A DNA stretch of 64,000 nt. Source: Synechococcus sp. RS9916 (lineage in GTDB: Bacteria; Cyanobacteriota; Cyanobacteriia; PCC-6307; Cyanobiaceae). Shown here one piece after another: positions 1 to 64,000 of the stretch; the stretch's first letter is position 1; each line of letters begins with the position of its first letter. The position numbers were made by a program, and so were the translations under genes. The stretch is taken from NCBI RefSeq assembly GCF_000153825.1, contig NZ_DS022299.1:2010869-2074868 (forward strand), in the 5' to 3' direction. Below the pieces are notes generated by a model that was not told the DNA's origin, did not search any database, and saw only the letters and a list, made by a program, of their open reading frames with translations.

Positions 1-108
1 GGCATGCTCTTCTACAGCACCCACCGCACCAAAGTTGAGAACGTGCTGCCGACCGAGCACGATGACAAGCTGGAGCGTGAACTGGCCGCCGAACTCGGTG
101 CCCGCTGA
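1..108 (+). CDS. C-terminal end of an unidentified protein (cut by window edge)
   Basis: Only the last 35 codons are present, in the frame that begins at base 1 and ends with TGA at 106-108. The visible tail begins with a short hydrophobic stretch (GMLFY) followed by a charged segment rich in Glu, Lys and Arg (THRTKVE, DDKLEREL). That would suit the cytoplasmic end of a membrane protein, but 35 residues are too few to name a family. The next gene starts 10 bases later on the same strand, so the two are probably co-transcribed. I do not recognise the protein. Confidence 0.55.
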   Translation, partial: GMLFYSTHRTKVENVLPTEHDDKLERELAAELGAR

Positions 109-118
109 TCAGGATCTA

Positions 119-859
119 GTGCACAGCGATGTCCAAGAAGCCGCTCTCTGGGAGCGGCTTTCCAAATCATCACGACGGGCTCCTCTGGAGCCCCAATGGC
201 TGGGGGAGGTTTACTCTCCCAGCCTTTCTCTTGGCTTGCGGCGGGCCCTCGCCGAGAAAATCGGGATGTTGGCCGAAACGGGTTGGCCCCTCGTGCAGGA
301 GTTAATCGCTTGCCACGGCGTGCAAGACGAATTAATCCTGGCCGCTGGGCTCACCCATCAACCGGAAAGCAGGGATTGGTTGCTGCAGCTGCTTGATGAG
401 ATCGACAGCGAATTAGATGCTGATCAAGCCCTGGTGGTGCTGCAGGCCTTGGCGTGTTGGGGAGGGGAGCTGCCGCTGGAGTTGATCAAACACACCCTGA
501 GCTTGCCAGGTCTGCAACTGCGTCTCGCAGGCCTGCAATTGCTCAGCTTCCATGCCTACCAACTCAACGACACCACGTTGTTGCAACTCTGCGAACCACT
601 ACTCAACGACTTTCGAGAACCCGTGGCGCTCGCAGCAATCCGGCTGCTCCAACGCCGGGATGGGGCTGAGATCAGTGAACGCCTCGCGCAATTGAGTGGC
701 ACGGGGTCCGACAGCGTGGCGGCGGCGGCTTTGCGAGCCCTGGGTTGCATCGCCACCCCAAGCAGTCAAAGCTGGCTACTGGAATTAAGCCACAACCTTC
801 CAGTCGGAGAACGCAGGCAGCTGGCTTGCAAGCAATTGCAGCAGCAATATCGCACCTAA
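119..859 (+). CDS. HEAT-repeat protein
   Basis: About 246 residues, almost entirely helical and rich in Leu, Ala and Gln, arranged as paired amphipathic helices. Examples are the segments around residues 60-100, the ALQALACWGG stretch, the VALAAIRLLQRRDG stretch and VAAAALRALGCIAT. These are typical HEAT/PBS-lyase-type units, which usually serve as protein-protein scaffolds; in cyanobacteria relatives include bilin lyases and NblB, but nothing here proves a phycobilisome role. The GTG at 119 is chosen because AGGA lies at 111-114 and the upstream gene ends at 108; the frame is open further upstream only through the previous coding region. It converges on cynS, with a terminator hairpin between them. 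Function is unknown beyond the fold. Confidence 0.7.
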   Translation: MHSDVQEAALWERLSKSSRRAPLEPQWLGEVYSPSLSLGLRRALAEKIGMLAETGWPLVQELIACHGVQDELILAAGLTHQPESRDWLLQLLDEIDSELDADQALVVLQALACWGGELPLELIKHTLSLPGLQLRLAGLQLLSFHAYQLNDTTLLQLCEPLLNDFREPVALAAIRLLQRRDGAEISERLAQLSGTGSDSVAAAALRALGCIATPSSQSWLLELSHNLPVGERRQLACKQLQQQYRT

Positions 860-868
860 ACAAGCATG

Positions 869-892
869 AAAAAAGCCCGGGAAACCCGGGCT
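869..892 (-). terminator. Rho-independent terminator of cynS
   Basis: Perfect inverted repeat AGCCCGGG (874-881) / CCCGGGCT (885-892) with a 3-base loop. On the minus strand it is followed by a run of T (A run at 869-874). It lies about 28 bases beyond the cynS stop codon and between two convergent genes. Confidence 0.75.
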
Positions 893-919
893 CAAAGCTC
901 CCCCAGTCTCGTCAGACCA

Positions 920-1399
920 TCACCATTTTTTGTAGGGAAGGAATTTTCCGCACATGGTGATCTTCACGCGATCACCCTTAGGATCTTCCACCTTGTCAAC
1001 ATCCAGGGTGAAGTCGATCGCGCTCATGATGCCATCACCGAACTTCTCCTGAATCACATCCTTTAGAGGCATGCCGTAGACCTGCATGATCTCGTAAAAG
1101 CGATAAATCAGAGGATCCGTGGGGATCACCGGCTCCAGACTCCCCTTGGTGGGGTACTCCTGCAATGCAGCAGTAATTGCCGGATCCAACGACAACAGCG
1201 ATGCCAATTTTTCAGCCTCCTCAGCTGAAGCAGTGGCCTGCCCGTAGAAGAGTGAAGCGATCCAAACTTCGTCCAAACCAAGGGCTGCCTCGAGATCAGC
1301 GAAGCTCATGCCTTTGGCCTTCTTCGCTGCCATCAAGCTGGCTGTCACCGTGGCCTGAGAAGGAGCCGCCAGAGAAGGCGTCAACGTAGAAGCAGTCAT
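920..1399 (-). CDS. cynS: Cyanate hydratase (cyanase)
   Basis: Catalyses the bicarbonate-dependent breakdown of cyanate to ammonia and CO2 (EC 4.2.1.104), letting the cell use cyanate as a nitrogen source and detoxify it. The family's catalytic Arg, Glu and Ser are visible as R100 and E103 in [11 protein letters not shown] and S126 in DGIMSAIDF, offset by four from E. coli R96, E99 and S122. The N-terminal helical domain (about 15-85) and the C-terminal catalytic domain (about 90-159) are complete. The ATG at 1399 gives 159 residues, close to the usual 150-156; a TTG five codons upstream is possible but has no ribosome-binding site. No cyanate transporter genes are seen beside it. A 440-base gap upstream holds an NtcA-type site, though about 375 bases away. 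Confidence 0.95.
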
Positions 1400-1773
1400 G
1401 AAACCATCAATCAATGGATGTGCCGCATCGAGTCAATCCTTCACAGGAAGCTCTACGGCGATGCAAGCTTCTCCCCTTCAAAGCATCAGAAAAGCCACAT
1501 TCACTACCAAACAGCACTTCCAAGCACCTTCATTCCTGCAGCAACCGCGACAGCAGTCTTCAATCAAACACAGCACGATTGAACTACTGAATAATCGATA
1601 GTCATGATTCAACTTTTCGCGCGCCGTTTGACGCGTTCAGCAACGCCCTCATCCGCTTTCACGGCCAACAACACTTCATTCCCCAGCTTGATTGTGGAGC
1701 GCCTGTATTACGCCGAAGGGCGACATCACCCCGACCACCCTCTCCATGGCAGCCACACAGGCCTGAGCCGTTG
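1400..1773. other. Intergenic region upstream of cynS, no gene seen
   Basis: About 370 bases between cynS and the NtcA-type palindrome, less GC-rich than the flanking genes. Short open frames here lack coding character or ribosome-binding sites. It presumably holds the cynS promoter, but I could not identify a convincing -35/-10 pair. Confidence 0.5.
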
Positions 1774-1787
1774 GTAACAACCGTTAC
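1774..1787. promoter_or_regulatory. NtcA-type binding site GTA-N8-TAC
   Basis: GTAACAACCGTTAC matches the NtcA consensus GTAN8TAC exactly and is a near-perfect palindrome (GTAAC/GTTAC arms). NtcA is the global nitrogen regulator of cyanobacteria. The site lies 61 bases before the ATG of the plus-strand gene at 1849, a usual distance for NtcA activation, and 375 bases from cynS on the other strand. A weak -10-like TAAAGC at 1804-1809 follows but its spacing (16 bases) is short of the typical 22-24. Confidence 0.55.
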
Positions 1788-1848
1788 CCCTGCGGTGCCG
1801 GTCTAAAGCTGAGGATTCTCCTCACGTTTTTGTGTCGGGGTGTGCTGG

Positions 1849-2919
1849 ATGACCAAAACCGACGCTGACGCACGCCAACGGTTCAAGGAGCTGCTGCGTA
1901 AAGTTGGCAGTGGTGAGCACACCAGCACTGGTCTCAGCAGAGCGGAGGCCGATGAAGCCCTCGAAATGATGCTGACGGGCCAGGCCAGTGATGCTCAGAT
2001 CGGTGCTTTTTTGATTGCTCACCGCATCCGTCGGCCCGAGCCCCAGGAGCTCACCGGCATGGTCGACACCTACCGGCGTCTGGGCCCTGCGCTTCACAGT
2101 GCATCCGGACAAAGTCGCCCATTGTGTTTTGGCATGCCCTTCGATGGGCGAAAGCGCACAGCTCCCCTTTATCCACTCACCGCATTAGTGCTGCTCAGCG
2201 CGGGGCAACCGGTGGTGTTTCATGCCGGTGGTCGCATGCCGGTGAAATACGGCATCACAGCGGCGGAACTGTTCGAAGCGCTCGGCCTTGAGCTGGCCAG
2301 CCTGTCGCTCGCTGAGGTGCAAAGCGGGTTCAATCAGCATGGTTTGGCGTTGATCCACCAACCCAGCCACTTCCCCTTAGCCGATGCCCTGATCACCCAC
2401 CGCGATGATCTGGGAAAACGCCCACCAATCGCCAGTGCCGAACTGCTCTGGACTGCCCACTCCGGTGACCACCTGCTGATCAGTGGTTTTGTGCATCCCC
2501 CCACCGAAAGCCGGGCTTGGGAAGCCCTCTCCCTGGCTGGGGAACACGAGGTCATCACCGTGAAAGGCCAGGAAGGCGGAACCGATCTCCCCATCAGCCG
2601 GGCTTGCATCACTGCCCGCATCAGCGCAGGACGCCCCGCTGAGCGTCTGATCCTTCATCCCCGCGACCACGGCTGCTTCGGGCCGGATCAGGAGTGGAAC
2701 GACCTCGACAGCTGGCAACAACAAGCGCACGACGCACTGCAGAACCAAGGTCCATTGGCGCCATCGCTGCGTTGGAATGCCGGCGCCTATCTCTGGATGG
2801 CCGGCCAGGCACCCACGCTGGAAGCCGGATTGGACAGCGCAGAGACCTTCATGCAAGACGGTCGGGCTGCCGCCATGCTCAGCGAGCTGATCGCATGGCG
2901 GACCTCTGTGGGAGGGTGA
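1849..2919 (+). CDS. TrpD2/YbiB-like protein of the anthranilate phosphoribosyltransferase fold
   Basis: About 356 residues. The N-terminal helical bundle (residues 1-75, with LSRAEADEALEMMLTGQASDAQIGAFL-type sequence) and the following GMPFDGRKRTAPLYPLTALVLLSAG region match the class of glycosyltransferases that includes TrpD and the nucleic-acid-binding paralogue TrpD2 (YbiB). The glycine-rich phosphoribosyl-pyrophosphate loop of true TrpD (KHGN, GDGGDT) is not visible; G-M-P-V-K-Y-G is found instead. A tryptophan role is therefore doubtful. The ATG at 1849 is preferred; a GTG at 1840 is in frame. The gene lies behind an NtcA-type site and next to cynS, which suggests nitrogen control, and 34 bases before the MFS gene. 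Function unproven. Confidence 0.75.
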   Translation: MTKTDADARQRFKELLRKVGSGEHTSTGLSRAEADEALEMMLTGQASDAQIGAFLIAHRIRRPEPQELTGMVDTYRRLGPALHSASGQSRPLCFGMPFDGRKRTAPLYPLTALVLLSAGQPVVFHAGGRMPVKYGITAAELFEALGLELASLSLAEVQSGFNQHGLALIHQPSHFPLADALITHRDDLGKRPPIASAELLWTAHSGDHLLISGFVHPPTESRAWEALSLAGEHEVITVKGQEGGTDLPISRACITARISAGRPAERLILHPRDHGCFGPDQEWNDLDSWQQQAHDALQNQGPLAPSLRWNAGAYLWMAGQAPTLEAGLDSAETFMQDGRAAAMLSELIAWRTSVGG

Positions 2920-2953
2920 CGGACCTTCTCGGCCTCCCCCAGCCCGATCTCCC

Positions 2954-4204
2954 GTGAGACGGTACAAGTTCCCCACTCTGCTGAGCGCCTTTCTCACGCT
3001 CCTCAATGACCGGCTGAGCGAAAGCATTTTTCTGCCGCTGCTTCCCTTCCTGCTGGAGGACTTCAGCAGCAGCGGCAGCACCGTTGGACTGCTCTCAGGC
3101 ACCTATGCCTTATCGCAATTCGCCGTCGCTCCGTTGATTGGCGCCCTGAGCGACCGCTTCGGGCGCAAACCGGTGATCAGCATCTGCGTGCTGGGCTCAG
3201 TGCTGGGCATGGGCCTGTTTGCGACCACGCTGACCTTGCCTTGGCAGCAACTCTGGCCCAGTGCCGCCGCCGCCGGCCTCCCTCTGGCGATGCTGTTCCT
3301 GGCCCGGATCATCGACGGTGCCAGCGGTGGCACCGCTGCCACGGCCACCGCCGTTCTGGCCGACGTGACCACACCGGAGAACCGTGCCAAGGCTTTCGGG
3401 TTGATCGGCGTGGCGTTTGGTCTGGGCTTCGCCCTCGGCCCTGGCCTGGGGGGTCTACTGGGCGACGTCAATCGCATCCTGCCGGCATGGGCCGCCACCG
3501 CATTCGCCCTCACCAATCTGATGGTGGTGCTGGGGTTGCTGCCCGAAACCCATCCGCCTGCGGCCCGCCGGCAGTTACCGCGCAAACGGGAGCTGAACCC
3601 TGTCACCCTGCTCGCCCGCGTGTTTTCCAAACCGGAGGTGAGGCGACTCACGATCGCTTTCTTCGGCTTTTTCATGACCTTCAACGGGTTCACCACCGTG
3701 CTGGTGCTGTATCTGCGCAACAACTTCCGCTGGACTGAAGGGATGGCAGGAGCTGCCTTTGCCCTCGTGGGCGTGATCGCGATGGTGGTGCAGGGAGGCC
3801 TGATCGGTCCACTGGTGAAACGCTTCGGTGAGCTGCGGCTCACCCTCACCGGCCTGGGGCTGCTCACCACCGGCTGCCTGCTGGTGCCTCTCGCCACCCC
3901 CGCCAATTCAGTGCCGGTGGTGTATACCGCCGTCGCCTTGCTGGCCCTTGGCACGGGTCTTGTGACCCCCTGTCTGCGGGCCTTGGTCTCCCGGCGACTC
4001 GGAAATGATGGCCAAGGATCAGCCCTCGGTGGCCTGCAGGGTCTGCAGAGCCTGGGCACGTTCCTCGGGGCTTCAGCCGCCGGCTTCAGCTACGACCGCA
4101 TCGGCCCCACCAGCCCCTTCTGGTTTGCCGTCGTAATGCTGATCGGTGTTGCTGTTCTGGTGGCGGGCAGCCTGCCCAAACGCCCCCAGACGCAGCAGGC
4201 CTGA
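2954..4204 (+). CDS. MFS transporter, drug:H+ antiporter type
   Basis: A 416-residue protein with about 12 hydrophobic segments. The motif A loop between helices 2 and 3 is clear (GALSDRFGRKPV, about residues 60-71), as is the acidic/basic N-terminal start LLNDRLSESIFLPLLPFLL. A second motif-A-like loop follows helix 8 (LVKRFGELRLTL). A glycine-rich motif C-like stretch, FGLGFALGPGLGG, lies in helix 5, as in 12-helix efflux pumps (TetA-like). It probably exports a small molecule across the inner membrane using proton motive force; the substrate cannot be inferred. GTG start, because no ATG precedes helix 1. It follows the TrpD2-like gene closely on the same strand. Confidence 0.85.
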   Translation: MRRYKFPTLLSAFLTLLNDRLSESIFLPLLPFLLEDFSSSGSTVGLLSGTYALSQFAVAPLIGALSDRFGRKPVISICVLGSVLGMGLFATTLTLPWQQLWPSAAAAGLPLAMLFLARIIDGASGGTAATATAVLADVTTPENRAKAFGLIGVAFGLGFALGPGLGGLLGDVNRILPAWAATAFALTNLMVVLGLLPETHPPAARRQLPRKRELNPVTLLARVFSKPEVRRLTIAFFGFFMTFNGFTTVLVLYLRNNFRWTEGMAGAAFALVGVIAMVVQGGLIGPLVKRFGELRLTLTGLGLLTTGCLLVPLATPANSVPVVYTAVALLALGTGLVTPCLRALVSRRLGNDGQGSALGGLQGLQSLGTFLGASAAGFSYDRIGPTSPFWFAVVMLIGVAVLVAGSLPKRPQTQQA

Positions 4205-4282
4205 GCCGGCAATCCAGAACACTGAAGCGCTGTGATGTGATTGCTACGTTGCCGACAGAGGCATTACCCCCACCCCACCCTG

Positions 4283-6445
4283 ATGGCAGCCCGTTCCCTG
4301 CCCCCTGATCTCTACATCAACCGGGAACTGAGCTGGATTGCCTTCAACAAGAGGGTGCTCAGCCAGGCCCTCGACCAGCGCACCCCACTGCTGGAGCAGG
4401 CCAAGTTCAGCGCCATCTTCAGCAACAACCTCGATGAATTTTTCATGGTGCGGGTGGCATCACTGAAGTCTCAGGTGGAAGCGGGTCTCAGCAAGGCCAG
4501 TGCTGACGGCCGCACCCCCCAGCAGCAACTCACAGCAATCCGCAGCACCTTGATCCCGTTGCTGGAAGAGCAACAGACGCACTACCGCAGCTACCTCAAA
4601 ACAGAGCTGCGCAAGCACAGCGTTCAACTGCTGGATTACCCCCAGCTCAACGAACAGCAACGCCTCTGGATCGATAACTTCTTCCAGACAGCGATCTTCC
4701 CGGTGCTGACCCCCCTCGCGGTGGACCCAGCCCACCCCTTTCCGTTTGTCAGCAACCTCAGCCTCAACGTGGCGGCCCTGGTGGTCGACCCCGACAGTGG
4801 CCAACGCCAATTGGCCCGGGTGAAGGTGCCGCAAAAGATGTTGCCCCGCTTCGTGGCGATTCCCACGGATCTGAGCGATGCGGAGCAGGAGCCCCTGCAC
4901 ACCGCCGTACCCCTGGAGCAGGTCGTCGCATTCAACATCGGCCTGCTGTTTCCCGGCATGACCGTGGAAGGGCACTACTTCTTCCGCGTGACCCGAGACG
5001 CCGATCTCGAGCTGCGGGACCTGGAAGCCGACGATCTGATGATCGCCATCGAGCAGGGCCTGCACAAACGGCGCATGGGCGGCGAAGTGGTGCGCCTTGA
5101 GGTGGCCAATGAAATGCCCGACGACGTGCTCGAGATGCTGATGGAAGGCATGTCGGTCAGCGAAGACGACCTCTACCGAATCGATGGACCTCTCGGACTC
5201 GACGATCTGTTCAGCCTGCTCGCTCTACCGCTCGATGGCCTCAAAGATGAACAGCTCAGCGGCCACACCCACAGCAGCCTGGTGCGCACCCAACGTGGCT
5301 TGCTCGAAGATGGCTCCATTAAAGAAGAGGAATTTCAGAGCATCTTCTCGGTGATCCGACGCCGGGATGTGCTGCTGCACCACCCCTACGACCTGTTCTC
5401 CACGTCGGTGGAGGAATTCATCAACCAGGCGGCAGACGATCCCGATGTGATGGGAATCAAGATGACGCTTTACCGCACATCAAAGGATTCATCGATCATC
5501 GCCGCTCTGATTCGCGCGGCTGAAAACGGCAAGCAGGTGATGGCTCTTGTGGAGCTCAAGGCCCGCTTCGATGAAGACAACAACATCCAGTGGGCCAAAC
5601 ACCTGGAGAGTTCTGGCGTGCATGTGGTGTACGGCGTGATCGGCCTCAAGACCCACACGAAGATCGTTCTGGTGGTGCGGCGCGAGAAACAGCGCCTGCG
5701 CAGTTACGTGCACATCGGCACGGGCAACTACAACTCAAAAACCTCCAAGCTCTACACAGACGTCGGCCTGCTCTCGGCTCGGCCTGAACTGGGGCAAGAC
5801 CTGGTGGAACTTTTCAATTACCTCACCGGCTTCTCAAAGCAGCAGAGCTTCCGCAAATTGCTGGTGGCTCCGGTCACCTTGCGCAAAGGCATGGAGGGGC
5901 TAATCCGCCGTGAAATCAGACACGCCAAGCAAGGACTTGGCGGCCACATCCGCGCCAAGATGAACTCGCTGGTGGATCCAGCCATCGTTGCTCTGCTTTA
6001 CGAAGCCTCCCAGGCGGGGGTGGTGATCGAATTGATCATCCGCGGCATGTGCTGCCTCTACCCAGGTCGGGAAGGCATCAGCGAAACGATCACGGTGGTG
6101 AGCATCATCGGCCGCTATCTGGAGCATTCCCGCATCTTCTGGTTTGGCAATAACGGTGACCCAGAGATTTACATCGGCAGTGCCGACTGGATGCCCCGCA
6201 ATCTTGATCGCCGCGTGGAGGCCGTCGCTCCCGTGGAAGAACCGGAACTCCGCGAGCATCTCGAACGCCTACTCGATCGCTATCTCCACGACGATCAAGG
6301 CACTTGGGAAATGCTCAGTGATGGCAGCTTCACCCAGCGCAAGCCCCTGCGCAGTGGTGAACACGTTCAGACAAGCCTGGGCAAGCACTGGAGGCAGGGG
6401 CTCCCGGCCGCCAAAGCCCCAAAAACGGCAAGCCGCAAACCATAG
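4283..6445 (+). CDS. ppk: Polyphosphate kinase 1
   Basis: Makes inorganic polyphosphate from ATP (reversible, EC 2.7.4.1), a phosphate store in cyanobacteria. The N-terminal domain opens with the family sequence YINRELSWIAFNKRVL. The two active-site histidines are H458 in LKTHTK and H477 in SYVHIGTGNYN, the same 19-residue spacing as E. coli H435/H454. The C-terminal phospholipase-D-like domain ends with IYIGSADWMPRNLDRRVE. The ATG at 4283 gives 720 residues, normal for Ppk1. Its presence in the same window as pstS fits phosphate handling, but the two are 13 kb apart and no Pho box was found here. Confidence 0.97.
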   Translation: MAARSLPPDLYINRELSWIAFNKRVLSQALDQRTPLLEQAKFSAIFSNNLDEFFMVRVASLKSQVEAGLSKASADGRTPQQQLTAIRSTLIPLLEEQQTHYRSYLKTELRKHSVQLLDYPQLNEQQRLWIDNFFQTAIFPVLTPLAVDPAHPFPFVSNLSLNVAALVVDPDSGQRQLARVKVPQKMLPRFVAIPTDLSDAEQEPLHTAVPLEQVVAFNIGLLFPGMTVEGHYFFRVTRDADLELRDLEADDLMIAIEQGLHKRRMGGEVVRLEVANEMPDDVLEMLMEGMSVSEDDLYRIDGPLGLDDLFSLLALPLDGLKDEQLSGHTHSSLVRTQRGLLEDGSIKEEEFQSIFSVIRRRDVLLHHPYDLFSTSVEEFINQAADDPDVMGIKMTLYRTSKDSSIIAALIRAAENGKQVMALVELKARFDEDNNIQWAKHLESSGVHVVYGVIGLKTHTKIVLVVRREKQRLRSYVHIGTGNYNSKTSKLYTDVGLLSARPELGQDLVELFNYLTGFSKQQSFRKLLVAPVTLRKGMEGLIRREIRHAKQGLGGHIRAKMNSLVDPAIVALLYEASQAGVVIELIIRGMCCLYPGREGISETITVVSIIGRYLEHSRIFWFGNNGDPEIYIGSADWMPRNLDRRVEAVAPVEEPELREHLERLLDRYLHDDQGTWEMLSDGSFTQRKPLRSGEHVQTSLGKHWRQGLPAAKAPKTASRKP

Positions 6446-6642
6446 TGTTACCAGGACTACACACCGACACTCGATTCTGCCTTAAAGAAACAAAAAACTT
6501 GCAAAAAGTGGGCAATATTCTGTAAAAGAAAGCAACGCAGGATTCGGTCGATCTTTATACGGGAAGATTTCATATTTGAACCCTCCGTCTTGCCGCCGCG
6601 GTGCTAAGTTTCGCGCAAATCAAATCTCAGGAGGCCAGGGTG

Positions 6643-7668
6643 ATGGGGATCCCTCTGGAATCCACGGAAGGTGCAAAAGCCACCTCTCCGTCGGAACCTG
6701 TGTTGCCGAACACCAAACGTGTTCGCAACGCAGATCAATCGGCTCGTGCAGCGCAAGCTGCGCGACAGATCAAGCAGGGAGGCCGCCTCTCCACCGATTC
6801 GATCGGCTATTACCTGAGCAGTATCGGCAGAATCCCACTCCTCACACCAGCTGAGGAAATCGAGCTTGCCCACCATGTGCAAGCGATGAAACAGCTGTTG
6901 GAAACGCCTGAAGACGAGCGCACTCCCCGGGAACGCCACAAAATCCGCATGGGCAAACGGGCCCGCGATCGGATGATGGCAGCGAACCTCCGCCTGGTGG
7001 TGAGCGTGGCCAAGAAGTATCAGAACCAGGGCCTGGAGCTGCTGGATCTGGTGCAAGAGGGAGCGATCGGGCTGGAGCGGGCCGTCGACAAATTTGACCC
7101 AGCCATGGGGTACAAGTTTTCAACCTACGCCTACTGGTGGATCCGCCAGGGCATGACGCGGGCGATCGACAACAGCGCCCGAACCATCCGCCTGCCGATC
7201 CACATCAGCGAAAAACTCTCCAAGATGCGCCGCATCTCCCGAGAGTTGTCGCACCGCTTCGGTCGCCAACCCAATCGACTGGAACTGGCCCACGCCATGG
7301 GGATCGAACCCCGTGACCTGGAAGACCTGATCTCCCAGAGCGCTCCCTGCGCCTCCTTGGACGCCCATGCCCGCGGGGAAGAAGACCGCAGCACCCTTGG
7401 CGAATTGATTCCCGACCCCAACGGCGAAGATTCGATGGAAGGGATGGATCGTTCCATCCAGAAGGAGCATCTGGGGGGCTGGCTCTCCCAGCTGAACGAA
7501 AGGGAACAGAAAATCCTCAAGTTGCGATTTGGGCTCGACGGCGAAGAGCCGCTGACCCTGGCCGAAATCGGCCGGCAGATCAACGTCTCCCGGGAGCGCG
7601 TGCGGCAGTTGGAAGCCAAAGCCATTCTCAAGCTGCGGATGATGACCACCCATCAACAGGCGGCCTGA
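6643..7668 (+). CDS. RNA polymerase sigma factor, group 2 of the sigma-70 family
   Basis: A 341-residue promoter-recognition subunit. Region 1.2 is seen at STDSIGYYLSSIGRIPLLTP. Region 2 contains RMMAANLRLVVSVAKKYQ, then LLDLVQEGAIGLERAVDKFDP and the -10-recognition helix KFSTYAYWWIRQGMTRAI. Region 3 and the region 4 helix-turn-helix follow (LTLAEIGRQINVSRERVRQLEAKAI). It lacks the long N-terminal extension of the principal sigma factor, so it is a non-essential group 2 type, which in cyanobacteria serves stress, carbon or nitrogen responses; the exact member is not decided. The start is fixed by a strong AGGAGG at 6629-6634, eight bases before ATG 6643. The 197-base upstream gap is AT-rich and probably carries its own promoter. 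Confidence 0.93.
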   Translation: MGIPLESTEGAKATSPSEPVLPNTKRVRNADQSARAAQAARQIKQGGRLSTDSIGYYLSSIGRIPLLTPAEEIELAHHVQAMKQLLETPEDERTPRERHKIRMGKRARDRMMAANLRLVVSVAKKYQNQGLELLDLVQEGAIGLERAVDKFDPAMGYKFSTYAYWWIRQGMTRAIDNSARTIRLPIHISEKLSKMRRISRELSHRFGRQPNRLELAHAMGIEPRDLEDLISQSAPCASLDAHARGEEDRSTLGELIPDPNGEDSMEGMDRSIQKEHLGGWLSQLNEREQKILKLRFGLDGEEPLTLAEIGRQINVSRERVRQLEAKAILKLRMMTTHQQAA

Positions 7669-7702
7669 CATCCTTCAGGCCAACGTTGCTTTCACTGCTG
7701 CT

Positions 7703-8353
7703 TTGAGCCCCCTGGTCGGTGTTGTTGTGATCGGGCTCTGGATGGGCCTGGTCCTACTGCTTGCCGTGGTCGCTCGCCGGCGCTGGCCTGGGCAGAAAGA
7801 GCTGAGTCGAAAACTTGTTCACATCGGAACCGGCCCCGTGCTGCCTCTGGCCTGGTGGCTGCAGATCCCTGCAGCCTTGGCGGTGCCGATCGCCACAGCC
7901 ATCACGGTGGTGGCGCTGATCAATCACCGTTGGCGTTGGCTTCCGGCCGTCGAGGATGTGGATCGCAATAGCTACGGCACAGTCGCCTATGGCCTGGCCA
8001 TCACGACCCTGTTGTTGCTGTTCTGGCCCCACCAACCCCAGGCCGCCTGCGCGGGAGTGCTGGTGATGGCCGCCGGCGACGGACTGGCCGGCTTGATCGG
8101 AAGAGCCACCCACACCCCCCACTGGCAGATCTGGGGCCAGACGAAATCAGTCGCCGGCACCCTCACCATGGCCGCCGTGAGCCTCACCGTGCTCGCCATG
8201 CTGGCCTGGGTCGCACCAGAAAGCCCCGGCCTTGCCGGCCTTCTGGCCATCAGCCTGTTGGCAACAGGCCTGGAACAACTCAGCCCATGGGGCATCGACA
8301 ACCTCACCGTGCCGTTGACAGTTGGCCTCAGCTGGCCATGGTTCAGCACCTGA
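7703..8353 (+). CDS. Phytol kinase / dolichol-kinase-like membrane protein
   Basis: A 216-residue integral membrane protein with six or seven hydrophobic segments. It carries the family motifs ELSRKLVHIGTGPVLPLAWW near the N-terminus, VEDVDRNSYGTVAYG in the middle, and AAGDGLAGLIGR followed by KSVAGTLTMA, the CTP-dependent polyprenol kinase pattern shared with VTE5 and the Synechocystis phytol kinase. It probably phosphorylates phytol released from chlorophyll for tocopherol or chlorophyll recycling. The start is uncertain: TTG 7703 gives the full first helix, while the first ATG (7742) would cut into it. It follows the sigma factor gene by 34 bases, so co-transcription is possible. Confidence 0.8.
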   Translation: MSPLVGVVVIGLWMGLVLLLAVVARRRWPGQKELSRKLVHIGTGPVLPLAWWLQIPAALAVPIATAITVVALINHRWRWLPAVEDVDRNSYGTVAYGLAITTLLLLFWPHQPQAACAGVLVMAAGDGLAGLIGRATHTPHWQIWGQTKSVAGTLTMAAVSLTVLAMLAWVAPESPGLAGLLAISLLATGLEQLSPWGIDNLTVPLTVGLSWPWFST

Positions 8354-8377
8354 ACCATGGGCCCGGCAGCGTCGCCA

Positions 8378-8698
8378 TCAGACTCGCAGCATCCGTTCCC
8401 AGTGACGGGACCAGTCGCCCTGACTGCCAAGGCCCGCCACCAACACCTGGTCATCGGGCAGCTGGCGTAAGCCTGCCTGCCAACGACTGATTTGATCAGA
8501 GCGCTCCACCCAGAGACGCATCACCTGGTGCTGAAGCGCATCACCGTCCCAGTGCTGCTGACCGGCCACGCGTTGGGACCACTGCAACAGGCCATCGAGT
8601 TGAAGCGGACGGAAACCCCTCACCCATAGACCGGTCTGCTGCTCAAGCTCAAACAGACGCAGGCTGTCGCCGAAGCCAAAAAAATGGAGAAACACCAA
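8378..8698 (-). CDS. Small conserved-looking hypothetical protein
   Basis: About 106 residues. It is rich in Trp, Gln and Arg with LFELEQQTGLWVRGFRPLQLDGLLQW and ending DWSRHWERMLRV; no signal peptide, membrane helix or known motif is recognised. The start is taken as TTG 8698 because GGAGG (CCTCC on the plus strand at 8707-8711) lies eight bases upstream; GTG 8695 and a longer frame from TTG 8740 are alternatives. An AT-rich stretch with promoter-like elements and a CIRCE-like inverted repeat lies just upstream, between this gene and the DAHP synthase gene on the same strand. It converges on the phytol-kinase-like gene. Confidence 0.55.
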   Translation of the reverse strand: MVFLHFFGFGDSLRLFELEQQTGLWVRGFRPLQLDGLLQWSQRVAGQQHWDGDALQHQVMRLWVERSDQISRWQAGLRQLPDDQVLVAGLGSQGDWSRHWERMLRV

Positions 8699-8766
8699 CG
8701 GCCGAGCCTCCGCGCTTGATCTCCACAATGTAGTGATCAAATAAGCCAGCGAAGTTCAAGGCAAAC

Positions 8767-8793
8767 GTATTAACGAAATCGCTTACATTTCAA
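8767..8793 (-). promoter_or_regulatory. Possible promoter of the small hypothetical gene
   Basis: Reading the minus strand, TTGAAA (8788-8793) is followed 15 bases later by TAATAC (8767-8772), inside an AT-rich stretch ahead of the gene ending at 8698. The spacer is shorter than the ideal 17, so this is tentative. Confidence 0.3.
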
Positions 8794-8811
8794 AACTGAC
8801 TGATAACAAAG

Positions 8812-8838
8812 CTGGCACTCACGCCTTGCGAGTGCCAA
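8812..8838. promoter_or_regulatory. CIRCE-like inverted repeat or terminator hairpin
   Basis: CTGGCACTC, nine bases, then GAGTGCCAA. It differs from the HrcA operator CIRCE (TTAGCACTC-N9-GAGTGCTAA) at three of 18 arm positions and keeps the exact nine-base spacing. The repeat begins two bases after the DAHP synthase stop codon on the minus strand, so it could also act as that gene's terminator; however no run of T follows it. It lies about 115 bases upstream of the small hypothetical gene. Which role is real cannot be decided from sequence alone. Confidence 0.45.
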
Positions 8839-8839
8839 A

Positions 8840-9901
8840 TCAGACAGCCACAGGCGCAGCGGCAACCGCAGAAGCCAGCTGCTCCAGCAGCCCAGCCGTG
8901 GTGTCGAGGCTGATGCAAGCGTCGGTCACGCTCTGGCCGTAGGTCATCGCCGCACGATCAGCATTGAGCTTCTGGTTGCCTTCCACCAGATGGCTCTCCA
9001 GCATCACGCCCATTAAATGGGTGGAGCCCTGCTGCACTTGCTCAGCGACCGCCTGCAGCACTTCGCCCTGGCGGCGATAGTCCTTGTTGGAATTGCCATG
9101 GCTGCAATCCACCATCAAGCGATCCACCAGACCGGCATTCGCCAGCTCGGCTGCCGCAGATTCCACCGCCTCCAGATGGAAATTGGTGCCGCGATTGCCA
9201 CCACGCAGCACCAGATGGCCATGGGGATTGCCGGTGGTGCTCACGATCGAGGCCTGACCGCTGTGGTTGATGCCCAGGAAATGGTGGGGCTTGGAGGCCG
9301 CCTGCATCGCATTGATGGCGATGGTGGCGCTGCCATCGGTGCTGTTCTTGTAGCCGATCGGCATCGAAAGCCCAGATGCCATCTCCCGGTGGGTCTGGCT
9401 TTCCGTGGTGCGGGCGCCGATGGCGGTCCAGCTGATCAAGTCGGCGATGTATTGGGGAACCACTGGGTCGAGCAGCTCCGTGGCGGTGGGCATGCCATCG
9501 CGGGCCAGATCCAGCAGCAATGAACGGGACAGACGCAGCCCGGTATTGATGTCGTAAGAGCCATCGAGGTGGGGGTCATTGATCAGACCCTTCCAGCCCA
9601 CCGTGGTGCGGGGCTTCTCGAAATAGACCCGCATCACCACTTCCAGCTCGTTGATGTGGCGTTCGCGCAGCGGTGCCAGACGACGGGCGTACTCCCGTGC
9701 CGCCTCCACGTCGTGCACGGAACAAGGACCGACGATCACCAGCATGCGGCGATCTTCACCGCTGAGGATGGATTGAATCCGGCGGCGGGCGCCGGCCACC
9801 GTATCCGCCGCTCCAGGGTCAATCGGCAGATCCGCATGCAACAGAGCGGGAGCGAGCAGGGGACGGGTCTCCACCACATGGAGATCGGAAGTGGTGGTCA
9901 T
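8840..9901 (-). CDS. aroF: 3-deoxy-7-phosphoheptulonate (DAHP) synthase, class I
   Basis: Joins phosphoenolpyruvate and erythrose 4-phosphate in the first step of the shikimate pathway. At 353 residues it matches the E. coli AroF/G/H type. Visible family blocks include MLVIVGPCSVHD (about 53-64), MRVYFEKPRTTVGWKGLINDP (phosphoenolpyruvate-binding Lys/Arg region), ARTTESQTHREMASGLSMPIGYKNSTDG, LVLRGGNRGTNF and the metal-binding MVDCSHGNSNKD. Which aromatic amino acid inhibits it is not evident. The ATG at 9901 leaves a 116-base divergent gap to acnB. Another shikimate gene, aroE, is 13 kb away. Confidence 0.95.
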   Translation of the reverse strand: MTTTSDLHVVETRPLLAPALLHADLPIDPGAADTVAGARRRIQSILSGEDRRMLVIVGPCSVHDVEAAREYARRLAPLRERHINELEVVMRVYFEKPRTTVGWKGLINDPHLDGSYDINTGLRLSRSLLLDLARDGMPTATELLDPVVPQYIADLISWTAIGARTTESQTHREMASGLSMPIGYKNSTDGSATIAINAMQAASKPHHFLGINHSGQASIVSTTGNPHGHLVLRGGNRGTNFHLEAVESAAAELANAGLVDRLMVDCSHGNSNKDYRRQGEVLQAVAEQVQQGSTHLMGVMLESHLVEGNQKLNADRAAMTYGQSVTDACISLDTTAGLLEQLASAVAAAPVAV

Positions 9902-10017
9902 ACCCCTGGCCGAGAAAAATCCAGGTTACGTAAGCCGACGGATGCATTCATCACCGGATGCTGACCCGTCAACAAGAAGAATGGAGGCAAAGCCCACCGC
10001 TAGAGGACCGACTTCCG

Positions 10018-12618
10018 ATGCTGAGTGCCTACCGCGCAAGCGCCGCCGAACGGACCGCCCAGGGAATCCCTGCCCTGCCGCTCAACGCTGAGCAGACCCA
10101 GGCACTCACCGAGCTGTTGCAGAACCCACCCGCAGGTGATGAACAGGAACTGCTGCATCTGCTGAGTGAACGGATCCCACCTGGGGTGGATGAAGCCGCC
10201 TATGTCAAAGCCACCTGGCTCAGCGCTGTGGCCCAGGGCACGGCCACCAGCCCCCTGGTCTCTCCGATGGAGGCCGTCCGTCTGCTCGGCACCATGGTGG
10301 GGGGCTACAACGTCGCCGCTCTGATTGAGCTGCTGCAGCACAGCGATGAAGCACTGGCTGGCTGCGCTGCGGATGGTCTGAGCCGCACCCTGCTGGTTTA
10401 CGACGCTTACAACGAAGTGATGGCGCTGGCCGCCAGCAACCGCTTCGCCAAGCAGGTGGTCGACAGCTGGGCCGCGGGTGAATGGTTCACCTCCAAGCCG
10501 GCCCTGGCCGAAGAGATCACCGTCACCGTCTTCAAGGTGGAAGGCGAAACCAACACCGATGACCTCTCCCCAGCCACCCACGCCACCACCCGTCCGGACA
10601 TTCCCCTCCATGCCCTGGCGATGCTGGAAACCCGCGATCCAGAGGGCCTGAAGACCATCGCGACCCTCAAGGAAAAAGGTCACCCCGTGGCCTACGTGGG
10701 TGACGTGGTCGGCACCGGCAGCTCCCGCAAGAGCGCCATCAACTCCGTGCTCTGGCACACCGGCAACGACATCCCCCACGTGCCCAACAAACGCGGCGGC
10801 GGCGTGATTTTGGGCGGCAAGATCGCCCCGATCTTCTTCAACACAGCGGAAGACTCCGGCGCCCTGCCGATCGAATGCGACGTCACCGTGCTCAATACCG
10901 GCGATGTGATCACGATCCGTCCCCATGCCGGCACGATCGAACGCGCCGCCGGCGAAGCCAACGCCGGGGAGGTGATTGCTCGCTTCTCCCTCAAGCCCAG
11001 CACCATCAGCGATGAGGTGCGCGCTGGTGGCCGCATCCCCCTGATGATCGGCCGCGCCCTCACCGACAAAGTGCGCAACCAGCTGGGACTGCCCGCCTCT
11101 GATCTGTTCATCCGTCCGTCCGCACCGGCAGACACCGGCAAAGGCTTCACCCTGGCCCAGAAAATGGTGGGCAAGGCCTGCGGCCTTCCCGGCGTGCGCC
11201 CCGGCACCAGCTGCGAGCCGCTGATGACCACCGTGGGGTCCCAGGACACCACCGGGCCCATGACCCGGGATGAGATGAAGGAATTGGCCTGCCTGGGCTT
11301 CTCTTCTGACCTGGTGATGCAGAGCTTCTGCCACACCGCCGCCTATCCCAAGCCGGTGGACCTGCAGACCCAGAAGGATCTGCCCGATTTCTTCGCCCAA
11401 CGGGGTGGTGTGGCCCTGCGCCCTGGCGACGGCATCATCCACAGCTGGCTGAACCGCATGCTGCTGCCCGACACCGTGGGCACCGGCGGTGACAGCCACA
11501 CCCGCTTCCCCCTCGGCATCTCCTTCCCGGCCGGCTCCGGACTGGTGGCCTTCGCTGCCGCCATCGGCGCCATGCCCCTCGACATGCCCGAGTCGGTGCT
11601 GGTGCGCTTCAGCGGATCCCTGCAGCCCGGCGTCACCCTGCGCGATGTGGTGAACGCCATCCCCTGGGTGGCGATTCAGAAGGGCCTGCTCACCGTGGAG
11701 AAGGCCAACAAGAAAAACCTCTTCAATGGCCGGATCATGGAGATCGAAGGTCTCCCTGATCTGAAGCTGGAACAGGCCTTTGAACTCACCGATGCCAGCG
11801 CGGAACGCTCCTGTGCCGGCTGCACCATCAAGCTCTCCGAAGACACGGTGAGCGAATACCTGCGCAGCAACGTAGCGCTGCTCAAGAACATGATCGCTCG
11901 CGGCTACAGCGATGCCCGCACCCTGGCGCGCCGCATCAAGGCCATGGAGGAGTGGCTGGCCAACCCGCAGCTGCTCAGCGCCGACGCCAATGCGGAATAC
12001 GCCGAAGTGCTGGAGATCAACCTCGACGAGCTCACCGAGCCCGTTGTGGCCTGCCCCAACGATCCCGACAACGTCAAGCTGCTGAGCGAAGTGGCCGGCG
12101 ATCCGGTGCAGGAGGTGTTCATCGGCTCCTGCATGACCAACATCGGCCATTACCGCGCCGCGGCCAAGGTGCTGGAGGGCGCCGGCCAAAACACGGCGCG
12201 CCTCTGGGTGTGCCCGCCCACCCGCATGGACGAGGAAACCCTCAAAGCCGAGGGCTACTACGCCACCTTCGAAGCCGCTGGCTCGCGCATGGAAATGCCC
12301 GGCTGCTCCCTGTGCATGGGCAACCAGGCCCGCGTGGAGGACAACACCACCGTGTTCTCCACCAGCACCCGCAACTTCAACAACCGGCTGGGCAAAGGGG
12401 CCCAGGTGTATCTGGGCAGCGCCGAACTGGCGGCCGTCTGCGCCCAGCTCGGACGCATTCCCACCGCTGAGGAGTACCGCAGCATCGCGGCCGCAAAGAT
12501 TGATCCGCTCTCCGCTGAGCTCTACCGCTACCTGAACTTCGACCAGATCGCTGGCTTCGAGGATCAGGGTCGGGTGGTGAGCGCCGACGACGAAGCACAA
12601 GTGCTGGCTGGGGCCTGA
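10018..12618 (+). CDS. acnB: Aconitate hydratase B
   Basis: Interconverts citrate and isocitrate in the tricarboxylic acid pathway, supplying 2-oxoglutarate for nitrogen assimilation. The protein has 866 residues, almost the same as E. coli AcnB (865), with the HEAT-like N-terminal domain ([29 protein letters not shown]), the swivel domain (residues about 165-380) and the catalytic core. The 4Fe-4S ligands are C705 in [11 protein letters not shown] and C763 and C766 in [10 protein letters not shown]. The ATG at 10018 is chosen because it aligns with the AcnB N-terminus and has GAGGA at 10004-10008; an upstream in-frame ATG at 9958 would add 20 residues. The closely following ClC gene may be co-transcribed. 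Confidence 0.97.
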
Positions 12619-12635
12619 TCCCCAACGCCAGCCCG

Positions 12636-14120
12636 ATGATTGTTCCTAACGAAGTCAAACAACGCCGCCACCAACTCGGCTCCAGCCGCAGCATCCGGCG
12701 CCTGCTGGAGCGGCGCTGGTGGGTGGTGGTGCTGGCGCTCATGCTCACGGGCCTGGGCGCTGCGCTCACTGGCGTGCTGTTCAAGGCCGGACTCAAACTG
12801 CTCGGAGGCTGGCGACTTGAGCTGCTGGCCGACTTTCCCGCCTGGATTGTGCTCCCCAGCCTGGGGGCCGGCGGGGGGCTGATCTCGGCGCTTTTGGTGT
12901 CACGCCTGGCGCCCGCCGCAGGGGGCTCCGGCATCACCCACATCATGGGCTTCCTGAAACACCGGGCCGTCCCCATGGGCCTGCAGGTGGGCCTGGTGAA
13001 ACTGGTGGCCGGCATTGTGGCCATCGGTAGTGGCTTCCCCCTGGGTCCTGAGGGCCCGGCGGTGCAGATGGGCGGATCGGTGGCCTGGCAGATGGCCCGC
13101 TGGCTCAAAGCCCCCGTGGCCTTCCGAAGGGTGATCGTCGCCGCCGGCGGTGGTGCCGGCATCGCCGCAGTCTTCAGCGCACCGATCGGAGGCTTCATCT
13201 ATGCCGTCGAGGAGCTGCTGCACTCCGCCAGGCCCGTGGTGCTGCTCCTGGTCATCGTCACCACCTTCTGGGCGGATGCCTGGGCGGATGTGCTCGGCCT
13301 GGTGGGCATCAGCCCAGCCACCGGAGGCCTGGATGCCACCCAAGGATTTCAACTGGAACGGCAATACACCCCCCTGGTGAACTTCCTGCCCATCGACCTG
13401 GGTTACCTGATCGGCCTGGGGATGGTGGTGGGGGTTCTGGCCGAGTTCTATTGCCGTTATGTGCTGGCGATGCAACGCAAAGGAGATGCCTGGTTCGGCG
13501 ATCGCCTTGTGCTGCGCATGGTGCTCAGCGGAGGCGTGCTCGGAGGCGTGTATGCGTTTCTGCCCGACGCGTTCCACAACATCGACGGCCTCAAAGACCT
13601 GATCGCCGACGGCAAGGCCGACATTCCCATGGCGCTGGGAACATTTGTGGTGCTCTTCTTCAGCACCGGTCTGGCGGCGGCCTCCGGTGCCCCGGGCGGC
13701 CTGTTTTTCCCCATGCTCACCCTGGGGGGAGCCATCGGTCTGGCCTGCGGCATCTGGGTGGAAGCGCTCACAGGCCATGTGCCCAGCACCTACGTGTTCG
13801 CCGGCATGGGGGCCTTTGTGGCCAGCTGTTCGCGCACGCCGATCACGGCCATGTTCCTGGCCTTCGCCCTCACCAAGGATCTGCTGATCCTCAAGCCGAT
13901 CCTGGTGGCCTGTCTGGCCAGCTTCCTGATGGCCCGCCTGTTCGACGAACGCTCGATCTATGAGCGCCAGCTGGGCATGGAACTGGCCGACGAAGACAAG
14001 CTGGAAGCGAAGCGGGAACGCCGCGGAGGCATCCACCACGGCTGGATGGGATCGGTGCGCCGCCGGGCCTTCACCCCTCCACCACCTCCCAAACCCTCAC
14101 CACCGGGAGACGGCTCCTGA
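12636..14120 (+). CDS. ClC-family chloride channel/antiporter
   Basis: A 494-residue membrane protein with the ClC signature motifs in order: GGSGITH, the GPEGP motif with gating Glu E139, and GAPGGLFFP. The adjacent glutamates E192-E193 (FIYAVEELL) match the internal proton glutamate of E. coli ClC, which points to Cl-/H+ exchange rather than a passive channel. The C-terminus after about residue 445 is a short charged, proline-rich tail without CBS domains. Established roles of bacterial ClC proteins are acid resistance and charge balance; the role here is inferred. ATG 12636 lies 18 bases after acnB. Confidence 0.9.
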   Translation: MIVPNEVKQRRHQLGSSRSIRRLLERRWWVVVLALMLTGLGAALTGVLFKAGLKLLGGWRLELLADFPAWIVLPSLGAGGGLISALLVSRLAPAAGGSGITHIMGFLKHRAVPMGLQVGLVKLVAGIVAIGSGFPLGPEGPAVQMGGSVAWQMARWLKAPVAFRRVIVAAGGGAGIAAVFSAPIGGFIYAVEELLHSARPVVLLLVIVTTFWADAWADVLGLVGISPATGGLDATQGFQLERQYTPLVNFLPIDLGYLIGLGMVVGVLAEFYCRYVLAMQRKGDAWFGDRLVLRMVLSGGVLGGVYAFLPDAFHNIDGLKDLIADGKADIPMALGTFVVLFFSTGLAAASGAPGGLFFPMLTLGGAIGLACGIWVEALTGHVPSTYVFAGMGAFVASCSRTPITAMFLAFALTKDLLILKPILVACLASFLMARLFDERSIYERQLGMELADEDKLEAKRERRGGIHHGWMGSVRRRAFTPPPPPKPSPPGDGS

Positions 14121-14146
14121 ACCAGGAAACCCTGCTATTTGATCCG

Positions 14147-15751
14147 GTGACACCGGAGCCCGGAGCCCTGCGCACGGTGCTGGCCTTCCCCAGCACGTAC
14201 ACCGTGGGCATCACCAGCCTTGGTTATCAGATCGTCTGGTCGACGCTGGCGATGCGGTCTGACGTCGACGTGCGCCGGTTGTTCACCGACCAGGGGGATC
14301 CCCCGCACCGGCACTGCGACCTATTTGGACTGTCCCTGAGCTGGGAACTCGACGGACCGGTCCTGCTCGATCTGCTGGAGCAGCAGCGAATCCCGATCTG
14401 GAGCCACGCGCGCACCGACGACCATCCGATCGTGTTTGGTGGTGGACCAGTGCTCACCGCCAATCCCGAGCCCCTTGCACCGTTTTTCGATGTCGTGCTG
14501 CTGGGCGACGGCGAAGACCTGCTGCCGGCCTTCATCGATGCCCTCCAGAGCGTGAAGGGGCAGCCCCGGGCCGAACAACTGCAGCATCTGGCCCGCGTGC
14601 CTGGGATCTACGTGCCCGAGCTGCATGCGCCCCGCTACGCAGCGGACGGCACCCTGCTGGGGGTGACACCAGTGGATGCAAGCCTTCCAGAACGGGTGGC
14701 GAAACAGACGTGGCGCGGCAACAGCCTCAGCCACTCCACGGTGATCACCCCGGAAGCGGCCTGGCCCGACATCCACATGGTGGAGGTGGTGCGCAGCTGC
14801 CCAGAACTGTGCCGCTTCTGCTTGGCCAGCTATCTGACCCTGCCATTCCGCACCCCGTCGCTCGATGACGGGCTGATCCCAGCAGTGGAAAAGGGACTGA
14901 ACGCCACCAAACGCCTGGGCCTGCTGGGGGCGTCCGTCACCCAGCACCCCCAGTTCAGCGATCTGCTCCAGTGGCTGGCCCACGACCGCTTTGACGACCT
15001 GCGCGTCAGCGTCAGTTCCGTGCGGGCCGCAACGGTCACCCCGGAGCTGGCGACGGTGCTGGCAGGGCGAGGCAGCAAATCGCTCACGATCGCGATCGAG
15101 AGCGGCAGCGAGCGCATGCGCCGCGTGGTGAACAAGAAACTCAGCGGTGAAGAAATCGAAGCCGCGGCCCGCCATGCCAAGCAAGGCGGACTGAAGGCCC
15201 TGAAGCTCTACGGAATGGTGGGACTCCCCTGTGAAGACAACGACGATGTGGAAAGCACCGCAGCGCTGCTGCTGAGCCTGAAGAAAGGCACCCCTGGGCT
15301 GCGCTTCACCCTTGGGGTGAGCACATTCGTGCCCAAAGCGCACACCCCCTTCCAATGGCAAGGGGTACGCCCCGAAGCGGAAAAACGCTTGAAGCTACTG
15401 GCCAAACGGCTCAAACCGAAAGGCATTGATCTGCGCCCGGAAAGCTATGGCTGGAGCGTGATCCAGGCCCTGCTCTCCCGCAGCGACCGGCGCCTGGCCC
15501 CCGTGATCGCAGCGGTGCGCGGCTCCCAGGAAAGCCTGGGTGGCTGGAAGAAGGCCTACCGAGCCGCCCTGGCCGGTGAACTGCCTGAAGCCCGCAGCGC
15601 AGGCGTTGTCTTACCGCTGCCCCCCAGTTGGGACAGCGTGGTGCACGACGAATGGGCCTCTGACGCGGTGTTGCCCTGGGGCCATCTTGATGGTCCTTTG
15701 AGTCAGGAGAAACTTCAGGAGCACCGCCAACAGGCCCTCAGCTTGGGCTGA
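14147..15751 (+). CDS. Radical SAM protein with B12-binding-like N-terminal domain
   Basis: About 534 residues. The N-terminal region (FGLSLSWELDGP, IVFGGGPVLTANPEPLAPFFDVVLLGDGE) resembles the cobalamin-binding-like domain of the B12-radical SAM group. The iron-sulfur cluster motif is CPELCRFC (C218, C222, C225), a CxxxCxxC. The SAM-domain blocks VSVSSVRAATVTPEL, KSLTIAIESGSERMRRVVNKKLS and LYGMVGLPCEDNDD follow. This subgroup is common in cyanobacteria, and its substrate is not known to me. GTG 14147 is the first usable start, but the frame stays open upstream to the ClC stop and encodes LLFDP, which resembles family N-termini, so a non-standard start further upstream is possible. Its 3' end overlaps the convergent next gene by 14 bases. 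Confidence 0.8.
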   Translation: MTPEPGALRTVLAFPSTYTVGITSLGYQIVWSTLAMRSDVDVRRLFTDQGDPPHRHCDLFGLSLSWELDGPVLLDLLEQQRIPIWSHARTDDHPIVFGGGPVLTANPEPLAPFFDVVLLGDGEDLLPAFIDALQSVKGQPRAEQLQHLARVPGIYVPELHAPRYAADGTLLGVTPVDASLPERVAKQTWRGNSLSHSTVITPEAAWPDIHMVEVVRSCPELCRFCLASYLTLPFRTPSLDDGLIPAVEKGLNATKRLGLLGASVTQHPQFSDLLQWLAHDRFDDLRVSVSSVRAATVTPELATVLAGRGSKSLTIAIESGSERMRRVVNKKLSGEEIEAAARHAKQGGLKALKLYGMVGLPCEDNDDVESTAALLLSLKKGTPGLRFTLGVSTFVPKAHTPFQWQGVRPEAEKRLKLLAKRLKPKGIDLRPESYGWSVIQALLSRSDRRLAPVIAAVRGSQESLGGWKKAYRAALAGELPEARSAGVVLPLPPSWDSVVHDEWASDAVLPWGHLDGPLSQEKLQEHRQQALSLG

Positions 15752-17018
15752 CCGCTGCCGTTTCTGTCTCCCGAATCCGACTGCGCAGCCCGGCCAGCAG
15801 GATCCAACCGGCAATGTTCAGGCGGCTGTCAAAGAACGGCATGTCGGTGCCATGGAGCACCACCAACACCAGCACCGCAGCCCACCAGGCGCGATCAAAC
15901 AAACCGACGCGGCTGCAGCGCAACGCCACGATCAACAACCCCAGCACCAGGCCCACCAGCGCAACCGTCGCCGGCACCCCATGGCTGACCGCCAGCTCCA
16001 ACGGCAAGTTGTGGGAATGACCATGCCATTTGCCCGTGCGTAAGGGGTAGAGCACGGAAAAAGCCGCAGCACCCCACCCCAGCCAGGGACGTTCAGCGAT
16101 CAACTGCAGAGCCACGCCCCACTGACTGAGACGGGTGGAGGCCAGGGCACGCTCCCCCGCATAGCGACTGTCGCTGAGGCGTGACCACACCGACTCGGGC
16201 ACCAACCCCCGAGCAGGGTCCTGAAGCAACGCGGGAACACCGGGCAACACCGCCAACAGAACAGGAATCAACGCAAGGACCAGCAGCGGCAGCAACCAGG
16301 GCCAGCTCACCGGCCCAAGCACCAGGGGCACCGCCAGCACCAACGCGCCCCAGCCATTGCGGGAGTCAGTGAGCACGAGAGCCGTCACCAAAGCGGCAGC
16401 CAGCATCAACACCACACCCCGATAACGGCGATCGAGTCCGGGCTGCACCAGGGCCGCCAGCATCAATGGCCACACCAGCGCCAACCAGGCCGCGGCAATG
16501 TTGGCGTAATCGAACAGACCCGACAGCCTGCCCTGCGGCTCCCCTCCAGGAGCCATGAACCAGATCACCAGGCCCCCCAGGGCCTGCCAGGGCCCCTGCC
16601 AACCCAACCACAACTGACCCAGGCCGGTCACCACCACGGGCACCGTGCCCGCCACCAACCAGAGCGCCGCACGGCGACGCGCCCCGGCCTCCGCCACGTA
16701 GGGCTGGAACCCCCAGAACCCCCAGAAGAAGGGCAGCCAATTGGCCAGACCAGCCCAGGCGAGATCGGCGCGCACGGCGCTGAAACAACTGAGCAGCATC
16801 AACCCGCCAGCCGCCAGCAGCGGCCAGTTCCAGCGATCACACCAGTAGGGCCCTTCACGACGGAGACTGCCCAGCACCAAGGCCGGCACGAACAGCAGGC
16901 TGGCCAGCAACACCGTCGAGGGAAGCAACAGCAGGCCGAGCTGAAACAGGCACCAACCCCAGGGGGAAGCGACCGCCGGACAGCCGCTCCTGAGCCATGC
17001 GCACAGACGTGCCGTCAT
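15738..17018 (-). CDS. O-antigen ligase/polymerase-like membrane protein
   Basis: A 426-residue protein with about ten to twelve hydrophobic helices rich in Leu, Val and Trp. The Wzy_C/O-antigen ligase pattern is visible: a periplasmic loop with SRLSDSRYAGERALASTRLSQWGVALQLIAERPWLGWG, then HGHSHNLPLELAVSHG, where the His and Arg residues of the family lie. Such proteins ligate or polymerise surface glycans at the outer face of the inner membrane; the cyanobacterial IctB group has the same fold, so the exact role is open. Its ATG (17018-17016) overlaps the TGA of purU (ATGA), implying translational coupling although the two functions look unrelated. Confidence 0.75.
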   Translation of the reverse strand: MTARLCAWLRSGCPAVASPWGWCLFQLGLLLLPSTVLLASLLFVPALVLGSLRREGPYWCDRWNWPLLAAGGLMLLSCFSAVRADLAWAGLANWLPFFWGFWGFQPYVAEAGARRRAALWLVAGTVPVVVTGLGQLWLGWQGPWQALGGLVIWFMAPGGEPQGRLSGLFDYANIAAAWLALVWPLMLAALVQPGLDRRYRGVVLMLAAALVTALVLTDSRNGWGALVLAVPLVLGPVSWPWLLPLLVLALIPVLLAVLPGVPALLQDPARGLVPESVWSRLSDSRYAGERALASTRLSQWGVALQLIAERPWLGWGAAAFSVLYPLRTGKWHGHSHNLPLELAVSHGVPATVALVGLVLGLLIVALRCSRVGLFDRAWWAAVLVLVVLHGTDMPFFDSRLNIAGWILLAGLRSRIRETETAAVSPS

Positions 17019-17869
17019 GCAAACACCGCCGTGCGGCCGCGATAGACCATCACCTGACGGCAGAGGTGCAGACGCACCGCCCGAGCCAAGGCGAGACGCT
17101 CCGTGTCGCGACCCTTACGGATCAGATCCTCCACCTCATCGCGGTGGCTGACATGCACCGTGGTCTGCTCAATGATCGGGCCATCATCCAAATCTTCGGT
17201 GACGTAGTGGGCCGTGGCACCGATCAGCTTCACCCCACGCTCCCAAGCGCGGTGATACGGCTGGGCCCCCTTGAAAGCAGGCAAAAAGGAGTGGTGAATG
17301 TTGATCACCGTGGGGAAGCGCTCCAGGAAATCAGCGCTGAGCACCTGCATGTATTTGGCCAAGACCGCCAGTTCAATGTCGTGCTCCTCGAGCAATCCCA
17401 GCATCTGGGCCTCAGCCTCCGGCTTGGTGGCGGCCGTCACCGGCACGCAAACAAAGGCGACACCGAACTCCTTACACAGCGGCTCAAGGTCGGGGTGATT
17501 CGCCACCACCAGCGGGACCTGCATGGGCAACTCACCACTGCGGGCCCGCCACAGCAAATCGAGCAGACAGTGGCTCTGCTTGCTGGCGAAGATCGCCACC
17601 CGCGGCAACGCATCGGAGAAGTGCAGTTGCACCTCACCGTCAAGACGCTCAGCTAGGGAACGCACAGCCGGAGCGATGGCCTGACGCGGCAGCCCGAAGC
17701 CCTGTTGCTCCCACTCCAGGCGACTGAGGAACAAGCCCGCACCCGCATCGGTGTGGTGATCGGCATGGCGAATGTTGCCGCCGTTGGCTGCCACCCATCG
17801 CGCCAGCTCACTTACCAGACCAGGTCGATCAGGGCAGATCAGCTGCAGGATCACGGAAGGGGAACTCAC
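17015..17869 (-). CDS. purU: Formyltetrahydrofolate deformylase
   Basis: Hydrolyses 10-formyltetrahydrofolate to tetrahydrofolate and formate, balancing one-carbon pools; the formate can feed PurT, encoded at 29.8 kb. About 284 residues (E. coli 280): an N-terminal ACT domain (VILQLICPDRPGLVSELARWV, 1-80) and a C-terminal formyltransferase-like domain with PTVINIHHSFLPAFKG carrying the catalytic Asn and His, and the Asp in VTEDLDDGPII. The start is taken at GTG 17869, which places the ACT domain at the N-terminus as in the family; TTG 17875 is possible. The much longer upstream open frame is antisense to psbQ and not coding. Its promoter region is shared with psbQ on the other strand. Confidence 0.92.
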   Translation of the reverse strand: MSSPSVILQLICPDRPGLVSELARWVAANGGNIRHADHHTDAGAGLFLSRLEWEQQGFGLPRQAIAPAVRSLAERLDGEVQLHFSDALPRVAIFASKQSHCLLDLLWRARSGELPMQVPLVVANHPDLEPLCKEFGVAFVCVPVTAATKPEAEAQMLGLLEEHDIELAVLAKYMQVLSADFLERFPTVINIHHSFLPAFKGAQPYHRAWERGVKLIGATAHYVTEDLDDGPIIEQTTVHVSHRDEVEDLIRKGRDTERLALARAVRLHLCRQVMVYRGRTAVFA

Positions 17870-17926
17870 AACCAAGGCGCATGAACAACCATTCTCGCGA
17901 TCGCGCTGGGCAGGATTGAACCTGGG

Positions 17927-17932
17927 TAAAAT
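17927..17932 (+). promoter_or_regulatory. Possible -10 element of psbQ
   Basis: TAAAAT lies 27 bases before the psbQ start codon in the 90-base divergent gap with purU. No good -35 was seen, as is common for cyanobacterial photosystem genes. Confidence 0.35.
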
Positions 17933-17959
17933 CCCCGCCATCTCCTTTTCTCCTTTGTG

Positions 17960-18415
17960 ATGCTGAGCGCCCTGCGTCGCCTCGCCTCCTTCTGTCTCTG
18001 CGCCTGCCTGTGCCTCAGCCTTGTGGCCTGTGGCGATGCGGCGAAGAGCGCTCCGACCATCACTCCCGATGAGATGGCCGTGATCCGCCGCAATGCCACC
18101 GAATTCAAGGCTGCCCAAGAGCGCCTGCCTGAGCTGGCCAAGTTGGTGAACGCCCGCGACTGGACCTTCACCCGCAACCTGATCCACGGCCCCATGCAGG
18201 AAGTGGGTCGCGGCATGCTCTACATCAACCAGCGCCTGCTCCCCGGCGACCGGGCCGAAGCCAACAAGCTGGCCACCAGCCTGAAGGAAGGTCTGGCAGA
18301 CCTCGACGAAGCAGCCCGTCTCCAGGACGGTGCCCGCCTGCAGAAGGCCTATGTGGAAGTGGCCACCGGCTTCGCCAACTACGCCCGGATGATTCCCGAG
18401 CAAGCCCTGAGCTGA
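17960..18415 (+). CDS. psbQ: Photosystem II protein PsbQ (lipoprotein)
   Basis: A 151-residue extrinsic protein on the lumenal side of photosystem II that stabilises the oxygen-evolving complex. The N-terminus has a basic start, a hydrophobic core (LASFCLCACLCLSLV) and a lipobox LVAC followed by GDAAKSAP, so the mature protein is lipid-anchored, as known for cyanobacterial PsbQ. The mature part is a four-helix bundle, with TRNLIHGPMQEVGRGMLYINQRLLP being the typical PsbQ central helix. ATG 17960 is preferred over an adjacent GTG at 17957. The FAD oxidoreductase gene follows about 10 bases later. Confidence 0.92.
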   Translation: MLSALRRLASFCLCACLCLSLVACGDAAKSAPTITPDEMAVIRRNATEFKAAQERLPELAKLVNARDWTFTRNLIHGPMQEVGRGMLYINQRLLPGDRAEANKLATSLKEGLADLDEAARLQDGARLQKAYVEVATGFANYARMIPEQALS

Positions 18416-18425
18416 CGACGACCCC

Positions 18426-19532
18426 CTGAGCGACTCCATCGCGATCATCGGTGCTGGCGCCATTGGTGCCGGCACCGCCTGGACCCTGGCTCGCCAGGGT
18501 CACCCCGTGGTTCTGGTGGATCCAGAACTGGCCCAAACGCCCGAGCGACATCCCAAGACAACACTGACTGGCACGTCAGCGTCGCTTGGAATCCTCATGA
18601 GCTATGTGTTCCGCCGCTCCAGCGGCAGAGGTTGGCGGCTGCGGCGACGCAGCATGGAGCTATGGCCCCAGTGGGCTGACGCTCTGCACACGCCAGGCAC
18701 GCCACTGAAGCTGCACAGCGGGTTGGTGCAGCTGGCCGCAAGTGATCAGGAAGCCAGCCTTCAGCGCCACTTGGCCGAACAACGCTCTGCTCTGGGCCTG
18801 GAATTCCTTCCGCCCGACACCCTGCAGGATGCACATCCCGACTGGCCCAGTTGCCGCTATGGAGGGCTGCGTTCAGCCAAGGATGGAAGGGTCGATCCGC
18901 TGCTGCTGCAACAGGCGCTTCGGCAGCAACTGCAACAACTGAATGTGACCCTGGAGGCCACCAGGGTTGAGCAACTCCAACGCGGCCAAGGCGGGTGGGT
19001 GCTGCAGCTCGCCAACGGCAACCAAGTGGCCGCCAAGCAGGTGGTGGTCTGCAGCGCACTGGCGAGCCAAGCCCTACTGGCCCCTTTGGGCCATGCGCGC
19101 CCGATGGAGCCGGTCCTGGGTCAGGTGCTGCAACTGCAATTGGCGAATGCCGAGCACCTGAGCAGCCAGTGGCCGGCCGTGCTAGTCAGCCATGGCGTGA
19201 ATCTGGTGCGTCACGGGGCCGATCAGCTCTGGCTCGGCGCCACCCTGGAGCCAGGCACTGACCCCGATGCAGCAGCAGCAGAACGATTGCGAAGCCTGGA
19301 AGGCGATGCACCGCGTTGGCTTGGGGACTGCAAGGACGTGGGCCGTTGGCATGGTCTGAGGGCCCGGCCGAGCGGGCGACCCGCCCCACTCCTGGAGGTG
19401 CTCGAACCAGGGCTGATCCTGGCCACGGGCCACTACCGCAACGGCGTGCTGCTGGCTCCGGCGACCGCCGAGTGGGTGAGCGAACAAATCGACGCCAGTG
19501 GCCACCAGAAACGAATGCTTACCGACCCTTAA
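18426..19532 (+). CDS. FAD-dependent oxidoreductase of the DAO (D-amino acid oxidase) family
   Basis: About 368 residues if read from CTG 18426. The dinucleotide-binding motif IAIIGAGAIGAGTAWTLARQGHPVVLVD starts only six codons later, and the C-terminal FAD motif LEPGLILATGHYRNGVLLAP is intact, as is the DAO-like middle (substrate domain about 120-290). The first ATG/GTG/TTG in frame is GTG 18507, which lies after the GxGxxG loop and would destroy the FAD site. In frame, a stop codon sits at 18408-18410, so the real start must lie in 18411-18440, where only CTG or ATC codons exist. Family members oxidise amines or amino acids; the substrate is unknown. The gene follows psbQ at once and may be translated by coupling. 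Confidence 0.75.
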   Translation: MSDSIAIIGAGAIGAGTAWTLARQGHPVVLVDPELAQTPERHPKTTLTGTSASLGILMSYVFRRSSGRGWRLRRRSMELWPQWADALHTPGTPLKLHSGLVQLAASDQEASLQRHLAEQRSALGLEFLPPDTLQDAHPDWPSCRYGGLRSAKDGRVDPLLLQQALRQQLQQLNVTLEATRVEQLQRGQGGWVLQLANGNQVAAKQVVVCSALASQALLAPLGHARPMEPVLGQVLQLQLANAEHLSSQWPAVLVSHGVNLVRHGADQLWLGATLEPGTDPDAAAAERLRSLEGDAPRWLGDCKDVGRWHGLRARPSGRPAPLLEVLEPGLILATGHYRNGVLLAPATAEWVSEQIDASGHQKRMLTDP

Positions 19533-19546
19533 GCGCGTCTTTACGG
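19518..19546 (+). promoter_or_regulatory. Candidate Pho box upstream of pstS
   Basis: Three CTTA/CTTT-type 8-base units, CTTACCGA (19518), CTTAAGCG (19528) and CTTTACGG (19539), are spaced 10 and 11 bases apart, as PhoB/SphR-type repeats are. They lie 55 bases before the pstS ATG and overlap the stop codon of the preceding gene. The match to the cyanobacterial consensus (CTTAACCT repeats) is partial. Confidence 0.4.
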
Positions 19547-19600
19547 AATTCAGCACTCTGCTGGCTACATGTAGGCCATTCGAATGTGATTTTCGAAAAC

Positions 19601-20596
19601 ATGTCTCGCTCCTTTCTGACGCGTACGGCCGCCGCAGTCGCCGGCCTTGGTGCCGCCGTCAGCCTGGTCTCCTGCTCCTCTGGTGATGGCGACAAAGCGA
19701 CAGGTCGCCTTTCTGCGGCTGGCGCCTCCTTCCCTGCAGCGATCTATCAGCGCTGGTTCCAGGATCTGGCACCCCAGGGCCTCAACGTCAACTACCAATC
19801 CGTGGGCTCCGGCGCAGGCGTGCGTCAATTCACCGCCGGCACCGTTGACTTCGGCGCTTCCGATAAGCCGATGAAGCCCGAGGCGATCGCCAAAGTGAGC
19901 CGCGGTGTGGTGCAGATCCCGATGACCGCGGGTGCCATCGCCGTGGCCTACAACAACCCCGGTTGTGAGCTCAAGCTCACCCAGGATCAGCTGGCTGGCA
20001 TCTTCCTGGGCACGATCAAGAACTACAGCGAACTGGGCTGCGGCGACAAGGCCATCAAGGTGGTGCACCGTTCCGACGGCTCCGGCACCACCTACAACTT
20101 CACCAAGCACCTCTCCGCCATCAGCCCGACCTGGAAGACGGATGTCGGCGCCGACAAATCCGTGCAGTGGCCCACCGGCGTGGGTGCCAAGGGCAATGAA
20201 GGCGTGGCAGCCCAGCTCAGCCAGATCGGTGGCGGCATCGGCTACGTGGAACTGGCCTACGTGAAGGGTGACCTGCAAGCCGCGGCCGTGCAGAACGCCT
20301 CTGGCGACCAGGTCAAGCCCACCAACGCCACCGCCAGTGAAGCCCTGGGATCCATTGACCTCGGTCCTGATCTGATCGGCGGCAACCCCAATCCCAAGGG
20401 TGGGTACCCGATCGTCACCTTCACCTGGGTGCTGGCCTACAAAACCGGCAACGACGACAAGACCCCTCTGCTGAAGAAGGCGTTCGACTACATGCTGTCC
20501 GAGGAAGCTCAGTCGAAAGCCCCAGAGCTGGGCTATGTCTCCCTTCCCCCAGAAGTGGTGACCAAAGCCAAGGCGGCTGCCAACTCGATCAACTGA
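19601..20596 (+). CDS. pstS: Phosphate ABC transporter substrate-binding lipoprotein
   Basis: Captures inorganic phosphate in the periplasm for the PstCAB importer. The signal peptide (SRSFLTRTAAAVAGLGAAVSLVSC) ends in a lipobox with Cys at about residue 24, followed by SSGDGDK. The phosphate-binding loops are clear: LSAAGASFPAAIYQRW, YQSVGSGAGVRQFTAGTVDFGASD and VVHRSDGSGTTYNFTKHL, with the GSG and RSDGSGT residues that bind phosphate. 331 residues is normal. The ATG at 19601 fits the signal peptide; the long frame upstream is a shadow of the preceding gene. No pstCAB genes adjoin it, so this is a stand-alone copy, as often found in marine Synechococcus. A strong terminator follows. Confidence 0.95.
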   Translation: MSRSFLTRTAAAVAGLGAAVSLVSCSSGDGDKATGRLSAAGASFPAAIYQRWFQDLAPQGLNVNYQSVGSGAGVRQFTAGTVDFGASDKPMKPEAIAKVSRGVVQIPMTAGAIAVAYNNPGCELKLTQDQLAGIFLGTIKNYSELGCGDKAIKVVHRSDGSGTTYNFTKHLSAISPTWKTDVGADKSVQWPTGVGAKGNEGVAAQLSQIGGGIGYVELAYVKGDLQAAAVQNASGDQVKPTNATASEALGSIDLGPDLIGGNPNPKGGYPIVTFTWVLAYKTGNDDKTPLLKKAFDYMLSEEAQSKAPELGYVSLPPEVVTKAKAAANSIN

Positions 20597-20633
20597 TCCA
20601 TGACCCTCCCCACCATGGGGGGGACTGCACAAC

Positions 20634-20662
20634 AAAAGGGGGGGCCGAAGCCCCCCTTTTTT
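20634..20662 (+). terminator. Rho-independent terminator of pstS
   Basis: AAAAGGGGGG (20634-20643) pairs with CCCCCCTTTT (20651-20660) around a 7-base loop, followed by more T. The flanking A and T runs would let it work in both directions, so it can also back up the dnaK terminator. Confidence 0.85.
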
Positions 20663-20690
20663 GATAGTTCCTAGCAAGACGGATCCCAAC

Positions 20691-20719
20691 AAAAAACCCC
20701 GCCTGCAAGGCAGACGGGG
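20691..20719 (-). terminator. Rho-independent terminator of dnaK
   Basis: On the minus strand a ten-pair stem with one mismatch (CCCCGCCTGC at 20697-20706 with GCAGACGGGG at 20710-20719) and a 3-base loop is followed by six T (A run 20691-20696). It lies about 40 bases after the dnaK stop. Confidence 0.8.
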
Positions 20720-20758
20720 CGAAACAACATCGGCTCCCGATTAGGGGGGCCGAAAGCA

Positions 20759-22666
20759 TCACTTCGACTCAGTGAATTCAGCGTCGATCACGTCGTCGGC
20801 GCCACCTGCAGCACCATTGCCACCGGCGGCACCAGCATCAGCACCAGGGGCAGCAGCGTCAGCACCGGCCTGCTGATAGACGGACGCACCCAGGGCATAA
20901 AGCTCCTGCTGGAGTTCCTCCAACTGGGCCTTCATCGCCTCGAAGTCGTCCTTCTCAACGGCTTCCTTGAGCTTGACGCGCTTGTCTTCCACCTTGGCCT
21001 TGGCGTCGGCATCGACCTTGTCGCCCAACTCACCCAGCTGCTTCTCGGCCTGGTAGACGAGGGTTTCAGCCTGGTTCTTGACGTCGATCCGCTCGCGCTT
21101 CTCCTTGTCAGCGCTGGCGTTGGCTTCGGCATCCTTCACCATCTTCTCCACCTCGTTCTCACTGAGGGTCGAAGCACCGGTGATCGAGATGCTCTGCTCC
21201 TTGCCGCTGCCCTTGTCCTTGGCGGTGACGCTGAGGATGCCGTTGGCGTCGATGTCGAAGGTCACTTCGATCTGGGGCACGCCACGGGGAGCAGGGGGAA
21301 TGCCATCGAGACGGAAGGTTCCGAGCGACTTGTTGTCGGATGCCATCTCGCGCTCGCCCTGGAGCACGTGGATTTCCACGTTGGTCTGACCATCCACGGC
21401 GGTGGAATAGGTCTCCGACTTCTTGGTGGGAACCGTGGTGTTGCGGTTGATCATCTTGGTCATCACACCGCCGAGGGTTTCCACACCCAGGGAGAGGGGA
21501 GTGACGTCCAGCAGAAGGATGTCCTTGACCTCACCGGCGAGCACACCGCCCTGAATGGCAGCACCCACGGCCACCACTTCATCGGGGTTCACGGTCTGGT
21601 TGGGATCTTTACCGGTGATGCGCTTCACCAGCTCGAGCACCGCGGGGATGCGGGTGGAACCACCCACCATCACGATCTCGTCGAGCTCGGAGGAGGACAG
21701 CTTGGCGTCCTTGAGCGCCTGCTCCACAGGGGTGGCGCAACGGTCGATCAGCTTGGAAGCCAGCTCTTCGAACTTGGCGCGGGTGAGGGTGAGGTCGAGG
21801 TGCTTCGGACCTTCAGGAGTTGCCGTGATGAACGGCAGATTGATTTCACTCTGGGTGGCGTTGGAGAGCTCAACCTTGGCTTTTTCAGCCGCCTCGGTGA
21901 GGCGCTGCAGGGCCTGCTTGTCCTGACGCAGATCGATTCCTTCGTTCGACTTGAAAGTGTCAGCCAGGTGATCCACGATCACCTTGTCGAAATCGTCACC
22001 ACCGAGGTGGGTGTCACCAGCGGTCGAGAGCACCTCGAACACGCCGTCACCCACTTCCAGGACGGACACGTCGAAGGTGCCGCCGCCCAGGTCAAAAACC
22101 AGGATGCGCTCGTTGCTCTTCTTGTCGAGGCCGTAGGCCAGAGCCGCGGCGGTGGGCTCGTTGATGATGCGCAGCACTTCCAGACCGGCGATCTTGCCGG
22201 CGTCCTTGGTGGCCTGACGCTGGGAGTCGTTGAAATAAGCGGGAACAGTGATCACCGCCTGGGTGATGCTCTCACCGAGGTATTTGCCGGCGTCCTCAGC
22301 CAGCTTGCGCAGCACCTGGGCGCTGACTTCTTCGGGCGCGAACTGCTTCTCGAGGACCGGGCACTTCACCTTCACGTTGGCGCCGGCCTTCTCGACGCCA
22401 TAGCTCACTTCCTTCGACTCTTCGTTCACCTCATCGACGCGGCGACCGATGAAACGCTTGACGGAATAAAAAGTGTTGTCGGGATTCATAACCGCCTGAC
22501 GCTTGGCGATCTGACCGACCAGCTGATCCTGGTTCTTGGTGTAAGCAACCACCGAGGGGGTGGTGCGGAATCCTTCTGCGTTGGCGATCACGGTGGGCTT
22601 GCCACCTTCCATCACGGAAACGCAGCTGTTCGTGGTGCCGAGGTCAATGCCTACAACCTTGCCCAT
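20759..22666 (-). CDS. dnaK: Chaperone DnaK (Hsp70)
   Basis: ATP-driven chaperone that binds unfolded protein segments with DnaJ and GrpE. 635 residues: nucleotide-binding domain with [18 protein letters not shown] at the N-terminus, the phosphate-2 motif [14 protein letters not shown], and the adenosine motif [14 protein letters not shown]; substrate-binding domain with [14 protein letters not shown] and the lid. The C-terminus is an Ala/Gly-rich tail ending [12 protein letters not shown]. The start is fixed by a perfect AGGAGGT (plus-strand 22675-22681) eight bases before ATG 22666. Of the several DnaK proteins in cyanobacteria this has the general DnaK2-type layout, which I infer from its canonical length. 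A terminator lies downstream. Confidence 0.97.
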
Positions 22667-22796
22667 GGGATCCCACCTCCTCGTCGAAAAGTCGTCTTGA
22701 ACCTCTGCATCTTCCCCAGTGCAGTGGCACGAGCACGAGGTGTGGTTCCCGAACAGTTCGACAGGCAGGCTGGGGGGCACGAGCAGACAACAGGCC

Positions 22797-23696
22797 ATGA
22801 CCCGCCCAGGAACAATCGGCGCCAGCACTGCGCTGGTGGGCCTTCTTGGCGATCCGGTGCACCACTCGCTCTCGCCGGCGATGCACAACGCTGCCCTCCA
22901 GGCCATGGGGTTGGACTGGGTGTTTCTGGCCCTTCCCACGCCTGCAGAGCAACTGGCCACCGTGATCCAAGGCCTGCACGCCGTGAAGTGCCGGGGCCTC
23001 AACGTGACCATCCCTCACAAGCAGAGCGTGGCCGGGCTGTGCCGGGAGCTCAGTCCTTTGGCGGAGCGGCTGGGGGCGGTCAACGTGCTGGTGCCCCAGA
23101 GCGATGGGGGCTGGTTTGGCACCAACACCGACGTGGAGGGTTTCTACCGTCCGCTGAAGGAGGCGGAACCGGACTGGAGCCAACGCAGCGCCCTCGTGTT
23201 GGGCTGTGGAGGCAGCGCACGCGCCGTGGTGGCTGGCCTGACTGAACTGGGTTGCTCGCGGATTCAGATCGCCGGACGCCGACAACCGGTTTTGGATGAA
23301 GTGATCGCAGCCTGCGGCAACTGGTCACCCCAACTGGAACCATTGCTCTGGAGCAGTGACGCCGCGCTGCAGGACGCCCTCGATCAGTGCGATGTGGTGG
23401 TGAACACCACGCCCGTGGGCATGGCCTCCCCCACCGACCCAAGCGCAGCGTTGGCCAGTCCCCTCAGCGACAGCCTGGTCAACCGCCTGAAGCCCGGATC
23501 CTGGGTGTACGACATCATCTACACCCCAAGACCGACCCAACTGCTGAAGCTGGCCGAAGCGCAGGGCTGCCGCACCCTTGACGGGCTGGAAATGCTGGTG
23601 CAGCAGGGTGCCGCTGCACTTCGCCTGTGGACGGGCCAAGACGACGTACCGGTTGCGGCCATGCGAGATGCCGCCCTCCAGCGACTCGCCGCCTAG
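22797..23696 (+). CDS. aroE: Shikimate dehydrogenase (NADP+)
   Basis: Reduces 3-dehydroshikimate to shikimate. 299 residues. The substrate-binding domain has [19 protein letters not shown] (Ser residues that bind shikimate), [10 protein letters not shown] with catalytic Lys, and GTNTDVEGF with catalytic Asp. The NADP-binding domain has [15 protein letters not shown] and the basic AGRR after strand 2, then VNTTPVGM. Ends with [22 protein letters not shown] 22797 is preceded by AGG and fits the family start. Divergent from dnaK across 130 bases. Confidence 0.95.
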
Positions 23697-23720
23697 CGTC
23701 AGGACAGCTCCTTCTGTTGT

Positions 23721-24197
23721 ATGCCCATCCCTGTGTGGCAGCGCCTGCTGGCGGTGTTGGTGTATCTGCTGCCGCTCAGCGATGCCCTGCCCTTCGGCCA
23801 GGCTCTGGTGGCGCAATATCCGGCGCTGGGCCTGCTGCTTCTGCCCGCAGTCCCCGTGGCGATCCTGCAGCGCAGCTTCAGTTTCGGCCCCCTTGCCCTG
23901 GGCGGGCTGTTGCTGTTTTTCGTGCTGTTCCTCGCGGTGGTGCGCAATCCCAACGTTCCTTACTTCCTGCGCTTCAACACCCTCCAGGCGCTGCTGGTGG
24001 ACATCGTGGTGATCCTGATCGGCTACCTGTATGCGCCGCTGAGCATGAGCCTTGGAGGCTTGGTGATGCGCACGTTGGGCAGCACGGTGCTGCTGGGGGT
24101 GCTAGCGGTGGTGCTCTTCGCCCTGATCGAGTGCCTGCGGGGCCGCGAGCCGGATCTGCCCGGCCTGAGCCAAGCCGTACGCATGCAGCTCTACTGA
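23721..24197 (+). CDS. Tic20-family (Ycf60-like) membrane protein
   Basis: A 158-residue protein with four hydrophobic segments. The strongly conserved Tic20 stretch VPYFLRFNTLQALLVDI lies at about residues 79-95, after YLLPLSDALPFG in the first loop. In plastids Tic20 is part of the inner-envelope protein import channel; in cyanobacteria the role is not settled. It lies 24 bases after aroE on the same strand. Confidence 0.85.
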   Translation: MPIPVWQRLLAVLVYLLPLSDALPFGQALVAQYPALGLLLLPAVPVAILQRSFSFGPLALGGLLLFFVLFLAVVRNPNVPYFLRFNTLQALLVDIVVILIGYLYAPLSMSLGGLVMRTLGSTVLLGVLAVVLFALIECLRGREPDLPGLSQAVRMQLY

Positions 24198-24227
24198 GCT
24201 GTCAACCCCTCAGGCGATACGATTGTT

Positions 24228-24270
24228 GATCCGTCGCTCACTTCGGTGAGCCATGAGTCCCCGTCGGATC
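24228..24270 (+). promoter_or_regulatory. rpsF leader hairpin resembling the S6:S18 RNA motif
   Basis: Outer stem GATCCG (24228-24233) pairs with CGGATC (24265-24270). An inner stem GCTCAC (24236-24241) / GTGAGC (24246-24251) is closed by a TTCG tetraloop. The 3' side has a 13-base asymmetric bulge (24252-24264) that contains CCG (24261-24263). In known rpsF leaders, the S6:S18 pair binds a hairpin with a CCG-bearing bulge and represses translation. A -10-like TACGAT at 24218-24223 would start transcription at about the base of this structure. Confidence 0.5.
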
Positions 24271-24277
24271 CATCTCC

Positions 24278-24649
24278 ATGACCCAGACGCCTTACTACGA
24301 GACCATGTACATCCTCCGTCCGGACATCCCGGAAGAGGAGGTTGAGTCCCATCTCACCAAGTACCGCGACATCCTCGTTGAGGCTGGTGCCGAAGTGCTC
24401 GATAACCAGATGCGCGGCAAGCGTCGCCTGGCTTATGCGATCAACAAGAATAAGGAAGGCATCTACGTGCAGCTGAGCCACAACGGCGACGGCCAGCAGG
24501 TGGCCGTGCTGGAGAAGGCCATGCGTCTCAGCGAAGACGTCATCCACTACCTGACCGTGAAGCAGGACGGTCCTCTGCCCGAGCCCCGCGTGATGCCTGG
24601 CACCGCAGCTCCTGCCCAGGAAGAGCAGCCTGCAGGCGCCTCTGCCTGA
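24278..24649 (+). CDS. rpsF: 30S ribosomal protein S6
   Basis: Component of the small-subunit platform, where it pairs with S18. 123 residues: the S6 fold is seen in [17 protein letters not shown], the loop [24 protein letters not shown], and the C-terminal strand [13 protein letters not shown], followed by a Pro/Ala/Glu tail common in cyanobacteria. No ribosome-binding site of the AGGAGG kind precedes ATG 24278; the upstream hairpin may control translation. A terminator follows, so the gene is probably monocistronic and rpsR is not adjacent. Confidence 0.96.
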
Positions 24650-24672
24650 TCCCTCCAGTCGAGGGATTGTTC

Positions 24673-24714
24673 AGTCCATGGCCCGGCGATACCGTCTGGG
24701 CCATGGACTTTTTT
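24673..24714 (+). terminator. Rho-independent terminator of rpsF
   Basis: Perfect 12-base-pair stem AGTCCATGGCCC (24673-24684) / GGGCCATGGACT (24698-24709), 13-base loop, followed by TTTTTT through 24714. The 3' arm contains the ATG (24703) that begins the next open frame. Confidence 0.85.
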
Positions 24715-25068
24715 GATGATCATCACCAGGCCCCGGCACCGCAATGGGCTCAGATGACTGAGGCAGCAGCCCGGACCAAACCCAACGACGACGCGGCGGA
24801 ACTGATTCGTCTGCGGGAGCAGGTGCAGGAACTGGAGGCCACCGTGGCCGACTACGAAGCCCTGCTCGCCGAACTGCCCGAGCTGTTTGAACGCAAATTC
24901 CAGCAACGACTTGAACCACTGCTGGAGCGTTATCGCCTGCTAGCGCAGGCTCAAGAGATCCATGAGGGCCATCGGGCACCACTGCGACGGGCTGCCCTGC
25001 GCTGGGGATGGCCGGGGGTGCGCCGCATCAGCGCCACCCCCGACGATGGACAACAGCAGAGCGCCTGA
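24703..25068 (+). CDS. Coiled-coil hypothetical protein
   Basis: 121 residues from ATG 24703. A heptad-like segment, AAELIRLREQVQELEATVADYEALLAELPELFERKFQQRLEPLLERYRLL, predicts a coiled coil over about residues 35-85, and the basic C-terminal part is RRAALRWGWPGVRRI. No family is recognised. The first ATG lies inside the rpsF terminator stem; ATG 24754 (starting MTEAAART) would leave the coiled coil intact and sit outside the stem, so it may be the true start. Neither has a strong ribosome-binding site. Convergent with argG, one base apart. Confidence 0.6.
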   Translation: MDFFDDHHQAPAPQWAQMTEAAARTKPNDDAAELIRLREQVQELEATVADYEALLAELPELFERKFQQRLEPLLERYRLLAQAQEIHEGHRAPLRRAALRWGWPGVRRISATPDDGQQQSA

Positions 25069-25069
25069 T

Positions 25070-26275
25070 TCAGCCGCGGTGGGTTGCAGCCCAGAGACGG
25101 GTGGGCAATCCCCAGACGTAGATGAAGCCCTCAGCCGCACGGTGATCAAACTGATCCTCGCTGCCATAGGACGCCATGGCCGGCACGTACAGGCTGCTCT
25201 CGGCTGATGCGCGACCGATGACGGTGGCTGTGCCCTTGTGCAGACGCAGACGGACAACACCGTTGACGTGCACCTGGGTGCGGTCCATGAAGCCGTCGAG
25301 AGCGTCCTTGAGCGGACCGAACCAGAGGCCCTGATACACCAGGTCAGCCCATTGCATCTCCAACTGACGCTTACTGCGCAGCACATCAGCGGCAAGCGTG
25401 AGGCTCTCCAGCTCCTGGTGCGCCTGAATCAGCAGCAACAGGCCTGGGGTTTCGTAAATCTCGCGGCTCTTGATCCCCACCACACGGTTCTCGATCATGT
25501 CGAGACGGCCAATGCCGTGGGTTCCCGCCAGACGATTGGCCTCACGGATCAGAGCAACAGGGTCTAGACGCTGACCATTGATGGCAACGGGATTACCGCC
25601 CTCGAAGCTGATTTCAATCTCTTCCGAAGCATCGGGAGTGTCAGCCACCGAGCGGGTCATGGCAAACACCTCTTCCGGCGGCGCCACCATGGGATCTTCC
25701 AGGGGGCCGGCCTCGATGCTGCGGCCCAGCAGGTTCAAATCGATGGAATAAGGAGATTTCTTGCTGACCGGCGCGGGAATGCCACAACGCTCGCCGTAAG
25801 CGATCGTCTCCTCACGGCTCATGCCCCACTCCCGGGCTGGGGTCAGCACCTTGAGGTCAGGGGCGAGTGCCGCGATCGCCACATCAAAACGCACCTGGTC
25901 GTTGCCCTTACCAGTGCAGCCATGGGCAACGGCATCAGCACCCACCTCGCGGGCCACCTCCACCAATCGACGGGCAATCAAGGGACGAGCCAGGGCTGTC
26001 GACAGGGGATAACGCCCTTCGTACAGAGCATTGGCCCGAATCGCAGGGAACGCGAACTCCTGAATGAAGGGCTCAATCAGATCGCCGACCAGCGACTGGC
26101 TCGCACCAGCCTCCAGAGCCTTCAGACGGATGGGCTCGAGCTCATCGCCCTGGCCGAGGTCTGCAGCGAAGGTAATCACCTCCTCGACGCCCCATTCCTG
26201 CTTCAGATAAGGAATGCAGACACTCGTATCCACTCCACCGGAATAGGCGAGCACGACCTTCTTCGCACGGCCCAT
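25070..26275 (-). CDS. argG: Argininosuccinate synthase
   Basis: Joins citrulline and aspartate using ATP, the penultimate step of arginine synthesis; argH, the next step, lies at 59.6 kb. 401 residues with the P-loop-like [11 protein letters not shown] at 10-20, the signature [31 protein letters not shown] and a C-terminal [18 protein letters not shown] 26275 has AGGAG eight bases upstream. Its start codon overlaps the stop of the small membrane protein gene upstream (TGATG), so the two are probably translated together. Confidence 0.96.
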
Positions 26276-26499
26276 CAACGGGACTCCTGTTCACAATCGT
26301 CTGATTCTCTCTCCCCGTCGGTCCAACCCATCAGCAACCAGGCCACCAGCACCAGAGCGGGACCAAACACCAACAGGCCCACAGTGGTGCCATCCACCGA
26401 CAATGGCTCCGGATGGTGCTGGCCCCAGAAACGCAAACCAAGGCTGATTAGCAGGGCCAATCCCCAAACGAGCAGCAGGGCCAGTGGTTTACCGCTCAA
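26275..26499 (-). CDS. Small two-helix membrane protein
   Basis: 74 residues with two hydrophobic segments ([17 protein letters not shown] and [21 protein letters not shown]) joined by a short polar loop, and an acidic C-terminal tail ([13 protein letters not shown]). Start taken as TTG 26499, with no clear ribosome-binding site. Its TGA overlaps the argG ATG by one base. Family not recognised. Confidence 0.55.
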
Positions 26500-26564
26500 G
26501 GGGAATCAGGCTGATGCGGTCCACTATGATGTTTGATTGGACTTATTGGACTTTGTCCTCAGCG

Positions 26565-26816
26565 ATGAGCAGCGCACTTGACAGCATCAACCCCGCCCTG
26601 ACGCGCTATGGGCGCAAGGAGCCGGCACCGGTGCTGCCGTTGCGTGAGGAGCCCGATCTTCTGAGCTGGCTGGAAACCAGTGGCCGCCTGGTGGAAGACG
26701 AGGAATCCTCCTCCAGCGATGTCAGCACCGTGGAAGAAGAGGAGCTGTCAGCACTGATGGGCGAAAAAGAGGATTACAACAAAGACGACGAACAGGAAGA
26801 AGGCTGGGAGGAGTGA
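26565..26816 (+). CDS. DUF3134-like small acidic protein
   Basis: 83 residues. The segment NPALTRYGRKEPAPVLPLREEPDLLSWLETSGRLV matches the cyanobacteria-specific DUF3134 family. The C-terminal half is strongly acidic (VEEEELSALMGEKEDYNKDDEQEEGWEE). ATG 26565 is chosen as the family-like start; upstream in-frame ATGs at 26526-26529 exist. Function unknown. Confidence 0.75.
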   Translation: MSSALDSINPALTRYGRKEPAPVLPLREEPDLLSWLETSGRLVEDEESSSSDVSTVEEEELSALMGEKEDYNKDDEQEEGWEE

Positions 26817-26856
26817 TCCTTTCCGACCTGACGGTCGACTGACCCCGTTGTGCTGT

Positions 26857-26875
26857 GGGGAACCGGCGGTTCCCC
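26857..26875. other. Short perfect hairpin upstream of mraY
   Basis: GGGGAACC / GGTTCCCC with a 3-base loop, between the DUF3134 gene and mraY, 29 bases before the mraY start codon. No T run follows, so it is not a standard terminator; it could be a leader structure. Confidence 0.4.
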
Positions 26876-26903
26876 TAATCTCTCGGCGACCAGAGGCAAC
26901 GCC

Positions 26904-28004
26904 GTGCTTGAACCCAAGGATCCGTCCCGCGTGATGGACGGTCGGTTTCCGGCAGCAGTGCTCGCCTTTGTCGTTTTTGCATCCGCATTTGCATACGACC
27001 AGCAGGTGCACGGCAGCCTGCTCAGCCTGCCGTTGCTGATCACCACGCTGTTGGCCGCTGTGAGCGCCTGGCTGGGGATCCCTCAGCTGCGTTCCCTGAA
27101 GATGGGCCAGGTGATCCGGGAAGACGGACCCCAGGCTCACTTGAGCAAAGCCGGCACCCCCACCATGGGCGGTCTGCTGGTGGTGCCGATTGGCGTCATC
27201 GTCGGTGCTCTGGTGAGCGTGCAAGACGGCAATGCTGAACGCTTACTGGCCGTCGCCGCCATCACCCTCGCCTTCATGCTGATTGGCGGCATCGATGACT
27301 GGCGCAGCCTCACCCGCCAGACCAACACCGGCCTCACACCACGGGGCAAATTAATGCTCCAGGCAGGCGCAGCAGCAATCTTTCTGGCTGTTGCCGGTTG
27401 GCAGGGTTGGATCAGCTCCACCATCGCCCTACCCATGGGCCTCGAACTTCCCCTGGGCTGGCTGATCTGGCCCCTGGGTCTGTTTGTGTTTCTGGCCGAG
27501 AGCAACGCCACCAACCTCACCGACGGGCTCGATGGCCTAGCAGCAGGTTGTGGTGCCCTTGTATTTAGCGGCATGGGACTGCAACTGATGCTGCGGGGCA
27601 ACAGTGGCGATCCAGCCCTGGCAGGGTTCTGCATGGCGATGGCCGGTGCCTGGATCGGCTTCCTCATCCACAACCGCAACCCTGCTCGGGTGTTCATGGG
27701 GGACACAGGGTCCCTGGCCATGGGTGCCGCCCTCACGGCCGTCGCACTGCTGAGCAACAGCCTCTGGCCGCTACTGGTGATGGGCGGTGTCTTCCTAGCG
27801 GAATCCCTCTCCGTGATCATCCAGGTGTGGGTGTTCAAAGCCACGAAAGGCCCCGATGGTGTGGGCCGGCGAGTGTTCCGCATGGCACCGCTCCACCATC
27901 ACTTCGAACTGGGTGGCGCAGCGGAACAACAGGTGGTGCGGGCGTTCTGGCTGGTGACTTTCGTTCTCGTGATTGGCGGCATCGTGCTACGACCCAACGG
28001 CTGA
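26904..28004 (+). CDS. mraY: Phospho-N-acetylmuramoyl-pentapeptide-transferase
   Basis: Transfers the muramyl-pentapeptide from UDP to undecaprenyl phosphate, making lipid I at the inner membrane. 366 residues with about ten helices. Diagnostic blocks are [14 protein letters not shown], the catalytic Asp motif [37 protein letters not shown] and the HHHFELGG loop (APLHHHFEL). GTG 26904 is preferred because AGAGG at 26892-26896 precedes it by seven bases; ATG 26934 is an alternative. It is not in a division and cell-wall cluster here. The next gene is a foreign-looking glycerophosphotransferase. Confidence 0.95.
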
Positions 28005-28021
28005 ACGGAGGGAAAAAAGCA

Positions 28022-29143
28022 ATGGACAATCAGATTATTTTTTATGCCTTTAGTTCGCAAAGCTGGGATTCCTATTTTCCCATCATCACAGAACTAATCA
28101 AACAACAACCAGAGTCTGAGCAGTGGATGGGCGTCTACGCGCCTTGCAACCAATACGACTTCAGAAACGAATCATCGAAGCAAATATTTGACCGCTTAAA
28201 GCAGAATTTCAAACATCCGCGCGAAACAAAAAAGAAAAATTCAAAGCAATTCAGATATCTACTTATAACGACACACATTCCAGAGCCGATCCACGGCCTT
28301 GAGGATGGCCTCTACATCCACGTGCATCATGGCTCAGCTTTTGGAAGCTTTACTCAAGACTATGTCTTATCGTGCTATCAAGCCTCCAACATTTATTGCG
28401 GAATATCAACCGCTGAAGAAAAATTCATAACAGAAATTCTCGGAAGTGAATCAAGCAAAAATAAAAAATTCATTGCCACTGGTTGTCCAAAAAACGATAT
28501 CTTTTCAGACTATATCTTCAGCTCACAACAGAGAAGAGTAGAAATCAAACAAGAAGTCAAGAATGCGCTGGGCATTGACAACAGAAAAGCAATTGTTTTT
28601 CTTGCCTCCCACTGGACAGAACGCGGCACTCTCAGACGATTTGGAACAAGCTTGATTCATGTTCTCTCCACCCTTGGAGATCAAGTTCAGATCATCCAAG
28701 GGGCACATCCAAATTTGTGGACCAATCACGTCAGCACCCAAACCTCAACCTGGCTTTACGAAGCTCTATGCCATGAACGAGACAAGGGAACGGCCTTGCT
28801 CAGCCTGGGAATCAGTGATGCCATGGCTCTTGTCGCTGCTGATGTGGTCGTCGGCGACATCAGCTCGATTGCAATCGAAGCTGCATTGCTCGAAAAGCCA
28901 ATTTTATTAAATATAGATGAAAGCTCGTTTTGTAATAAGCAAACATATGAAATCTACAAAGACATGAGTGTTCAATTCGAGGGAGCAGACGACCTGCTCC
29001 AGAAGTTCATCCATGGCGTTACTTTCCCCAAAGAAAGAGAGCTTGCCTTTCGCAAAGCGAAGGAGATGTTTGGCTTCAATCTCGGTCATGCATCAAGCAA
29101 AGTCGCTTCGATCATTCTTGAAGCAAAAAATCAATGTGACTAA
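28022..29143 (+). CDS. CDP-glycerol glycerophosphotransferase-like protein (probable transferred gene)
   Basis: 373 residues, GT-B-like. The C-terminal block ADVVVGDISSIAIEAALLEKPILLNID (about 280-306) corresponds to the TagB/TagF glycerophosphotransferase motif with its conserved Asp and Ser-Ser. Also visible are IHVHHGSAFGSF (the HG-G nucleotide loop) and FLASHWTERGTL. In Gram-positive bacteria this family builds teichoic acids; in Gram-negatives it decorates surface polysaccharides, which is the likelier role here. The gene is strikingly AT-rich against GC-rich neighbours and uses codons such as AAA, ATA, AAT and TTA freely, so it was probably acquired. GGAGG at 28007-28011 precedes ATG 28022 by ten bases. 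Confidence 0.8.
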   Translation: MDNQIIFYAFSSQSWDSYFPIITELIKQQPESEQWMGVYAPCNQYDFRNESSKQIFDRLKQNFKHPRETKKKNSKQFRYLLITTHIPEPIHGLEDGLYIHVHHGSAFGSFTQDYVLSCYQASNIYCGISTAEEKFITEILGSESSKNKKFIATGCPKNDIFSDYIFSSQQRRVEIKQEVKNALGIDNRKAIVFLASHWTERGTLRRFGTSLIHVLSTLGDQVQIIQGAHPNLWTNHVSTQTSTWLYEALCHERDKGTALLSLGISDAMALVAADVVVGDISSIAIEAALLEKPILLNIDESSFCNKQTYEIYKDMSVQFEGADDLLQKFIHGVTFPKERELAFRKAKEMFGFNLGHASSKVASIILEAKNQCD

Positions 29144-29360
29144 AACGCAGGGCCATCAAGAGAGCGAGCGAGCAGCCCTAACAACGATGCGTGCCTCCAA
29201 AAAGACTCAATACGCCGCTACTCCCAAAGACCCAAAGCAAATAATACGAGTTAAACACTTATGCGTTACGCTTATAACACGAAACCGTGCCAATTGGTTG
29301 TGACAGCCTAAATTTGGGATCATGGCGACGTTCCAAGCGTTCGCATCCGGAGCTGTTGCC
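29144..29360. other. AT-rich intergenic tail of the islet
   Basis: Low-GC sequence after the glycerophosphotransferase gene, with repeated C/A-rich stretches and no open frame with coding character. No insertion-sequence ends, tRNA or direct repeats flanking the islet were seen. Confidence 0.5.
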
Positions 29361-29609
29361 ATGGCCTATTTCACATGGAAGGAAGCCGGTCTCACGAGCG
29401 ACTGCGCCAGCCTGGAAGCGATGGCAGCCCGCTTTGAAGAGTCGGCCAGCCTGATGCGACGCATGGCCAAAGAAGGCTTCCGGTTGGAACGGATCAGCGA
29501 TCAACAACGCATCACCCACCCCACACCCGCGGTGTTCGATGCCTGGGGTTTTGTGAACGAAGAATCACCCGAGCGACAACTGACCCTGATCCCCGAACAA
29601 CCCCACTGA
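29361..29609 (+). CDS. Small hypothetical protein
   Basis: 82 residues, MAYFTWKEAG start, then a helix with many Ala, Met and Arg (LEAMAARFEESASLMRRMAKEGFRLE) and a polar C-terminus. ATG 29361 has GGAG at 29349-29352, eight bases upstream; an in-frame ATG at 29322 would add 13 residues. No known domain is recognised. GC content is normal, so this gene lies outside the AT-rich islet. Confidence 0.6.
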   Translation: MAYFTWKEAGLTSDCASLEAMAARFEESASLMRRMAKEGFRLERISDQQRITHPTPAVFDAWGFVNEESPERQLTLIPEQPH

Positions 29610-29623
29610 AGCCAGATCCCACC

Positions 29624-29785
29624 TCACTCCCGGCGAATCGACCCCAGGATCCACACGACCACAAACGCCAGCGACGACACCCCCAGATAGATCAACGCCC
29701 ACTTCTGAACGGTGGCGATATCCCAACCAAACAGCAGCCCATTGGCTGCATCACCGGCCGTGGAAAAGGCAAACAGCATGGCCAT
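29624..29785 (-). CDS. Small membrane protein
   Basis: 53 residues from ATG 29785, containing one clear membrane helix (ALIYLGVSSLAFVVVWILG) and a weaker hydrophobic stretch near the start, ending in basic SIRRE. An in-frame ATG at 29833 would add 16 residues but shares its CATG with the purT start on the other strand, which makes it less likely. Not recognised. Confidence 0.5.
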   Translation of the reverse strand: MAMLFAFSTAGDAANGLLFGWDIATVQKWALIYLGVSSLAFVVVWILGSIRRE

Positions 29786-29831
29786 GACCGGCGAAGCGCG
29801 AAGATCGCCCCATGCTGCTACCTGACCGTCC

Positions 29832-30998
29832 ATGACCGTGTTCCCGAAAACCGTGATGCTGCTGGGCAGCGGCGAACTGGGTAAGGAAGTGGTGATCGCA
29901 GCCCAGAGACTGGGTTGCCGGGTGATCGCCTGTGATCGCTACGCCGGCGCCCCTGCCATGCAGGTGGCCGATCAGGCGGAAGTCTTCCCCATGACCGATG
30001 CAGCAATGCTGCAAGACGTGGTGCGCCGCCACAGGCCTGATGTGGTGATCCCTGAGATCGAAGCCCTGGCTGTGGATGCTCTGCAGGCCCTGGAGGACGA
30101 AGGCATCCAGGTGATCCCCACGGCCCGGGCCACGGCGGTCACCATGAACCGCGACCGCATCCGCGACCTGGCCGCCGATGAACTCGGTCTGCGCACGGCC
30201 CGGTTTGCCTATGCCACCAACCTCGAGGAACTGAAAGCGGCCGCCGCTCCATTGGGTTTCCCCGTGGTGGTGAAGCCGGTGATGAGCTCCTCCGGCAAAG
30301 GGCAGAGCGTGGTCAAACGTGCGGAAGAGCTCGACGCTGCCTGGTCCACAGCCATCTCCGGTGCACGAGGCAGTGGTGAGCGGGTGATCGTTGAGGAATT
30401 CCTGCGCTTCGAGCTGGAGATCACCCTGCTCACGATCCGCCAGGCCGATGGCACCACCCTGTTCTGCCCCCCCATCGGCCATGAACAGGAAGGCGGCGAC
30501 TATCAATGCAGCTGGCAACCGGCAGCCATGACCGATGCCCAACTGGAGCAAGCCCAGGCCATGGCCCGCAAAGTCACCGAGAACCTCGGCGGCGTTGGTC
30601 TGTTCGGCGTGGAGTTCTTCCTCTGTGGCGACGAGGTGGTGTTCTCCGAGCTCTCACCCCGCCCCCACGACACGGGCCTGGTCACCCTGGCCAGCCAAAA
30701 CCTGAGCGAATTCGAACTGCACCTGCGGGCTGTGCTGGGGCTGCCAATTCCCGCCATCCGCTGCGAACAACCCTCTGCAAGCCGGGTGATCCTGGCCTCC
30801 GAACAACTGGCGGCTGTCCAATTCAGTGGCGTTGCCGACGCTCTGAAGGAACCCGAAAGTCAGCTGCTGCTGTTCGGCAAGCCCAATGCCCGCCCGGGGC
30901 GACGCATGGGGGTGGCCCTGGCCCGCGGAACCGACGTCAACGACGCCCGGGCCAAGGCCGACCGGGCCGCCGCCTGCGTGCAGGTGCTCCCCGGCTGA
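29832..30998 (+). CDS. purT: Formate-dependent phosphoribosylglycinamide formyltransferase
   Basis: Makes formyl-GAR from GAR, formate and ATP, the formate-dependent third step of purine synthesis. 388 residues, an ATP-grasp enzyme: N-terminal VMLLGSGELGKEVVIAAQRLG, then APAMQVADQAEV, VPEIEALAVD, the ATP-binding VVVKPVMSSSGKGQSVV, and the metal-binding GLFGVEFFLCGDEVVFSELSPRPHDTGLVTL. ATG 29832 fits the E. coli N-terminus. PurU, encoded at 17 kb, can supply the formate. Confidence 0.96.
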   Translation: MTVFPKTVMLLGSGELGKEVVIAAQRLGCRVIACDRYAGAPAMQVADQAEVFPMTDAAMLQDVVRRHRPDVVIPEIEALAVDALQALEDEGIQVIPTARATAVTMNRDRIRDLAADELGLRTARFAYATNLEELKAAAAPLGFPVVVKPVMSSSGKGQSVVKRAEELDAAWSTAISGARGSGERVIVEEFLRFELEITLLTIRQADGTTLFCPPIGHEQEGGDYQCSWQPAAMTDAQLEQAQAMARKVTENLGGVGLFGVEFFLCGDEVVFSELSPRPHDTGLVTLASQNLSEFELHLRAVLGLPIPAIRCEQPSASRVILASEQLAAVQFSGVADALKEPESQLLLFGKPNARPGRRMGVALARGTDVNDARAKADRAAACVQVLPG

Positions 30999-31006
30999 AC
31001 CCTCAG

Positions 31007-33142
31007 TCAACGGCGCGTGAGAAAGCGGTAGTGCTGGAGTCCCTCCAGCACCCCGGACACCGACTGACGGCTGGCGTAATACACCCGCGACTGATGGCGA
31101 AAGCTGTCGAGGCTGGGATCATGCTCCGCCAGCACCACCGTGGCCGGTAAACCCCGCACCAACTCACCGTCCCCTTGCTCGCTGGCCACCACCAAGATGC
31201 GATCCAGCGGCAGACCCCATCGCAGGGAGAGGTAGCGGATGGCCTCGCTGCGTGATGCCCGCAGAGGCATCACATCAAGGAACCAATGGCAGCGCAGCGA
31301 CGGGCGCGCGGCCTGATCCCGTTGGCGCAGACGCTGGCGCACCAGCGGCAGGATCGCTTCACCCGACTGGCGCAACAGATAACTGACCTTGAAGGGAGCC
31401 TGATGCACGGGATCCTGCAACTTCAGGTGGGCGCCGAGATCCTCCAAGGCGTGCTCCACCTGGCTGCGGTTCCAGTCGATGGCAATCGTGCGCGACCAAC
31501 CGGGATCCGGCTCCTGGCTCTGGCCATACACAATCTCCGTGCCTGCACGGGTGATCCAGACACCGGGGTCCGGCAGGTGGAGCTCGGCAAAACGTTGCCG
31601 TGCTGCCGCCAGGGATCGACCGGTGATGATGCCCAGCGCACTGGGCTGACCTGTACGGGCATCGCGCTGAAGTTGCACCCGCAAGGCCACCAGGCTGTCG
31701 TTCTCCGGCTGCTCCAGCCCCTGATCGAGGTCCAGTAACAGCAACCGATCGGCCAAGGGGCTGGAGGCAGCCGCTGGTGCAGCCAGGCTGCGGGCTGTCT
31801 CCCGAACCTCCAGGTTCTGCTGCATCAGCGCCAGGTAGGAGCAGATGTGGGCATCCCAGCTGAAGTGGCGACTGACGGCCTCAATGCCGTTGTCACTCCA
31901 GCGATGCCAACGGGAGCGATCGGAACCCGCCCGCTCCAGACCATCCTGCAAGGCCTCCAGGTCGGTGACATCCACCAGCAGCCCGTTGTCACAGCGGGCC
32001 AGGATGTCGCGCGGTCCACCGTCATCGGTCGCCACCATCGGCAAACCACAAGCCGCCGCTTCCAGCAGCGTGAGACCAAAGGGCTCGGTCAAGGCGGGGT
32101 TCACAAACAGACCGTGCCGTTTCGCCGCCCAGCGGTAGACGGCAGGAATTTGGTCACGGCGGTGTTGCTTGGGATAGGCCACCTGGCCATAGAGGTCATA
32201 GCGATCCACCAGGTCAAAGACCTGTTGGAACACCTCCCGTTGTTGCTTCTCCAGTTGGCGGGGATCCTCACGACATCCCAGCACCAGCACCAAGTTGTGG
32301 CGTTCACGCAACACGGCAGAGCGACCAAAGGCCTCCACCAGGGCAGGAATGTTTTTGCGGCGCACCGCCCGGGAGATCGCCAACAGTGGTGGCAACTCAG
32401 GATTGCGCAAAAACGGACTTAACAGCCCATCGAGTTCCTGGGTTTCCGTAGCGGCACCCTGGGGATGGAAACGGCTGGCATCCACGCCAGGAGGAACCAC
32501 CTGGGCACGATCAGCCTGGAACCGGCCGTAGCGGGAATACTGCTCATCCGCTTCCTGACGGGTGCTGGTGATCACCAGATCGGCATGGGCCAGGGCCAGC
32601 TCCTCGGCATCAATGCGCCGGCTGATCGAAAACGCCTGCTCGATCTGATCGTGGTCTCCGCCACCGGCGAGCAGGCGGCGCAATTTTTCGCGGCCCAGCG
32701 AATGGCCTGTAAAAACAAGGGGAATCCCCAGGCGCCGACTGACCAGTGCTCCCACATAGCCAGCGTCGGCGTAATGGGCATGAATCCAGTCAGGGCGATG
32801 CTCAGGCTGCTGCAGACGGGCCACCAGCTGATCTGCTAGATCATCGAGATAGGGCCAAAGCTGCTCTTTACGCAGATAACGACGAGGGCCAAAGGGGAAG
32901 CGAAGAATCGAAGCCCCAGGCCCAATCGACTCCTCAGACCTGGCGTAATCCAGAGAAACGCGACGGTCCTGAATCAGTCGCGTGACCACCTCAACCCGAT
33001 CCACTTCGGGTCGGGCTGCCAAACCCCGGGCCAGCTCCAGCACATAGAGCGTCTGACCACCGGTGTCGGCATCACGCCCCAACTCAAGATCCCGGGAACG
33101 AAAGAGACCGTGGAGGTGCAGATGCAACAACCTGAATCCCAA
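31007..33142 (-). CDS. sps: Sucrose-phosphate synthase with sucrose-phosphatase-like domain
   Basis: Makes sucrose 6-phosphate from UDP- or ADP-glucose and fructose 6-phosphate. Sucrose is a minor osmolyte and carbon store in marine Synechococcus. 711 residues: a GT-B glycosyltransferase part (1-460) with HLHGLFRSRDLELGRDADTGGQTLYVLEL at the N-terminus and NPALTEPFGLTLLEAAACGLPMVATDDGGP, the nucleotide-sugar motif; then a phosphatase-like part (about 470-711) beginning LLLLDLDQGLE, of the S6PP fold. The first Asp pair is only partly preserved (LDLDQG), so phosphatase activity is uncertain. TTG 33142 with AAGGGG upstream is the start; no ATG serves the conserved N-terminus. Confidence 0.93.
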   Translation of the reverse strand: MGFRLLHLHLHGLFRSRDLELGRDADTGGQTLYVLELARGLAARPEVDRVEVVTRLIQDRRVSLDYARSEESIGPGASILRFPFGPRRYLRKEQLWPYLDDLADQLVARLQQPEHRPDWIHAHYADAGYVGALVSRRLGIPLVFTGHSLGREKLRRLLAGGGDHDQIEQAFSISRRIDAEELALAHADLVITSTRQEADEQYSRYGRFQADRAQVVPPGVDASRFHPQGAATETQELDGLLSPFLRNPELPPLLAISRAVRRKNIPALVEAFGRSAVLRERHNLVLVLGCREDPRQLEKQQREVFQQVFDLVDRYDLYGQVAYPKQHRRDQIPAVYRWAAKRHGLFVNPALTEPFGLTLLEAAACGLPMVATDDGGPRDILARCDNGLLVDVTDLEALQDGLERAGSDRSRWHRWSDNGIEAVSRHFSWDAHICSYLALMQQNLEVRETARSLAAPAAASSPLADRLLLLDLDQGLEQPENDSLVALRVQLQRDARTGQPSALGIITGRSLAAARQRFAELHLPDPGVWITRAGTEIVYGQSQEPDPGWSRTIAIDWNRSQVEHALEDLGAHLKLQDPVHQAPFKVSYLLRQSGEAILPLVRQRLRQRDQAARPSLRCHWFLDVMPLRASRSEAIRYLSLRWGLPLDRILVVASEQGDGELVRGLPATVVLAEHDPSLDSFRHQSRVYYASRQSVSGVLEGLQHYRFLTRR

Positions 33143-33401
33143 GTGTCACCCCTTCGCTGAACACCAAAGGCGCGAACGCCTGTTCAACTGATAGGGGGTC
33201 TCTTCACTGAAAATGTGAAAAAAACCTGAGAAATGAGAGTTTCAAATCCCCCAACTCAGGACAAAAGCAGACCAGCACTACAACCTTGAGAGCTGTGCCG
33301 ATCCCCGCCTTGGCACGGGGAGCAAGGAAACGCAAACAACAATGGGGTTGTCGAAACCACCCAACCCGATCTAAAAGCCCAAGCGACTGACAATCCCCCG
33401 G
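33143..33401. other. Intergenic region without a gene
   Basis: 259 bases between two minus-strand genes. It contains two small hairpins, CCCCG/CGGGG at about 33303-33320 and ACAAC/GTTGT at about 33337-33352, separated by AAGGAAACG. This might be an unrecognised small RNA or a leader, but I cannot assign it. Confidence 0.35.
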
Positions 33402-34918
33402 TCACAGACGCGGAGTGACATCCACTAAGGGCAGACGATCACTCCCCCAACCTCCTGCGTCGAAACGAAACGCGGCCTGGGGCAGCAACTGCTGATTGAT
33501 CCAGGCCTCGATCAACGGCGCTAACACGGGCGGATCAACCGCTCCAGCCGGTGCGCGCAGGTTGAAATGCCCCCCGCCAGACGCCAACACCAAGCGATGG
33601 CCTCGGGCCAATGGCTCACCCTCACGCAGGGGCTCCACCGCCTCGGGGCCAGGGGGAACTAGCCAATCACGGCTGCCACTCACCAACAACACCTTGGCCG
33701 TGAGCTCTGCTCCACTGCCCGGGTCAAACAACAGACGCAACGGCGGACTGACAGCAACGGCAGCCTTCACTCGAGGGTCACCCAGCGATCCATCCGCAGC
33801 AGACTTCAACCAACTGCACTGCAGTACCCAGCTGAGATTGCGCTCGGGATCCCGCAGGTTTTGGCAGCGCTTGATCAACTTCACATCCGTGGTGCGCAGA
33901 CCCGCCACCTGCAGGGTGGTGGTGGCTCCCCAGGAATGGCCCACCATCGCCACCGCATCGGTATCAAGGCGCGATCCAGGCAGCAAACGACCCGCCTCCA
34001 CCGCATCAAGCAAGGCCCGCACATCCAAGGGCCTCAATCGCAGCTCATCCGCGGTCGGTGGCGGCTGATCACCCATCAACATCGCCTGTTGCTGGGCCAA
34101 ATCACTGCCCTGATGCACCGGCATCAGCACCGTGTAGCCGCGGCCCGCCAACCAAGCGGCCCAGCCCTCAAAACTGAACGGTTCATCCCACAGGCCATGG
34201 GAGATCAACACCAGCCGGCCATTGGAGTCGCCCTGGGGCTGAACAATCACCAGCGCAAGCGGTCTTGGACGATGGGGCACTGGCAACGAGGCCTGACGAC
34301 GACGCCAAGCCGGCTGCTGGACCTGAATCCCCCGAACCATCTGCGACATGGCACGCTCCGGCTGGCCGCCATCGATCAGGGCCTGGGCCCCACGCTGATG
34401 ACGTGCCAATCGGTTGGCATAAAACACCAAGGCCTCAAGATCAATCGACGCCGTGGTCCCTGGCAATCGGCGCAGCACACCCAGCAGATGGGGTTGACCG
34501 TCTTTGGAGGCAGCCTTCAGAGCAACCCGCAGGTCTGCACCCGTCAGGGGTGCCGACAGCCCCTCCACCTCCACCAGTTCAGAGGCCGCCAACAGGGCCT
34601 GCTCAAACAACGGATCACCCGCTGATTCCCGCACAAATCCCACGCTCTGCTTCGGCAAAGGAGCCGTGAGCATTTGTTCGAGAACCCGGGTCACGGCACC
34701 CTCCCCAACCTGATCGAGCTCCGCCAGATCCGGATTGGCCTTCAGCAACTGCTGGGCCGTCTGCGCCTGACCCAGCTCGAGGGTCACCGCGGTCTCCACC
34801 AGAGGCAGGGTCATCCGCAACCGTTCCAAAGCCAGGCTCGGGGAGGGAAGCAACGCCGCCACCGAACCGCTGACGGCCAGCAGCAGGGACGCCAAAGCGG
34901 AACGGAAGCGAAACGACG

Positions 34919-34922
<4 letters not shown>
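33402..34922 (-). CDS. Secreted alpha/beta hydrolase with DUF1400 N-terminal region
   Basis: 506 residues. A signal peptide (FRSALASLLLAVSGSVAALLPSPSLA) is followed by a DUF1400-like helical region (about 30-170) and a hydrolase domain with nucleophile motif GHSWG, an Asp in VSGSRDWLVPP and a His in ASGGGHFNL, so the catalytic triad is complete. The oxyanion region is LVLISHGLWD. The layout resembles platelet-activating factor acetylhydrolase-like or dienelactone-hydrolase-like proteins of cyanobacteria; the substrate is unknown. Its GTG start overlaps the uvrA stop (GTGA), implying coupled translation. A separate DUF1400 protein is encoded at 41.6 kb. Confidence 0.8.
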
Positions 34923-37897
<2,975 letters not shown>

Positions 37898-37944
37898 ACG
37901 GCTGGATCTCGAGAATTGAAGATTCTACGGAGATCGGAGGGTGC

Positions 37945-39642
37945 TCAGGCAGCCTTCTGGTCAAGGAGACTCGCCGCATAAGCGCGCGCCTCTCCTAGAT
38001 CGCCCCCAGCCAGTTCCGCCAGCTCTTGCTCCCGGGCCTGAGTGTCCCGCAGGTGGGACACTCGCGAGCGGGTCTGACCATCGACCACCGTTTTGCTGAC
38101 GCGGAAGTGATGATCCGCCGCGGCCGCCACCAGGGGCTGGTGGGTCACGCAGAACACCTGGCGCTGAGCGGCCATGGTGCGTAACAGATCTGCCATTGCG
38201 CCACTCACCCGGCCACTGACACCGGAGTCGATCTCGTCGAACAACAGAGAACTGGAACCATCGACGCCGGCCAGACAGGTTTTGAGAGCGAGAAGGAAGC
38301 GAGACATCTCACCACCTGAAGCCACCTCCGCCAACGGAGCCAGCGGCTGACCCGGGTTGGCGGAGAACAAAAACTGCACAGCGTCGGCTCCCTGCTCTCC
38401 CGGCTCACAGGGATTAATGGCCGCCTGAAAACGCACGTTCGCCATCCCCATCGGGCGCAGGTGATCCAACAGGGTCTGCTCAAGGGAATGGGCTGCCTTT
38501 TCCCGATGCGCGGTGAGCTGCTGATTGACCTGATCGCGGGACTGCCGCGCCGTCTGTTCAGCAATGACCAACTGCTCAAGGGCCGCATCAACACCGCCCT
38601 CGCTGAGTTGCTCACGCAACTCATCTCGCAGATCGCACAGGGCTTCGAGATCCCGGCCATGGCGACGCTCAAGCCGTTTCAGCAAAGCCAAGCGGTCCTG
38701 CAACTCCTCCAGTCGCGCAGGATCACTGTCCAAAGCCGTGCCGTAGAGCTCCAGCTCACGGGTGAGATCCCGTAATCCGGCCTCCAGATCCAGGCAACGT
38801 TCGCTCAGGGGTTGCAGCGATCCATCCAGTTGCTGCATCTGCTGCAAGACATGGCAGCAAGCGAGCAGATGGTCGATGGCCGATGGCGCCTGATCAGCAC
38901 CATCCTGCAACCGTCCGATCAGTTCCCCGAGACCCTCCTGCAAATGCACGCCGTGCACGAGGCGGTCCTGTTCAGCAGTGAGCTGACGCAACTCATCGGG
39001 GTCTTCCAAGTGGGCCGCCTCCAGCTCCTCGAGCAGAGCCTGGCGTTCCTCCAACTGCTCCTGAAAACGTTCCGCTTGCATCCGAGCCTGCTCCAGAGCC
39101 CCGAAAGCTTCACGCCACAGCAACCAATGACGACGCACCTGAGCAAGGCAAGCCTCCAACTCAGCAGCACCCAAGCGATCCAACCAACGGCGCTGCTGCC
39201 CTGGTCGCGCCAGTTGCTGGGTCTGGCCCTGCACCGTGAGGTCAATCAACAGGGGGCGAAGGGCCAACACCTGCTGACGATTCACCGCCACACCATTGAT
39301 ACGAAAACGACTGGAGAGGCGGTCGTCCTGACGACGCCATTCACGGCACACCACCAGCTCCTCCTCCTCACCGTCTTCAAGCGCCAGTTGCTGACCCTCT
39401 AGCCAGGTTTTGACGGCAGCACTGGGGTCAAACCGCGCTTCAATCCCAGCCCGGGCCTGACCGTTACGCACCAAACGAGCCGCTGCGGTGCCCTGCATCC
39501 CACCGAGCACCGCATCAAGGGCATCCAGCAGCAACGACTTGCCAGCTCCGGTTTCACCCGTGAGCACCGTGAGGCCTGGCTCAAAATCCAGCTCCAGGCT
39601 CTCGATCAGAGCAATGTTGTGCAGTCGCAGACCGGCCAGCAC
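37945..39642 (-). CDS. recN: DNA repair protein RecN
   Basis: SMC-like ATPase acting in double-strand break repair. 565 residues. Walker A is TGETGAGKSLLLDALDAVLGG at about 28-48; Walker B is SSLLFDEIDSGVSGRV; the signature ASGGEMSRFLLALK precedes it; the central part (about 160-380) is a long Gln/Leu/Glu-rich coiled coil. GTG 39642 has GGGAG upstream. It is followed by uvrA on the same strand, consistent with a DNA-repair operon, and is divergent from the ABC1 kinase gene. Confidence 0.95.
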   Translation of the reverse strand: MLAGLRLHNIALIESLELDFEPGLTVLTGETGAGKSLLLDALDAVLGGMQGTAAARLVRNGQARAGIEARFDPSAAVKTWLEGQQLALEDGEEEELVVCREWRRQDDRLSSRFRINGVAVNRQQVLALRPLLIDLTVQGQTQQLARPGQQRRWLDRLGAAELEACLAQVRRHWLLWREAFGALEQARMQAERFQEQLEERQALLEELEAAHLEDPDELRQLTAEQDRLVHGVHLQEGLGELIGRLQDGADQAPSAIDHLLACCHVLQQMQQLDGSLQPLSERCLDLEAGLRDLTRELELYGTALDSDPARLEELQDRLALLKRLERRHGRDLEALCDLRDELREQLSEGGVDAALEQLVIAEQTARQSRDQVNQQLTAHREKAAHSLEQTLLDHLRPMGMANVRFQAAINPCEPGEQGADAVQFLFSANPGQPLAPLAEVASGGEMSRFLLALKTCLAGVDGSSSLLFDEIDSGVSGRVSGAMADLLRTMAAQRQVFCVTHQPLVAAAADHHFRVSKTVVDGQTRSRVSHLRDTQAREQELAELAGGDLGEARAYAASLLDQKAA

Positions 39643-39708
39643 GGCAGCTCCCGGTGGTCGCGTTGACCGTAGCGGCAGCTCAGCTCGTTTAGAAGGGGGT
39701 CACTGCCA

Positions 39709-41586
39709 ATGCCGGCCGTGATCGAACAGGAACTCGGAGATTTCATCGAAGCGGCGGGTCTGCTGAGCTACGACCCCGCAGCGATCACGCGCATCTATGC
39801 CGGCCATCCCCAACGGCTGCTGCGTCGCCTGTGGCAAACGTTGGTGCCGATCGGACTGCTGTTGCTGGGAATCGGTTTTGACTGGATCTTTCAGCTGCTC
39901 AAAGACGAACAGCGGGCCAGGAGTCGAGCCCGAGAATGCGCCGAACTGCTGGTGGATCTGGGGCCGGCATTCATCAAAGCCGGTCAGGCCCTCTCCACCC
40001 GACCCGACATCGTGCCTCCGGTCCTGCTGGAGGAACTGGCCCAACTGCAGGACCAGTTGCCCGGCTTCGACAGTGATCTCGCCATGGCCTGCATTGAGGA
40101 AGACCTCGGCGCACCAGTGGATGAGATCTACGAAAGCCTCGATCACGACCCGATCTCCGCGGCTTCCCTCGGTCAGGTGCACAGAGGCGTGCTCAAGGGC
40201 GGCCAAGCCGTCGCGGTGAAAGTGCAGCGCCCCGGTCTGCGAGAGCAGATCACGCTCGACCTTTACATCGTGCGCAATATCGCCGCCTGGCTGAACAGCA
40301 ACATCGGCCTGATCCGCAGCGATCTGGTTGCACTGATCGATGAGCTGGGCAAGCGGGTTTTTGAGGAGATGGACTATCTCAACGAAGCCGGAAACGCAGA
40401 GAAGTTCCGCGACCTCCACAGCCACAACCCCCGCATTGCGGTTCCTGCCATCTACCGGGAAGCCACCAGCCGGCGGGTGCTGACCATGGAGTGGATCAAC
40501 GGGGTCAAACTCACCAACCTGGAGGCCGTGCGCGCACTCGGTATCGACCCCGATGACATGGTCGAAGTGGGTGTGAGCTGCAGTCTGCAGCAGCTGCTGG
40601 AGCACGGGTTTTTCCATGCGGACCCCCACCCCGGCAACCTGCTGGCGCTGGAGGACGGGCGCCTCTGTTACCTCGACTTCGGAATGATGAGTGAGGTGAG
40701 CCGTGAATCCCGCACCGGCCTGATTCAAGCGGTGGTCCATCTGGTGAACCGCAATTTCTCCAAGCTGTCCAAAGACTTCGTGACCCTCGGCTTCCTGGCG
40801 GAAGACGTCAATCTCGAGCCAATTGTTCCCGCCTTCGAATCCGTGTTCAGTCAGGCCCTGGAGATGGGGGTCAACCGGATGGATTTCAAGAGCGTCACGG
40901 ACGACATGTCAGGGGTGATGTACAAATTCCCGTTCCGGGTACCGCCCTATTACGCCCTGATCATCCGTTCATTGGTGACCCTGGAGGGGATTGCTCTGAG
41001 TGTGGATCCTGAATTCAAAATTCTTGGAGCCGCCTATCCCTACTTCGCCCAACGGCTGATGGAGGACCCGGATCCTCAACTGCGGCAGAGCCTCAAGGAA
41101 ATGCTGTTCGATGGCGACGCTTTCCGCTGGACACGCCTTGAAAACCTGGTGGCCAGCGCAGCCAGCCAGGCCCAGCTGAATCTCGACACACTTCTGGATC
41201 AGGTGCTTGATTTCCTCTTCTCAGCCAATGGCGGGATGCTGCGCACCCAACTGGTGGAGGCGGTGGTGGACCGGGTCGATGCTCTGGGCTGGCTGACGGT
41301 GAAACGCATCGGTCGGCAGCTCCCACGCGCCCTGCAACCCGCCGCCATCAGCAACGACGACAGTTGGGCCATGGAACAAGAGACCATGCTCGATCTGGAA
41401 CCGATTCGAGAGCTGCTGAGCGTGTTGCAACAGCTGCCTGGTTTCACGCCTGATCTGGTGTTGAAGCGACTGCCGCGCCTGGTGCGTGAACCGGATGCAC
41501 GACGAATGGGAGCCCAGATGGCCAAAGGGCTGGCCGAACGCGGAGTTGTCCGCCTGGTGAAGGTGGCCGCTGGAATCCCTGCCTAA
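39709..41586 (+). CDS. ABC1/AarF (UbiB) family kinase-like protein
   Basis: 625 residues. The family's KxGQ motif is in GPAFIKAGQALSTRPDIVP, the alanine-rich nucleotide loop in DPISAASLGQVHRGVL, the catalytic Lys in VAVKVQRPG, and HGFFHADPHPGNLLAL with LDFGMMSE gives the catalytic loop and metal-binding Asp. The N-terminus has one hydrophobic stretch (LVPIGLLLLGIGFDWIF). Members support quinone or prenyl-lipid metabolism; cyanobacterial members act in plastoquinone or tocopherol biology, which is inferred here. ATG 39709. Confidence 0.9.
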   Translation: MPAVIEQELGDFIEAAGLLSYDPAAITRIYAGHPQRLLRRLWQTLVPIGLLLLGIGFDWIFQLLKDEQRARSRARECAELLVDLGPAFIKAGQALSTRPDIVPPVLLEELAQLQDQLPGFDSDLAMACIEEDLGAPVDEIYESLDHDPISAASLGQVHRGVLKGGQAVAVKVQRPGLREQITLDLYIVRNIAAWLNSNIGLIRSDLVALIDELGKRVFEEMDYLNEAGNAEKFRDLHSHNPRIAVPAIYREATSRRVLTMEWINGVKLTNLEAVRALGIDPDDMVEVGVSCSLQQLLEHGFFHADPHPGNLLALEDGRLCYLDFGMMSEVSRESRTGLIQAVVHLVNRNFSKLSKDFVTLGFLAEDVNLEPIVPAFESVFSQALEMGVNRMDFKSVTDDMSGVMYKFPFRVPPYYALIIRSLVTLEGIALSVDPEFKILGAAYPYFAQRLMEDPDPQLRQSLKEMLFDGDAFRWTRLENLVASAASQAQLNLDTLLDQVLDFLFSANGGMLRTQLVEAVVDRVDALGWLTVKRIGRQLPRALQPAAISNDDSWAMEQETMLDLEPIRELLSVLQQLPGFTPDLVLKRLPRLVREPDARRMGAQMAKGLAERGVVRLVKVAAGIPA

Positions 41587-41623
41587 ATTTCGCGGACACC
41601 TTCTGGGTTCGGGGTCAGCCGTG

Positions 41624-42220
41624 ATGCATTCGTCGAAGACACGCCGCCGCCGGCTGCTCAGCTTTGCCGCAGGCTTGGGAGTCTCCCTCGCCGGCGTGGG
41701 CGGCGTGGTCACGACGCCAGCCCTGGCCGCCAAGGATGTGGCATTGGTCAGCGGAGCCTTCCGCCGTTCACTGTCCGTCGACGATCTCGCCTACCTGGCC
41801 GAAACCGGAAAACCCAGGGGCCTGATGGTGGACATCCTGCGCCTGAGCAATCAGAACCCAGAGGACGTGGCCAAGCTGCTCAATCAAGAGCTGAATCTGC
41901 CTCTGGTGCTCACCAGCCGACTGATGTCGACGCGAATCGGCGATGTGATCATCCGGCGCGTTGCGCGAATCATCTATCCGCTGATGGTGCCTTCCCCAGA
42001 CGTCAGCGTCCCGGCCATTCGGGCTGGCGTGATCAATGGCCTGCAGATCGATGATGGCGGCCTCACAGCGATCAAGTTCCTGAAGGCCTATCCGGCTGAG
42101 GTGATGGAAGTGAACATCCCAGCCCTGATGGCCGTGATCGAAAAAGCGCAGTCAATCTCAGGCCTGGTGCAGTTCTTTTCTGAATCACCATTGGATGGCC
42201 TCAAAGAGGCCAAACCCTGA
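41624..42220 (+). CDS. DUF1400 secreted protein
   Basis: 198 residues. A basic RRRRLLSFAAGLG start and hydrophobic core end in PALAAKD, a signal peptide that may use the twin-arginine path. The mature part has VALVSGAFRRSLSVDDLAYLAETGKPRG and SRLMSTRIGDVIIRRVARIIYP, the DUF1400 pattern, without the catalytic alpha/beta hydrolase domain. The hydrolase encoded at 33.4-34.9 kb carries the same domain fused to a hydrolase. GTG 41621 is adjacent to the chosen ATG 41624. Function unknown. Confidence 0.7.
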   Translation: MHSSKTRRRRLLSFAAGLGVSLAGVGGVVTTPALAAKDVALVSGAFRRSLSVDDLAYLAETGKPRGLMVDILRLSNQNPEDVAKLLNQELNLPLVLTSRLMSTRIGDVIIRRVARIIYPLMVPSPDVSVPAIRAGVINGLQIDDGGLTAIKFLKAYPAEVMEVNIPALMAVIEKAQSISGLVQFFSESPLDGLKEAKP

Positions 42221-42254
42221 GACCTAGATTCCTCCCGTCCTTTGCCCTTGGTCG

Positions 42255-43361
42255 GTGTCTCTGCTCCAGAACCTCCGCAGGCGTCTGAACACCGGACCAG
42301 TCATGCAGGACTGGCCCGGTCTGATTGAGGCCTACCGGAGCTGGCTGCCGGTCTCCAACACCACACCGGTGGTGACGCTTCGCGAAGGCGCCACTCCGCT
42401 AATTCCCGTTCCAGCCGTAGCGGAACGCATCGGCAAGGGCGTGAAGGTGTACGTGAAATACGACGGCCTCAATCCCACCGGTTCATTCAAAGACCGGGGC
42501 ATGACCATGGCCATCAGCAAGGCCAAGGAAGAAGGCTGCGAAGCGGTGATCTGCGCCAGCACCGGCAACACCTCAGCCGCGGCCGCCGCCTATGCCCGCC
42601 GCGCCGGCATGCGGGCCTTCGTATTGATTCCCGATGGCTATGTCGCCCAGGGCAAGCTGGCTCAAGCCTTGGTCTATGGGGCTGAAGTACTGGCCATCCG
42701 AGGCAACTTTGACCGGGCCCTCGACATTGTTCGGGAGGCGGCTGAGAAGTATCCGGTCACCCTGGTGAACTCGGTGAACCCCTACCGCCTGCAGGGCCAG
42801 AAAACAGCTGCTTTCGAGGTGATCGATGCCCTCGGCGATGCGCCCGACTGGCTGTGCATCCCCATGGGCAACGCCGGCAACATCACCGCCTACTGGATGG
42901 GTTTCCAGGAGTACCACCAGGCCGGCCGCAGCCGCACCCTTCCCCGGATGATGGGCTTCCAGGCGAGCGGCTCCGCTCCTCTGGTGAACAACACCACGGT
43001 GGACGACCCCAACACGATCGCCACCGCGATCCGCATCGGCAACCCCGTCAACAGGGAAAAAGCCCTCGCGGCCCGCGAAGCCAGCAATGGAGCGTTTCTG
43101 GATGTCACCGACGCCGAAATCGTCGCGGCCTACAAACTGCTCGGAGGAGAAGAAGGCATCTTCTGTGAACCGGCCAGTGCTGCATCCGTGGCCGGACTGC
43201 TCAAACGCAAAGACGAAGTGCCCGCAGGAGCCACCGTGGTGTGCGTGCTCACCGGTAACGGACTGAAGGACCCTGACTGCGCCATCAACAACAACGACGC
43301 AGCCTTCCACACCGACCTGGCTCCCGATCTGGGCACTGTGGCCAAGGTGATGGGGTTCTGA
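42255..43361 (+). CDS. thrC: Threonine synthase
   Basis: Converts O-phosphohomoserine to threonine with pyridoxal phosphate. Up to 368 residues. The PLP lysine lies in [34 protein letters not shown]-type sequence and [10 protein letters not shown] bind the cofactor phosphate; [17 protein letters not shown] follows near the C-terminus. The start is either GTG 42255 or ATG 42303 ([12 protein letters not shown]), the latter closer to family N-termini. A terminator follows, and beyond it the replication origin. Confidence 0.95.
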
Positions 43362-43400
43362 ACCGACGTTCAAACAAGCCTCTGCCGTCAGGGAGCTCTC

Positions 43401-43424
43401 AGCCCCCGCCATCGGGGGCTTTTT
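43401..43424 (+). terminator. Rho-independent terminator of thrC
   Basis: AGCCCCCG (43401-43408), CCAT loop, CGGGGGCT (43413-43420), followed by T through 43424. It shields the origin region from thrC transcription. Confidence 0.85.
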
Positions 43425-43541
43425 GATGCGCTTTGCATGGGCAACCAACCGACAAAGCGGCTGCGGAAGACCGCCGAAAAGAGGGGAGAAAAGTGGTGGA
43501 AAACTCCGGCCAAGACCCGCCTCCACCCCAACAGCCATTTC

Positions 43542-43776
43542 CCCCAGGCTGTGGAAGCTGTGCAAAACGCTCGGCTTTCCGCATCGCGAGACCAACATTC
43601 CCCAGACCTGTGCAAGCCAGAATCGTTGTCTGCATAGGCTTTTGGAGGGTTTTCCACCCATTCCCCAACCCCTATTACGGCTGTTTGATTTGGTTTTAAA
43701 AGCTTTTAAATCCCGTTAGACGGATCGGATCACTTGCTTGCGGCAGGCCGTTGCACATCTCCCCAGCCTGTGAAAC
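43542..43776. repeat. Three CCCCAG...CTGTG.AA repeat units in oriC
   Basis: CCCCAG followed after one or two bases by CTGTG and N-AA occurs at 43542-43557, 43600-43616 and 43761-43776, all in the same orientation. Each unit contains a DnaA-like box on the minus strand, so CCCCAG may be part of an extended binding unit. Confidence 0.6.
43695..43710. repeat. Perfect 16-base AT-rich palindrome
   Basis: TTTAAAAGCTTTTAAA is its own reverse complement and forms the core of the most AT-rich patch of the origin region. Confidence 0.6.
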
Positions 43777-43817
43777 CGTGGAGAGCCTTCAGCACGCATG
43801 GTCGGGACGTTGACCCC

Positions 43818-44990
43818 ATGAAACTGGTCTGTTCCCAGTCAGAGCTCAATTCAGCCCTTCAGCTCGTCAGCCGGGCTGTCGCGTCTCGGCCAACCCATCC
43901 GGTCTTGGCCAACGTGTTGTTGACCGCTGATGCCGGCACCGGACGCCTCAGTCTCACGGGCTTTGATCTCAACCTTGGGATCCAGACATCCTTTACCGCC
44001 TCCGTGGAAGCCAGCGGTGCCGTGACGCTTCCGGCCCGTTTGCTCGGTGAAATCGTCAGTCGTTTGTCGGCCGATTCCCCCATCACGCTTGCCACCGATG
44101 ACGCCAGTGAGCAGGTGGAGCTCACCAGCCTGAGCGGTAGCTACCAGATGCGGGCGATGCCGGCGGATGAATTCCCCGACCTCCCCCTGGTGGAAAACGG
44201 CACCGCCCTGCGGGTGGAAGCAGCGTCGCTGGTGCAGGCTCTACGCGGCACGTTGTTCGCCAGTAGCGCCGACGAAGCCAAGCAACTGCTCACGGGTGTG
44301 CATCTGCGCTTCCAAGCCCGCAACCTCGAAGCAGCGTCCACCGATGGCCACAGGTTGGCGGTCTTGGCGGTGAAAGACGCACTGCAAGACGACCCCAGCG
44401 GCGCGCCGGATGCCGACACCACCACCGAAGACGGGGTCCTCGCGGTCACCCTGCCCGCCCGCTCCCTGCGTGAAGTGGAGCGCTTGATTGCTGGTTGGAA
44501 AGGTGACGATCCCGTGACCCTCTTCTATGACCGCGGTCAGGTGGTCGTGCTCGCTGCTGACCAGATGGTGACCAGCCGCACCTTGGAAGGCACCTATCCC
44601 AACTATCGCCAGCTCATTCCCGACGGGTTCACGCGCACCATCGACCTCGAGCGCCGTCCGTTCATGGCGGCTTTGGAACGGGTGGCTGTTTTGGCTGATC
44701 AGCACAACAACGTGGTGCGCATCAGCACCGAGCCCACCGCAGGCCTGGTGCAAATCAGTGCCGATGCTCAGGATGTGGGGAGTGGTTCCGAATCTCTTCC
44801 AGCCACCCTCGTGGGAGATGCCATGCAGATCGCCTTCAACGTGCGCTATGTGCTGGATGGCCTCAAGGCGATGGAGGCGGATCGGATTGTGCTGCAGTGC
44901 AACGCCCCCACCACACCTGCGATCCTCACCCCGGCTGATGACACCTCTGGTTTCACCTACCTGGTGATGCCCGTTCAGATCCGCAACTGA
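43818..44990 (+). CDS. dnaN: DNA polymerase III subunit beta (sliding clamp)
   Basis: Ring-shaped clamp that tethers DNA polymerase III to DNA. 390 residues, three similar domains. Typical blocks are MKLVCSQSELNSALQLVSRAVASRPTHPVLANVLL, SADEAKQLLTGVHL, ASTDGHRLAV, and the C-terminal TPAILTPADDTSGFTYLVMPVQIRN that forms the protein-binding pocket. ATG 43818 fits the family start; the upstream in-frame GTG/TTG codons lie in origin sequence. First gene beyond oriC, reading away from it. Confidence 0.97.
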   Translation: MKLVCSQSELNSALQLVSRAVASRPTHPVLANVLLTADAGTGRLSLTGFDLNLGIQTSFTASVEASGAVTLPARLLGEIVSRLSADSPITLATDDASEQVELTSLSGSYQMRAMPADEFPDLPLVENGTALRVEAASLVQALRGTLFASSADEAKQLLTGVHLRFQARNLEAASTDGHRLAVLAVKDALQDDPSGAPDADTTTEDGVLAVTLPARSLREVERLIAGWKGDDPVTLFYDRGQVVVLAADQMVTSRTLEGTYPNYRQLIPDGFTRTIDLERRPFMAALERVAVLADQHNNVVRISTEPTAGLVQISADAQDVGSGSESLPATLVGDAMQIAFNVRYVLDGLKAMEADRIVLQCNAPTTPAILTPADDTSGFTYLVMPVQIRN

Positions 44991-45011
44991 GTTCTTTGCA
45001 CGACGGTTCCT

Positions 45012-45875
45012 GTGGCGCTTCCGGATCAGGTTCTGCTCAGTGATCTCCTGCACCATCGGGTGCGTTGTGATCAGGGCCTGGATCACGGCCCTGGTGTCAT
45101 GGCCTGGATGCATCCCCCGGTGCATCGTTTGCTCGGTTGGGTCAGCCGGCCCTCAGCCTTGCGCAACAGCCGGGATGTGTGGCGTCTGAATCAGTGCCGG
45201 GGATTCACGGATCAGGAGGTGTTTGTCAAAGGGCCTCCTGCCCTCACCGATCAGCTCACGCTGGAGCGGTTGCCGACGCTGATGGAAGCGGATCTTCTCG
45301 ATCGCCATGGTGAGCGGCTGGGACAGATTGCCGATCTCACCTTTGTGCCGGCCACCGGTGAAATCCTTCACTACCTCGTGTCGCGCAGTGACCCCCGCCT
45401 CCCCGGGAGCAGCCGCTGGCGTCTAACTCCAGATCGCATCGTTGATCAACAGCCTGGTCGGGTCAGCACCGGTCTGAGTGATCTTGATGATCTGCCCTTG
45501 GCCCGTTCCAGTGTTCGACAGGATTTTCTGCGCAAATCCCGTGGTTGGCGGGAGCAGATCCAGCACATGGGCGACCGTGCGGGTGAACGCCTGGAAGGGT
45601 GGTTGGAAGAGCCCCCTTGGGAGGGCCCGGGCACGGCCGGCTGGGTCGAACGGGACGATGCACGTTCTTCGGAGCGTGACTGGTCGCCTGAGCCTGCTCA
45701 GGACCCCCTCTCACTGGAGGATGAGCCCGATGCGGATTGGGACGATCCCCTGGATGGCTGGGAGGCACCCGAGTGGGAGGAGGACCAACCTCCGCGGTCA
45801 ACCCGTGAACGCCGCCCACCCAGCCATCGCGAGCCAGGCGCAGACCGTGATTTCGATCCTGACCCCTGGGTCTGA
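45012..45875 (+). CDS. PRC-barrel domain protein
   Basis: 287 residues. The central LMEADLLDRHGERLGQIADLTFVPATGEILHYLVSRSDPR (about 95-135) is a PRC-barrel, the small beta-barrel also found in photosynthetic reaction centre H subunits and RimM. A second, weaker copy occurs near the N-terminus (VLLSDLLHHRVRC). The C-terminal third is acidic, Pro/Trp/Asp-rich and probably disordered, ending DFDPDPWV. GTG 45012. It sits between dnaN and purL in marine picocyanobacteria; its function is not known. Confidence 0.7.
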   Translation: MALPDQVLLSDLLHHRVRCDQGLDHGPGVMAWMHPPVHRLLGWVSRPSALRNSRDVWRLNQCRGFTDQEVFVKGPPALTDQLTLERLPTLMEADLLDRHGERLGQIADLTFVPATGEILHYLVSRSDPRLPGSSRWRLTPDRIVDQQPGRVSTGLSDLDDLPLARSSVRQDFLRKSRGWREQIQHMGDRAGERLEGWLEEPPWEGPGTAGWVERDDARSSERDWSPEPAQDPLSLEDEPDADWDDPLDGWEAPEWEEDQPPRSTRERRPPSHREPGADRDFDPDPWV

Positions 45876-45917
45876 GACCGCTGTCGGCAACACTGGGAGA
45901 AGCTGATCTCACCCTTC

Positions 45918-48242
45918 GTGGCCCAGTCCTCTGATTCGGCGAAGCCGTTTGATGTGGCTGCTGCTCTCCGCCAGGAGGGACTCACCCAAGACGATTACAA
46001 GGAAATTCAGCGCCGTCTGGGACGGGATCCCAACCGCGCTGAACTGGGCATGTTCGGTGTGATGTGGTCGGAGCACTGCTGCTACCGCAACTCACGCCCT
46101 CTGTTGAGTGGTTTTCCCACGGAAGGACCGCGGATTCTGGTGGGGCCTGGTGAGAACGCCGGCGTGGTGGATCTGGGGGATGGTCACCGTCTGGCTTTCA
46201 AGATTGAGAGCCACAACCATCCCTCGGCAGTGGAGCCCTTTCAGGGAGCGGCCACGGGTGTGGGCGGCATTCTTCGCGACATCTTCACGATGGGCGCCCG
46301 TCCGATCGCGTTGCTGAATGCCTTGCGTTTTGGGCCCCTGGAGGAACCCGCCACCCGCGCCTTGGTGGAAGGGGTTGTGGCGGGGATTTCCCACTACGGC
46401 AACTGCGTGGGGGTGCCCACCATTGGGGGTGAGGTGGCCTTCGATGCCTCCTACAGCGGCAACCCCTTGGTCAATGCCATGGCCCTGGGCCTGATGGAGA
46501 CCGACGACATCGTCAAGTCGGGCGCTTCAGGGGTGGGCAATCCTGTCGTTTATGTGGGCAGCACCACCGGCCGTGATGGCATGGGTGGTGCCAGCTTTGC
46601 CAGTGCTGAACTCAGTGCGGCCTCGTTGGATGATCGGCCTGCCGTGCAGGTGGGTGATCCCTTCCTGGAAAAGGGGTTGATCGAGGCCTGTCTGGAGGCT
46701 TTTCAGAGTGGTGATGTGGTGGCTGCTCAAGACATGGGTGCTGCCGGCCTGACCTGCAGTTGCTCGGAGATGGCGGCCAAGGGAGACCTGGGCATTGAGC
46801 TGGATCTCGATCGGGTCCCTGCCCGTGAGGAGGGGATGACGGCCTACGAATACCTCCTCTCCGAGTCTCAGGAGCGCATGCTCTTTGTGGTGCGTGCGGG
46901 CCGTGAAGAGCCCTTGATGGAGCGCTTCCGCCGTTGGGGCTTGCAGGCGGCGGTGGTCGGGCGTGTTCTGGAAGAACCGGTGGTGCGTGTTCTTCAGCAC
47001 GGTGCGGTGGCTGCTGAGGTGCCCTCTCGGGCGCTGGCGGAAGACACGCCGATCAACCATCACACCTTGATCGCTGAGCCCCCCAGTGACATTCAGCAGC
47101 ACTGGACCTGGCAGGAGGGCGATCTGCCGGTGGCCGCGGCTGACCATGACTGGGGCAACGATCTGCTCAAGCTGCTGGATGACCCCACCATCGCCAGCAA
47201 GCGCTGGGTCTATCGCCAGTACGACCAGCAGGTGCTGGCCAACACGGTGGTCACCTCCGGTGGGGGCGATGCCGCTGTAGTGCGCCTGCGCCCCCAACAG
47301 GGTGATGGGTCTCTGAACACCACGGTGCGAGGTGTGGCTGCCACCGTCGATTGCCCCAACCGCTCGGTGGCGCTCGATCCCGAACGTGGATCCATGGCAG
47401 CGGTGGCCGAAGCCGCCCGCAACCTCAGCTGCGTCGGCGCGGAACCCCTGGCGGTCACCGACAACCTCAATTTCCCCTCTCCCGAAACCGATCGGGGGTA
47501 TTGGCAGTTGGCACTGGCGTGTCGTGGTCTGTCAGAAGCCTGCCGCAGCCTGAACACGCCGGTCACCGGCGGCAATGTCTCCCTCTACAACGAGACCCGC
47601 GGTGATGACGGCGTTCTCACCCCCATTCATCCCACGCCAGTGGTGGGCATGGTGGGCATGGTCGCCGACATCGACAAGGTGTGCGGCCTGGCCTGGCGTC
47701 AGGCCGGTGATGCGGTTGTGTTGCTGGGTGCATCCGCTGATCAGACCGATGATGACCGTCTTGGTCTCGCCGGCAGCAGCTACCAGGGCGTGATCCATGG
47801 ATTGCTCACCGGTCGTCCTCCTCGGGTGGACCTTGACCTGGAGGCTCGGGTGCAGGCCACCGTGCGCGAGGCGATCGACAAAGGCCTGCTGGCGTCGGCG
47901 CATGATTGCAGTGACGGCGGCCTGGCTGTGGCCCTGGCGGAGTCGTCGCTGGCGTCAGGCCGTGGGGCTGAGATCCGTCTGGGCGCGTCCAATGCGCGTT
48001 TGGAGCGGCGCCTGTTCGCTGAAGGTGGTGCTCGCATCGTGGTGTCGGTGAAGGCCGAGTGTCTGGCCGCTTGGCAGACCTTGCTGGCTGCGGCCCAGGT
48101 CCCGTCCCAGGAGCTTGGGGTGGTTGCTGATCACACCCAGCTGCGCATCGAGGCAGATGGGCAGGCGGTTCTCGCTCTGGGTGTTGACGCTCTGCAATCC
48201 ACCTTCGAGCAGGCTCTGCCCCGTCGTCTTGAGGTCGCGTGA
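45918..48242 (+). CDS. purL: Phosphoribosylformylglycinamidine synthase subunit PurL
   Basis: Uses ATP and ammonia from glutamine to make formylglycinamidine ribonucleotide, the fourth step of purine synthesis. 774 residues, the small (Bacillus-type) PurL that works with separate PurS and PurQ, not seen here. Blocks include [48 protein letters not shown] and [22 protein letters not shown] in the first half, and the second AIR-synthase-like repeat GNVSLYNET...[18 protein letters not shown] 45918. Overlaps purF by four bases (GTGA). Confidence 0.96.
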
Positions 48243-49765
48243 GCGGCGGTGGGGGCGTGATGCAAAATTGCGAAGGAAGTCTGAAGTTGAGGCGGCCTGT
48301 GCATCAGCCCATCGCAGAGCGGCCCGATCGGATGGAGGAGGCCTGCGGGGTCTATGCCGTGCTGGCTGAAGGGCAGCCCGTGGCCAACCTCACCTACTTC
48401 GGCCTGTATTCGCTTCAGCATCGCGGCCAGGAATCGGCGGGGATCGCCGTGTTCAACGAGGGCAAGGTGCGTCTGCACAAAGACATGGGCCTGGTGAGCC
48501 AGGTGTTTGATCAGGACGTGCTGGCCCGCATGCCCGGCAACCTGGCCATCGGCCATAACCGCTATTCCACGACTGGAAGCAGCAAGGTCTGCAATGCCCA
48601 GCCGGTGGTGTTGATGACCCGGCTCGGCCCCTTTGCCTTCGCCCATAACGGCAATCTCGTCAATGCTGCTGAGCTGCGTCAGAAGCTTGATGACGGTCAA
48701 ACCGAGTTCGCGTCCACCACTGATTCGGAACTGATCGCCTTCGCGATTCAGCAGGCCGTGAATCGCGGACTGGATTGGAAGCCAGCCATTAAGGAAGCGG
48801 CCACGATGTGTCGTGGTGCCTTCAGTCTGGTGATTGGCACCTCCACCGAGCTCTACGCCTTGCGCGATAGCTATGGCGTTCGCCCTCTGGTGTTCGGTCG
48901 CTTTGGTGAAGCGGAGAGTGGCCACTGGGTGGTGAGCAGCGAAACCTGCGGCCTCGACATCATCGGCGCCTCCTACGAGGCGGATGTGGAGCCTGGTGAG
49001 TTGGTCACCTTCCGCCTGGGTGACATCCAGCCCACCCGCGAACAGTGGGCTGAGCCGTCGACCCGCATGTGCGTGTTCGAAATGATCTATTTCGCGCGCC
49101 CCGACAGCCGTTTCTTTGGTGAGTCGCTCTACAGCTATCGCCAACGCATTGGTCAGGTTCTGGCCCGTGAATCCGCGGTGGAAGCGGATCTGGTGATTGG
49201 TGTGCCTGATTCCGGCATTCCCGCGGCCATCGGTTTTTCTCAGGCCAGTGGCATTACCTTTGCCGATGGTCTGATCAAGAACCGCTACGTCGGCCGCACC
49301 TTCATTCAGCCCACCCAGGCCATGCGTGAGGCCGGCATCCGCGTCAAGCTCAATCCCCTCCCCGATGTGCTGGCTGGGAAGCGGGTGGTGGTGATCGATG
49401 ATTCGATCGTGCGGGGCACCACCAGTCGCAAGCTGGTGCAGGCCCTTCGGGACGCTGGCGCCACGGAGGTGCACATGCGCATTAGTTCACCGCCGGTGAC
49501 CCATCCCTGCTTCTACGGCATCGATACCGACACCCAGGACCAGCTGATTGCGGCTCGCCTGACGGTGAAGGAAATCGAAGCCCATCTCAAGGTCGATAGC
49601 CTGGCTTACCTCAGCAAGGAAGGGATGGTGGAAGCTGCCCATGCCAGTTCCGAGCACTTCTGCACCGCTTGTTTCGATGGTGCTTATCCGATTCCGATGG
49701 ATGCGTCGGTCAGCTCCAGCAAGTTGATGTTGGAGCCTTCAGGGGTGGCCGCCACCAAGAGCTGA
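48239..49765 (+). CDS. purF: Amidophosphoribosyltransferase
   Basis: First committed enzyme of purine synthesis; makes phosphoribosylamine from PRPP and glutamine. Up to 508 residues. The N-terminal nucleophile Cys follows a propeptide ([13 protein letters not shown]), then [15 protein letters not shown] and [11 protein letters not shown]. The PRPP site is [18 protein letters not shown]. Cysteines in [10 protein letters not shown] and HFCTACFDG suggest the 4Fe-4S-containing B. subtilis type. GTG 48239 overlaps the purL stop; ATG 48260 is an alternative. Its stop is one base from the convergent gyrase A gene. Confidence 0.95.
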
Positions 49766-49766
49766 G

Positions 49767-52241
49767 TCAGGTCAGCAGCGGCACCAGCTGGCTCAGCTGT
49801 TCATCGGTTTTGAGGGTGAGAGCGGTGGAACCCTCGTTGCCGCCTAACTCGGCACTCAAGATCCGGCCGTGACGGCCTTTGCTGGTCACCACCCCCACCA
49901 GATCGGCACAGGTGCAGGCCGACACCAGGCGATCCGCATCGTTGCCTTTGCCCTGCAGGGTAATGGCCATTTCTCCCAGATCGCCGCGCTTGCAGCGGCG
50001 CAGTGAGCTCAGGGACAAGCGCCTCAGGGCGCCGTTGCGGCTGCCCACCAGCAGGTTTTCTCCTCCGGCGGATTGGCTGACGGCTCCCACGAGGGTTTCG
50101 CCCGGCAACATGCGCATGGTCATCGGTCCCTGGGCGAGCTTGCCCATCAAGGGAAGGTTGTCGTCCTGCACCGGTAGGCAGAGCACCCGGCCGATGTCAC
50201 TGATCAGGGTCACGGTGCCGCCGTCTTCGCAGATCACGGCCGACAGCAACGACACACCATCCTTCAACTTCAGGATCGTGGCAGCCCGGCCTGAAAGCTC
50301 CTGGACGTCATCGAGGGGCAGTCGTTTGAAGCGTCCGTCGGTGCTCAGCAGGCCGAGGGAAAGACGGGTATTGGTGCTGGCGTCGTCTGCAGCGGGGAGG
50401 CGCAACAGGCTGACCACGGGATCCCCCTCGAGCGCTGTGGGCAGGAAGCGTTCCAGGCCGCCTGGTTGCTGACCGGCGAATTCCCAGCGCAGCAAGGCCA
50501 TACGGCCACTGGCGGTGAGCACGAGCAGGCGTGGTGCGGGTTGGATCGGCAGGATCAGCTGTGCCGGTGAGGGTTCATCCCCCAGCCCAACGGCTTCGTT
50601 GAGATGCAGGCGTCCCAGCAGCTGGGGGCTCACCACTTTCACTTGCCCATCGTTCTGGATCAGCAGGCGACCATCCGAGGGCAGGGCGCCCAGAGCCTGG
50701 CGCCGTTGCAGTTCCGCGTTCGGACGCTGATTCGCAGCCTTTTCCGCCAGTAGATGGTCGCCACCTTCGATCAGGCGGGTGCGGCGCGGTGTGGCGAAGC
50801 GTTTCTTGAGTTGCTTCAGCTCCTGCACCATGGCATCCAGCAACTGATCGCGTTCCTGCAGCAGCAACTGAAGACGTTCCCGTTCCAGGCGCAGTTCTTG
50901 CGCCTCATTGCGCAGGCTTTCCTGCTCAAGACCGGTGAGCCGCCGTAGTGGCATGGCCAGCACTGCATCGGCCTGACGTTCCGTCAGATCGAGATGCACC
51001 ATCAGGCTGGCGCGGGCGGAGGCGGCATCCTTCGCTTCCTGGATCATGGCGATCACCCGCTGGAGCGAGTCCAGGGCCGTGATCAAACCTTCCACCACTT
51101 CCAGGCGGTCCTCGGTTTTACGCAGCGCATGGGTGGTGCGCCGGATCATCGTCAGTTCCCGGTATTCCAGGAAGGTCTGCAATAACTGACGCAGTGAGAG
51201 CTGCTGGGGCTGTCCGTTCACCAGGGCCAGCAGGATGGCGCCGAAATTGCTTTGCAGTGACGTGCGTCGCTGCAGGTCCACCAGGACCTTTTCAGGATCG
51301 GCGTCACGGCGCAGTTCCACCACGACCCGCATGCCTTCGCGGTCGCTTTCGTCGCGGATGTCGGCAATGCCGCCGATTTTTCCGTCATTGACCTGTTCCG
51401 CCAGTTTTTCGATCCAGCCCGCTTTGCTCAGCTGATAAGGCAGTTCCGTGATCACCACGGCACCACGTTTATGCCGCCCCTTTCCGGGTTGGATTTCTTC
51501 GATGTGGGCCACGCCACGCATCGGGATGCTGCCGCGTCCTCGCAGGTAGGTGTCGCGGACGCCACTGCCCAGTAACACTTCTCCGCCGGTGGGGAAGTCG
51601 GGGCCGGGGATCAGCGCCAGCAGTTTGTCGTCGCTGAGATCGGGTTTGCGCACCAGGGCGATCAAGCCATCGACCACTTCACCGAGGTTGTGGGGAGGGA
51701 TGCTGGTGGCCATCCCCACGGCGATGCCGGCACATCCGTTCAGCAGCAGGAACGGCAGTTGGGCGGGCAGAACGGTCGGTTCTTGCTGGGAACCATCGAA
51801 ATTGGGGGCGAAATCGACGGTGTCATCGCCGATCTCATCGAGCAGGGCCTGGTGGGAAATCGGCGCCAGCCGCGTTTCCGTGTAACGCATGGCGGCCGGA
51901 GGGTCATCGTCCACCGAGCCGAAGTTGCCATGGCCGTCCAGGAGTGGATGGCGACTGGAGAAGGTTTGAACCTGGCGGACCAGGGCGTCATAAACCGCCT
52001 GGTCGCCGTGGGGGTGGTACTTGCCCAACACGTCACCGACCACGCGGGCGCATTTGCGATAGGGCCGGTCGGGGGTAAGGCCCAGTTCGTGCATCGCGTA
52101 GAGGATGCGGCGCTGCACGGGTTTGAGGCCATCGCGGGCATCGGGCAGGGCCCGACCCACGATCACGCTCATCGCGTATTCGAGGTAGGAGCGCTGCATC
52201 TCCTGATGCAGGGCGATTGGTTCAACGCGCTCCTCGGCCAT
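49767..52241 (-). CDS. gyrA: DNA gyrase / topoisomerase IV subunit A
   Basis: Type II topoisomerase breakage-reunion subunit, 824 residues. Helix-turn-helix region [54 protein letters not shown], catalytic Tyr120 in [10 protein letters not shown], and a C-terminal beta-pinwheel (residues about 500-820) with repeats such as [13 protein letters not shown] and [13 protein letters not shown] GyrA box of the form QRRGGKG is not seen: the nearest sequence is [14 protein letters not shown]. It could therefore be a ParC-like paralogue rather than the wrapping gyrase; which one cannot be settled here. The gene context (next to purF) is the usual one in marine picocyanobacteria. Confidence 0.88.
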
Positions 52242-52310
52242 CCGTGTCTGGAACTACTGCGAGCAGACGGGGCTCAGCCTACAGATGTCTTCCGGTTTGA
52301 CCAGCCCTGT

Positions 52311-53192
52311 TCAGGGTGTGCTGCTGGGATCGGCATTGGCCTGGGCCCGTTCCACGGCATCTTGAAGACGGCTGTCTGTCAGGAGATTGCGGGTGGCCAC
52401 ACGCAGGTTGAGCCCCCAGAGCTGGCCCTTCTGATAGTCGGGCAACACATAGTTGGGATCCTGCTGAAGCGCTGTGCGGGCAAGGCTCAGCGCTTCTTCA
52501 CTGCCGGGGGTTTCCCGGTTGAGGGCCGCTGCGAGGGCCAGCATCGGTTCGGCATTGCGCTCGATCGTCAGCACCTGGCGCCAACGTTTGATCGCTTCGC
52601 TGGTGTTACCCATTTCAAACAACACCAGGCTTTGATTGTTGATGGCTTCCCAGAAGCTGGGATTGAGCGTTGAAGCCTTCTCGAACGCGCTCAGGGCGGC
52701 TCGATAGTGGGTCTGCATCACCCGGGCGTTGCCAAGATCGAAGTAGGCCGAAGCGTTCTTGGGATCCAGCTTCAGCCCTTTGTCGAGCAGGGGGATGGCG
52801 TCATTCGGGCGGTTGTCTCGCAACGCCAGGGAGGCTTCTGCAAACCAGAGGCCGGCATTGTTGGGGTCGAGTTTCTTGGCGCGGGCCAGTGATGCGGCAG
52901 CTGGCTTGAGCTGTTTGCTGCGCAGTTGCGCTTCTGCCAGCACAGCCCAGAGCCGTTCATCGTTGGGCCGCAGGCGCACGGCTAGAGCAGCCAGGCGCGC
53001 GGCTTCTTCCGGTTGTCCCAGGGTGAGCAGCTGGGCAGCGGTTCGACCAATGCCGATGGCGGACCCTTCCAGCTCCGTTGCGCTGGGGATGTAAACCGTG
53101 GGCACGAGAGCTTTGGCCGGCATGCTTCCCACAACGGTGGTGGATGCCACCAGCAGGGCCGCGCACCACGAACGTTGGAATCGGCCCATCAT
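52311..53192 (-). CDS. TPR-repeat secreted or periplasmic protein
   Basis: 293 residues. The N-terminal GRFQRSWCAALLVASTTVVGSMPAKA is a signal peptide. Residues about 50-230 hold five or so TPR units (for example LAEAQLRSKQLKPAAASLARAKKLDPNNA and FDLGNARVMQTHYRAALSAFEKASTLNPS), which form a protein-binding superhelix. ATG 53192 overlaps the queG stop (ATGA), so the two are co-translated. Function unknown. Confidence 0.8.
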   Translation of the reverse strand: MMGRFQRSWCAALLVASTTVVGSMPAKALVPTVYIPSATELEGSAIGIGRTAAQLLTLGQPEEAARLAALAVRLRPNDERLWAVLAEAQLRSKQLKPAAASLARAKKLDPNNAGLWFAEASLALRDNRPNDAIPLLDKGLKLDPKNASAYFDLGNARVMQTHYRAALSAFEKASTLNPSFWEAINNQSLVLFEMGNTSEAIKRWRQVLTIERNAEPMLALAAALNRETPGSEEALSLARTALQQDPNYVLPDYQKGQLWGLNLRVATRNLLTDSRLQDAVERAQANADPSSTP

Positions 53193-54166
53193 TTCGATCC
53201 AGATGGGTTCAGGGTAGGCATGCTCTCCGGTTGCGCTGCACGGGCATTGCGCCGCCACATCCAGGGTTTGATGCGTCGCAGTGCTGAGCCGCGTAGTTTC
53301 TCCTGCCAGGTGGCGTCATCCCAGCTCAGGGCCTGCTCGCGGCTGAGGTCCAGCAGCCAGTCCCGCGGTTGCAGGTCGGGATCGGTGCTGCTGGGGAGCG
53401 ATCGCTGATTCCAGGGGCACACGTCTTGGCAGATGTCGCATCCCGCCACCCAGGGCCCGAGGGCATTAGCGATCGTCGCTGGCAGCGTTTCTGCCCTGTT
53501 TTCGATCGTGTGAAAGGCCAGACATCGATTGGAGTCAACGACAAAGGGCTCTGTGATCGCTTGGGTCGGGCATGCCTCCAGACAAGCGTTGCAGCGACCG
53601 CAGAGCGGGATGGCCGGGGGGTCCGGTGTGAGTTCGAGATCCACCAGCAGATGCCCGATCACCATCCAGGAGCCCCGTTGCGGGTGGATCAGGTTGCTGT
53701 GCTTTCCGATCCAGCCCAGGCCGGCTTCCTCTGCCCAGGCTTTGTCCAGCAGGGGATCGGCATCCACGCAGGCACGCCAGCGCGTTCCAGGCCGTTCGCT
53801 TTCCAGCCAGCGCCCCAGCCGTTTCAAGCGCTGGCTCACCACGCGGTGGTAATCCCGGCCCCAGCCGTAGCGGGCGATGGCCAGTCGACCTGGTTTTCGC
53901 TCGTGGTTGACGTGGTAGTTCAGCCCGACGGCCAGGAGACTGTTGGCTCCCTCCAGCAGTAGGCCCGCGTCCTTGCGCCGGGGGGCGGCCATCCAGCCCA
54001 TGTCGGCCTGGTACCCGGCCTCCAACCAGCGTTCGAGGGCAGCGGTACGTAATTGAAGCCGGGCGCTGCCGGGTAGACGCGCCACCCCCACCGGGTTGAA
54101 GCCCTGCTCCCGCGCCTTCGCCTTCAAGGCTTGCGTGAGTCGGTGTTGATCGGGTTGATGGCCCAC
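53189..54166 (-). CDS. queG: Epoxyqueuosine reductase
   Basis: Reduces epoxyqueuosine to queuosine in tRNA, a cobalamin and iron-sulfur enzyme. About 325 residues. It has two ferredoxin-like clusters, CGRCNACLEACPT and CDICQDVCPWN, plus an extra Cys in NRCLAFHTIE. Upstream are GLGWIGKHSNLIHPQRGSWMVIG and YDWG-type GYGWGRDYHRVVSQRL sequence. GTG 54166 gives the usual N-terminus before QALKAKAREQGFNPVGVA; a longer frame runs into the divergent promoter. Overlaps the TPR gene. Confidence 0.92.
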   Translation of the reverse strand: MGHQPDQHRLTQALKAKAREQGFNPVGVARLPGSARLQLRTAALERWLEAGYQADMGWMAAPRRKDAGLLLEGANSLLAVGLNYHVNHERKPGRLAIARYGWGRDYHRVVSQRLKRLGRWLESERPGTRWRACVDADPLLDKAWAEEAGLGWIGKHSNLIHPQRGSWMVIGHLLVDLELTPDPPAIPLCGRCNACLEACPTQAITEPFVVDSNRCLAFHTIENRAETLPATIANALGPWVAGCDICQDVCPWNQRSLPSSTDPDLQPRDWLLDLSREQALSWDDATWQEKLRGSALRRIKPWMWRRNARAAQPESMPTLNPSGSK

Positions 54167-54207
54167 GGAAACTGACCGTAAAATTGGGCACCTTCTGGCA
54201 GTCTGCC

Positions 54208-54873
54208 GTGTCCGCCACACCTTCGGGCTCTTCCTCCAATTTGCGTCTTGCGCCCGTTCTGCGTTGGCTTGGCATCACCCTGGTGGTGCTGCTGGTGCTC
54301 CAACTGGCGGTGATTGTTGGCGCAGCCGATTGGAGTGATCCTGCGTTCCAACAGCTGCTGATTGAGCGTCTGGTGAATCAGGCGCCCATGGGTCTGGTGG
54401 GTCTGTTGCTGATGCTGATCGGCTCCCGTCTTGATCACCCCGGAGCGGCGCGAACCCCGATTCGTTGGGTGGTGTGTGTGCTCTCTTTCCTGTTCACGGT
54501 TGCCATGATCGCCGTGGTGCCGATGGCCATCACCGGCAATCAGACCCTTGCCGGTCAGGCCGATCAGACCCTTGACCAGAAGAAGGGGCAGTTGGAGATG
54601 GCCCGTCAGCAGTCCAAAGAGCCTGAGGCGCTCAAGATGCTGGGCGAGAACCTCGCCGCTGCCGGTCAACTGCCTGCAGGCGCCTCTGATGAAGACAAAG
54701 CCAAGGCTGCAAAGCAGTTTGTTGAGGGGCAACTGGCCCAGATGGATGAGCAGATTCAGCAGGCTGAGCGTCAGCGCAACCTGGCTGTGAACCAGCGACG
54801 CTTCGGTGGCACGTTCAGTGCGGTGGTTCTGGCGATTGCCTTCGCTCTGCTTGCTCTCGCGTCTGTGCTCTGA
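54208..54873 (+). CDS. Four-helix membrane protein, possibly HpsJ-like
   Basis: 221 residues: two hydrophobic helices near the N-terminus (WLGITLVVLLVLQLAVIVG, MGLVGLLLMLIG), a third (VVCVLSFLFTVAMIAVVPMA), a charged Gln/Glu/Lys coiled-coil region (about 115-195, QKKGQLEMARQQSKEPEALKML and QMDEQIQQAERQRNL), and a final helix (FSAVVLAIAFALLALASVL). The layout recalls cyanobacterial HpsJ-type proteins linked to polysaccharide secretion; this is a low-confidence guess. GTG 54208, or TTG 54184. Confidence 0.6.
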   Translation: MSATPSGSSSNLRLAPVLRWLGITLVVLLVLQLAVIVGAADWSDPAFQQLLIERLVNQAPMGLVGLLLMLIGSRLDHPGAARTPIRWVVCVLSFLFTVAMIAVVPMAITGNQTLAGQADQTLDQKKGQLEMARQQSKEPEALKMLGENLAAAGQLPAGASDEDKAKAAKQFVEGQLAQMDEQIQQAERQRNLAVNQRRFGGTFSAVVLAIAFALLALASVL

Positions 54874-54896
54874 CCACTCGTTAGGTTGGACGCATC

Positions 54897-55673
54897 ATGT
54901 CGGCCCCAAGCCCCGGTCGTCCCTTGGTGCAGTCCAACCCCAGACCCGATCTGCCGCTCGGCTCCAGACTCCAGCAGGATCTCAAAAATGATCTGATTGC
55001 TGGCTTGCTGGTGGTCATCCCGCTGGCCACCACCATCTGGCTTGCCACGATCGTGAGCCGTTTCGTGTTGGCGTTTCTGACGTCGATCCCGAAGCAGTTC
55101 AATCCGTTCATCACGCTCAACCCCCTGCTTCAGGATCTGATCAACCTGACGCTGGGGCTCACGGTGCCTCTGCTCGGCATCCTCCTGATCGGACTGATGG
55201 CCCGCAATATCGTGGGCCGCTGGCTGCTGGAGTTCGGTGAGGGAACGCTGCAGCGCATCCCTCTGGCAGGTTCGGTCTACAAGACCCTCAAGCAGCTGCT
55301 TGAGACTTTCTTGCGTGACAACTCCACCCGTTTTCGTCGGGTTGTGTTGGTGGAATATCCCCGTGAGGGCCTGTACAGCGTTGGTTTTGTGACCGGAGTG
55401 GTTGGCCCTTCCCTCCAGGCTGAGTTGCAGGAGCCGCTGCTGAGCGTGTTCATTCCAACGGCACCTAACCCCACCACCGGTTGGTACACCCTCGTGCCAG
55501 AAACATCCGTCCGGGAGCTCGATATCTCGGTGGAGGATGCCTTCCGCACCATTATTTCCGCTGGCATCGTCAATCCCGATGAGCGCGAGGCCCCGGTGAA
55601 CCGCAGTTTTTCGAGTTTGATCGCCCAGCTGCGAGCATCGGTATCCCCCTCGTCATCCACGTCTGGGGTCTGA
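54897..55673 (+). CDS. DUF502 membrane protein
   Basis: 258 residues with two or three hydrophobic segments (LIAGLLVVIPLATTIWLATIV, LTLGLTVPLLGILLIGLMARNI). The DUF502 hallmarks are LQRIPLAGSVYKTLKQLLETF, FRRVVLVEYPREGLYSVGFVTG and the C-terminal VFIPTAPNPTTGWYTLVPE. The family occurs in bacteria and plants (COV-like); its function in bacteria is unknown. ATG 54897. It is followed by nusB on the same strand after 31 bases. Confidence 0.85.
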   Translation: MSAPSPGRPLVQSNPRPDLPLGSRLQQDLKNDLIAGLLVVIPLATTIWLATIVSRFVLAFLTSIPKQFNPFITLNPLLQDLINLTLGLTVPLLGILLIGLMARNIVGRWLLEFGEGTLQRIPLAGSVYKTLKQLLETFLRDNSTRFRRVVLVEYPREGLYSVGFVTGVVGPSLQAELQEPLLSVFIPTAPNPTTGWYTLVPETSVRELDISVEDAFRTIISAGIVNPDEREAPVNRSFSSLIAQLRASVSPSSSTSGV

Positions 55674-55704
55674 CCTCCTTCCCGTCCTTCTTTATCGGTT
55701 CTCC

Positions 55705-56346
55705 ATGCAGTCCCGTTCTCTGGCCCGTGAGCTGGCACTGCTGGTGCTGGGTCAGCTCTCTGATCGTGATCAAGCGGATGCGGCAGATCTTCCGTTGGAT
55801 TCGGTGCTGCAGAAGGCTCTCGACACCCTGCATCAGCACTGGCGTGAGTCCCTCGACACCTGTGCCACTGATCTGGAGAAAGCGCAGCAAGCCTTGCTTG
55901 ACAGTGAATTGCAGGACGGTGGTGATGGCCAATCTCCGGTGGTGCGTGACCACCTGCGCACGTCGCTCACCACGGCTGAGCAAGTGCTGAATGGGCTCTC
56001 CAGCAGCCTTGAGCTTCCGCGTTTGCTCGCTCTTGCGGATCAGGAGACCGTGCGTCATGGAGCCATGCGCCGTGTGACTCTCGTGATGGAACAGCGCAGC
56101 AGCATTGATGCCCGTCTCGACGGTGTGATGGAAGGTTGGCGTCTCAGCCGCCTGCCGCGCATTGATCGCGACATCCTGCGTCTTGCGGTGGTGGATTTCA
56201 CCAGCCTGAAGACGCCCTCCGCTGTCGCCTGTAACGAGGCTGTCGAACTGGCCAACCGCTACAGCGATGATCAAGGCCGTCGCATGATCAATGGCGTGCT
56301 ACGTCGCCTGCAGGATGCGGCTGCCTCCCCCTCCGCAGGGGTCTGA
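55705..56346 (+). CDS. nusB: Transcription antitermination protein NusB
   Basis: RNA-binding protein that with S10 promotes rRNA antitermination. 213 residues, longer than the typical 140 because of a central insertion (about 45-100). The N-terminal helix SLARELALLVLGQLSD and C-terminal part LSRLPRIDRDILRLAVVDF, PSAVACNEAVELANRYSDDQGRRMINGVLRRL are characteristic. ATG 55705. Sits directly before ftsY. Confidence 0.9.
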   Translation: MQSRSLARELALLVLGQLSDRDQADAADLPLDSVLQKALDTLHQHWRESLDTCATDLEKAQQALLDSELQDGGDGQSPVVRDHLRTSLTTAEQVLNGLSSSLELPRLLALADQETVRHGAMRRVTLVMEQRSSIDARLDGVMEGWRLSRLPRIDRDILRLAVVDFTSLKTPSAVACNEAVELANRYSDDQGRRMINGVLRRLQDAAASPSAGV

Positions 56347-56373
56347 TTCTCGTCTACCAACCCGGCAGTTTCG

Positions 56374-58026
56374 ATGGTTTTTGACTGGTTCCAGCGTCGT
56401 TCCGCTCAGCCCGAGGCTTCAGCACCGGAGAGCGATGCAGCTGGTTCCCAGCCTGCTGTTGACCCCATTCCAGATGCCCCTGCGGAGCCCACGCCAGAGC
56501 CCGACCCGGCCCCTGCTGCTCCTGCTCCAACGGAGCCCGTTCCTGTGGTGGCCCCAGAGACCAGTGCAGAGCCTGCATCAACACCCCCTGAAGCGGATCC
56601 TGTTGTTGACGATGACCCCTTGGAGTGGGCGCGGCAGGCCTACGCCCGCCTGAAGGCCCAGCAAGCTGCCCAGATGGCAGCTCCCCCAGAGGAGGTTGCC
56701 GAGCCACCAGCAGCTGCAGCTCCAGCTCCGGCACCAGAATCGTTGGCCACCCCGGCTGTTGAGACGCCCCCTCAAGTCGGCACTGCTGAGCCATCCCCAG
56801 CCGACTCCGCTCCAGCTCCTTCTCCCCCGCCCGCTGCAGAAGCACCCCCGGCTGCTGGTTTGTCTCTGCTTGAGCAGGCTGCTGCCCAGCGTCAGGAACG
56901 GCAGCAGGAATTGGATGCCCGGGCGATCGAGGCGCCTCCTGCGGCGCCGTCGCCTTCCCCAACTGCAGCTCCGCAGTCCACGACCGGTGCAGATGTTGAC
57001 CAGCCCCAACTCGGTGAGTTTGACGACACCTTCACCTGGTCGGCTGAGGTGCTGGCAGCCCAGGGACGCCGTGTGGATCAGGTCTCCCTTGAGGAGATCG
57101 ATTGGCTGTCCCGGTTGCGTCAAGGCCTTGAAAAAACCCGTCAGGGCTTTGTCACCGGCCTACTCGACAACTTGGGTGATGACCCCCTCACTCCGGAGGT
57201 GGTGGATGACCTCGAAGCGCTGTTGCTGCGAGCCGATGCAGGTGTTGTCGCCACTGATCAGGTGATGGAGGCCCTGCGCCAGCGCCTCAATGAAGAGGTG
57301 GTCGATCCCAGCGAAGGCATCCGTTTTCTCAAAGAGCAGCTGCGCAACCTGCTGGAGCAGCCCATTCAGGCCAGCGGGGTTGAGTTGCTGGCTCCCGAAC
57401 GGGACCGCCTGAACATCTGGTTGATGGTGGGGGTGAATGGGGTTGGCAAGACCACAACCCTTGGCAAGCTCGCCAACCTGGCGGTGCGCAGCGGTTACAG
57501 CGCGATGATTGCCGCCGCTGACACCTTCCGTGCCGCAGCCGTGCAGCAAGTGGAGGTTTGGGGTGAGCGAAGTGATGTGCCTGTGGTGGCCAATCCCACA
57601 GCCAATGCCGATCCTGCTGCGGTGGTGTTTGACGCCATCGGTGCCGCTCGCTCCAAGGGGACTGATCTGCTGCTGGTGGATACCGCGGGTCGCCTGCAGA
57701 CCAAGCACAACCTGATGGAGGAGCTGCAGAAGATTCGTCGCATCGTTGATCGTCTGGCCCCTGAGTCGAAGGTGGAGTCGTTGCTGGTTCTTGATGCCAG
57801 CCAGGGTCAGAACGGCCTGAAGCAGGCGATGGCCTTTGCCAAGGCTGCGGATCTCACCGGTGTGGTGATCACCAAGTTGGATGGCACAGCCCGTGGTGGT
57901 GTCGCCCTTGCTGTGTCATCGGAAGCGGGGCTGCCGATTCGGTTCATCGGTGCTGGCGAGGGAATCCGCGACCTGCGCCCCTTCAACAGCTTTGAGTTCG
58001 TTGAAGCCCTGCTTGCTGGGCGTTGA
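56374..58026 (+). CDS. ftsY: Signal recognition particle receptor FtsY
   Basis: GTPase that receives ribosome-SRP complexes at the membrane. 550 residues. The N-terminal 220 are Pro/Ala/Glu-rich and low in complexity, a variable acidic A domain; the NG domain follows. G1 is [15 protein letters not shown] (about 354-368), G3 DTAGR (about 433), G4 [10 protein letters not shown] (about 500), and the C-terminus [20 protein letters not shown] 56374, starting MVFDWFQRR, gives a membrane-targeting aromatic/basic N-terminus. Confidence 0.95.
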
Positions 58027-58115
58027 CCTGCTTCAAGGCTCAAGACTGAGCTGTTGGTTGCAGACAGCCGGCATCCGTCACCGTCGCTAGCGTTAGCTCA
58101 CTGCCATGGTCGGCC

Positions 58116-59537
58116 GTGAGCAGCAAGCCAACCCGACGCCATTCCTCGCCGCATCAACGCCATGCGGCGGCCCAGCCGATGACGGCAACAGCGTCGCTGC
58201 GGCAGCTGTTCGACAGTTTTGCTCGCGAACAGCGCTCCAGTCAGGAGTTGTTGGCTTCTCTGGCCTTTGCGCTGCGCAGTTTCACCAACCTGCACCGCTT
58301 CCTGGAGTTGGTGCCCGTCGTGGCCTCCCGTTTGGTGGGCGTCGATGGTGCGTTGCTGGTGCCCTTCACCGCTGAGGGGCGGATCTGGCGGGAACAGCTG
58401 CAGATGCTCCCGGAGCAACGATCCACCGAGTTGCTGCGTCAGATCGCCTCCTTTGATCCAGGGATGGTGGAAGGGTTTGGTGCTGATGATCGCCAGCTCC
58501 AGGCCCTGGATCATCTGGTCCAGCGTCACCTCGGCCGGGCAGGGTTGTTTGCCACCTCGTTGGTGGCGCGGGGGCGGCAGCGCGGTCGTCTCTATGTGTT
58601 CAGCAGTGCGGGTCCGCTGGCCTGGAGTGATGTGCACCGCCGCCATGTGCAATTGGTGGCGGATCTCACCGGGGTGGCGGTGGAGCATGACCTGATGCTC
58701 CAGGAGGCGCGCCGCCATGAGCGGGTGGATCGCCAGCTCAGCATTGGCGCTGAGATTCAGGCTCAGCTGTTGCCGGATCACTGCCCTGTGATCGAAGGGG
58801 TGGAGCTTGCCGCCCGTTGCCGCCCCGCGTTCCAGGTGGGGGGTGATTACTACGACTTCATTCCGACCCGCCCCGACCTGATGGGCCGCCGCCGTGAGCG
58901 GGGGCGTTGGGCCCTGGTGATGGGTGATGTGATGGGCAAGGGTGTGCCCGCAGGACTGTTGATGACCATGTTGCGCGGCATGCTGCGCGCTGAGGTGCTC
59001 AGCGGTCTGCCGCCAGATCGCATTCTTCACGATCTCAATCAACTAGCCCAGGAGGACCTGGCGCAGTCTCACCGCTTTGTCACGCTCTTTTATTCCGACT
59101 ACGACCCGCGCACCCGACGGCTTCGCTATGCCAACGCGGCCCACAACCCACCGTTGATCTGGCGTGCCCAGCAGCGCAGCATCGGTCGTTTGGATGCTCC
59201 CGGATTATTGATCGGTCTCCAGCCAGAGGCTGAATACGGCTTCGGGGAGGTGGTGCTCGAGCCCGGCGATGTGCTGCTCTATTACACCGACGGTGTCACC
59301 GAGGCACCGGGGATCACCGGCGATCGTTTTGATGAAGAGCGTTTGATTCGCAGCCTCGAGGCTGCTTGCCGGTCTGGTACTGGATCCCAGGGAATTCTTG
59401 ATCAGTTGTTCACCCGCTTGGATCGCTTCGTGGGGATGGATCGTCAGCTGGAAGATGACGCCTCCATGGTGGTGTTGAAGGTGCCCGACGAGGTGATGCT
59501 CCCCTCCGTTCCCCGCCTCCATGGCCTGACAAGCTGA
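58116..59537 (+). CDS. GAF-PP2C (RsbU-type) serine phosphatase
   Basis: 473 residues: a GAF-like domain (about 40-190, FLELVPVVASRLVGVDGALLVPF) and a SpoIIE/PP2C-type phosphatase domain (about 205-460). The latter has VGGDYYDFIP, the metal-binding Asp in LVMGDVMGKGVPAGLLMTMLRGML, YANAAHNPPLIW and LLYYTDGVTEAPG. It probably dephosphorylates an anti-sigma-factor antagonist or similar partner; none is encoded nearby. GTG 58116, or ATG 58179. Confidence 0.88.
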   Translation: MSSKPTRRHSSPHQRHAAAQPMTATASLRQLFDSFAREQRSSQELLASLAFALRSFTNLHRFLELVPVVASRLVGVDGALLVPFTAEGRIWREQLQMLPEQRSTELLRQIASFDPGMVEGFGADDRQLQALDHLVQRHLGRAGLFATSLVARGRQRGRLYVFSSAGPLAWSDVHRRHVQLVADLTGVAVEHDLMLQEARRHERVDRQLSIGAEIQAQLLPDHCPVIEGVELAARCRPAFQVGGDYYDFIPTRPDLMGRRRERGRWALVMGDVMGKGVPAGLLMTMLRGMLRAEVLSGLPPDRILHDLNQLAQEDLAQSHRFVTLFYSDYDPRTRRLRYANAAHNPPLIWRAQQRSIGRLDAPGLLIGLQPEAEYGFGEVVLEPGDVLLYYTDGVTEAPGITGDRFDEERLIRSLEAACRSGTGSQGILDQLFTRLDRFVGMDRQLEDDASMVVLKVPDEVMLPSVPRLHGLTS

Positions 59538-59562
59538 GGGGACGCTGCGCTGAGAAGAGGGT

Positions 59563-60963
59563 ATGGCTGGGGGAGTGACGGGCGGAGGCTCCGCCACCTG
59601 GAGCGATCGCTTTGATCAGGGCCTCCACCCTGCGATCGAGCGATTCAATGCTTCGATCGGCTTCGACATCACCCTGCTACAGGAGGATCTCGACGGCTCC
59701 ATTGCCCATGCCCGCATGCTGGCGGACTGTGGTGTGATCACGGCTGAGGAAGCCACCCAACTGTGTGGGGGCCTGGAGACGATCCGCAGTGAAGCGGAGG
59801 ATGGAAGCTTTCAGCCCGGTCTGGCGGATGAAGACGTTCACTTCGCGGTGGAGCGCCGGCTGATCGCCCTGCTGGGTCCGGTGGGCAAGAAGCTGCACAC
59901 CGGTCGCAGCCGTAACGATCAGGTGGGCACTGATCTGCGCCTGTGGCTGCGTCGTCGTCTCGATGAGCTGGATGCACGGGTGCTGCGTTTTCAGCGGGCG
60001 CTCCTTAGCCAGGCTCTGGCTCAGCGCACCACCCTGATTCCGGGTTACACCCATCTCCAGCGCGCCCAGCCTGTCTGCCTTGCTCACCACCTCCTGGCCT
60101 ATGTGGAGATGCTCGAGCGGGATCGGCAGCGACTCCGTGATGTGCGCGGCCGGGTGAATATCTCACCGCTGGGAGCCGCTGCACTCGCCGGGACTCCGGT
60201 GCCGATCAATCGGCGCACCACGGCCGCGGCCCTCGGCTTTGACGGGATTTATGCCAACAGCCTTGATGCGGTCAGTGATCGCGATTTTGCGGTGGAGTTT
60301 GCGGCAGCGGCATCCCTGGTGATGGTGCATCTCAGCCGCTTGGCGGAAGAAGTGATTTTCTGGGCGAGTGAGGAATGTGGCTTTGTGAGGCTCAGTGACC
60401 GCTGTGCCACCGGCAGCAGCCTGATGCCTCAGAAAAAGAACCCTGACGTGCCGGAATTAGTGCGGGGCAAATGTGGCCGCGTGTTTGGCCATCTCCAGGG
60501 TCTGTTGACCATGATTAAGGGCCTTCCCCTGGCCTACAACAAGGATTTCCAGGAGGACAAGGAAGCGTTGTTTGATGCCGTCAGCACGACGGCTGACTGC
60601 CTCGAGGCGATGGCGATCTTGATGGAGGAGGGCGTGGAATTCCGCCCTGAGCGTCTGGAGCGGGCGGTGGCCTCTGATTTTTCCAATGCCACCGATGTGG
60701 CTGACTATTTAGTGGCCCGCGGTGTGCCGTTCCGCGAGGCCTATCAGATGGTCGGCGCGGTGGTGAAGCGCTGCTTGCAGGACGGGGTTTTGTTACTTGA
60801 TCTCACTCTTGAGCAATGGAAAACCTTTCATCCGGCATTTGAAGCCGATCTGTTTGAGGCCCTCCAACCCCGTCAGGTGGTGGCAGCTCGTGTGAGTGAA
60901 GGAGGCACAGGCTTTGTCCGTGTCGATGAACAGTTGGCTCTCTGGGAGCAGCGACTGGCTTGA
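59563..60963 (+). CDS. argH: Argininosuccinate lyase
   Basis: Cleaves argininosuccinate to arginine and fumarate. 466 residues. Family signature [20 protein letters not shown] at about 285-304, with [16 protein letters not shown] at about 110 and [12 protein letters not shown] at about 160. The N-terminus [23 protein letters not shown] fits ATG 59563. Works after ArgG, encoded at 25 kb. Confidence 0.96.
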
Positions 60964-61039
60964 AGCTGGATGAATCGACTTTGCTCAATGGGTCTACGCT
61001 GAGAGAGCCAAAGGCCCTTGATTCCTTCCGGAAGCATGA

Positions 61040-61065
61040 ACCGATGGCAGTCAGGTCCCATCGGT
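61040..61065 (+). promoter_or_regulatory. Leader hairpin upstream of the RRM protein gene
   Basis: Perfect 8-base-pair inverted repeat ACCGATGG / CCATCGGT with a 10-base loop, ending 26 bases before the start codon. No T run follows, so it is more likely a structured 5' leader than a terminator for argH. Confidence 0.45.
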
Positions 61066-61091
61066 CCCTTCGTTAACGGTCCACCAGGAAA

Positions 61092-61667
61092 GTGAGCATT
61101 TTCGTCGGCAATCTGCCCTTCCGCGCTGAGCAGGAAGACATCATTGAATTGTTTGCGGCCCATGGCGAGGTCACGAACTGCGCCCTCCCTCTGGAGCGAG
61201 ACACTGGCCGGAAACGTGGTTTCGCTTTCATCGAGATGGCTGATGAAGCGATGGAAACCGCAGCGATCGACGCCCTCCAGGGTGTGGAGTTGATGGGGCG
61301 TCCGCTGCGGATCAACAAGGCAGAACCCCGCGGCTCCGCTCCTCGTCGTGGTGGTGGCGGCTACGGAGGCGGCGGTGGTGGTTATCGCGGTGGTGGCGGC
61401 GGCTACGGCGGTGGCGGTTATCGCGGTGGCGGCTCTGAGGGCGGCGGCTACGGCGGTGGATCCGGTGCCCGTGGCTGGGAAGACCGCAGCTATGGCGGCG
61501 GTGGTGGTGGTTACCGCGGCGGTGGCGGCGGCTACGGCGGTGGCGGCGGTCAGGGCACTGACTATGACGACGGCCGCAGTCGTCGTCGGCGTGGCGGTGC
61601 GTCTCAGGGCGACAGCTACGGCGGTGGTGGTGACAGCTACGGCGGTTACGGCGGCGCTGAAGGCTGA
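61092..61667 (+). CDS. RRM RNA-binding protein with glycine-rich tail
   Basis: 191 residues. One RNA recognition motif (1-80) with RNP2 SIFVGNL and RNP1 KRGFAFIEM, then a glycine/tyrosine/arginine-rich tail (about 87-191). Cyanobacterial Rbp proteins of this type are often cold-induced and bind mRNA. The 19-residue unit YGGGGGGYRGGGGGYGGGG occurs twice, at residues 91-109 and 134-152. GTG 61092 is close behind AGGAAA. Its 5' leader has a hairpin. Confidence 0.93.
   Translation: MSIFVGNLPFRAEQEDIIELFAAHGEVTNCALPLERDTGRKRGFAFIEMADEAMETAAIDALQGVELMGRPLRINKAEPRGSAPRRGGGGYGGGGGGYRGGGGGYGGGGYRGGGSEGGGYGGGSGARGWEDRSYGGGGGGYRGGGGGYGGGGGQGTDYDDGRSRRRRGGASQGDSYGGGGDSYGGYGGAEG
61362..61547 (+). repeat. 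Internal duplication in the glycine-rich coding tail
   Basis: The segments at 61362-61418 and 61491-61547 encode the same 19-residue unit, 129 bases apart, with imperfect DNA identity, as expected from an older duplication within G-rich repeat sequence. Confidence 0.6.
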
Positions 61668-61685
61668 AGCCTGCCCGCGTGGTGT

Positions 61686-62690
61686 TTAAAGCCCGGCATC
61701 CAGGAGTTGTCGGGCGGCGTCTTCCAGCACTGGAATGTCAGCCCCTTGGCGTTGCGCATTGAGTCCCAGATTGCGGCGCCAGTGTCTGGCACCAGGCACT
61801 CCTTCCACCAGTTGAACGAGGTGGCGGCAGAGATCCCAGAGACGCCCTCCTCTCGCTAGGTGAGCTTGGGCATAGGGGATCAGACCCAGCACCACATCGG
61901 ATGCAGTCACGGTTCGGGCTGCTTCTCCGTAGATGCGTTCGTCGATGCATCCCCAGCGCAGAGGATGGGCATAGGCGGCCCGTCCGACCATGGCACCGTC
62001 GCAACTCTCGAGGGCCTCAAGGCATTGATCAGGCGTGTCGAGTCCGCCATTGAGTTCGATGGTCAGCTCAGGGCGCCGTTGCTTGAGGGCGATGACACGG
62101 TCGTATTGCAGGGGCGGGATGGTGCGGTTTTGTTTGGGATCCAGGCCTTCCAGCCAGGCTTTACGGGCATGCACTGCAAAGCGGGTGGCACCGGCCGCGG
62201 CCACGCGGTCGACAAAGGCCTGCAACAGGGCATCACTGTCGAGGTGATCGATGCCCACCCGGTGTTTGACCGTCACCGGTAGCCGTGAGGCCTGGCCCAT
62301 GGCTTCCACACAGCGCGCGACACGATCGGGTTCCGCCATCAGGCAGGCACCGAAGTTGCCCGCCTGCACGCGCGGACTCGGGCAGCCCACATTCAGGTTG
62401 ATCTCGTCGTAGCCCCAGTCGGCCGCCATCTGGGCAGCTTCCGCCAGCAGGACTGGGTCATCGCCCCCCACTTGCAGAGCGATGGGATGTTCCACGGGAT
62501 CGAAATCCAGCAGCCGCTCCCGGCGATTGGTGTGGTGCAGCGCTTGGGCGACCACCATTTCGGAATAGAGCAGGGCCCGGGTGCTGATCTGACGCATCAG
62601 GACCCGGAAGTGGCGATCGGTGCAGTCGAGCATCGGCGCAACGCTGAACCGCCAGGCGGGTTCCCGTTCGCCAGAGGTTGGGGAATCCAT
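61686..62690 (-). CDS. dusA: tRNA-dihydrouridine synthase A
   Basis: FMN enzyme reducing uridine to dihydrouridine in the tRNA D-loop. 334 residues: N-terminal FSVAPMLDCTDRHFRVLMRQIS, LQVGGDDPVLLAEAAQMAADWGYDEINLNVGCPSPRVQAGNFGACLM with the catalytic Cys region, VTVKHRVGID, FAVHARKAWLEGLDPKQNRTIPPL, and ELNGGL/GRAAYAHP. This is the DusA pattern (HARKAxLxGLSPKxNR). ATG 62690. Convergent with the RRM gene. Confidence 0.92.
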   Translation of the reverse strand: MDSPTSGEREPAWRFSVAPMLDCTDRHFRVLMRQISTRALLYSEMVVAQALHHTNRRERLLDFDPVEHPIALQVGGDDPVLLAEAAQMAADWGYDEINLNVGCPSPRVQAGNFGACLMAEPDRVARCVEAMGQASRLPVTVKHRVGIDHLDSDALLQAFVDRVAAAGATRFAVHARKAWLEGLDPKQNRTIPPLQYDRVIALKQRRPELTIELNGGLDTPDQCLEALESCDGAMVGRAAYAHPLRWGCIDERIYGEAARTVTASDVVLGLIPYAQAHLARGGRLWDLCRHLVQLVEGVPGARHWRRNLGLNAQRQGADIPVLEDAARQLLDAGL

Positions 62691-62759
62691 CTCTCCATTC
62701 TTCCCTTTGCCCTGCCGGCAACTCCTAAAACAGGTGTTGATTCTTGGAAGGGTGGAGCG

Positions 62760-63272
62760 ATGGCCTCCTCACTGCAGCATTGGTTGCTCAGCCGTCGGTC
62801 CTTGCTGGTGGCCGTACTGACCGGCACGGTGGGCGTGTTCCGGGCGCCGGAGCTGGTGCTAGCGGCATCCAAGGCCGAAGACAGTGCCTGGCAGCTCAGT
62901 GATGCTGAGTGGAAGCGTCGTCTTTCTCCGGAGGCTTATCGCGTGCTCCGTCAGGAAGGAACAGAACCTCCCTTCACGAGCCCTCTCAATCAAGAAAAGC
63001 GCTCTGGAACCTTCCATTGCGCCGGCTGTGACCTGCCGTTGTTCTCTTCCGAGACCAAGTTCGACAGTGGCACCGGCTGGCCCAGCTTCTGGCAGGGATT
63101 GCCTGGAGCAATTGCCACGAAGATAGATTTCAAGCTGATCATTCCCCGCACCGAGTACCACTGCAGTCGCTGTGGTGGTCACCAGGGCCATGTGTTCAAT
63201 GACGGCCCCAAACCCACCGGAAAGCGCTTCTGCAACAACGGTGTCGCCCTCCGCTTCCAACCGTCCGCATGA
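62760..63272 (+). CDS. msrB: Peptide-methionine (R)-S-oxide reductase
   Basis: Reduces methionine-R-sulfoxide in oxidised proteins. 170 residues. An N-terminal SRRSLLVAVLTGTVGVFRAPELVLA stretch may be a signal or anchor, so the enzyme may act outside the cytoplasm. Zinc-binding pairs are CAGC and CSRC, the catalytic Cys is in GKRFCNNGVALRF, and FDSGTGWPSFW and GGHQGHVFNDGP are family blocks. ATG 62760 follows GGTGGAG. The flavoprotein gene overlaps its 3' end. Confidence 0.93.
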   Translation: MASSLQHWLLSRRSLLVAVLTGTVGVFRAPELVLAASKAEDSAWQLSDAEWKRRLSPEAYRVLRQEGTEPPFTSPLNQEKRSGTFHCAGCDLPLFSSETKFDSGTGWPSFWQGLPGAIATKIDFKLIIPRTEYHCSRCGGHQGHVFNDGPKPTGKRFCNNGVALRFQPSA

Positions 63273-64000
63273 TCTGATCGTCATCGGCGGTGGTCCGGCT
63301 GGCTACATGGCTGCGATCACCGCAGCAGAGTTTGGGGTGCAACGGGTGCTGGTGCTGGAGGGCACCCCTGAAGCGCTGCAGAAGGTGCGCATCAGTGGAG
63401 GTGGACGTTGCAATGTCACCCATGCCTGCTGGGATCCCGGCGAGCTAGTCACCCATTACCCCCGCGGCAGCAGGCCCCTGCGCGGACCCTTCAGCCGTTT
63501 CGCCTGTGGGGATGCGATCAGTTGGTTCGATGACCATGGGCTCACCCTTGTGGCGGAGGCCGATGGCCGCATGTTCCCGGAGCAGAACCGGTCGGAGGCC
63601 GTGATTCAGTGCCTCCAGAGAGCGGCTGTGGCGGCAGGCGTTGAACTGCGAACGCGGGCGATGGTGCAGGAGGTTGTGGCGGAGCCGGCTGGGGGGTTTG
63701 TGCTGAACGGTCGTGGTCTGACTGCGCCGCTTCGGGCCCAAAAGTTGATGTTGGCGACAGGCGGCCATCCCAGTGGCCGTCGCTTGGCCCAATCGCTTGG
63801 GCACAACCTGGTGCCCCCGGTGCCATCCCTGTTCAGTTTGTCGTTGCAGGCTCCGGCCCTGGCTGCTTGCAGTGGCATCGCTGTGGATGAGGTGGGCCTG
63901 GATCTGAAGCTGGGGGACCAGCGCTTCCGTCAGCTGGGCCGGGTGTTGATCACCCATCGGGGATTGAGTGGACCGGCCACCCTGCGCTTATCGGCTTTTG
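63241..64000 (+). CDS. BaiN/HI0933-family FAD-dependent flavoprotein (3' end cut)
   Basis: The frame from GTG 63241 runs open to the window edge. The N-terminal FAD motif is DLIVIGGGPAGYMAAITAAE, followed by the family mark KVRISGGGRCNVTHA; FADGRMFP-like AEADGRMFPEQNRSEAV and LMLATGGHPSGRRL come later. HI0933/BaiN proteins are flavin oxidoreductases with few known substrates. The start overlaps msrB by 32 bases in another frame. The C-terminus lies outside the window. Confidence 0.8.
   Translation, partial: MSPSASNRPHDLIVIGGGPAGYMAAITAAEFGVQRVLVLEGTPEALQKVRISGGGRCNVTHACWDPGELVTHYPRGSRPLRGPFSRFACGDAISWFDDHGLTLVAEADGRMFPEQNRSEAVIQCLQRAAVAAGVELRTRAMVQEVVAEPAGGFVLNGRGLTAPLRAQKLMLATGGHPSGRRLAQSLGHNLVPPVPSLFSLSLQAPALAACSGIAVDEVGLDLKLGDQRFRQLGRVLITHRGLSGPATLRLSAF

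Follow-up and report, generated by a model that had tools for sequence, protein, structure and literature searches.

Cyanobacterial origins are usually found beside dnaN. Of 68 such origins predicted, 55 have this gene as a neighbour (PMC4674748), and dnaN-adjacent origins with TTTTCCACA boxes have been predicted by Ori-Finder in Synechococcus, WH 8102 included (PMC2275245). The DnaA of S. elongatus is reported to unwind its own box-trio scaffold, and the published trio rule requires at least three consecutive units in which the middle base of the bound strand is adenine, read as NTN on the plus strand (PMC8287927). DnaA is also described as acting at promoters elsewhere, and dnaA-free cyanobacteria with irregular skew are on record (PMC7198777).

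The window analyzed here is a stretch of 64,000 nucleotides of Synechococcus sp. RS9916, corresponding to positions 2010869-2074868 of one 2,664,873-base contig (completeness 99.97%). The stop codon of thrC lies at 43361 and the ATG of dnaN at 43818, leaving an intergenic gap of 456 bases (43362-43817). Judged from sequence, this gap is the chromosomal origin oriC with a probability of about 0.95. The features of the locus are as follows, with mismatches counted against TTTTCCACA and fractions giving the aligned sequences that could be read at each site.

42255-43361, plus strand: thrC (threonine synthase), left neighbour, an ORF matching TIGR00260 at 336 bits over the cut-off
43401-43420, plus strand: terminator-like hairpin between thrC and the predicted origin; 1 found versus a shuffle mean of 0.8, weak alone
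43462-43470, minus strand: predicted box b1, TCTTCCGCA; 2 mismatches in the window, at most 2 in 30/56, perfect in 0
43495-43503, minus strand: predicted box b2, TTTTCCACC; 1 mismatch in the window, at most 1 in 32/57, perfect in 9
43538-43546, plus strand: predicted box b3, TTTCCCCCA; 2 mismatches in the window, at most 1 in 36/57, perfect in 7
43550-43558: weaker box-like site GCTTCCACA, adjoining b5
43559-43567, minus strand: predicted box b5, TTTTGCACA, the gap's sole exact TTWTNCACA; at most 1 mismatch to TTTTCCACA in 15/58, perfect in 0
43596-43604, plus strand: predicted box b7, CATTCCCCA; 3 mismatches in the window, at most 1 in 18/58, perfect in 5
43650-43658, plus strand: predicted box b9, TTTTCCACC, first of a tandem pair; at most 1 mismatch in 20/58, perfect in 2
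43659-43667, plus strand: predicted box b10, CATTCCCCA, second of the tandem pair; 3 mismatches in the window, at most 2 in 48/58, perfect in 0
43672-43683, plus strand: CTA-TTA-CGG-CTG, in place of DnaA-trios; DnaA would hold the other strand
43684-43736, no strand: AT-rich patch by composition, presumed unwinding region
43749-43780, no strand: conserved block with TTGCRC and TGTGAAAC, presumed dnaN regulatory region outside the origin
43818-44990, plus strand: dnaN (sliding clamp), right neighbour, matching TIGR00663 at 323.5 bits over the cut-off

The same contig carries dnaA at 271634-272989; if the contig is circular, this gene is some 0.88 Mb from the gap. With dnaN on one flank and dnaA elsewhere, the gap is placed like a dnaN-adjacent oriC. 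Several claims of the first-pass annotation were confirmed at this level: a gene-free gap between thrC and dnaN (456 bases, with both genes matched by profiles), a dnaA that is not adjacent, one perfect TTWTNCACA with about six variants (one exact copy, and seven sites within two mismatches of TTTTCCACA) and an AT-rich patch (62-64% AT over 43662-43736). The trinucleotide motif at 43672-43683 and the usual cyanobacterial arrangement, dnaN-adjacent and dnaA-distant, were both absent from that annotation. In the family set, which as drawn takes in records titled Synechococcus, Cyanobium and Prochlorococcus, dnaN was detected in 184 of 201 genomes and in all 131 near-complete ones, and among the 59 genomes read, 56 have thrC no more than 1000 bases upstream of dnaN. 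In three genomes (G101, G123 and G075), thrC was not found within that distance and the origin core is present. No RNA element was found in 43000-44200 at Rfam gathering scores.

The single exact TTWTNCACA of the gap is on the minus strand. Against TTTTCCACA, the gap contains no perfect site, three sites with at most one mismatch and seven with at most two, while dinucleotide shuffles of the gap yielded means of 0.24 and 2.13, and the observed counts were reached in only 4 and 3 of 1000 shuffles, respectively. The sites at 43550, 43575 and 43609 are weaker. Counted in sliding 300-base intervals of the samples and the window, box density is highest in the gap. Counted in fixed tiles, the gap is level with two others at one mismatch or fewer and is second at two or fewer. 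Box density was dropped as the sole proof of an origin, since the gap is not unique in fixed tiles and perfect boxes exist away from the origin. Skew and conservation decide the question.

Conservation was assessed in an alignment of 58 genomes, the window's own included and G025 left out, as it has no comparable gap. Seven box sites (b1, b2, b3, b5, b7, b9 and b10) recur at fixed alignment positions. Boxes with at most one mismatch are present in 14, 56, 63 and 26% of the readable sequences at b1, b2, b3 and b5, and in 31, 34 and 31% at b7, b9 and b10. The eight alignment positions richest in such boxes comprise these seven sites and b5 again in a register shifted by one base, while all other positions and strands carry them at 4% or less, with a median of 0. 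Perfect copies of TTTTCCACA occur in relatives at b2 (9), b3 (7), b7 (5) and b9 (2), and at b1, b5 and b10 there are none among the readable sequences. Outside the family, the inspected cyanobacteria have TTTTCCACA or a near match at the place of b9. The predicted DnaA-box sites of the gap are weak, but kept in position among relatives.

The dnaN-facing half of the cluster is laid out in a particular order: tandem boxes, a short C-rich stretch, four trinucleotides and the AT-rich patch. Both b9 and b10 are aimed at dnaN and the trinucleotides, and their ends lie 13 and 4 bases, respectively, from position 43672, within the 16 bases that the Bacillus subtilis BUS allows between box and trios. 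The AT content of 50-base intervals reaches 62-64% over the patch, compared with 36-50% in those around it. The genome has a single copy of the string of tandem boxes plus trios and no further match within three mismatches. However, the trio tract contains only two NTN units running (CTA TTA) before CGG, one fewer than the published rule of three. The gap is therefore BUS-like in layout, yet it is not classed as a BUS.

A possible course of initiation can be proposed from this layout. DnaA, supplied by a gene 0.88 Mb away, would load on the weak boxes and, starting at the tandem pair, extend along a single strand of the trinucleotides. The AT-rich patch would then be opened by DnaA, allowing the helicase to load and two forks to depart in opposite directions.

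Base skew was calculated from sixty 12-kb samples, covering 27% of the 2.66-Mb chromosome. The minima of cumulative GC, TA and keto skew all fall in the sample 2043045-2055044, which includes the thrC-dnaN gap, and the maxima fall in samples whose midpoints are 716624 or 761038. For the two-arc fits, R2 was 0.54, 0.76 and 0.72 (GC, TA and keto), versus permutation maxima of 0.33, 0.27 and 0.31 (n=100). Within the window, the minima lie at 45057 (GC), 43622 (TA) and 44466 (keto), with the gap at 43362-43817. The gap position is where the skew switches from lagging to leading strand, as at an oriC. The first-pass annotation had placed the chromosome origin beside dnaN and had named a skew minimum elsewhere as the observation that would speak against it; the minima of the 27% sample are at the gap, and the proposal is further supported by the positional conservation of the boxes and by the absence of the module in the dnaA-less G025.

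The origin core was searched for with a model based purely on the sequence of 43536-43700 in 47 genomes, which match by construction. Among the family genomes it hits 181 of 201, and among the near-complete ones 130 of 131; at least 89 near-complete genomes lie outside the model set, and all of these match except G025. The position of the match beside dnaN was seen for the aligned genomes. The model also hits widely beyond the family: of 194 genomes drawn from the class (the family's 21 included), 175 match, among them 165 of 183 near-complete ones, leaving 19 of 194 without a match. DnaA (TIGR00362) was detected in 184 of 201 family genomes and in 130 of the 131 near-complete ones. G025 is the sole near-complete genome without a model match and also the sole one without DnaA.

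The G025 regions concerned are C1:733000-737500 and 171077-173810. Its thrC-dnaN gap is only 150 bases long, a shortness that was spotted before the search for dnaA, and lacks boxes and trios. The homologues of the genes that flank the dnaA region, presumably encoding an htrA-like protease and a glutathione-reductase-like enzyme as named from their sequences, stand 271 bases apart in G025, in the middle of contig C1, while the same interval in the window's genome contains dnaA and one further ORF. No dnaA remnant was found in the 271-base interval (best E 2.6), and dnaA is cleanly deleted in this genome. Twenty 15-kb samples, all of C1, display no two-arc skew pattern, the fit being reached by 113, 89 and 185 of 200 permutations. 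A moved origin was sought in G025 and rejected: the trio pattern gave two-mismatch matches only, around or below the control (9 vs 23), and the core model has no match in the genome. DnaA went unmatched in 16 further genomes, none of them more than 86% complete; the core is kept in 10, and the remaining 6 also lack dnaN and therefore look like assembly gaps. The other 19 model misses comprise 17 genomes without dnaN, G125 (dnaN at contig base 6) and G176 (weak dnaN match). The three losses of G025, namely dnaA, the oriC module and the skew, fit the removal of a DnaA-dependent origin, in one genome of 95% completeness. Since G025 keeps thrC and dnaN in place after losing dnaA and the oriC module, it separates the origin from the control of dnaN.

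A rival possibility is that the box cluster is regulatory, with DnaA controlling dnaN transcription and replication starting elsewhere. The immediate downstream neighbour of the gap is dnaN, the end of the gap is a conserved block without boxes, and the promoter action of DnaA known elsewhere (PMC7198777) would suit such a role. We nevertheless consider it very improbable, because the skew minima lie at the gap, the order of tandem boxes, trios and AT-rich DNA is that of an unwinding site, and G025 keeps dnaN and, by eye, the proximal block while its boxes, trios, dnaA and skew pattern are gone. Nor is it credible, except at the very margin, that the origin lies at another box cluster, for example at 962.8 kb or 1438.5 kb. 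Each of these places has two perfect TTTTCCACA copies, and the 962.8-kb set is common to the two nearest relatives, but both are placed where the cumulative skew falls steadily, away from any turning point, and neither has a trio-like core, as the core string is single-copy in the genome. The boxes of the thrC-dnaN gap may affect dnaN as well.

The block nearest to dnaN is presumably a separate element. Relatives in the alignment keep its box-like strings (near 43749 and 43769), though not in the form of DnaA boxes, and the block is still recognisable by eye in G025 despite the loss of the origin. Consensus matching revealed no sigma-70-like promoter for dnaN. The conservation pattern suggests that this block probably serves dnaN expression rather than the origin.

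DnaA boxes also occur away from the gap. An excess of TTTTCCACA across the genome was not found, with 11 copies versus 11 for the reversed control. Two tight pairs of perfect copies are present, at 962788/962895 and 1438494/1438538. The first pair belongs to a set of four boxes beyond the 3′ end of pepN (962788-962942), the other two having one mismatch each. Three of these boxes are present in each of the nearest relatives, G156 and G169, and one or more boxes stand at this place in 11 of 28 genus members, 20 boxes in total compared with 1 in a control stretch (28 of 30 loci were used, two truncated loci being dropped). The second is an inverted pair, 44 bases apart, around a hairpin-like GC-rich stretch (1438494-1438546). 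A perfect TTTTCCACA is also found within the dnaA coding region (272355-272363). As a guess, the two off-origin clusters may hold or titrate DnaA, and the one past pepN is a candidate for DnaA titration or regulation.

The trio tract was compared inside and outside the family. At least three consecutive NTN units are present in all 17 family genomes below 45% GC and in 2 of the 41 above (GC of the 1000 bases upstream). At the trio place, CTACTACTA is found in 17/17 AT-rich family members and 1/41 GC-rich ones. Outside the family, 41 of the 43 origins sampled (23 best-scoring model matches and 20 picked lower in the list) carry it as well, a count that leans towards the consensus because these loci are model hits, and 22 of the 24 outside loci with a locus GC of at least 50% carry it, up to 59% GC. 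With shared ancestry uncorrected, these distributions are most simply read as a CTA tract that was ancestral and became altered among the GC-rich members of the family. The unwinding motif of the window is, by this comparison, a worn-down form of one that is nearly unchanged in sampled cyanobacteria outside the family.

The alteration follows a pattern. Across the four units of the 41 GC-rich genomes, C occupies the first position in 161 of 164 cases; the centre base is T in 95, G in 63, A in 5 and C in 1, and the third base is A in 97, G in 63, T in 3 and C in 1. These members keep a three-base rhythm, C[T/G][A/G], in which the centre shifts to G and hardly ever to C. The family trio sequences form a graded series from CTACTACTACTA to CTACGACGACGG. 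The GGKDHTTVMYAIEQ stretch is identical in the DnaA of the window's genome and of two relatives and does not explain the trio change.

One explanation, to which we give slightly less than even odds, is that GC-rich picocyanobacteria have recoded the trio instead of losing it, to a tract of four units in three-base phase, 3'-G[A/C][T/C]-5', where cytosine may replace the central adenine that is regarded as the conserved base, with DnaA still unwinding. The change would then belong to the family and not to GC content alone, as cyanobacteria outside it keep CTACTACTA at 50-59% GC. Plain decay of the tract, with DnaA needing only boxes and AT-rich DNA and the trios irrelevant, appears rather unlikely. 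It would account for the failure of the published rule in 39 of 41 GC-rich family genomes and for the correlation between GC content and the longest NTN run (rho -0.73, shared ancestry uncorrected). However, drift towards GC should yield C as well as G at the centre, whereas the centre is C just once and the first base is almost always C, and the trio tract ranks among the best conserved parts of the gap. If the recoded trio is true, programs demanding three central adenines would miss such tracts.

Few phototrophs are as abundant as marine picocyanobacteria, whose cell cycle is set at the origin. The graded trio series provides a natural experiment on which trio base matters to DnaA, and G025 provides a second one in the same family. 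In listings of open-licence papers, we found no paper on altered trios in picocyanobacteria and none describing a picocyanobacterium that has lost both dnaA and oriC.

Among known systems, the gap most resembles the cyanobacterial dnaN-adjacent oriC of S. elongatus PCC 7942, Anabaena PCC 7120, Cyanothece ATCC 51142 and, as a prediction, WH 8102, which likewise lie on the dnaN side and distant from dnaA. According to the descriptions in PMC2275245, PMC4674748 and PMC7198777, it shares with them an AT-rich stretch and a V-shaped skew. Its boxes approach the TTTTCCACA type, with three sites at one mismatch or fewer, but none is a perfect TTTTCCACA, and the trio tract is altered. The sequence of Synechococcus WH7803 (CT971583.1) starts 173 bases ahead of dnaN, inside the corresponding region, as do at least 12 family contigs. 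The order and spacing of co-oriented tandem boxes, short C-rich spacer, trinucleotides and AT-rich DNA are the same as in the B. subtilis BUS, which differs in requiring, as described in PMC8287927, at least three central-adenine units where the window has two running and then CGG. G025, similar to the dnaA-free cyanobacteria described in PMC7198777, pairs the loss of dnaA with a flat skew; it is a member of the picocyanobacterial family and shows the matching loss of the oriC module at dnaN. The site is a known kind of origin, and its altered unwinding motif is the new detail.
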